Shown here: in pieces, positions 1 through 34,264 of the stretch | Position numbering within the stretch: position 1 is the stretch's first letter | How the letters are laid out: each line of letters starts with the position of its first letter | From: Vulcanimicrobiota bacterium | Lineage (GTDB): Bacteria; Vulcanimicrobiota; JAJTBE01 | Assembly (NCBI GenBank): GCA_021107945.1 | Contig: JAIORV010000118.1 | Coordinates: forward strand, 1 to 34,264 | DNA: 34,264 nt | Direction of reading: 5' to 3' | Program-made: the position numbers and the translations under genes | Notes under the pieces: generated by a model | The model's database searches: none | What the model was told of the DNA's origin: nothing | What the model saw: the letters and a program-made list of their open reading frames with translations, nothing else

Positions 1-73
1 TTCAATAAAAGTAACTATTCAATAAAAGTAACTATTCAATAAAAGTAACTATTCAGCAAAAGTAACTATTCAG
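1..73. repeat. 17-bp direct tandem repeat, about four copies
   Basis: The unit TTCAATAAAAGTAACTA occurs at 1-17, 18-34 and 35-51. A variant copy with GC in place of AT follows at 52-68, and a fifth begins TTCAG at 69. The array starts at the window edge, so its full length is unknown. No gene overlaps it. The related string ATAGTTACCAATAAAA appears in another orientation just before the first gene (about 231-247), so the unit may be part of a wider dispersed repeat. Function unknown. Confidence 0.9.
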
Positions 74-270
74 CCCCTTTTTGTGGGGGGTTTCTAAACT
101 ACGATTTCACAACGTTTTAGGCTAGTCGGGAGACCAGTTTCTACCCAAATTTCATGTAATTAATAATTGTCTGAAGTGTTAACTTCATTTAAACTCTGCG
201 TCCTCTGCCTCCCCTGCGTTCTCTGCGGTGAATAGTTACCAATAAAATTTATTTCTCGGGAGTGAATTTT
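74..270. other. Gene-free spacer with dispersed repeat
   Basis: No credible reading frame is present. At 74-90 a short C4/G4 hairpin followed by TTT could be a weak terminator for a gene to the left. At about 190-236 lies a degenerate CTCTGCG(T/G)-type repeat, the reverse complement of the CACAGAG/CGCAGAG family found in other gaps of this window. A ribosome binding site (GGGAG, 258-262) for the following gene closes the spacer. Confidence 0.6.
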
Positions 271-678
271 ATGAGTTTTAAACGAATGTCCATTGTCATT
301 CCCCTGCTGGTTGTTTTTTTATTTGTAAAATCCCTGGTGTTCTCGGCGGAAAAAACACCGGAGCAGGTGTATGAGAGCTATTTATTTCATGTAAGAAAGG
401 GTGACTTCAGGCAAATGCTTTCTTACCTGGCACGCCCTCTTCGCTCCGGGTTTGAGAAGCTCGATGCAAGTCAGCAAGAAGGAGCAGTGAAGCGACTCCA
501 GGATTTGGTGCCGATAAATTATAAAATCATTGACAGGCATGTATCGGCTAACCGGGCGGTTCTGGTATTCAGGGGCAAGGCAAAAAATCTCAAGACAGGT
601 AAGTATGTAACAAGGGGAAAATGCTCGTTTGTAAAAGAGAACGGCAAATGGAAAATAAGCAGGGAATACTGGAGGTAG
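271..678 (+). CDS. Small exported NTF2/SnoaL-like protein, paralog 1
   Basis: Predicted protein of 135 residues. I chose the ATG at 271 over the in-frame GTG at 262 because GGGAG at 258-262 sits 8 bases before it. Residues 1-26 form a signal peptide or membrane anchor (basic start, hydrophobic core, then VFSAEK). The rest follows a pattern shared with the next two genes: TPEQVYESY near the start, an amphipathic helix with a YLAR motif, and a strand ending in NGKWKISREYW. That layout resembles the NTF2/SnoaL-like (DUF4878-like) fold, which is an inference from the pattern and not a verified match. It probably acts outside the cytoplasmic membrane. It starts a tandem set of three paralogs, with 5 bases to the next start. 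Function unknown. Confidence 0.75.
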   Translation: MSFKRMSIVIPLLVVFLFVKSLVFSAEKTPEQVYESYLFHVRKGDFRQMLSYLARPLRSGFEKLDASQQEGAVKRLQDLVPINYKIIDRHVSANRAVLVFRGKAKNLKTGKYVTRGKCSFVKENGKWKISREYWR

Positions 679-683
679 TAAAA

Positions 684-1109
684 ATGAAAAAAGTGATTTA
701 CGTTTTTATTTTTGTTTTGTTGATTTCTGTTGGAACAACTAACTTTGCAAGAGCGGCACAGACACCGGCGCAGGTTTTCGAGAGTTATTATAAGGCGGTT
801 AAAGCCGGAAATTTTGAATCAATGATTTCATATCTTGCTTCAAAACTACAGGAGAAAGCGAAGCAGGTTCCACAGGAGCAGAAAAGTAAATTTGTTCAAT
901 TTCAGGAAAAGTTACTCCCTTCAACATATACCATAGGAAAAACTGATATCAACGGCAACTATGCAACGGTACACCTGAAAGGAAAGGTGGTACACCCCAG
1001 AACTGGAGAAGAAAGGAGTTTTGGAAGAGTCTATCTTTTAAAAGAGTCCGGTGCGTGGAAGATATTTAAATTCAACTGGAAAAAGAATGAGTCTGACTTT
1101 AAGAAATAA
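684..1109 (+). CDS. Small exported NTF2/SnoaL-like protein, paralog 2
   Basis: Predicted protein of 141 residues. The ATG at 684 is preceded by GGAGG at 671-675, inside the end of paralog 1, so the two genes are tightly coupled. Upstream in-frame starts back to 621 would bury the start in the previous gene and hide the signal peptide. Residues 1-25 are a clear signal peptide with a FARAAQ cleavage region. The mature part repeats the paralog pattern: TPAQVFESYYKAVKAGNFES, a YLASKLQ helix, and a C-terminal strand ESGAWKIFKFNWKK. Same probable NTF2-like fold, ligand unknown. Confidence 0.78.
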   Translation: MKKVIYVFIFVLLISVGTTNFARAAQTPAQVFESYYKAVKAGNFESMISYLASKLQEKAKQVPQEQKSKFVQFQEKLLPSTYTIGKTDINGNYATVHLKGKVVHPRTGEERSFGRVYLLKESGAWKIFKFNWKKNESDFKK

Positions 1110-1126
1110 CAGAAACGGCAGAAGTT

Positions 1127-1618
1127 ATGAAGAAAGAAAAAAACAATCTCAAAAGTATAATGATTCTGGGCATTCTTGCCATTATCCTTATAGGGGTGGG
1201 ATATGTGATTTGTTCATATGTATTCAATCTTGGCAAGAAAGCACCTCCATCCGCTCTCCCGGCGGTATCTCCCGAAGAGACATTTGACAATTATATAAAG
1301 GCGACAAAAACGGCCGATGTAACAAAAATACGTCATTTTATCAGCAGTCAGCACCAGCATGAATTCGATAAACTTGACGAAAAGCAGATGAAAGCAAGGG
1401 GCGAGTTCATCAAAAACACCGCTCCCACAAAATATAAAACAACAGGTCGGAAAATCATGCACGATAAGGCAATGCTTTTGCTGGAGGGTAACGCGAAGAG
1501 TTTTATTGAGGGATCCTCTGCAAAATACGGCAAGGTAATATTCCATCTTGAATCGGGAAAATGGAAAATTTATAAGCTTCATTGGGCTGACAAACCTGAG
1601 AGTTTGCCAAAAAAATAG
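1127..1618 (+). CDS. Membrane-anchored NTF2/SnoaL-like protein, paralog 3
   Basis: Predicted protein of 163 residues, 17 bases after paralog 2. The ribosome binding site is weak (AGAAG). After a basic start, residues 11-33 form a transmembrane segment with no obvious cleavage site, so this copy may stay anchored, unlike its two neighbours. Then comes a short Pro/Ala linker and the shared domain: SPEETFDNYIKATKTADV, then ESGKWKIYKLHW at the end. All three copies keep the aromatic-rich C-terminal strand and the N-terminal helix while differing widely in between, which suggests old duplications. Role unknown. Confidence 0.75.
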   Translation: MKKEKNNLKSIMILGILAIILIGVGYVICSYVFNLGKKAPPSALPAVSPEETFDNYIKATKTADVTKIRHFISSQHQHEFDKLDEKQMKARGEFIKNTAPTKYKTTGRKIMHDKAMLLLEGNAKSFIEGSSAKYGKVIFHLESGKWKIYKLHWADKPESLPKK

Positions 1619-2016
1619 TTGCTATTCACCGCAGACGCGGAGTTTTGGAAAATTGACACTTTAAATAATATACTAATTAAATAGAATCTAAGTAGATTCC
1701 GGCCTCTTGACCAACTTGAAACATTGCGAAATCGAGATTTGAAATTTCTCCCCCTGAAAAGAGGCTGAATAGATATAAAAATTAAATATTTATGTTATAT
1801 TATATAGGTGTTGTAACCATTTAATCCCCTTAATCCCCTTATCACAGAAATAACATTCCGCAATAAATGTAGGAGTGGCATCCTGCCACGACAAGAAAAT
1901 AACATTTCTCAATAAACGTAGTGGTGACATCCCATCACAAATATAAAGGTTGTCTGTTTCTCCCGCCTGTAGTTATACGGAGAATAAAAGATCGGAATCC
2001 CCGGAGTTGATCTGAG
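1619..2016. other. Gene-free spacer with two repeat families
   Basis: No supported coding region. 1619-1645 carries a CTATTCACCGCAGACGCGGAG string of the CGCAGAG repeat family. 1800-1840 holds a short direct repeat (TTAATCCCC twice). 1848-1940 is a 48-base tandem duplication described separately. GGAG at 2003-2006 serves the next gene. Confidence 0.6.
1848..1940. repeat. 48-bp tandem duplication, REP-like hairpins
   Basis: Two diverged copies start at about 1848 and 1896. Both read AAATAACATT, then CAATAAA, then GTAG followed by a short hairpin. The hairpins are GTGGCATCCTGCCAC in copy 1 and GTGGTGACATCCCATCAC in copy 2. The GTAGGAG-plus-hairpin layout recurs at 13394, 20125 and 29000, so this belongs to a dispersed REP-like family. 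Confidence 0.75.
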
Positions 2017-3015
2017 TTGTTCAAAAAGGGTCTTTACCTCAAATGGCCTAAAAAAAGATTATTCCACTTTCGCTGGAAAATTATTCACAGCGTAATTTTG
2101 ATAGTTCTTCTTATACATCTTGCCGTAATAGTGATAATAAAAAATATTATAACTCAGTCAGTTCCGACACAGAGGGTTCTCAGGGTAAATATTGACATGG
2201 TAAAGCCCGGGGATTTCAGAATATTAAAAGCTAAAGAAAAGGTGAATTTTCTTAAAAAAAAGAAGCTGACCCCGGAAACCGATAAGAAAAAAGTAAAAAC
2301 TTCTGACAGAGGGCAGAAAAAAAAGGACTCCCGCGATTCACACAAAGCGAGATCCCTGTCCAAAAAGGCGGATGCTCAGAAGATAGAACAGAAAGTCAAA
2401 ATATCCCTTCCCGGTGCAGATTATCCACAGGTGCAGTCGATTCCCGGGGGAAAGATCCAGAGAATTTCACCTACTGGAAGACCCGGGGGGTCCTATGATG
2501 AATACAGGATAACATATACACCTCGAAGTGAAGGGACCGGTGGCAACTCCCGGGGAAGAAGCGACGGTCAAGGACTCCCGGGACCCGAAGGAGAGCGGGA
2601 AATCCCCTGGGTTTTATGGGATTACAAATTCAAGGTCGGTAGAACAGTCAATTATCCCATGACAATCCAGGAATCATTCAAGTATTACCTGGCTGCAAGG
2701 GACGCGGATCCTTTCCTCGTGGGGGCTGTGGTGCCTTTTTCCCGGGAAGTGGACAAACTTGGAGTGGGCAGTGTCCGATTTATTGTAACAATCCCCGCTG
2801 TTGACAACCAGCCTGAGGAAGGAGTTCATCCCATTGATATTAAAGTACTTGAAGTCAATCCGAGAAATCCCGATATGCGTGAAGAAATGGAGAAAATCGC
2901 AATTGTCTGCGTGCAGCGATCTCTCTGGTACCCGGCAAAGATGGGTGGTCAGACCGTAACAAAAGATGTCGAATTCACACTGCGTTTTTATGGAAAAGAA
3001 GGAAAGAAGAACTGA
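2017..3015 (+). CDS. TonB-like envelope protein, paralog A
   Basis: Predicted protein of 332 residues starting at TTG, with GGAG 10 bases upstream. No later in-frame start keeps the membrane segment. Residues 23-42 form a single N-terminal transmembrane helix with His34 inside it; TonB proteins need a His in this helix to couple to ExbB/ExbD. Residues 70-130 are a strongly basic linker, followed by a Gly/Pro/Ser-rich spacer to about 195. Residues 249-325 resemble a TonB C-terminal domain: a strand GSVRFIVTI, a helix ending in SLWYPAKMGG, and a last strand VEFTLRFYG. The linker is Lys-rich rather than the usual Pro-rich. No exbB/exbD is near. A periplasm-spanning energy-transduction or scaffold role is inferred. 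Confidence 0.7.
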   Translation: MFKKGLYLKWPKKRLFHFRWKIIHSVILIVLLIHLAVIVIIKNIITQSVPTQRVLRVNIDMVKPGDFRILKAKEKVNFLKKKKLTPETDKKKVKTSDRGQKKKDSRDSHKARSLSKKADAQKIEQKVKISLPGADYPQVQSIPGGKIQRISPTGRPGGSYDEYRITYTPRSEGTGGNSRGRSDGQGLPGPEGEREIPWVLWDYKFKVGRTVNYPMTIQESFKYYLAARDADPFLVGAVVPFSREVDKLGVGSVRFIVTIPAVDNQPEEGVHPIDIKVLEVNPRNPDMREEMEKIAIVCVQRSLWYPAKMGGQTVTKDVEFTLRFYGKEGKKN

Positions 3016-3027
3016 GGTGGAAATTTA

Positions 3028-3921
3028 ATGCCCCTCCCCCCGGAATTATATATCGAAAAACCTACCAGGGGCTTTAAATGGGACACTTTACACAATATGA
3101 TTGTAATTGTGCTCCTGTTGCATGTTGCCGCTTTTCTTTTTCTCGGATATATGATCCCGGGATTGCCCGTGCCCGCAATGATAGTCTATGACATCGGCCT
3201 TGTCAAAGGAGCGGGCAGAAAGGGTGGAGCCAGGAAAAGGTCAATGGAAAATGGGCAGAAAAAAAAGGTTTCCAAAAAAGAGAAACAGGTGAAGGTAACA
3301 AAATCCACCAGTGTAAAAAAGAAGAAAACATCTAATGTAGTAGCCCTCAAGGCAATGTTACCGCAAGATAATTATGCCAAACACAGACAAGTCAGAGAGA
3401 ATAGAAACAAAGGTAACCAGGGAGCCATAACCTCCGGCAAGAGACCGGGGAGCGGTGGAAAAGGTGAGCAGGGAGCCGGCAGGTCTGATAGCGGCAAGGG
3501 AAAGGGAGGGTCCGGGTATGGAGTTCTGATCGGTTATCCGTACAACCTCCTTCCACAGCGATATGACTCGGACAGTCTTCTCGAGGAGAGAAGAAAGTAT
3601 TTCAATTCAACCAGATCTCGTCCACTGCTTGTCCGGGCTCCGATGCCGGGAAAAAATTCCCTTCGTGGAATGGGATATTCAAAAGTTAAAGTCAAGCTGT
3701 TGATCTCTGAAGTTGAAAACTTCCCCAACACCGGGATAAGACCGGATAGTGTGGTTATTATTGACATCGAAACAAAGAAAACCGGTCGCATAGATGCACA
3801 CAGGGAAATTGTCATGGATATGCTGAATAATTCCTCATGGTATCCGGCAAGACGAGAGGGAAAAGTGATACAGGAATATATCACATTTTTTGTTTATGTA
3901 TATGGGACGGACGACGGATGA
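3028..3921 (+). CDS. TonB-like envelope protein, paralog B
   Basis: Predicted protein of 297 residues. The ATG follows GAGGTGG at 3014-3020, which overlaps the end of paralog A, so the pair is co-translated. The layout copies paralog A: one transmembrane helix at 22-42 with His32, a Lys-rich linker (about 60-110), a Gly-rich spacer with GKGEQGAGRSDSGKGKGG, and a C-terminal domain (about 215-293) with MLNNSSWYPARREG and a closing strand YITFFVYVYG. The two copies may form a heterodimer (inference). The last codons (GTDDG-stop) are written by a GGACGACGGA repeat that continues into the spacer, so repeat sequence has probably grown into the 3' end. Confidence 0.7.
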   Translation: MPLPPELYIEKPTRGFKWDTLHNMIVIVLLLHVAAFLFLGYMIPGLPVPAMIVYDIGLVKGAGRKGGARKRSMENGQKKKVSKKEKQVKVTKSTSVKKKKTSNVVALKAMLPQDNYAKHRQVRENRNKGNQGAITSGKRPGSGGKGEQGAGRSDSGKGKGGSGYGVLIGYPYNLLPQRYDSDSLLEERRKYFNSTRSRPLLVRAPMPGKNSLRGMGYSKVKVKLLISEVENFPNTGIRPDSVVIIDIETKKTGRIDAHREIVMDMLNNSSWYPARREGKVIQEYITFFVYVYGTDDG

Positions 3922-4327
3922 GGGAATACGGACGACGGACGACAGAATCCCCTTTCCCTTTTCCCCTTTCCCCTTTCTTTTTACCACGAAGCCACGGAGT
4001 TCACGAAGAAAATAAAAGAATTTATCTACTCTGTGTCCTTCGTGCCATCGTGGTGTAACAAATAATCTCCCTTTCCCCTTTCCCCTTCTCCCTTCTCCCG
4101 TTTCCCGCTTCCCATTTCCCATGTGGGAGGGATTACTGTGTGTTTGAAGAAGATTGAGAGGCAATTTTTATTAAGAAATTCATATATCCTTTAGCGGGAA
4201 TGTTTTACTCCCGGTAGCTATTAAGGACTTTGTGGTTTTAGCGGTGGGATTATCGGAGTTATTTAGACTCAAAATATTTTAATAATTATCGAAAAGATAT
4301 CAAGTTCACTAATCTGGAGGAGAAGCT
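3905..4327. repeat. Composite repeat spacer, no gene
   Basis: In order: GGACGACGGA-type short repeats (3905-3948); a pyrimidine run of CCCTTT/CCCC units (3950-3980); a left arm TACCACGAAGCCACGGAG (3982-4009); a right arm CTCTGTGTCCTTCGTGCC (4029-4058) that is an imperfect reverse complement of the left; then a second pyrimidine run (4066-4122). The arms belong to the CACGAAG repeat family seen at 13447, 28745 and 29076. 4123-4327 is AT-rich leader with GGAGGAG (4317-4323) just before the ABC gene. Confidence 0.8.
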
Positions 4328-5503
4328 GTGGCACAGGTACGATTTGATGAAGTTAATAAAATTTTTCAGGGTACCGCTCCCGTAAAAAAGAAATGGTGGG
4401 AATTCTGGAGGTCCGGCAAAAGACCCAACGAGGTTCATGTTGTAAAAGGAGTGTCGATGAATATCTCCGATGGTGAATTCCTTGTTCTTGTGGGCCCGTC
4501 GGGTTGTGGAAAATCTACTACTCTGCGTATGTTAGCAGGGCTTGAGGAGGTCACATCAGGCGAGATATTCATTGATGATTGCATGGTAAATGATATTACT
4601 CCCAAGGACAGGGATATTGCAATGGTCTTTCAAAATTACGCTCTTTATCCTCACATGAATGTTTATGAAAACATGGCATTTGGTCTTCGTTTGAGAAAGT
4701 TCCAGAATAATGAGATAGAGAAGAGGGTAAATAAAACGGCAAAACTCCTGGGCATACAGAACCTTCTGAATCGGAAGCCCAAGGAGTTGTCCGGCGGACA
4801 GCGTCAGAGAGTGGCAATGGGCAGAGCGATTGTGAGAGAGCCCAAGGTCTTCCTCATGGATGAGCCGCTTTCAAACCTGGATGCCAAATTGAGGGTTCAA
4901 ATGAGGGCTGAGCTTCAGAAGCTTCACCATCGGCTTGGTATTACCACCATCTATGTAACCCATGATCAGGTGGAAGCAATGACCCTGGGAAACCGGATCG
5001 CACTTTTAAATCATGGAGTCATACAGCAGTTGGATACTCCCCTGGAACTTTACAATCATCCTTCCAATAAATTTGTTGCCGGTTTTATCGGTAGTCCTTC
5101 CATGAATTTTGTCGATGCCACGATTCTGGAAGAAGACGGGGAAGTTTATGTGAAGACATCGGATTTCAAGTTGAAAATTCACGGCGAGCATGGTAATCGT
5201 CTCCGCCCCTTCATAGATAAAGAAGTGATTATGGGCATAAGACCCGAGGATATAGCTGATGAGAAATTTTTACAGAAAAAGCCCGAAGAGGAGAACACTT
5301 TTGATGCAATGGTTGAAGTGCAGGAACCCCTCGGAGCGGAGATTATTCTTTACATCAAGCTGGGAGAGGAATCTCTTATAGCACGGGTCAACCCACAAAC
5401 GGGTGCAAAAGTGGGGGAGAAATTAAGAGTTGTATTCGATACTGAAAAGGTGCAAATTTTTGACAGGGAAACGGAAATAAACTTGATCGTCGCAGAGGAG
5501 TAG
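4328..5503 (+). CDS. ABC transporter ATP-binding protein, MalK/UgpC type
   Basis: Predicted protein of 391 residues; GTG start with GGAGGAG about 5 bases upstream. It would hydrolyse ATP to power import, probably of a sugar or related solute, from the cytoplasmic face. Visible motifs: Walker A GPSGCGKST (56-64), Q-loop Gln102, signature LSGGQ (154-158), Walker B VFLMDE (174-179), D-loop SNLD (182-185), H-loop His212. After about residue 240 comes the TOBE-type regulatory region usual in MalK/UgpC (GSPSMNF, GIRPEDI). The length fits that family. A Lys/Trp-rich stretch (19-36, KKKWWEFWRSGK) is inserted near the N-terminus. No permease or binding-protein gene is in the window, so it may be a shared ATPase; the substrate cannot be read. 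Confidence 0.92.
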   Translation: MAQVRFDEVNKIFQGTAPVKKKWWEFWRSGKRPNEVHVVKGVSMNISDGEFLVLVGPSGCGKSTTLRMLAGLEEVTSGEIFIDDCMVNDITPKDRDIAMVFQNYALYPHMNVYENMAFGLRLRKFQNNEIEKRVNKTAKLLGIQNLLNRKPKELSGGQRQRVAMGRAIVREPKVFLMDEPLSNLDAKLRVQMRAELQKLHHRLGITTIYVTHDQVEAMTLGNRIALLNHGVIQQLDTPLELYNHPSNKFVAGFIGSPSMNFVDATILEEDGEVYVKTSDFKLKIHGEHGNRLRPFIDKEVIMGIRPEDIADEKFLQKKPEEENTFDAMVEVQEPLGAEIILYIKLGEESLIARVNPQTGAKVGEKLRVVFDTEKVQIFDRETEINLIVAEE

Positions 5504-5951
5504 TTTTTGATTTGGGAGAGCGCAAGGACGAAGTCCCTGGTGAAAAAGTTCAAGGAATTTTTGCCAGGTTTGATTTTAATGAGATTGCCCCCCGCATATC
5601 TCACGGGGCAGATTTATTCCTCAATCGATCCAGGTAGTATTTATTATTTTTTTTGCTTTTCTACCTTGCCCTCATCTCCGGGAATGACTGAGTGGAAATA
5701 AACAATGATATCTTTATTGAAAAAAGGTTTAATCGGAAATGAGTTTTTAGATATTATAGGAGGAAAAGGAACATAGGTAGAATTAATTGAAATCTATAGG
5801 TAGTCCGGGAGGAGTCGGTTTTGATATTATTTATCGGCTTTTAGTGGGTTATTCAAAATCCGGACAGTTTTGAACTTTCCTCACGTGAGGTTATACATAT
5901 CTCGATTGTTTTTGTGGTTCGGAGCACAAAAGCGGAATAAAGGATCGGTTT
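5504..5951. other. Gene-free spacer of 448 bases
   Basis: I see no convincing gene; the only forward frame (5507-5701) has no recognisable composition or motif. A short stem TGCCCC/GGGGCA (5586-5610) lies about 80 bases after the ABC gene and is too weak to call a terminator. GGAGGA-like strings near 5759 and 5808 have no frame behind them. The segment is AT-rich towards the kinase and probably holds its promoter, which I could not assign. Confidence 0.5.
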
Positions 5952-7838
5952 ATGATTTGCCCTATTTGTGGCACAAGCAACAAAGAAGACACTGTAAAGT
6001 GCACGAAATGCGGACTTATACTTTCTCCGGGTAAAATAGGCGCGCTCAGAAAAGCGGAGGAGAACCTCAGAACTAGTAAGAAAAAAAAGGTGTCCTCTCG
6101 CTCATTTCCTATGTACCTTGGCAAAGGCAGGTATTTGGTGAAGAAGAAGCTGGCCTCCGGGGGAATGAGTCGCGTGCTTCTTGCTAAAGATTCAAAAATG
6201 GACTGCTTTGTTGTGGTCAAGGAAATGCTTCCCTTTTTTCAAGATGACAAGGACGCCGAATACCTTGTAAATCGATTCCAGGAAGAGGCAAAACTTCTCT
6301 ATAGGCTTGATCATCCAAGGCTCCCGAAGGTAAAGGATTATTTCACCGAGGAAGACCGTCTTTACTTCATCATGCAATATATTGACGGCAAGACCCTGGC
6401 AAAGATTGCCCTCAATAGACCCGGGCAGAGAATAAAAATGGAAGAGGGACTGAAGTGGATGATGGAAGTAATAGAGATTCTTTCATATCTCCACAACCAG
6501 GATCCGCCGGTAATACATAGGGATATTAAACCGCATAATATCATGCTTGATAAAAGCAAGAGAATATACCTTGTCGATTTCGGAATCGCCAGGGAAGTAA
6601 CAGGGCAAGCGGGAACGGGTACAACAGTGGGGACATTCGGTTATGCCTCACCGGAGCACTTTACAGGGAAATTCCTCTTCTCTTCCGACCTTTACAGTCT
6701 TGGGGCTACATTCCATATGCTGCTTTCGGGGTCGGATCCCAGGGAAAGACCGCCTTTTGAATTTCCACCTTTGTCTGAATACAGGAATGATATACCTCCG
6801 GGACTGGAGGAGATTTTCAACAGGCTTCTGCAAAAAGATAGAAAAAAAAGGTACAGGACAGTCAATGAATTAAAGAAAGATTATTATACAATACTCTCGG
6901 GGGTTCATCGGAGAAAGGGAAAAACGAGAAAGAAGAGAGTGGGAGTGTCGCCTGATAGTGGTACAATAAGATTGCAGAAAGAAAAAATGATACCCCTTGA
7001 ATATAACACTTCAGGGGTGGAGATATTATCCAGGAATCCGGACATTGAAAAAGAAGATGAAAAAAGACACTTACCGTTATTTACTCCAAGATCCCCTATC
7101 GTAACAAAAGCAAGAAGGGTAACTAAAATAAAAGGGAAGAAAAAGGAAAAAAACAGTGAGGAAATCCTTGAGGAAATTCTTAAAAAACAGAAAGAAAAGA
7201 AGGAGGCTTTGGCAGAGGAATCAAAGACCGAGGGATTTGCAGAAAAGATAAAGCCACATCTCATTCCGCTTATTCTTATAGGATTGGTAATACTTGCCTC
7301 AATGGGATTTATAATGTTTTATGTCTGGAAATCCTTTATTGCCGCCAAGAAAGAAAGGATCGAATACCAGGTTAAAGCATATTCGAAATCTGAAAAGGCG
7401 ATATTTAAGATGAAAGATATTCTCAAGAATACAAAATATAAGCCTTCCACTCAAAAAGTTAAGAAATATATCAAGAAAAAAAGCGGGTTCAGGGTTTATC
7501 AAACATTTAAAGATCAGGATGCCGCCCGCAGAATTGCTAAATACCTCAGCTCAAAGGGTATTACGACAAAGGTAATTGAGGATCCCGATGAGGGTATTAT
7601 TGTTCGCCTTGGAGGAACGTTCAGGACCAGGAGGGAAGCGCAAAGATATGCAAACAGGGCGCAAGGAGTTATGCCTCTTATTTTCAAGGTAAGTTATAAT
7701 TACCACAAGATTCCATATACAACCTATAGGCTCACTCTGTCAGGAATTGCTACGAAGGAAGAAGCTAAAAAAATTAAAAAAGAATTTTCCAAACTCACCC
7801 ACCAGATAGTGATTGAAGAAAAAGTCATTAAAGAATGA
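5952..7838 (+). CDS. Zinc-ribbon Ser/Thr protein kinase with SPOR-like outer domain
   Basis: Predicted protein of 628 residues; ATG with AAAGGA upstream. Order of parts: a zinc ribbon (CPIC 3-6, CTKC 17-20); a Hanks-type kinase domain about 60-315 with ATP-binding Lys90, HRDIKPHN (189-196), DFG (209-211) and SPE (233-235); a Lys-rich linker with a charged coil (about 320-430); one transmembrane helix about 436-460; and an outer region 470-628. Residues 511-570 (GFRVYQTFKDQDAARRIAKY, then a GGTFRTRREAQRYA stretch) look like a SPOR domain, a fold known to bind denuded peptidoglycan. The analogy is to PASTA kinases, with a different wall sensor. It begins a three-gene run with an FHA-cyclase and a histidine kinase. 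Kinase call firm; SPOR call from pattern only. Confidence 0.92.
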   Translation: MICPICGTSNKEDTVKCTKCGLILSPGKIGALRKAEENLRTSKKKKVSSRSFPMYLGKGRYLVKKKLASGGMSRVLLAKDSKMDCFVVVKEMLPFFQDDKDAEYLVNRFQEEAKLLYRLDHPRLPKVKDYFTEEDRLYFIMQYIDGKTLAKIALNRPGQRIKMEEGLKWMMEVIEILSYLHNQDPPVIHRDIKPHNIMLDKSKRIYLVDFGIAREVTGQAGTGTTVGTFGYASPEHFTGKFLFSSDLYSLGATFHMLLSGSDPRERPPFEFPPLSEYRNDIPPGLEEIFNRLLQKDRKKRYRTVNELKKDYYTILSGVHRRKGKTRKKRVGVSPDSGTIRLQKEKMIPLEYNTSGVEILSRNPDIEKEDEKRHLPLFTPRSPIVTKARRVTKIKGKKKEKNSEEILEEILKKQKEKKEALAEESKTEGFAEKIKPHLIPLILIGLVILASMGFIMFYVWKSFIAAKKERIEYQVKAYSKSEKAIFKMKDILKNTKYKPSTQKVKKYIKKKSGFRVYQTFKDQDAARRIAKYLSSKGITTKVIEDPDEGIIVRLGGTFRTRREAQRYANRAQGVMPLIFKVSYNYHKIPYTTYRLTLSGIATKEEAKKIKKEFSKLTHQIVIEEKVIKE

Positions 7839-7848
7839 GGTTTATTAT

Positions 7849-9492
7849 ATGCCTGGTGCAGAATTCAATACTTTACAATCAAGATTTCACCTCATAAAGT
7901 TTATGGAAAAGGTAGTTGGAACTTTCGTGGGAACCAGCAACCAGATTGCTCTTATGGGAAAAAAGATGACCGTGGGACGCTCATCAAGATGTGATATAAT
8001 TATTAATGACGAAAAGATTGAAGACAGAAACACAACTTTCTTCATAGAAAGCGATTTGGTTAGTGTTATTGACCTTGATTCCGTCAGTGGAACATTCGTA
8101 AACGGTATGCGAATAAGGGGAAGGAACAAGCTCGATCATATGGATCAGGTCGTCATCGGAAACTCCAAATTCCTTTTCGTTGATAGATCATATCCATTCG
8201 ATCCGGCCGTGTTGGAAGACTATTTTAACGATACACTGCCCGATATAAAAAGCAATTATGAGTATAAATTGAAACAGGAAACCATGATAGGTCTCCACTC
8301 CGGGAAACTCACTCCGGGGATGTTTAACGCAAGGGGAAATGAAATATTACAGATACTCGAGGACATAGTATCGGGAAACTCACTGCCCGAATTGCTTGAA
8401 AAAATAATCGACTTCCTCTTCAGACAGTTCCCTGTTGACAGGGGATTCATACTGCTGCTCAACCCACAGACAAAGGAGCTTGCCCCGGTAGCTACAAGAT
8501 CAAGCGTTAAGACACTTGAGAAGAAGGGCAGACTCGCCATCAGTAAAACACTCATCAAGAAAGTCATGAAGGAGCAAACTGCAATACTCATTTGTGACAT
8601 GGGAGGAATCGACTCGAAAGATAAAACAAAGAGTATGCTGTTTCATGGCTTCACATCGGTAATGGTAGCTCCCATTATTTTTAATGGCGAGATAATGGGA
8701 ATTCTTCAACTTGATACAATCGAACACAACCACAGGTTGTCGGAAGATGACCTTGAGAAATTACAGGTTTATACAAATGTGATAGCACTTGCTATTGGAA
8801 ACGCCAGGATGAGAGAGCAACTCTGGGAAGAGGAGCATAAAAGACAGGCGTTGTCCAGGTATTTACCCAGAAAATTAATTGAACAGGTGCTTGTTGACGA
8901 GACATTAATTCCACCCGAGGGAGCACAGTGCGAGGTTGCGGTCTTCTTTGCCGATATAAGGGGATTCTCGACAATGTGCGGCCGACTCCCGCCAAGGGAT
9001 ATAATAGAAATTCTCAACGAATATTACAACGAAGTCAGTGACTGTATCTTTGAATATTCGGGGATGATTAATCAATTTGTAGGAGATGAGATCATGGCGA
9101 TCTTCGGAGGACCGTGGATCTCTGACCGGGACTTCAACCCTGTGGACGCCGCAGTTCAAGCTTCAAAGGACGTCATAAGGCAGATTTGCAAGATGAACGT
9201 GGAGAGACACGAGACCGGAAAGGAAACTATCTTTATTGGGGCAGGGATCGATTACGGCAGTGTGATAATCGGAAACCTGGGAAGCTCCAAGAAATTTGAA
9301 TTCACTGCAATAGGAAACACGGTTGTCATAGCAAGCAGGCTCTGCTCTGCAGCAAAAGAAAGCCAGATATTAATATCCGACAGAGTGAAGGACAAAGCTT
9401 CCAGGGAATTCACAATGGAAAAGATAGAACCCATAATTGCAAAAAATGTCAAGGATCCAATCGAAGCCTACAGAGTTTTTTGGAATAGGTGA
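7849..9492 (+). CDS. FHA-GAF-class III nucleotidyl cyclase homology protein
   Basis: Predicted protein of 547 residues. The ATG at 7849 has TGAGG (7836-7840), which includes the kinase stop codon, so the genes are coupled; the earlier frame start at 7813 lies inside the kinase. Residues 39-112 form an FHA domain (VGRSSRCDI, then DLDSVSGTFVNG), though the usual S-x-x-H loop is replaced by RNTTF. Residues about 178-320 are a GAF domain, followed by a linker helix. Residues 363-545 are a class III cyclase domain with both metal aspartates (Asp369 in FADIRGFS, Asp413 in VGDE) and Arg497. Against mammalian cyclases, the base-reading Lys is Gln409 and the catalytic Asn is Val493; Thr486 sits at the second specificity position. 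The cyclic nucleotide product, and activity itself, are uncertain. The adjacent kinase is a likely partner of the FHA domain. Confidence 0.9.
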   Translation: MPGAEFNTLQSRFHLIKFMEKVVGTFVGTSNQIALMGKKMTVGRSSRCDIIINDEKIEDRNTTFFIESDLVSVIDLDSVSGTFVNGMRIRGRNKLDHMDQVVIGNSKFLFVDRSYPFDPAVLEDYFNDTLPDIKSNYEYKLKQETMIGLHSGKLTPGMFNARGNEILQILEDIVSGNSLPELLEKIIDFLFRQFPVDRGFILLLNPQTKELAPVATRSSVKTLEKKGRLAISKTLIKKVMKEQTAILICDMGGIDSKDKTKSMLFHGFTSVMVAPIIFNGEIMGILQLDTIEHNHRLSEDDLEKLQVYTNVIALAIGNARMREQLWEEEHKRQALSRYLPRKLIEQVLVDETLIPPEGAQCEVAVFFADIRGFSTMCGRLPPRDIIEILNEYYNEVSDCIFEYSGMINQFVGDEIMAIFGGPWISDRDFNPVDAAVQASKDVIRQICKMNVERHETGKETIFIGAGIDYGSVIIGNLGSSKKFEFTAIGNTVVIASRLCSAAKESQILISDRVKDKASREFTMEKIEPIIAKNVKDPIEAYRVFWNR

Positions 9493-9495
9493 TAT

Positions 9496-11283
9496 ATGTT
9501 CAAAAACATTCGTAGCAAATTAATCCTTTCTTATATCCTGCTCATTGTTATATCCATGACGCTAACAGTCCTGTTCCTGCACTGGTCGATGAAGAACACG
9601 CTTGAAAAAGAGCTTGTCAAACAAGTAAAATATCAGTGCAAGACATATTCCGACCTCATATATTCGAGGATAACGGGACCCGAGGATTTCGCTTCCAGGG
9701 CAAAAGAAGTAGTAAGCGAATTTGTCCCGGGGAAAAATTACGGACTTACCGTTTATAACATAAAGGGGCAAACACTTGCCGGATCGCATGAGGGAAAAAC
9801 GGAACTGCCGCCGGACGCATTGATCAAACTAAAAGCCGGGAAAGCAATACACTGGTATGAAAGCGTCAATGGCGATCGGATGCTCCATGTAGCCACACCT
9901 ATAAGCAGTTTTGGAAGCGAATCCACCACCGACGGTTATCTGGGAATAATCGATCTCGCCACCCCCCTGGCGCAGATTGACTCAACATATCAGGGTCTTA
10001 GAAATCAACTCCTGATTGCCATTGCGATATCAGTTGCGTTAACTCTTCTTATCTCTCTCATCCTTGCCCAGACTCTCACGAAACCGATATCTCAGATTGA
10101 AAAAGTTACGGGTCACATAGCGGAGGGTAATTTTTCCACAAGGGTTGACTATGGGGGACAGGATGAAATCAGGTCTCTTGCAGACACAATCAATTATATG
10201 TCGGCGAAAATCGAGGCCAATATCGAGGAAATACTTGGTGAGAAAAATAAAATGAATGCCCTTCTTTCCGCCATGCCCGAGGGAGTGATCGCTCTGGACA
10301 GAAACGGCGAGATTCGCTTCCTTAACAGCGCAGCGTACAAATTTCTGATCATTAATAATGATGAAGTGGTTACAGGTAGAAAACTGTTTGACACCTGGAA
10401 GGAAAAAGAAGTTGAGGAGTTTTTCAGGGAAGGCGTTGATAAGGCCGGGATATATATGAGGGAAATTGCAATTCCCCCGAGAATCCTGAAACTATACCTG
10501 GTTCCATTTGGTGAGCGGGAACATGCCGTATCGGGAATGATGATGATAATAAGGGATATCACGGATTTACGACGCCTTGAAGAAACAAGAACAAGGTTTC
10601 TAAGCAGTATATCACATGAACTCAGAACGCCGCTCACAATAATAAAGGGCTTCATACATACGATAATAGATGAACCGCCCATCGCCCAAAATAAACAGAC
10701 TTCCGATGCACTTCATATAATGGACGGAGAGACTGACAGGCTCACCAGACTTGTTAACGAGCTAATGGAATTGTCACGTCTTCGCAGTAAAAAACTTACA
10801 TTCGAGATGGAGACTCTCAGGGCGGATAAAATTGTGGAGAGTACAGTTCAGTCCATGAAAAATAATGCCGAAAGAATGAATATATCGATTGAATTACATA
10901 ATAACGCCGGTGAAGCTGAAATACTCGGAGACCACGACAGGCTCAAACAGGTGGTCATAAATCTCATCGACAATGCTATAAAATACACGCCGGGCAAGGG
11001 CAAGGTAACGGTCAGGACTCATATTAAAGATAATCGCTGGATCCTGGATGTTGAGGATACGGGAATGGGAATATCAAAAGATGAATTGCCTTTCCTCTTC
11101 GAGAGATTTTTCAGAACCAAGGACAGAAATAAGAAAAAATATATAAAGGGAACCGGCCTGGGCATGGCAATAGTTAAGGAAATTGTTGACGCCCACAATG
11201 GCAAGATTACAGTTGACAGTGTCGAGGGTAAAGGAACGAAAATTCATATATCGATTCCCCTGGAGAGGGCGGATAACGGATAG
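9496..11283 (+). CDS. Membrane sensor histidine kinase (HAMP-PAS-HisKA-HATPase)
   Basis: Predicted protein of 595 residues, starting 3 bases after the cyclase stop, with AGGTGAT as ribosome binding site. Transmembrane helices at about 9-29 and 171-194 enclose an external sensor region of about 140 residues. Then a HAMP domain (195-247), a PAS-like domain (about 250-360), the dimerisation/phosphoacceptor domain with His374 in SHELRTPL, and the ATPase domain with N-box Asn493, DTGMGIS (521-527) and GTGLGMA (552-558). The layout matches PhoR/WalK-type kinases. No response regulator gene is adjacent, so its partner lies elsewhere. Co-transcription with the Ser/Thr kinase and cyclase suggests one envelope-sensing circuit (inference). 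Confidence 0.93.
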   Translation: MFKNIRSKLILSYILLIVISMTLTVLFLHWSMKNTLEKELVKQVKYQCKTYSDLIYSRITGPEDFASRAKEVVSEFVPGKNYGLTVYNIKGQTLAGSHEGKTELPPDALIKLKAGKAIHWYESVNGDRMLHVATPISSFGSESTTDGYLGIIDLATPLAQIDSTYQGLRNQLLIAIAISVALTLLISLILAQTLTKPISQIEKVTGHIAEGNFSTRVDYGGQDEIRSLADTINYMSAKIEANIEEILGEKNKMNALLSAMPEGVIALDRNGEIRFLNSAAYKFLIINNDEVVTGRKLFDTWKEKEVEEFFREGVDKAGIYMREIAIPPRILKLYLVPFGEREHAVSGMMMIIRDITDLRRLEETRTRFLSSISHELRTPLTIIKGFIHTIIDEPPIAQNKQTSDALHIMDGETDRLTRLVNELMELSRLRSKKLTFEMETLRADKIVESTVQSMKNNAERMNISIELHNNAGEAEILGDHDRLKQVVINLIDNAIKYTPGKGKVTVRTHIKDNRWILDVEDTGMGISKDELPFLFERFFRTKDRNKKKYIKGTGLGMAIVKEIVDAHNGKITVDSVEGKGTKIHISIPLERADNG

Positions 11284-11364
11284 ATATTCCTTTTCTTATA
11301 CCAGGATAAAAGACCTGATCGGAACAAAATTAATTGTAATTACCAAAAACCAGGAGGTAAAAAT

Positions 11365-12000
11365 ATGGCTGTATATGAAATAAGGCATCCCCTTGTGAAA
11401 CATAATCTGACAAAATTGAGAGACCGACGAACCGATTATATGGATTTTCGCAGGTTAGTTTCAAGTCTTTCAATATTTATGGTATATGAAGCTTTGAGGG
11501 ATATTAATCTATCGGAGGTGGATATTATAACCCCGATGGAACCAACAAAGGGTAAGTCAATTGATGAGAAATCGATTAATTTTTTCCCGGTTATCAGGGC
11601 TGGGCTTGCAATGACAGACGGCGCCTTAATGGTTGTACCCGGCGCAAGAGTGGGACATTTTGGAATTTTCAGAAATGAGGAGTCCCTTGAGCCTGTTGAG
11701 TATTATCGCAAATTTCCCCCTGATGTTAAGAATGGGCTAAACCTGATTCTTGATCCAATGCTCGCCACTGGTGGAACATCGGCTTTGGCGGTGGATTTCC
11801 TGAGGGAAAAAGAGGTGCCGGAAAGTAAAATCAAGATTGTATGTATTATATCAGCTCCCGAGGGTATAGGAAAGATTGTTAATTCTTACGATAAAATTGA
11901 TATTTATACCGCGTCAATTGACGATAAACTTAATGAAGTGGGATATATCCTGCCCGGCCTTGGCGATGCAGGAGACAGGGCATTTGGAACATTGGATTAG
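11365..12000 (+). CDS. upp: Uracil phosphoribosyltransferase
   Basis: Predicted protein of 211 residues; ATG with a strong AGGAGGT upstream. It makes UMP from uracil and PRPP in the cytosol, the pyrimidine salvage route. Family marks are clear: an N-terminal HPLVKHNLTKLRD, FPVIRAGLAMTDG, GIFRNEESLEPVEYY, the PRPP loop LILDPMLATGGTSA, and the uracil-binding C-terminus YILPGLGDAGDRAFGT. Length matches the usual 205-215 residues. It lies 81 bases after the histidine kinase and may share its transcript. It converges with the next gene with 5 bases between the two stops and no terminator visible in the gap. Confidence 0.97.
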   Translation: MAVYEIRHPLVKHNLTKLRDRRTDYMDFRRLVSSLSIFMVYEALRDINLSEVDIITPMEPTKGKSIDEKSINFFPVIRAGLAMTDGALMVVPGARVGHFGIFRNEESLEPVEYYRKFPPDVKNGLNLILDPMLATGGTSALAVDFLREKEVPESKIKIVCIISAPEGIGKIVNSYDKIDIYTASIDDKLNEVGYILPGLGDAGDRAFGTLD

Positions 12001-12005
12001 ATATA

Positions 12006-13205
12006 TTAAACAGGCTCAAGGTCAGCGCGGCAAAGACAGGCAACTCCCCTGCCGAATCCGGAAAAACCCATGCCTCTTGAGTCGGGAATCTCAAGGTCGA
12101 GAATGCCCGATCCTACTCTTAAAATACTTGCAAGATGGTGCAAAACAGGATCAATACTACTTTCCAGGATACCTTCATCAATAATCAGCTTTATATTGAT
12201 GCTTGAAATTTTATATCCAATCGAGTCTATTTCGTCAGCAATTTCCCTCAGGTGCTGAGCATTTTTGGGCTCGAAATCAACACCGCCGGCGGATGACAGG
12301 GCTTTCCCCATTGCCTTTACCAGCACATCGGGATGTCCTTCTTCCTGCCCCTTTCTGGATATTAACTCCATGCCTCCCAATATGAGAGGACGTTTTGGCT
12401 CCAGGTGAGCTATCGAAAAGCCGCAGCCCGAGCGGAAATAAAACCCGGGTATCTCCGTATATCCTCCGATCCCAACCGATATTGCCCCACGGGTTACAAC
12501 CGTTTTAATAAAATCATATAAATCATTGGGTTTTACTCTTAAATATTCTTCCCGGGACTCCGGCATTACAGCTTTGTGTTCTATTTTATCCAACACTCTT
12601 GAGATGATTTGTTCCGTCTCTTTTACGAAAAAATCATCCTTTGCTTCATCAAATAGGAATTGCGCAGCGGAAAGATGACCCATTCCCCATTTTAAATAAG
12701 CTTCCTTGTTAAACACATACCTGAAATTCTTCAGATCCAGATCAACAAGTCTGAATACCTCAAGCTTTACCCTGCTATATTCAACGCCGAATTCCAGGTT
12801 GAGGGTCCGGGCGGCAACACTGCCTCCTTCACGAATCAGACCCATTACCAGGTGAGTGGAATCTATTTGCGACAATCCCATGTCTATAGCTTCATCCATT
12901 GCCATTTCAAAAATGACCTTCATCCTTGCACTAAAACCGGGATCTTTGCCGGGAATAACGTCGAGAAAACCAGAATCAGGTTCGACCGTCATAAACAGCA
13001 TCTCTTCAAATAACTCAGGCTTAGTCAAGGTGGATACGTTTTGTAAGGCACATTTTAATATAGCTATTTTTCCAGGATTTTCAGTCTTCATTATCGCCAT
13101 TAATAAATGCGCCGAACTAATTTCACCTCTATTCATCCTGATTGCATCTTCACGGGTGACTTCCAGTATGTCGAGAGCTTCTTTTGTGAAATAAGTATCT
13201 TTCAA
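12006..13205 (-). CDS. Stand-alone Clp N-terminal-domain protein with unknown C-terminal domain
   Basis: Predicted protein of 399 residues on the minus strand; TTG start with GGGAGGT (13211-13217) about 5 bases upstream. Residues 6-60 (FTKEALDILEVTREDA, then HLLMAIM) and 91-150 (FSARMKVIFEMAMDEAIDMG, then HLVMGLIREGGSVAARTL) are two Clp-N repeats, the substrate- and adaptor-receiving part of ClpC/ClpA. No AAA+ ATPase follows: there is no Walker A or B motif. Residues 160-399 form a domain I do not recognise, with a Gly-rich stretch (AISVGIGGYTEIPGFYF) and a C-terminal GFSGFGRGVACLC. It could be a regulator or adaptor of Clp proteolysis, or a ClpS/MecA-like decoy; function not claimed. Convergent with upp. 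Confidence 0.8.
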   Translation of the reverse strand: MKDTYFTKEALDILEVTREDAIRMNRGEISSAHLLMAIMKTENPGKIAILKCALQNVSTLTKPELFEEMLFMTVEPDSGFLDVIPGKDPGFSARMKVIFEMAMDEAIDMGLSQIDSTHLVMGLIREGGSVAARTLNLEFGVEYSRVKLEVFRLVDLDLKNFRYVFNKEAYLKWGMGHLSAAQFLFDEAKDDFFVKETEQIISRVLDKIEHKAVMPESREEYLRVKPNDLYDFIKTVVTRGAISVGIGGYTEIPGFYFRSGCGFSIAHLEPKRPLILGGMELISRKGQEEGHPDVLVKAMGKALSSAGGVDFEPKNAQHLREIADEIDSIGYKISSINIKLIIDEGILESSIDPVLHHLASILRVGSGILDLEIPDSRGMGFSGFGRGVACLCRADLEPV

Positions 13206-13777
13206 GATTTACCTCCCGGTTTATTATATAAATTCTTTGTTGAAAAATTTGTGAAAATAGCAATATATCCTTTTTTAAGATGACTATTAACTATAGTTTT
13301 TCGCTAAAGGAATGGAAAATTAATAGAATTCCATTCCCAATAATATTTTTTTCACCACAAAGGAAACGGAAAACGGGGAGCACAAGCCTGATCTGTAGGA
13401 GGGACGTCCTCGTCCCGATAAACGGATATTGCAAGATGTACGTGTTTTTCCACCACGAAGCCACGGAGAACACGAAGAAAGAAAATGATGGCAAAGAACG
13501 CAGTCCGGATCTGTTTTTTTCACCACAGAGGACACAGAGACCACAGAGAGGAATGGGATTTTGAGAATGGATACAGTGATAATAAACCCATCTCCCGCTT
13601 CTCGCCTCTCATGTATAACTAATCTTTGATGACATTTTTTTTCACCACAAAGGAAACGGGGAACGGAAAACGCAAATCGGTGGCAATGTTGATTTATTAT
13701 GGAGGGAGGAGGAATACATAATAAACTCATAGAAGTGAAGGATTTGGTTTTGATTTTATTTATTGTATTGTAGAAAT
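13206..13777. repeat. Repeat-filled spacer, no gene
   Basis: Four members of the CACCAC repeat family lie here in one orientation, each led by a T-run: TTTTTTTCACCACAAAGGAAACGG (split over 13347-13372), CCACCACGAAGCCACGGAG (13450-13478), TTCACCACAGAGGACACAGAG (about 13518-13550) and TTCACCACAAAGGAAACGGG (about 13638-13663). A GTAGGAG-plus-hairpin unit with arms GGGACG/CGTCCC is at 13394-13424. CTCCCGCTTCTCGCCTCTC (about 13590-13610) is a further low-complexity repeat type. No promoter for the efflux operon could be assigned. Confidence 0.8.
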
Positions 13778-15124
13778 ATGGGGGAGATCAAAATAAGTTT
13801 TCAAATTTGTCGCCTTTTACATTTTAGGAAGATATTGATTTGGCTTTGTATTTGCGTCTTTCTTTTTTCATTTGGATGTACCCCTGAGAAAAAGAAAGTT
13901 AATCCGGTGGCATTACAGCCTCCGCCAACCGTAGTGGTGGCAAGAGTAATCAGGAAGACGGTTCCAATTTACGAGGAATATGTCGCCGGCGTGGATCCCA
14001 CAACCGGGGCGGATATTGTAGAAATCCGGGCAAGGGTGGAAGCGTTTTTGCTTACACAGAATTTCAAGGAAGGTCAGCCGGTAGTAAAGGGGCAGCTTCT
14101 TTTTACTCTGGACAGCAGTTCTTATCAGGCAGATCTGAGGTCGGCGAAGGCATCCCGGGACAAGGCACGGGCGGATCTGGAATATGCAAAGAGTAAGGTC
14201 ACCGTGGAGATGGCGGAAGCTAATCTCATAGCCGCAAAAGCACAATTATCCAATGCAGAGGTGAATTCGGCTCGTCTGAAACCTCTTGTGAAGGAAAAGG
14301 CGGTTCCACAGCGGGATTATGACAATGCAGTTACCGAAGTGCTGGTGGCAAAAGCAAGTGTGGCTGAGAAAAAGGCGAAATATAATAATGCAGTACTCAA
14401 TCAGCGGATATCCATCAAAAAGGCACTTGCCGCCATTGAATCCGCGGAGGCCGCTATCAACAGGGCAAATATAAATATTAGCTATTGTGTCATCCGCTCA
14501 CCGATGGATGGGATGGCAGGAGAACGCCTTGTGGCGCCCGGAAACCTGGTGGGAAGGGGAGAACCGACACTTCTGACCCAGGTAACATCATTAGATCCCG
14601 TCAGGGTCAATTTTAATGTCAGCGAATCGGACTATTTAAAGCTCATGGAAAAATTTATAAAGAGCGGGAAGAAGCTGATGGCTCTTCCAAATTTGAAATT
14701 AATCCTTGGGGATGGGAGCACATATCCACAAAGGGGAAGGATTCTTGCCATAGAACCGGTCCTTGACCCTAAAACTGCCACAATCAATGTGGTTGGAGAA
14801 TTCAGAAATCCGGATCGTCTTCTAAGGCCCGGCATGTTCGGCAGGATTCGCCTGGTAATGGATCAAGAAATAAATGCAATTCTGATTCCTCAAAAGGCTA
14901 TAATGGTGCTTCAGAGTGCAAAAAACGTTTATGTGGTGAGCTCAAAAAACAAAGTTGAGCTCAGATCACTACAACTTGGCGAAAATGTAGGTAAAATGGT
15001 TATCATCAACAAGGGTGTAAAACCAGGTGAAAAGGTCATCGTTGAAGGTCAGCAAAAGGTTCGACCCGATATGGAAGTCAAGCCGGTATATAGACCGGTT
15101 ACGACAGAACCCGGAGGAAAATAG
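13778..15124 (+). CDS. RND efflux periplasmic adaptor (HlyD/AcrA family)
   Basis: Predicted protein of 448 residues from the ATG at 13778; a TTG at 13763 is also possible and neither has a good ribosome binding site. The N-terminal hydrophobic segment ends in FSFGC (Cys34), so it is probably a lipoprotein, as AcrA is. Then the family order: beta-barrel strand, lipoyl half ([20 protein letters not shown]), a long alpha-hairpin rich in Ala/Lys/Glu (about 115-210), second lipoyl half ([19 protein letters not shown]), beta-barrel and membrane-proximal domain. It would join the inner-membrane pump to the outer-membrane channel. It overlaps the pump gene by one base and is the first gene of a three-gene operon. 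Confidence 0.93.
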
Positions 15125-18100
15125 TGGCGAAATTCTTTATTCACCGTCCTGTGTTTGCAACTGTGATCGCATTGATCATTCTCATAGCCGGCGGCCTTTG
15201 CATTGCAATTCTTCCGGTAGCCCAATTCCCCAACATTGCTCCGCCCACAATCCAGGTGCAGATCAATTATCCCGGAGCCAATACCGAGACAGTGGCGGAA
15301 TCTATTGCCATTCCCGTGGAAGAGGAAGTTAACGGCGCAGATAATATGATCTATATGTCTTCCACCAGCACAAGCGATGGAAGGTATGTTCTAACCTGCA
15401 CTTTCTCCGTTGGCACAGATTTGGATATGGCAAATGTTGATGTAAATAACCGTGTCAACAAGGCAATGGCAAAACTGCCATCCGAAGCACTGGATCAGGG
15501 AATAACTATCAAGAAACAATCCCCCAATATGTTAATGGTGATAAGTCTTTATTCTCCAAACAAGACTTATGATAATATATTCCTGAGCAACTATGCCAGC
15601 ATCCAGATGGTGGATACCATCGCCCGCACCAAGGGGGTTGGTAATACACAGATAGTGGGTCAACGAGACTATTCAATGCGCCTCTGGGTGGATCCGGAAA
15701 AAATGAGCAAATTGGGAGTTTCCAGCAGCGACATCGTGCAGGTGGTAAATGAGCAAAATATTCTTGCGCCTGCGGGTTCGGTGGGACAGCCTCCCACCAC
15801 GCCGGGTACCGACTTTCAGTACACGGTAAATGTCCAGGGGCGATTGCGGGATGTGGAAGAATTTAAAAACATCATTATTCGCACACAACCCGACGGTTCA
15901 ATACTAAGGATGCGGGATATTGCCCGGGTGGAACTTGCGGCGCAATACTATACCAGTTTTGGCCGCCTTGATAATTATCCCGCCGTATTGATGTTGGTTT
16001 ATCAACAACCGGAAGCAAATGCAATTAAAACTGCAGAATCTATTCGAAAACTTCTCAAGGAAATGGGAAAAAACATGCCTCCCGGACTGGAATATGAAAT
16101 TACCCTTGATACTACAGATTTTGTAAAAGATTCAATTAAGGAAGTCCTGGATGCTCTCCGGGATGCAATTATTCTCGTTCTTATAGTGGTACTTGTTTTT
16201 CTGGGAAGTTTCAGGGCAACTCTTATCCCGATGCTGGCGGTACCCGTGTCCCTGGTGGGAGCTTTTATTGTTTTCAAGATTCTGGGCTTTTCCATTAATA
16301 CCCTGAGCCTTTTTGCTATTGTTCTGGCGGTGGGAATTGTGGTGGATGACGCTATTGTCGTTGTGGAGGCGGTGACAAGTCATCTTGAAAAAGGCCTGTC
16401 CCCCACGGAGGCAACAGAAAAAGCCATGGCGGAAGTTTCGGGACCGGTGGTGGCGATAGCATTTGTATTATGCGCAGTTTTTGTTCCCGTGGCATTTATG
16501 GGCGGCATCACGGGTCAATTATACCGGCAGTTTGCGCTTACACTATCGGCTTCGGTCTTATTCTCCGCGCTTATCGCTCTCACTTTGACTCCCGCGCTTT
16601 GTAGGTTAATCCTCAGACCACAGGCTCAAAAGAAGGGTCTCTTTGATAAGTTATTCGACATTTTTAACCGTATATTCGGGGCCATAACATCACTATATAC
16701 CAGGATAGTCCGAATGATGTTGGGGAAGGCACTCATTGTATTTCTTCTTATACTTTTTGCCATCTGGGGTGGGGCGGCGTTCTTATTGGAGAAGCTCCCG
16801 ACGGAATTTGTTCCCAATGAAGACCAGGGTTACCTCTTCATAGCCATGACTCTCCCCGACGGCGCGTCTCTGGAACGTACCAAAAAACTTTCAGAACGAA
16901 CTGAGAAGTTTTTAACAAAATTACCCGGGGTTCAAAGGGTTATGACGCTTGGAGGACTGAATTTACTTAGTGGCACATTCAACTCCAATACCTGTAGTAT
17001 TGGATGTCTTCTCGAGCCCTGGGATGAACGAACGACTCCTGAAACCAGAATCAAAACTCTGGTAAATCGTATCCAGCAGGAGATTAACACATATCCTGAA
17101 GCTATTGGAATTGCCTTCGTTCCGCCTCCCATTCCGGGGTTGGGAACTGCCGGGGGCTTCCAATTTGAATTGCAGGACAGGGAGTCCCATACCCTGGATG
17201 AACTTGATGAAACTACTCGAAAATTTTTGGCTGCGGCAAGGAAGAAACCGGACCTTTCCGGCCTTTCTGCAAGTTTCAGGAACACCGTTCCTCAATTAAA
17301 CTTGGAGTTGGATAGAGACAAGGCACGAAAAATGGGTGTGCCAATTAATACTGTATTTGAAAGCCTTCAAATCTTTTTGGGTGGCTTGCCGATCAACGAT
17401 TTTAACCTTTTTGACCGTACCTACAAGGTTGTAGTGCAGGCTGAGCCGGAATTCCGAATGGACGCAGAGAGTATTGGAAAATTACATGTGCGTTCCACGA
17501 ATGGTAAAATGATCCCCTTGAGTACGCTTACCACGGTTGAAGAAGGAGCGGGACCGACGCTCATCCAGCGATATAATATGTATAGAACAGCGGAAATAAA
17601 TGGCTCCGCAGCCAGAGGTTTCTCCTCCGGACAGGCCATGGATACTATGGAAAGTCTCGCCAAACATGAACTTCCCAAGGGGTATGGTTATCAATGGACC
17701 GGAACTGCATATCAGGAGAAAATGACCGGTTCTTCACAGATACTGATTTTTGTCCTGGCAATTGTATTTGTCTTTCTTTTCCTGGCGGCGCAATATGAAA
17801 GCTGGGCGGTTCCTTTCTCCATTCTCATGGGTCTGCCCATTGGAATATTTGGCGCATTTCTTGCCACCTATCTTCTCCATTTGACCAATAATGTCTATAC
17901 GCAGATAGGTCTTATCATGCTCCTGGGCCTTGCGGCAAAAAATGCTATATTAATTGTGGAGTTTGCCAAGGAGCGATACGAACTTCAGGGCATGTCGCTC
18001 GTAGATGCAGCAGTGGAAGGAGCCAAGGTTAGATTTCGTCCCATCATTATGACTTCGTTCGCCTTCATTCTCGGCGTGATTCCCCTGGTTATAGCGACGG

Positions 18101-18636
18101 GAGCGGGGGCGGTATCCAGGAGGGTGCTGGGCATTACCGTCTTCAGCGGCATGTTGGCGGCTACCTCTCTGGGAGTTTTTTTCATACCTCTTTTGTATGT
18201 CTTGATTCAGGGATTGGTAAACCGTTTAACGAAGAAGCCTGACAAAATTTCCAAAGATAAACCCGGGGATATTCCAGAAAAGAAGTCTCTGCACAAACCT
18301 GCAAAACCTGCAATCAACAATGATGTAAAAGTACAAAAAGAAAAACCTGCAAAGGTCTCCCGGAGTGACAAATCTCCTGATAAGCCTGCAAAACCTGCAG
18401 TCAGCGATGATGTAAAAGTACAAAAGGAAAAACCTGCAAAGGTCTCCCAGAGTGACAAATCTCCTGATAAGCCTGCAAAATCTGCAGTCAGCGATGATGT
18501 AAAAGTACAAAAGGAAAAACCTGCAAAGGTCTCCCGGAGCGACAAGTCTCCTGATAAGCCTGCAAAACTTGCAGTCAGTGAAAAAGTGAAAGGACAGGTT
18601 GATGAACCGACAAAGATCTTACCGAGCGAGGAATGA
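15124..18636 (+). CDS. RND multidrug efflux pump (HAE-1 / AcrB type) with repeat tail
   Basis: Predicted protein of 1170 residues; GTG start overlapping the previous stop, with GGAGG upstream. It is a proton-driven exporter in the inner membrane. Family marks: N-terminal [20 protein letters not shown], paired aspartates Asp408-Asp409 of transmembrane helix 4 ([14 protein letters not shown]), Lys939 in helix 10 ([16 protein letters not shown]), and [14 protein letters not shown] opening the second half. AcrB-type pumps end near 1040-1050; this one continues for about 120 residues in a Lys/Pro/Ala/Ser-rich cytoplasmic tail built from a 29-residue tandem repeat. Drug specificity cannot be read. 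Confidence 0.95.
18304..18636. repeat. 87-bp in-frame tandem repeat in the RND pump tail
   Basis: Nearly identical 87-base units lie at 18304-18390, 18391-18477 and 18478-18564, with a diverged fourth start from 18565. Each encodes 29 residues of the form [18 protein letters not shown] followed by [11 protein letters not shown]. The copies differ at few bases, which points to recent expansion or gene conversion. Confidence 0.95.
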
Positions 18637-20107
18637 AAGATCTTTTCTTGCGATAATTCTATCAGCCCACAGGCAGGTTCTTTTTATTTTCACGATTATA
18701 CTGTTCCTGTCGCTCTTTCTCGTATCCTGCAGGGAAGATCCCAAATATAAAAGACCGCCGGTTCCCGTTCCGACTTCCTATCGCGGCTATTCTGAAGGTG
18801 CTTTATATAATATGGCTCCTTCCGGGTTGAATACTACATTGGGCGACCTGTTCTGGTGGGAGCTGCTTCAAGATGATGCATTGAAAGACCTGATTCAAAC
18901 CGCCATAAAACAAAACTACGATGTGCGGTTAGCTGTGGAACGGATCCAGGAGGCTCGGGCAAATGTGGGAATTTACAGATCGAGTCAGTTTCCGCAAGTT
19001 ACCGGTACCGCCAATTATAAAACCGAGAAGATCTCCAGCGCGGAATCGACTCAAGTTCTTTCGGAATTACCGGATTCGATGCATTCTTTCAGCGCTTCTT
19101 TGCAGGCTGTTTTTGAGTTGGACTTCTGGGGGCGTCTCAGGAAATCCACGGAGGCAGCCAAGTATCAACTATTGGCAACCGAGGAAGCAAAGAATACGGT
19201 ATTGATGACTCTTGTAGGCGAAGTTACCTCCAGCTATTTTTATCTCCTGGAATTGGATATGGAGAAGGAAATATGTGAAAAGACTCTGAAATCCAGAGAG
19301 GAGTCCCTGAAGCTGGTAAAAACCCGGGAGAAGGGCGGAGTGGCGACAATGCTGGATGTGGATCAATCGCAGGGCCTTGTTTATTCGGCGCAAAAAGCCA
19401 AGACAGGGACAGAGCAACTCATTGCCCAGCAGGAAAACTATATCAACTTTCTACTGGGCAGGAACCCGCAGACCGTTCTCCGGGGAAAGAAGACTCTTGT
19501 CCAGCAGATAAAGGAGCCTCCATTGCCGCCGGGATTACCCTCATCCCTCCTTGAGTCTCGTCCAGACATTAGAATGGCGGAACAACAACTTATCGCCTCC
19601 AACATCGAGATTGGCGTGGCAAGAGCCGCCTATTTTCCACAGGTCACCCTGACCGGCGCCAGAGGAGTAAGAAGCAAGGACCTCACGGATCTGTTTACTA
19701 ACCCCGGTAACACATGGATTTTCCAACCCCAGATAACAGTCCCTATCTTTAATGGGGGTCGGATTCGCTCGCAGGTGAAGGTGGCGGAGTCTCAAAAACG
19801 CCAGGCGATAATACAATATGAAAAGACAGTGCAAAATGCCTTCAGGGAAGTGTCGGATGCGCTAATAGGCTATTCCAGGAAGCGGGAATTCAGAGTTCAA
19901 TCAGAGGCGCTGACAGCCACACTGAAGGATCAATCAAGATTATCCAACCTGCGTTATGAGGCGGGCGTAACAAGCTACCTTGAGGTTTTGGACACGGAAC
20001 GGCAGTATTTCGAATCAGAACTGGAGCTTTCCAAGGCACGACTGGATGAGCTTTTGTATGTCATCAAGCTTTACAAGGCGCTGGGTGGAGGATGGAAACA
20101 AAAATAG
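18602..20107 (+). CDS. RND outer-membrane channel lipoprotein (NodT/OprM family)
   Basis: Predicted protein of 501 residues. The ATG at 18602 follows AAGGA by 7 bases and overlaps the pump gene by 35 bases; a TTG directly before it is less likely. A long N-terminal segment ends in the lipobox LVSC (Cys43), so it should be a lipoprotein. Then the family pattern of TolC-like channels: [64 protein letters not shown], and [18 protein letters not shown]. Length matches OprM-like proteins. It completes the tripartite export system. Confidence 0.95.
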
Positions 20108-20865
20108 CAAATGTTAAGCCCCCCTTGCAGGAGTGGCATTTTGCCGCGAAAATCGAGGCTGGAAGCCTCTCCTATAGTGATGGGTCTGAATAAATACTAA
20201 TAAAATATTCTTTTTTCATTCAAGTAAAAATTCATGCAAGAAAAGAATTTTCTTTCGCAGAAGTTCTGTACTATATTACCAGGTGCTGAATAATTTGGGT
20301 GCACATGTTTCCTGTCAAAAATATTTATTGCTATTCAGATCCCACCGCCATGTCATCCTGAGCGGAATACGATCTCTTAATTTATTGGATAAGCTTTGGT
20401 AAGAACGGATTTTACTTACCTCCGATGTATTAATCAGCGAAGGATCTCTTCTGTGGCAACGATCTCCTTCAAGCATAGGTTCAAGAGATTCTTCGCTGTG
20501 TAAATCCCTGGACACAAGATAATCGCGTCTTTGAGAAAATCATCGGAGTCAAGTAATTCATTCGTGATCCGCTCAGAATGACATACTCAAGTCTTTCTTG
20601 ATTCGCTCAGAATTACAAGAAGCCCCGGGGGATTGAATAATTAAGCCTGAACCTTTGACAAAAAGTAAATGCACCCGAATAATTTCTTAATTAGTATTAT
20701 AAAAAAGTGAAGGATATTGTGCTAATCTGGAGTATAGAATCAAAGGATTAATACCGGAGGTAAAATCCGTTTTAAAAAACCATCAGGTCTTTATTTTTTT
20801 TACCTTATTATCTTTGTGAAATAATAATTCACCAAAAAACATCAAAAAGGAGGAAGTGAATCTAT
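20108..20865. other. Gene-free 758-base spacer with REP-like unit and MITE-like element
   Basis: 20125-20176 is a GTAGGAG-type unit in reverse orientation, with stems TGGCATTTTGCCG and AGGCTGGAAGCCT. 20292-20684 is a MITE-like element listed separately. 20690-20865 is AT-rich leader of the glutamate dehydrogenase gene; it ends in AAAAAGGAGGAAG at 20847-20858. No open frame in either strand looks like a gene. Confidence 0.7.
20292..20684. mobile_element. MITE-like repeat element, copy 1
   Basis: About 393 bases, with imperfect terminal inverted repeats. The left end is AATTTGGGTGCA, then a short variable stretch, then TGTCAAA (20292-20319). The right end, read on the minus strand, is AATTATTCGGGTGCA, then a short stretch, then TTTTTGTCAAA (20654-20684). 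The interior holds several CTGAGCGGATC / GATCCGCTCAGAATGAC strings and no reading frame. At least 220 bases of the right part recur, inverted, at 34044-34264. The features fit a non-autonomous element, but no transposase or clear target duplication is visible. Confidence 0.6.
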
Positions 20866-22137
20866 ATGGTTACTGTAGAGAAAAAAGAAACTAAACACTT
20901 GGACGCCTGGGAGATGGCTGTATCTCAGTTGGAAGAAGTTGCAGAGTTGATTGATCTTGACCCCAATATAGTTGAGATCCTTTCAAAGTGCAAAAGAGAG
21001 CTTACCGTTAATTTCCCGGTAAGGATGGACGATCAATCGGTCAAAGTATTCACAGGTTTCAGGATTCAGCACAATGATGTCAGGGGCCCTTCCAAGGGAG
21101 GATTAAGGTATGCACCCTCGGTCTATAAGGGAGAGGTAATGGCTCTTGCAATGTGGATGACGTGGAAATGCGCCGTTGTTGGAATTCCTTATGGTGGTGC
21201 AAAAGGTGGAGTAATTTGCAATACCAAAGAGATGTCAATGGGCGAGTTAGAGCGTATGACACGCCGTTTTGCCTCGGAGATTAGCATTATCATCGGCCCG
21301 GAAAAAGATATTCCTGCGCCCGATGTTTATACCAATCCCCAGGTTATGGCATGGATTATGGACACTTACAGTATGATCAAGGGTTATTCGGTACCCGGCG
21401 TTGTAACCGGTAAACCTATTACACTCGGAGGATCACTGGGCAGAAATGAAGCCACGGCAACGGGTTGTATTTATACGATTGAAGATGCCGCCAGGAAGAT
21501 TGGCTTGAATCTTAAAGGCTCAACTGCAGTTGTTCAGGGATATGGAAACGCCGGAGCAATCGCCGCAAGATTGCTATTCGAGAGAGGATGCAAGATAATA
21601 GGTGTGTCCGACTCAAGGGGCGGAATATTTAATCCCGAAGGATTCGATCCAAACAAGGTGATGGATCACAAGAAAGAAACCGGAACGGTGGTTGGGTATC
21701 CCGGAACCAGGAAAATAACGAACAGCGAGCTTCTCGAGCTTGAATGCGATATACTTGTACCGGCTGCACTCGAAGGAGTTATTACTGAAGAAAATGCTGA
21801 CAACATTAAGACAAAGATAGTTGCAGAGGCTGCAAATGGACCTACAACTCCCAAAGCCGACAAAATACTCTTCAGAAAAGGTATTATGGTGATTCCTGAC
21901 ATCCTGGCAAACGCCGGTGGAGTTACAGTGAGCTATTTCGAATGGGTACAGTCGGAAACGGCTCTGTTCTGGGACGAGAAGGAAGTCAACACCAAGCTTC
22001 GCAATATTATGGACAGGGCATTCAACAATGTGTTCGAAATTCGTGAAGAACATAAATGCAATATGAGAACCGCGGCATACATATTGGCTATTGAAAGAGT
22101 GTCTGAAGCCTACAAATTAAGAGGAATTTTCCCCTAA
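20866..22137 (+). CDS. gdhA: Glutamate dehydrogenase
   Basis: Predicted protein of 423 residues; ATG with a strong AGGAGG. It interconverts glutamate with 2-oxoglutarate and ammonium in the cytosol using NAD(P). Family marks: VFTGFRIQHNDVRGPSKGGL (substrate lysines, including Lys77), GIPYGGAKGG with Lys113, PAPDV with Asp153, and the dinucleotide-binding GYGNAG (225-230), then PAALEGVI and NAGGVTVSYFEW. Length fits the hexameric 410-450-residue class. Cofactor choice cannot be settled by eye. It has a long leader and its own terminator, so it is probably monocistronic. It stands next to the glutamate-synthase-like cluster. Confidence 0.96.
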   Translation: MVTVEKKETKHLDAWEMAVSQLEEVAELIDLDPNIVEILSKCKRELTVNFPVRMDDQSVKVFTGFRIQHNDVRGPSKGGLRYAPSVYKGEVMALAMWMTWKCAVVGIPYGGAKGGVICNTKEMSMGELERMTRRFASEISIIIGPEKDIPAPDVYTNPQVMAWIMDTYSMIKGYSVPGVVTGKPITLGGSLGRNEATATGCIYTIEDAARKIGLNLKGSTAVVQGYGNAGAIAARLLFERGCKIIGVSDSRGGIFNPEGFDPNKVMDHKKETGTVVGYPGTRKITNSELLELECDILVPAALEGVITEENADNIKTKIVAEAANGPTTPKADKILFRKGIMVIPDILANAGGVTVSYFEWVQSETALFWDEKEVNTKLRNIMDRAFNNVFEIREEHKCNMRTAAYILAIERVSEAYKLRGIFP

Positions 22138-22160
22138 ATGTTATTAAACATAACAATTCA

Positions 22161-22190
22161 AATCCCGGGGGCGGCAGTCCCCGGGATTTT
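22161..22190 (+). terminator. Rho-independent terminator after glutamate dehydrogenase
   Basis: A perfect 10-bp stem AATCCCGGGG (22161-22170) and CCCCGGGATT (22179-22188), with an 8-base loop, followed by TTTTCATTT. It lies 24 bases after the stop and separates gdhA from the redox operon. Confidence 0.93.
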
Positions 22191-22290
22191 CATTTATAAA
22201 CATTGAAATATTTTTATATAACCAAGGATTTCCACTCTCTATGTCTAAAAGATTATTATAGGTTGTGTCTCAGGAAGAGGTGGGGTAGAA

Positions 22291-22740
22291 GTGGATATAG
22301 ATAAAATTATTGATGAAAATAAAGGCTTGAAAATCCCCCTGATACCTGTGCTTTTAAAAATCCAGGAAATTGAAGGATTTTTATCGGAATCGACTATACG
22401 GCATGTATCCAGAAGACTCTCAATTCCTCTATCACAAGTTTTTGGCGTTGCCACTTTCTATTCGGCTTTCAATCTCAAGCCAAGCGGGGTCAACAAAATT
22501 TGTCTCTGCGAGGGTACCGCCTGTCATGTCAAGGGTTCAACCAGGATAAGAGAAAAACTTGAGAGAATCCTGGGCGTGAAGCCCGGAGAAACTACAAAAG
22601 ATGGAATTTTTACATTCACAACGATAAATTGTATGGGTGCATGCGCAATGGGTCCGATTATGAAAATAGGCACCGAATATTTTGGTAAAATGACGCCCGG
22701 CAAGGTTGATTCGATTATCAAAGAATACATTTCACCTTGA
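22291..22740 (+). CDS. NuoE/HydC-like thioredoxin-fold [2Fe-2S] subunit
   Basis: Predicted protein of 149 residues; GTG start, with GGTGGGG about 5 bases before it. A helical N-terminal half (IPVLLKIQEIEGFLSES, then FGVATFYSAF) leads into a thioredoxin-like ferredoxin whose four ligands are visible: Cys73 and Cys78 (CEGTAC), Cys114 and Cys118 (CMGAC). In complex I and in HydABC-type enzymes this subunit passes electrons beside the NADH/FMN subunit. It is the first gene of a five-gene run. Without the membrane subunits of complex I nearby, a soluble HydC/Bfu-type role is more likely (inference). Confidence 0.93.
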   Translation: MDIDKIIDENKGLKIPLIPVLLKIQEIEGFLSESTIRHVSRRLSIPLSQVFGVATFYSAFNLKPSGVNKICLCEGTACHVKGSTRIREKLERILGVKPGETTKDGIFTFTTINCMGACAMGPIMKIGTEYFGKMTPGKVDSIIKEYISP

Positions 22741-22775
22741 TTTTGATTTAATAAACTTGGGTGGAGGAATTCCTT

Positions 22776-24635
22776 ATGGTCAAGATAAAAAGTCCGGAAG
22801 ATCTCGCATCCCTCACTGCAAAGTTGCAAAAGGAAAAAAATACAGAAGAAATCTGCATAACAGTCTGTATGGGGCCTGGCTGTCTTACATGCGGCTCACA
22901 AAAGGTGCTTGAATCGCTTAAAGAGGAAATAAAAAAGAGAGACCTGCAAGAAAAGGTGCAGATAAAAGAGACCGGTTGTCACGGATTCTGCCAGAAAGGG
23001 CCGATCTTACTTATCAAGCCGGCGGGGATCTTCTATCAGCAAGTTATAAAAAGAGATATTCCTGAAATAATTACCGAAACAATCATCAACAACAGAATAG
23101 TGGAAAGGCTTCTTTATGTTGATCCCATTTTGAACAGTAAGATAATCAAGGAAAAGGATGTCCCTTTCTATAAGAGTCAATACAGGCTGGTGTTTGGTGA
23201 TAATAGCTTGATTGATCCCCATAAAATAGATGATTATATAAGCCTGGGCGGTTACTCCGCTCTTGCAAAGGCTCTTTTCGAAATGACTCCGGTGCAAGTG
23301 ATGGAGGAAATCAAGAATTCCGGTCTCAGGGGTAGGGGAGGTGGAGGATTTCACACTGGAAGGAAGTGGGAATCCTGCAGGAATGCCCCGTCTCCCGACG
23401 GTGTCCGGTATGTTATTTGTAATGCTGATGAAGGCGACCCGGGAGCATTTATGGATCGTGGTCTCCTTGAGGGAAATCCCCACAGGGTAATTGAAGGCAT
23501 GATTATTGGAGCCTATGCGATAAGTTCTAATGAAGGCTATGCCTATGTAAGAAATGAGTACCCTCTCGCCGTGGCAAATCTGAATATTGCCCTGGAGCTT
23601 GCCAGGGAATATGGACTGCTGGGTAAGGACATAATGGGATCGGGATTTGACTTCGACATACTTGTTGTTCAGGGTGGAGGAGCGTTTGTATGCGGCGAAT
23701 CCACAGCCCTTATGGCTTCGATTGAGGGAAAGAGGGGGGAACCCAGACCGAAGCACATACATACATCTGAAAGGGGACTATGGAATAAGCCAACCGCTCT
23801 GAATAACGTGGAAACATGGGCAAATGTTCCCATAATAATAAAAAAAGGGGCTGAATGGTTTTCACAGATTGGCACCGAAAGGAGCAAAGGTACAAAGATA
23901 TTCTCCCTGGTGGGTAAAATTAACAATACAGGACTTGTGGAAGTGCCTATGGGAATTTCCCTCAGGGATATAGTCTATAAGATCGGTGGAGGAATCCCTG
24001 ACGGAAAGAAGTTCAAGGCTATACAGACAGGAGGACCTTCAGGCGGATGCCTTCCGGAAGAACTCCTGGATCTTCCCGTGGATTTTGATGAATTGACCAA
24101 GGTTGGCTCAATGATGGGATCCGGCGGGATGATCGTGATGGATGAAAACACATGTATGGTTGATATTGCCAAGTATTTCCTGAAATTTCTCAGAGACGAA
24201 TCTTGCGGTAAATGTGTCCCATGCCGCGAGGGTTTGAAGAGAATGGTACAAATTATCGAGGATATAACCGAAGGAAAGGGAGAGCCAGGTCACCTGGAAT
24301 TACTTGAAGAACTGACTCAGACTGTGAAAGAAGCTTCTCTTTGCGGGCTTGGAAAGACGGCTCCCAATCCGGTTCTCTCGACAATCAGATATTTCAGAGA
24401 TGAGTATGAAGCTCACATAATGGATAAAAAATGCCCCGCCCTTGTGTGTAAGAATTTAATTGAATATAGCATTGATGAATTACTTTGTACCGGGTGTGGC
24501 TCCTGTAAGAGGGCATGCCCTGTTATGGCTATATCGGGTGAGAAACTATACCCTCATACTCTTGATATGGAGAAATGTATAAAATGCGGGATCTGCCTGG
24601 AAAAATGCCCATTTGATGCAATCAAAATCTCTTGA
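22776..24635 (+). CDS. NuoF/HydB-like NADH/FMN/Fe-S subunit
   Basis: Predicted protein of 619 residues from the ATG at 22776, with GGAGG 8 bases upstream; the GTG at 22761 is the less likely start. Parts in order: an N-terminal thioredoxin-like ferredoxin (Cys31, Cys36, Cys68, Cys72); the FMN/NADH-binding core (GLRGRGGGGFHTGRKWE, CNADEGDPGAFMDR); the N3-type [4Fe-4S] site SCGKCVPC (Cys477, 480, 483) with Cys523; and a C-terminal two-cluster ferredoxin (Cys571, 574, 577, 581 and Cys601, 604, 607, 611). The extra N- and C-terminal Fe-S domains separate it from complex I NuoF and match HydB/HndC-type subunits of bifurcating enzymes. It should be the NADH site of the complex. Confidence 0.95.
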   Translation: MVKIKSPEDLASLTAKLQKEKNTEEICITVCMGPGCLTCGSQKVLESLKEEIKKRDLQEKVQIKETGCHGFCQKGPILLIKPAGIFYQQVIKRDIPEIITETIINNRIVERLLYVDPILNSKIIKEKDVPFYKSQYRLVFGDNSLIDPHKIDDYISLGGYSALAKALFEMTPVQVMEEIKNSGLRGRGGGGFHTGRKWESCRNAPSPDGVRYVICNADEGDPGAFMDRGLLEGNPHRVIEGMIIGAYAISSNEGYAYVRNEYPLAVANLNIALELAREYGLLGKDIMGSGFDFDILVVQGGGAFVCGESTALMASIEGKRGEPRPKHIHTSERGLWNKPTALNNVETWANVPIIIKKGAEWFSQIGTERSKGTKIFSLVGKINNTGLVEVPMGISLRDIVYKIGGGIPDGKKFKAIQTGGPSGGCLPEELLDLPVDFDELTKVGSMMGSGGMIVMDENTCMVDIAKYFLKFLRDESCGKCVPCREGLKRMVQIIEDITEGKGEPGHLELLEELTQTVKEASLCGLGKTAPNPVLSTIRYFRDEYEAHIMDKKCPALVCKNLIEYSIDELLCTGCGSCKRACPVMAISGEKLYPHTLDMEKCIKCGICLEKCPFDAIKIS

Positions 24636-24695
24636 TGAATAGATAGAGGATTCCGCTATTGCAATATTATTCAATCGAAAAGGTAGGCTTCAAAA

Positions 24696-25385
24696 ATGCC
24701 GTTTAAAAGTACTGATGAGAATATCACCGGGGGAAAGGATTTTCCTGATTTGTATTATGAGGAAGACAACCTTGTCAGTCTTACAATTGACAGACAGAAA
24801 GTAAGAGTGGAAAAGGGCATGACCATACTGGAAGCGGCCAGGTGGATGGGCATTAAGATTCCCACCCTCTGTTATCATGAAGGTCTTACTCCCTGGGGAG
24901 GTTGTCGTCTCTGTGTTGTGGAGGTAATAAAAAGGGGGCGGAGTAAGCTGGAGGCTTCATGCACTTATCCTGTCGCAGAGGGAATACAAGTCAAAACTAA
25001 TTCAGAGAAAGTTCAGAAGACCCGCCGGATGATCGTGGAACTTCTCATCTCAAGCTGTCCCAATTCAAGAACCCTGCAAGATCTCGCTTCCGGTATGGGA
25101 ATCACAGAAATAAGGTTCAAGATGGAAGATAACGACTGCATATTGTGCGGTCTGTGCGTCCGGATGTGCAAGGAGCAGATGATGTCAGGGGGAATCGGCT
25201 TTATTAACCGGGGAGCAAAGAGAGAAGTCTCAACTCCTTTTCACAAGAGTTCGGAAATATGTCGCGGGTGCGGAGCGTGTATGTATATATGTCCCGTTGT
25301 TACGCTCCAGTGCCGGGGACGCAGGGAACCCGGCGATCTCTGCAATGCATGCATCAATGTCTGTCCCACGGATTTCGGCTTCTAA
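24696..25385 (+). CDS. NuoG/HydA N-terminus-like Fe-S subunit, no H-cluster domain
   Basis: Predicted protein of 229 residues; ATG at 24696, with AAAGGTAGG about 9 bases upstream. Residues 27-100 form a plant-type [2Fe-2S] domain (Cys59, Cys70, Cys73, Cys89). The next segment keeps LLISSC and TLQDLA but lacks the His and most Cys of the usual His/Cys cluster. Two [4Fe-4S] sites follow (Cys148, 151, 154, 158 and Cys189, 192, 195, 199). The last 25 residues add Cys206, 216, 219 and 223, possibly a further cluster or a docking patch. The hydrogenase H-cluster domain is absent, so this is an electron conduit, probably between the NuoF-like subunit and the FMN protein encoded next. Confidence 0.9.
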   Translation: MPFKSTDENITGGKDFPDLYYEEDNLVSLTIDRQKVRVEKGMTILEAARWMGIKIPTLCYHEGLTPWGGCRLCVVEVIKRGRSKLEASCTYPVAEGIQVKTNSEKVQKTRRMIVELLISSCPNSRTLQDLASGMGITEIRFKMEDNDCILCGLCVRMCKEQMMSGGIGFINRGAKREVSTPFHKSSEICRGCGACMYICPVVTLQCRGRREPGDLCNACINVCPTDFGF

Positions 25386-25470
25386 AATATTTTTACTCGT
25401 GAATAGTGTGATGGCATAATAATCTATTTATTATTAAGTCAGATCTATAAAAATTTGTAGGAGGAGTACA

Positions 25471-27048
25471 ATGGTTCTTTCAAAATTAAACGCCACTTCA
25501 GCAACTCTGACAAAAAACAGAACAGGAGAGGATATCTCCCCCTGTAGCGGTATGTGCGTTACATGCGTTGACGGTTGCATTGGGATGTGTGAAATCGGCA
25601 AATCGGCATATCGCGGGCCGGAGATAATATATCCACAACCTTTCGGAATTATCACCACCGCCTCGCAAAAAGCATATCCTATAGATTTCTCCCATTTTAA
25701 TATCAATGGGACCGCTGTGGGAGCGCAAGGAATTGAGGCAGACAGCGATGTGGCGATCTTTCCCAATGTGAACCTCGAGTCCAAACTTGGCAGAGATGGT
25801 GGCATAAAAATGAAGCTTCCATTTGTCATACCGGGGCTGGGATCCACGAATATAGCGAAAAATAACTGGGACGGGCTCGCAATTGGCTCCGCCATTTCCG
25901 GGACAATCCTCACCATTGGAGAAAATGTATGTGGAATGGATGCTAATTCTGTGATTGCTGACGGAAGGGTCGTACATTCGGAAGATCTAGCCAGGAGAGT
26001 AAAACTTTTCAAGGATTGGCAGGAAGATGGATATGGAGCCATTGTTGTCCAGGCGAATGTGGAAGATACACGGCTCCAGGTTCATGAGTATGCCATATCG
26101 GAGCTTGGAGTTGAAGTCGTTGAGTTGAAATGGGGGCAGGGAGCCAAGGATATAGGCGGAGAGGTGAAGATAAGGAATATCGAGAAAGCGAGACTTCTGA
26201 GAAATCGCGGTTATATTGTTCTGCCCGATCCCAGGGATCCTGATGTAGCCGAGGCATTCGCCAAAGGAACATTCAGAGAATTTGAGCGACATTCCAGGGT
26301 GGGCATGGTTACAGAGGAAAGCTTTTTGAAAAGAGCCGAAGAGCTTCGAGAATTGGGAGCGAAATATATATTCTTGAAAACCGGGGCATATCGTCCCGCC
26401 GATCTTGCAAGGGCAATCAAGTATTCATCACTGGCGAAAATTGATTTGCTTACAATTGACGGAGCAGGCGGAGGCACGGGTATGAGCCCATGGAGAATGA
26501 TGAACGAATGGGGAATTCCCACTATTGAATTGATATCGCTTGCATATCAGTACGCGGACCGTCTTGCAAAGAAGGGAGAATATGTACCCGATATTGCCGT
26601 TGCCGGAGGTATTATCCTGGAGGATCAGATTTTAAAGGGACTTGCGCTGGGCGCTCCCTATACTAATTTTGTAGGTATGGCGCGCGCTCCCCTGGCGGCG
26701 GTTATGGTTGCCAAGACCATAGGCGAGAGAATAGAGGTAGGTGATCTGCCGGTCTATATTGAGAGATATGGCAGGTCTGTCGAGGAAATCTTTATCACTG
26801 CAACCGAGTTGAAAAAGAAATACGGTGCTGATTTCAAGAAAATTCCTGCATCTGCAATTGGACTTTACACATATTATGAACGACTTGCGCAGGGGATTCG
26901 ACAATTTATGTGCGGACTCCGGAAATTCAACCTGTCACTTATTTCAAGGGATGATATATGCACCCTCACAAGAGAAGCGGCAGAGGTTTCCGGGATAAAA
27001 TATGTTATGGATGTCGATAGGGAAGAAGTTGACAGAATTCTCGGATAA
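25471..27048 (+). CDS. Glutamate synthase-like FMN-binding protein
   Basis: Predicted protein of 525 residues; ATG with GTAGGAGGAG upstream. The central and C-terminal parts match the FMN-binding barrel of glutamate synthase: a Lys/Tyr region KTGAYRPADLARAI, TIDGAGGGTGMSPWRMMNEWGIPT, and VAGGIILEDQILKGLALGA. The N-terminus carries five closely spaced cysteines (25, 29, 32, 36, 40; CSGMCVTCVDGCIGMC), probably an Fe-S site. The glutaminase domain of large glutamate synthase is missing, and no GltD-type flavoprotein is encoded here; the three preceding subunits may replace it. Whether the product is glutamate is not known. gdhA next door makes nitrogen metabolism plausible. Confidence 0.9.
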   Translation: MVLSKLNATSATLTKNRTGEDISPCSGMCVTCVDGCIGMCEIGKSAYRGPEIIYPQPFGIITTASQKAYPIDFSHFNINGTAVGAQGIEADSDVAIFPNVNLESKLGRDGGIKMKLPFVIPGLGSTNIAKNNWDGLAIGSAISGTILTIGENVCGMDANSVIADGRVVHSEDLARRVKLFKDWQEDGYGAIVVQANVEDTRLQVHEYAISELGVEVVELKWGQGAKDIGGEVKIRNIEKARLLRNRGYIVLPDPRDPDVAEAFAKGTFREFERHSRVGMVTEESFLKRAEELRELGAKYIFLKTGAYRPADLARAIKYSSLAKIDLLTIDGAGGGTGMSPWRMMNEWGIPTIELISLAYQYADRLAKKGEYVPDIAVAGGIILEDQILKGLALGAPYTNFVGMARAPLAAVMVAKTIGERIEVGDLPVYIERYGRSVEEIFITATELKKKYGADFKKIPASAIGLYTYYERLAQGIRQFMCGLRKFNLSLISRDDICTLTREAAEVSGIKYVMDVDREEVDRILG

Positions 27049-27096
27049 TTTTATCTGTAACCATTTGAAAGGGAAGATGAAAGGGGAAGAATTAAT

Positions 27097-27324
27097 ATGA
27101 AAAGATCATATGTAATTTTATATTTCCACAGCGATGGAGCGGCCCCATCAAAAGTATTCAAGAGAGTGGAAGGGTTGGGGTTCAGGCTGTCGGTAGGGCC
27201 ATTTGATCTGCTCTATGAGTGGGATCATGCTCCCTCAAACGATGAGATTATTGCAATGATGGACGCCCTATATAAAAGCCTGACGGGACTGAATGTAAAT
27301 TTCAAATTTTACACCGTTGATTAA
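27097..27324 (+). CDS. Small 75-residue protein of the redox cluster, unknown function
   Basis: Predicted protein of 75 residues; ATG with AAGGGGAAG upstream and 48 bases after the FMN protein. I do not recognise it. It reads as a compact alpha/beta fold: strand (YVILYFH), helix (APSKVFKRVEGL), two strands (GFRLSVGPFDLLYEW), helix (NDEIIAMMDALYKSLTGL), strand (VNFKFYTV). There is no Cys, signal peptide or membrane helix. Its position suggests an accessory or regulatory subunit (inference). Its stop codon overlaps that of the convergent tldE by two bases. Confidence 0.75.
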   Translation: MKRSYVILYFHSDGAAPSKVFKRVEGLGFRLSVGPFDLLYEWDHAPSNDEIIAMMDALYKSLTGLNVNFKFYTVD

Positions 27325-28682
27325 AATTCCGTCTGTCCGGTGAAATTAAATTTATCAATATATAACCTCGGTATCACCAGTGTTATTGGAAAATCAAGCG
27401 TGTACTCCCTGAACCATATCAATTTTCGATTAGATGAGATCGATTTGATATGTTTGAAGGCTTCAATAATCGATTGGGTAAACCTCATGTTTGTTACTCT
27501 CGCTGTTATCTCGCCGTTTTCAACCCGGAAAACACCGTCGCGGGTCATTCCCGATACGATGGTTTTCAACGGGTGAACTTCTGTTAAATAATGGAAGCGT
27601 TTTATTAGAATACCTGTTCCCATCTGTTTCATCATTTCTTCATTTGTTTTATTTCCTGCTTCCATAAACAGGTTGGACGGGAGCGTCGCGGAAAGCCCCG
27701 CTCCGGGGGGAAGAGCATGACCTGTGGATTCCTTTCCCTCCCTGCCTGCGGTATAAGTGTTCTGCGTATATTCTCCTGTTACGATCCCTTCTTTTATAAA
27801 CTCAGTCCGTCTTTTCGGGACTCCCTCGTAATCGAACGGAATCATAAATGTATCCGGATTTAATCCATCATCATATATAGAAATATCCTTTTTAAAAATC
27901 TTTTTCCCTGCGTGAGGAGTAATAAATGAATGTCCGTCTTCTACGGAATCCGCTGTCATCCCCATAAACGCCAGATATAATAGAAGATCAGCCACGGCAT
28001 ATTCTTCCAGGATAACGGGATATTCACCGGGAGGGAGGGTTGTTATCTCATTGTATGCCCCTGCGGATTCGAGCGCCTCCTCTACGAGTCTTATATAATC
28101 AAGTTTATCAACATCCCTTGATGATCCGGCGGCGTACCCGCTTGTATCTTTTGATGCTGTCAATGTCGTTATATTTGCCTTTGTGCAGATATGATAAGCT
28201 CTGACACCGTTTGAATTCATTACGGCCGTTTCGCTCGCTCCGGTGTAAAATGCACCGCTGAGGGTCATCCTGTCGCCGTGAGTTCTTGCAATCATATCCT
28301 GCACAATGAGAGCTTTTTCCTCGGGATTGATTTCCAGTGTTCTTGGCACAAATGTGGATACCGCCGGGATTTCGATCCTCCCGGGGAGACCGTTAAAATC
28401 TTTGACTTCCTCCTGTTTGAGAGCGGCCTCATATGTATTTTCCACAGCCCTTGCCACTTTTCTTGGATGGAAGTTATTAATTGTGGATACCCCGATTTTC
28501 TTGCCGACAATCGACTTAATAAATAATGTGGCGTTCTCTTCCGCCATATTCTGGTGGATCTGAGAATTTGCATATCTTGTCAAAAAATGCTCATGCCCCA
28601 TAATCACAAGCTCGGTTTGATCCGCCCTGGAGTGTTTTAAAGCTTCCTCCATTATTTTAAATGCCTTTTCTTGTCCTAACAT
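27321..28682 (-). CDS. tldE: TldE/PmbA family protein
   Basis: Predicted protein of 453 residues, minus strand; ATG with AAAGGAGAT 5-6 bases before it. It belongs to the TldD/TldE (PmbA) family of modulators and proteases. Visible family traits: an N-terminal domain with ELVIMGHEHFLTRYANSQIHQN, a central NSNGVRAYHICTKANITT, and a C-terminal FMEAGNKTNEEMMKQMGTG, then VSGMTRDGVFRVENGEITARVTNMRF. It lacks HExxxH, as TldE does; in the known heterodimer TldD alone binds the metal. Its TldD partner lies upstream on the same strand, separated by 449 bases of repeats, so the pair may not share one short operon. Confidence 0.93.
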   Translation of the reverse strand: MLGQEKAFKIMEEALKHSRADQTELVIMGHEHFLTRYANSQIHQNMAEENATLFIKSIVGKKIGVSTINNFHPRKVARAVENTYEAALKQEEVKDFNGLPGRIEIPAVSTFVPRTLEINPEEKALIVQDMIARTHGDRMTLSGAFYTGASETAVMNSNGVRAYHICTKANITTLTASKDTSGYAAGSSRDVDKLDYIRLVEEALESAGAYNEITTLPPGEYPVILEEYAVADLLLYLAFMGMTADSVEDGHSFITPHAGKKIFKKDISIYDDGLNPDTFMIPFDYEGVPKRRTEFIKEGIVTGEYTQNTYTAGREGKESTGHALPPGAGLSATLPSNLFMEAGNKTNEEMMKQMGTGILIKRFHYLTEVHPLKTIVSGMTRDGVFRVENGEITARVTNMRFTQSIIEAFKHIKSISSNRKLIWFREYTLDFPITLVIPRLYIDKFNFTGQTEF

Positions 28683-29131
28683 AATTATCTCCTTTCAAGC
28701 ATGGAAATGGGAGGCGGGAGGCGAGAGATGGGAAACTCATGATTGTTTTTCACCACGAAGCCACGGAGGACACGGAGTTTTTTGAATTTTCGTATTCTTC
28801 GTGAACTTTGTGTCCCCAAACAAATTCAGGGTAAGCTTTCGCGGTAAAAAATATCTGTTATCCGACCTCTGACTTCCGACATCCGGTATCTATTTTCCTT
28901 TTCGGGAAGACGCTGAAGCGTCTAAAGGTTGATGTGAAAGACACGGTGAGCGGGATTACTCCTGTCCCCCCGGATAAATCCGGGGGTTATTCTAATGGGA
29001 GGTTTAAAAACCTCCGCTACCATAAATGGATGTGAGATACAAGAAACGAGATTTGCCGTTCGTCATCATTCATTCTCTTCGTGAACTTCGTGGCTTCGTG
29101 GTAAAAACATCTATTATCCAATTTTCAACCT
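28683..29131. repeat. Repeat-filled spacer between tldD and tldE
   Basis: No gene. 28703-28730 is a GGGAGGCGGGAGGCGAGAG purine run. 28748-28775 (CACCACGAAGCCACGGAGG) and 28793-28818 (CTTCGTGAACTTTGTGTCC) form an imperfect inverted pair of the CACGAAG family, and 29076-29105 (CTTCGTGAACTTCGTGGCTT) is a third member. 28860-28885 has CCGACCTCTGACTTCCGAC short repeats. Three compact perfect palindromes sit at 28908-28923, 28967-28986 and about 28996-29013. These stems could stall or process a tldDE transcript. Confidence 0.82.
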
Positions 29132-30574
29132 CTATTCGGCAATCCCGATTTGTACATCCCGGAACCTTGCCGTGGAGCATCCATGACCTACGAACATTGT
29201 CTGCATAGGCTCGCCCTTGCCGCAATGGGGAATTCCCCACATTCTCCAGTCGTCCTTATCGGTTATTGCATCGCAGGATCTCCAGAAATCATATGTTATC
29301 CCGGTATAAGTGGGATTTTTATAGATTCCTTCGATTGAGCCGTCTTCAATTTTATATGCAATCTCGGTGCCGAACTGGAAGTTGAGTCTTTGCTGATCTA
29401 TACTCCACGAACGGTTGGTATCCAGCATTACTCCTTTGTCGGTATCTTTTATCAATTCTTCGATTTTCCAGTCATCGGGTTTAAGGTTTATATTGGTCAT
29501 CCTTATCATGGGCATTCTTTGCCAGCCGTCCGCCCGGACGGTTCCATTTGATTTTTCCTCGAAGAGAACCGATGTCTCCCTGGAAGTAAGGTAGCCCACG
29601 AATGTTCCTTCATCTACTATATCAAATTTCTGTGCGGGAATTCCCTCGTCGTCATATCCGAATGTACCCATTCCACCGGGTTGAGTTGCGTCGGCGTAAA
29701 GATTTACAAGATCGGAACCATATTGGAAATTACCCTTCTTGTCAGGTATAAGAAAGCTTGTTCCGGCAAATGACGCTTCCATTCCAATTACCCGGTCAAG
29801 CTCGATGGGATGTCCGCAAGATTCGTGTATTTGCAGGGCAAGTTGACTTCCTCCGAGGATCAGGGTTGTTTTCTCCCGGGGGCATTGAGGAGCTTTCAGA
29901 AGTTCAACTGCCTCCTTTGAAATTCTTTCGGCATGTTTATCCAATTCCAGTTCATCGACAAACTCATGTCCCCTGGCTGAATAATCGCCTCCGAATGAGG
30001 CCGGGTATGATCGGATCTGGTTTTCCTTGCTGTCGGTTGCAGTGGCTGATATTCCGGCTCCGCACCATGTTATATCCTGCTGAATATCCGATCCCTCGGT
30101 GCTTAGAAACTCTTTTTTCTCATTAAATGCATGGTATGAGCCCTCCCTGACTTTTACTTGTTTCTCCTGTGCCATAATTTTATCACAGTCAAGCAGGATT
30201 TCTATTTTGTTTTCCACCGGTATGGAAAAAGGATCGATTTTAAAAGGTGTCTTGTATGAATCCATGACAGTGGGAGCTTCAGACAGCACAACATCAAGCA
30301 CCTTGACCCTTGAAGCCGCCCTTGCAAGTCGAAGTGCCCTCCCGGCGGTCTCTTTTATTGAGCGCTCGTCACACTTGTTGGTTCCGGCAAAACCCCATGA
30401 GCCTTTGTATAATACTCTAATACCAACTCCCTGTGATAAGTCCTCGGAAAAGGCTTCAACCTTATCATTTTTCGTCTCCAGGCTTTGAACCTTTCGACTG
30501 ACAAATCGGGCATCGGCATAGCTTGCTCCCATATCTTCAACTGTATCAAGCGCAGACTTTAATTTTTCCTTCAT
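29132..30574 (-). CDS. tldD: TldD family metalloprotease
   Basis: Predicted protein of 480 residues, minus strand. I chose the ATG at 30574, preceded by AAGGAAGG (about 9 bases), over the upstream frame to 30631, which runs through a REP-like repeat. The zinc-site motif HExxxH is present (HESCGH, His250, Glu251, His255), and a Cys in the C-terminal CGKGEP motif fits the third ligand known in TldD. Other traits: DDEGIPAQKFDIVDEGTFVG and SNGTVRADGWQRMPMIRMTN. TldD and TldE form a heterodimer that cleaves unfolded peptides through a narrow channel and can mature peptide toxins or RiPPs in other bacteria; no precursor peptide gene was seen here. Confidence 0.95.
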   Translation of the reverse strand: MKEKLKSALDTVEDMGASYADARFVSRKVQSLETKNDKVEAFSEDLSQGVGIRVLYKGSWGFAGTNKCDERSIKETAGRALRLARAASRVKVLDVVLSEAPTVMDSYKTPFKIDPFSIPVENKIEILLDCDKIMAQEKQVKVREGSYHAFNEKKEFLSTEGSDIQQDITWCGAGISATATDSKENQIRSYPASFGGDYSARGHEFVDELELDKHAERISKEAVELLKAPQCPREKTTLILGGSQLALQIHESCGHPIELDRVIGMEASFAGTSFLIPDKKGNFQYGSDLVNLYADATQPGGMGTFGYDDEGIPAQKFDIVDEGTFVGYLTSRETSVLFEEKSNGTVRADGWQRMPMIRMTNINLKPDDWKIEELIKDTDKGVMLDTNRSWSIDQQRLNFQFGTEIAYKIEDGSIEGIYKNPTYTGITYDFWRSCDAITDKDDWRMWGIPHCGKGEPMQTMFVGHGCSTARFRDVQIGIAE

Positions 30575-31079
30575 TAATATAACCTTCCTTATGCAGATTG
30601 CTTCGCCTCCTGCGGAGGCTTGCAATGACAATGTTCCTGGTAAAAAGTGCTAAATAATAGATCATGATTGTCATAGAAGTTCTCATTAATTTCTTCACCA
30701 ATTAGAGATTTCCCTGTAAAGAAAGTTGGAAAAAAGAAGTTGGAAAAAAGAAGGTGAAAAATGGAGGTTGGATTATTGAATGGCGGCAACGTAGACCCGC
30801 CGATCTGTTTTAAATTGGTTGTCCTCTGCGGTCTCTCCGATCTCTGCGGTAAAAAAACATTTATTCGATAGTCTCACTTCCGTTCTCCGTAATCTGTCTC
30901 CTGACATGTGATTTTTCACAAAGGAAAAAATATTTTGTTAACAAATTATAAAACAGGCGCCTGGTTTTAAGTTTATTTTTGGAAATGAAAAAATCTTTAA
31001 ATTTCTTTAAAAAATAAAGAGGAAATTCCCCTGGTGAAGAGAATAAATTCTCAAGTCAGAATATATTTTTCGATATGAC
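30575..31079. other. Gene-free spacer with REP-like hairpin and palindromes
   Basis: 30593-30631 is a REP-like unit (AGATTGCTTC, hairpin GCCTCCTGCGGAGGC, TTGCAATGAC) beginning about 3 bases beyond the tldD ribosome binding site. 30720-30770 has GTTGGAAAAAAGAA repeated twice. 30826-30858 is a CTCTGCGGT member of the CGCAGAG family. 30880-30905 is CTTCCGTTCTCCGTAATCTG-type short repeat. 30934-30945 and 30955-30964 are perfect palindromes. The tldD promoter must lie here but I cannot assign it. Confidence 0.7.
30934..30964. promoter_or_regulatory. Two adjacent perfect palindromes, possible operator
   Basis: TTTGTTAACAAA (30934-30945) and CAGGCGCCTG (30955-30964), separated by 9 AT-rich bases, lie between divergent tldD and the SLH porin, about 115 bases upstream of the porin -35 box. 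Sites of this form often bind dimeric regulators; which one cannot be told. Confidence 0.35.
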
Positions 31080-31108
31080 TTCACAAAGAAGGATCTTTTG
31101 TGTATAAT
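31080..31108 (+). promoter_or_regulatory. Sigma70-type promoter of the SLH porin
   Basis: TTCACA (31080-31085), a 17-base spacer, and TATAAT (31103-31108): a perfect -10 box and 5 of 6 in the -35 box. Transcription should begin near 31115, giving a leader of about 237 bases before the ATG at 31352. A strong promoter fits an abundant envelope protein. Confidence 0.7.
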
Positions 31109-31351
31109 GTCGAAAGGTTTTGTCTTAGATTATATATTTTGTATTCCTGATTTCCGCTTCAAATTAGCAGGCACGGGAGAGGTGGAGCTTAAAATGCGCC
31201 TTGTAAGCAGGAAGATGGAACTGGGAGAAAAACGAAATCAGTGGTTATCTAAATGGGTGAGAAAACGAGGAAACTCATCTTTTGTGCCAAGCTGATGTTG
31301 GTTGGACTCCCAAGACCCAATCCAACAATAAGTAAGGAGGAAAAAAGGGAA
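31109..31351 (+). promoter_or_regulatory. Long 5' leader of the SLH porin
   Basis: About 240 bases with no convincing gene. A short open frame spans much of it (31098-31295) but begins inside the promoter and has no family-like pattern. Near the end, GTTGG (31293-31297) can pair with CCAAC at about 31322-31326, and AAGGAGG (31334-31340) follows. I could not match it to a known riboswitch class. Confidence 0.4.
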
Positions 31352-33871
31352 ATGAAGAAAATAACATGGCTTTTGGCAATAGCAATGGTTGTCATAATGA
31401 TAGCACCCGCTTTTGCCGCACCATTGTTCCCTGACGTGCCCGAAAATCATTGGGCAAGAGATGCAGTAGCAGACTTAGCCGCAAAGGGAATAATCGAAGG
31501 TTATCCCGACGGCACATTCAAAGGTGACAGAGCAGCAACCAGATGGGAAATGGCAATGGCTTTGCAGAGATTCCTGGCTAAAATGGAGGCAGAGCACGCA
31601 AAATTCGCCACAAAGGCAGACCTGGAAGCTTTAAGAGCTCTCGTCAATAACTTGAAAGACGAGCTGGACGCTCTCGGAGTAAGGGTGAAAAACCTTGAAG
31701 AGAACGTAAGCGCGTTGGACAAAAGAGTAACAGAACTGGAAAGAATCACATTCGAGGGTGACTTCGTAACGAGATTCGTAACAATCGGAATGTCAAACAG
31801 TGGCCGCACCGGCACCAACTGGAATACAGATGTGGGTGGAGTAAACGGTGTTAGCCTTGCACAGAATCATAAAATCGGAACAATCGACCTTTTCAACGGT
31901 CGTCCAATGATCAATGGCTCAGGCTTCACAGCAAGAGCACGCCTCGGCGTAAAGGTCAAAGTTTCCAAAGATATGAGAGCCGGCATCCGTTTTGCCGCAT
32001 TCACCTCAATGGGCGACCGCTATGTCGACGCTTACTGGGGAATTTCAGCTCCTTATGCTTCAAACGTATTCGCTGGTAACAGCTACGGCTCAGCACAGAA
32101 TATCAACAACAGCATATGGACAAGAATGACTCTCGACAAATTCTGGTTTGAGCATATTCCTACAAGCACAAAGTTGGTTGCAGGAGCCATCGAAGAAACA
32201 ACTATGGACGCATTTATGCTTCATAAAGTACCCAACCCAGGAGTTGATGGACGCAACAGAACAAACTTCGAAGATATGCAAAAAGGCAAAAAGAACATAG
32301 TTTCAATGTGGAATTATGCAGAGAATGAAGATTCATACCTTCCTTTCAACGGAATTCAGGTCAGTGGCAAAACACACCTGATTTCAGGTTTAAACTGGGA
32401 AGTTATGTACTCCAAACTCCCCGATGACTTCAGTGGTGTTTCAAGACCTTGGTCCGCATGGGCCGTTTCACAGGGACTTTTCACAACTGGAGCATGGGAC
32501 AATGACCTTACAGTGCCTTATCTCTTCGCACTCAATCTTGATTGGAAGATCAAAGATAAAGGCAACATAAAACTCAATTTCATGAGAGTGTCAGAGAACC
32601 TTAATAACGGTCAGTCAACGACTGTTTTCGCAGGACTGCCCAGTTATTATGACACCAATGCAGACGGTATCTATGATACCTATTATGTAAACGGCAGAGG
32701 AAATCCGTGGGGATGGACAGATCCTTGGAGTAGTCGTAATGACGCTACAAACAAGAGACCTATGAGATCCAATCCTACAAACAATCTGGCCACTTTCATA
32801 GAGCCTTATATCAGCCAGCAGGGTCAAACCTCCTGGGGTATCAGCATCAATTACCGCTTCGAACCCAGCAATATCAGAGTCAAAGCTGAGTACGGCGGAT
32901 CACAGTACAAACCAAGTCAGGAATCCGGATATTCAAAGAACGGAAGTCACTTTGAAATCGGAGTAGGCTGGACAGACAAGAACAACCTGCTCGACCTTGA
33001 CCTGGCATACATCTCAACAGACCCGTACTACGATGCATTCCAGCTTTATTATCAGCCCGTAGGCAATATGCTTCAGGGTGGACTCGCAAACGGAAGCGGA
33101 ATGTTCATGTTCCCAACAATGTCATATGCAAACTTTGGCTACCAGCTTCACGATAGTGACCTGGCACCAAATAATAGACAGGGAATCAGATTCAACGGTG
33201 AATATAGGTTCTCCAACGGCAACGGAAGAATTAACCTCCGCCTTGGATTCCTTCAGCAGTCTGAGAGTTCAGCTCCTCACATAGACGTCACCGGAATCTT
33301 CAACGGAATGACCCCAGGCTTCATAGACCCAGTATTCATGGAGTTGGCAACAACAAACGCAGGAGCCACAATTCCAGAATCACCCAAGGGATCACAGAAT
33401 CATTACGGTGGTGGAGTCGAATATAAGTTCGCACCCACAGCATTCAAAGCGAATGTACAGTATGATTACTATGACTGGAAGAGAGACTCAAACTTCGCAG
33501 ACAACACAGCAGTTGCAATGCAGAATGAAGTTGACCTGAGATACAACGCCCTTAAAGTCGGACTGGCATACGCATTCTCCGATAAGTTCACCCTCCGTGG
33601 TGGATACAACTGGGCAACAATATCTGGTTATCATATGGCATTCTGGGATCCAGTAAATCAGCCCACAGCAACAGCAGGTAGTGATGTCGTTAATCAATAT
33701 CAGACAATGCCTTACCTCGGATTTGACTATGACATAGGAAAGAACACACAGTGGAGCATGGATGTCCGCTTCTACAACACTGTTGACGAATTGAGCAGAA
33801 ACTTCAGTAACCGTTCAAAAGAATCATTCAGTGGAATTCAGTTCATGACACAGTTTAAAGTCAAATTCTAA
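31352..33871 (+). CDS. SLH-domain outer-membrane beta-barrel (porin-like) protein
   Basis: Predicted protein of 839 residues. I chose the ATG at 31352, with AAGGAGG upstream, because a classical signal peptide starts there (MKKITWLLAIAM to AFA, cleavage near residue 22); the longer frame to 31253 would bury it. Residues 26-79 are one SLH domain (FPDVPENHWARDAV, GIIEGYPDGTFKGDRAATRWE), which in diderms binds cell-wall polymers or peptidoglycan. Residues 80-130 form a coiled coil (LNNLKDELDALGVRVKNLEE). The rest is Asn/Gly/Tyr-rich with alternating strands typical of a large beta-barrel, ending in FMTQFKVKF with a terminal Phe. It should tether the outer membrane to the wall and act as a channel. 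Codons look optimised (many CTC, AAC, GGC), as in highly expressed genes. Confidence 0.9.
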   Translation: MKKITWLLAIAMVVIMIAPAFAAPLFPDVPENHWARDAVADLAAKGIIEGYPDGTFKGDRAATRWEMAMALQRFLAKMEAEHAKFATKADLEALRALVNNLKDELDALGVRVKNLEENVSALDKRVTELERITFEGDFVTRFVTIGMSNSGRTGTNWNTDVGGVNGVSLAQNHKIGTIDLFNGRPMINGSGFTARARLGVKVKVSKDMRAGIRFAAFTSMGDRYVDAYWGISAPYASNVFAGNSYGSAQNINNSIWTRMTLDKFWFEHIPTSTKLVAGAIEETTMDAFMLHKVPNPGVDGRNRTNFEDMQKGKKNIVSMWNYAENEDSYLPFNGIQVSGKTHLISGLNWEVMYSKLPDDFSGVSRPWSAWAVSQGLFTTGAWDNDLTVPYLFALNLDWKIKDKGNIKLNFMRVSENLNNGQSTTVFAGLPSYYDTNADGIYDTYYVNGRGNPWGWTDPWSSRNDATNKRPMRSNPTNNLATFIEPYISQQGQTSWGISINYRFEPSNIRVKAEYGGSQYKPSQESGYSKNGSHFEIGVGWTDKNNLLDLDLAYISTDPYYDAFQLYYQPVGNMLQGGLANGSGMFMFPTMSYANFGYQLHDSDLAPNNRQGIRFNGEYRFSNGNGRINLRLGFLQQSESSAPHIDVTGIFNGMTPGFIDPVFMELATTNAGATIPESPKGSQNHYGGGVEYKFAPTAFKANVQYDYYDWKRDSNFADNTAVAMQNEVDLRYNALKVGLAYAFSDKFTLRGGYNWATISGYHMAFWDPVNQPTATAGSDVVNQYQTMPYLGFDYDIGKNTQWSMDVRFYNTVDELSRNFSNRSKESFSGIQFMTQFKVKF

Positions 33872-33896
33872 ATCCTATTCTGTATAGAATAAATAC

Positions 33897-33923
33897 AACC
33901 CCCGGCTTCAAGTCGGGGGTTTT
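33897..33923 (+). terminator. Rho-independent terminator after the SLH porin
   Basis: Stem AACCCCCG (33897-33904) with CGGGGGTT (33914-33921), extended inside by GCT/AGT pairs, followed by TTTTAC. It lies 26 bases after the stop codon. Confidence 0.93.
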
Positions 33924-33985
33924 ACTTTCGGGAGAAATTATAGGGTATGACATTCTTTATCGAAAAATTAAAGAACAAACTGTCA

Positions 33986-34004
33986 TGCTGAAACAAGTTC
34001 AGCA
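33986..34004. repeat. Short inverted repeat TGCTGAA/TTCAGCA
   Basis: A perfect 7-bp inverted repeat with a 5-base loop, inside GTCATGCTGAAACAAGTTC, a string type often seen as dispersed intergenic repeat in bacterial genomes. It lies between the porin terminator and the second MITE-like copy. Confidence 0.7.
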
Positions 34005-34043
34005 CAGGTTTCTGAGCGCAATAATAGAAACTTTCTTTTCTCT

Positions 34044-34264
34044 AATGATTTGGGTGCATTTACTTTTTGTCAAAGGTTCAGGCGTAATTATTCAGTCTCC
34101 CGGGGCTTCTTGTCTTTCTGAGCGGATCAAGAAAGACTTGAGCATGTCATTCTGAGCGGATCACGAGAGAATAACTTTACTTCTATGATTTTCTCAAAGA
34201 CGGGATTATCTTGATCTACGAGGATTAACACAGCGAAGAATCTCAACCCCCGTGGTATGGAGGA
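34044..34264. mobile_element. MITE-like repeat element, copy 2 (cut by window end)
   Basis: This copy starts GATTTGGGTGCATTTACTTT and continues through TTGTCAAAGGTTCAGG, CCCGGGGCTTCTTG, ATCAAGAAAGACTTGAG and GATTTTCTCAAAGACG. Each string has its reverse complement in the 20440-20684 region of copy 1, in the same order. The first 125 bases are close to identical and similarity falls to the right. The far end lies outside the window. Confidence 0.8.

Follow-up and report, generated by a model that had tools for sequence, protein, structure and literature searches.

The N-terminal domain of ClpC (Clp_N) is the client-docking domain of a protein-degrading machine, and IspF is an enzyme in the synthesis of isoprenoid building blocks. 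Among Clp_N proteins that stand alone, ClpC2 acts as both sensor and sponge, sensing and sequestering peptide that targets ClpC1 (PMC10030653), and the ClpT proteins are accessory proteins that associate with the Clp protease of plastids (PMC4243950). In the ClpC N-domain, Glu32 and Glu106, one in each phospho-arginine (pArg) pocket, are crucial for pArg binding (PMC12583610). In IspF, Asp8, His10 and His42 are strictly conserved (PMC3927217), and a possible feedback role of the cavity in the IspF trimer has been described as unexplained (PMC5821942). The two fields meet in plants, where ClpC1 directs the MEP-pathway enzyme DXS to degradation and ClpB3 directs it to refolding (PMC4729485). The literature searched, whose coverage was incomplete, contained no paper that mentions IspF together with either the N-terminal domain of Clp or the term pseudoenzyme. 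Here we describe P0001, a protein encoded in a 34,264-nucleotide stretch of DNA (the window) that, judged from its sequence, belongs to the stand-alone Clp_N proteins and is unusual in being joined to a pseudoenzyme. Together with a second fusion in the same phylum, it hints at an unrecognised link between Clp proteolysis and isoprenoid synthesis.

The P0001 gene

The open reading frame of P0001 was real: it lay on the minus strand, began with a TTG codon behind a GGGAGG ribosome-binding site and had coding-like codon use (Table 1). In codon use the whole gene scored 0.26 bits per codon; upp scored 0.28, and a spurious reading frame beside P0001 scored -0.10. The score resembled that of the neighbours in each of the three parts of the gene (0.28, 0.23 and 0.26 bits per codon), and such an even coding signature gave no sign of decay. 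P0001 is known from one genome. Upstream, a 136-aa reading frame on the minus strand (13320-13730) did not have coding-like codon use; it contained four copies of the repeat YYTYNGTGGTGRAAAAA, where 0.06 were expected by chance.

Table 1. Features of the P0001 gene, in positions of the window
Feature	Position	Strand	Details
Whole gene P0001	12006..13205	-	399 aa; double Clp_N, linker and pseudo-IspF
Stop codon	12006-12008	-	
TTG start codon	13203-13205	-	
Ribosome-binding site	13213..13218	-	GGGAGG, from sequence; 7 bases ahead of the TTG start
Double Clp_N, ClpC N-domain type	12741..13190	-	Residues 6-155; repeats at about 6-75 and 91-155
Linker/middle region	12438..12740	-	Residues 156-256; no family match
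IspF (YgbB) domain	12024..12437	-	Residues 257-394; catalytic residues lost by replacement or deletion; glycines of the core and hydrophobic residues of the cavity retained

Identity of the two halves

Pfam PF02861 matched the second Clp_N repeat (E 2e-7), and phmmer matched both repeats to the ClpC N-domain (E 2.8e-16). The AlphaFold2 model had a pLDDT of about 90 over most of residues 1-155, and a Foldseek search with it retrieved ClpC N-domains at a TM score of 0.8 of the target, with ClpC2 and ClpT2 also matched. No AAA+ module was detected by Pfam in the 399 residues, where two would be expected of a ClpC unfoldase. A preliminary description of the locus had reported two Clp_N repeats without an AAA+ module, and these searches bore that out.

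The same description had given the reading frame its correct coordinates and had called the remainder an unknown 240-residue domain with no recognised motif; this last part was wrong. The C-terminal region consists of a linker of about 100 residues and an IspF domain of about 140 residues, as found with Pfam, TIGR00151, PDB chains and Foldseek. Profile matches identify residues 257-394 as an IspF (YgbB, MEcPP synthase) domain, the fold being covered over the full profile: PF02542 was matched from position 1 to 152 of 155 (E 4.9e-10; score 40.4 bits, cut-off 26.7). TIGR00151 ispF matched with E 3.3e-10 and 40.2 bits, which is below the NCBIfam cut-off of 116.45, and IspF chains of the PDB matched the C-terminal part in a sequence search. 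Structure prediction and a fold search of this region, as the preliminary description had suggested, led to IspF and IspDF, these two making up all of the best 50 Foldseek matches of the 155-399 model. That model had a mean pLDDT of 54, rising to 70-90 across large parts of the IspF core; its alignment held four IspF rows, so that the Foldseek match is partly circular and the sequence matches serve as the independent evidence for IspF identity.

Residues 156-256 matched no family; a helical hairpin was predicted there with low confidence. The linker starts with DLDLKNFR, resembling the DLKLSNFR of a stand-alone Clp_N paralogue encoded on contig C30 of the same genome (motif DLxLxNFR after Clp_N). 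Comparison of the middle region with IspD, YacL, RadA and the ClpC M-domain, of which it might have been a remnant, was not significant (lowest shuffle p 0.02 among 13 comparisons), and an equation of its LRVKPNDL with the C-terminal KITTPEDL of IspD was unsupported. It did not match phage stand-alone Clp_N proteins. Full-length folding from mixed alignments was set aside because IspF was misaligned to Clp_N.

Active-site residues of the IspF domain

P0001 was aligned with 26 IspFs, and the comparison used the 57 columns whose conservation in this panel reached 90%. The metal ligands D8, H10 and H42 were replaced by S, A and K, respectively. Further changes were S35 to P, D46 to K, P103 to G, K130 to E and E135 to R, and the FPDTD loop stretch with D56, G58 and F61 was deleted; H34 and D38 were kept. 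Only 2 of the 14 active-site columns were kept in P0001, against 26 of the other 43 (Fisher p 0.0046), a p value to be taken as a guide since the deletion makes columns dependent and the active-site list came only in part from papers (PMC3927217, PMC5821942). The hydrophobic residues of the trimer cavity, F7, I99 and F139, were kept in kind (F, I, F). The residues capping the cavity were changed (R142 to F, E144 to R), indicating that ligand binding there may be lost. As IspF is metal-dependent and the metal ligands are missing, MEcPP synthase activity of P0001 is very unlikely and the domain appears catalytically dead.

Genome context

A canonical stand-alone ispF was present in the same genome (contig C40, 241 bits), together with ispD and a dxs-like gene, the latter identified by eye, so that the cell need not rely on P0001 for the enzyme. 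The separate canonical gene makes P0001 a pseudoenzyme paralogue. Among 147 genomes of the phylum, a second complete IspF match was found only in this one; the other doubles were fragments. The preliminary description had held that a known enzyme family accounting for the protein without any Clp link would speak against its reading. A known enzyme family was matched, but it does not explain P0001, since the catalytic residues are gone and an intact IspF is encoded elsewhere in the genome. On C40, clpB and ispF were divergent neighbours 303 bases apart (L063); the 16 further ispF loci compared within the phylum did not show this adjacency, which may be due to chance.

The genome encoded many Clp_N proteins, among them the ATPases ClpC (C24), ClpB (C40) and two ClpC/ClpB-like ATPases (C88 and C35), and two other stand-alone Clp_N proteins, on C30 (299 aa) and C13 (147 aa). 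The C30 protein (L061:6453-7352, plus strand) is a double Clp_N with the pArg glutamates kept, and its gene lay about 1.3 kb from the dxs-like gene, the two being separated by a citrate-synthase-like gene. A one-residue insertion was common to the C30 paralogue and P0001; a sister relation of the two was not recovered in a tree of Clp_N domains. On C35, a cluster (L058, L059) comprised two DnaK-like genes, a ClpB-like ATPase, a Ser/Thr kinase and a 1385-aa protein. The ATPase (671 aa, with Clp_N) matched the PADLOC DolB and PDC-M37B models, and the 1385-aa protein had cyclase-like, CHAT and TIR parts and weak Clp_N repeats.

P0001 was convergent with upp. The Ser/Thr kinase cluster that the preliminary description had noted nearby was real, with Ser/Thr kinase, FHA-GAF-cyclase and histidine kinase genes at 5952-11283; it lay on the opposite strand and beyond upp, so that operon linkage with P0001 is unsupported. 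No MEP genes were found near P0001 in the window, and no defence-system model matched P0001.

Relatives and a second fusion

Searches of 149 genomes of the phylum, of plasmids, of phages and of IMG/VR recovered neither a full-length relative nor an orthologue of P0001. GTDB contigs contained none either when searched with exact 8-residue patterns, which would miss distant relatives. The architecture itself was seen twice in the phylum, with an intact IspF in genome G005 and a dead one in P0001. The G005 protein, from another family, is a 360-aa double Clp_N-linker-IspF fusion (L114:5816-6898, minus strand, contig C6) in which D8, H10, H42, FPDTD and E135 were all present and the pArg glutamates were kept. 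It was the sole IspF of its genome and had no full-length match in the other genomes of the set. The gene before it overlaps it and is LuxC-like as judged by eye. In a tree of IspF domains the P0001 branch was about 9 changes per site long and unplaced, and the tree failed to tie the two proteins to one fusion event. Their linkers showed no clear similarity.

A Band_7/SPFH domain was joined to a canonical IspF at one further locus (L007, genome G141, C280), which could be genuine or a product of misassembly. Double Clp_N proteins that stand alone, about 190-390 aa in length, were seen in many IMG/VR contigs (L071-L086, L089-L091 and L093) and in the phages Myrna and Phabba. Most of them kept the pArg glutamates, and their C-terminal tails were short and varied; they are possible ClpC decoys.

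Proposed function and origin of the fusion

The preliminary description had cast the protein as an adaptor or a competitor in Clp proteolysis, or else as a sensor using a borrowed ligand-binding fold. A stand-alone Clp_N receptor is still the best frame, with ClpC2 and ClpT as characterised precedents; the phospho-arginine route is unlikely, as set out below. Our best explanation, held tentatively, is that P0001 is a non-enzymatic regulator in which a stand-alone receptor of the ClpC type sits on a dead IspF core. The core would form a homotrimer as other IspFs do, or mix with genuine IspF, and the trimer would thus display three Clp_N pairs. These heads could use a partly kept hydrophobic groove to capture adaptors or clients that are unfolded or peptide-like, and could either compete with ClpC or feed it. 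The core may serve only for oligomerisation or may sense an isoprenoid (di)phosphate, the F, I and F at the trimer axis being kept. The outcome would be a tuned Clp-dependent handling of a set of clients, possibly including MEP-pathway enzymes.

The state of the groove bears on this reading and on a rival one, in which the Clp_N pair works alone as a ClpC2-like sponge or sensor for toxic peptides, phage proteins or ClpC clients, and IspF is an inert oligomerisation scaffold with no isoprenoid link. Four residues of the groove or its contacts were compared. F80, K85 and E89, on the side of the groove to which cyclic peptides bind, were kept in P0001 as F91, K96 and E100 (the K85 to K96 correspondence being taken from the Clp_N alignment). 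The fourth, equivalent to F2, which is critical for cyclomarin binding, was lost. These residues are suggestive only of a possible peptide-groove function. The ClpC2 precedent (PMC10030653), the wide occurrence of stand-alone double Clp_N proteins in phage contigs and the presence of others in this genome all suit the rival reading. It is nevertheless rather unlikely: besides the loss of F2, the N-terminal dimer domain of ClpC2 is absent and its operator was not found near P0001, and the recurrence of IspF as the partner in G005 is left unexplained.

Gene order in related genomes points to how such fusions may arise. G012 carried clpC-radA-yacL-ispD-ispF...gltX, the same set was found in G010, and G013 carried clpC-radA-yacL-ispF. 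Thus clpC and ispF lay within one gene cluster in three other families, a possible route to fusion; the order clpC-radA-yacL-ispD-ispF is known from Firmicutes as well. In the genome of P0001 the cluster was dispersed (clpC on C24, yacL-ispD on C48, ispF on C40). Deletion or duplication within a clpC...ispF cluster would fuse the 5' part of clpC with ispF, and these gene orders suggest it as the origin. The same route, the active-looking IspF of the G005 fusion, and the extreme divergence and missing orthologue of P0001 would also fit a chimera of a rearranged cluster that was once an enzyme like that of G005, is now decaying given a second ispF, and has no important role. We consider this unlikely, as it sits poorly with 399 open codons, a good ribosome-binding site and an even coding signature; losses concentrated in active-site columns, with structural ones kept, are unexpected under neutral drift.

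An IspF domain that still takes up a nucleotide or (di)phosphate and carries out some reaction without the IspF metal site is very improbable: the fold, H34 and D38 were kept, but the three metal ligands and S35, D46, D56, G58, F61, P103, K130 and E135 were all replaced or deleted. Least probable of all is a phospho-arginine receptor or adaptor competing with ClpC for McsB-tagged clients, since despite a ClpC-type Clp_N with T7 kept both pocket glutamates were replaced in the residue alignment (E32 by A32, E106 by T117; PMC12583610), and no ATP-guanido (McsB-type arginine) kinase was matched in the genome by a search whose own controls also gave no match.

Clp_N-IspF proteins might be a dedicated control point, so far undescribed, that connects Clp proteostasis to the making of isoprenoid precursors; G005 would have an enzyme bearing a Clp receptor and P0001 would be a duplicated, dead, trimeric sensor-adaptor steering Clp clients by isoprenoid status; we regard this fuller scheme as distinctly doubtful. 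The intact and dead fusions nonetheless form a natural pair for asking whether Clp regulates the bacterial MEP pathway. Such a link in bacteria would parallel the regulation of DXS in plastids (PMC4729485), and the pair also bears on a possible sensing role of the IspF trimer cavity (PMC5821942).

Comparison with known systems

Compared with IspF (PF02542, TIGR00151), P0001 has the fold, the full-length profile, the structural glycines, the RPLILGG segment and the cavity residues F7, I99 and F139. It differs in having lost the metal ligands, S35, E135, P103 of the cytidine loop and the FPDTD loop, and in its position behind Clp_N. Mycobacterial ClpC2 is likewise a double Clp_N without AAA+, and structures of its C-terminal domain (8b9o, 8ad9) were among those matched. 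ClpC2, however, has an N-terminal dimerisation domain ahead of Clp_N and binds its own operator (PMC10030653), whereas P0001 opens with Clp_N at residue 6 and carries IspF behind. A search near P0001 for the ClpC2 operator, CGTCAAC-n5-GTTGACG, gave only a chance-level match at 18141. Plant ClpT1 and ClpT2 also have the Clp_N fold without AAA+, and ClpT2 (4y0c) was among the Foldseek matches; they are accessory proteins of the ClpPR core and have no IspF domain. A further counterpart is the G005 fusion, which was found here and is not a published system. It has the same order of double Clp_N, linker and IspF as P0001, but differs in its intact IspF active site, its place as the only IspF of its genome, its shorter linker and its retained pArg glutamates.
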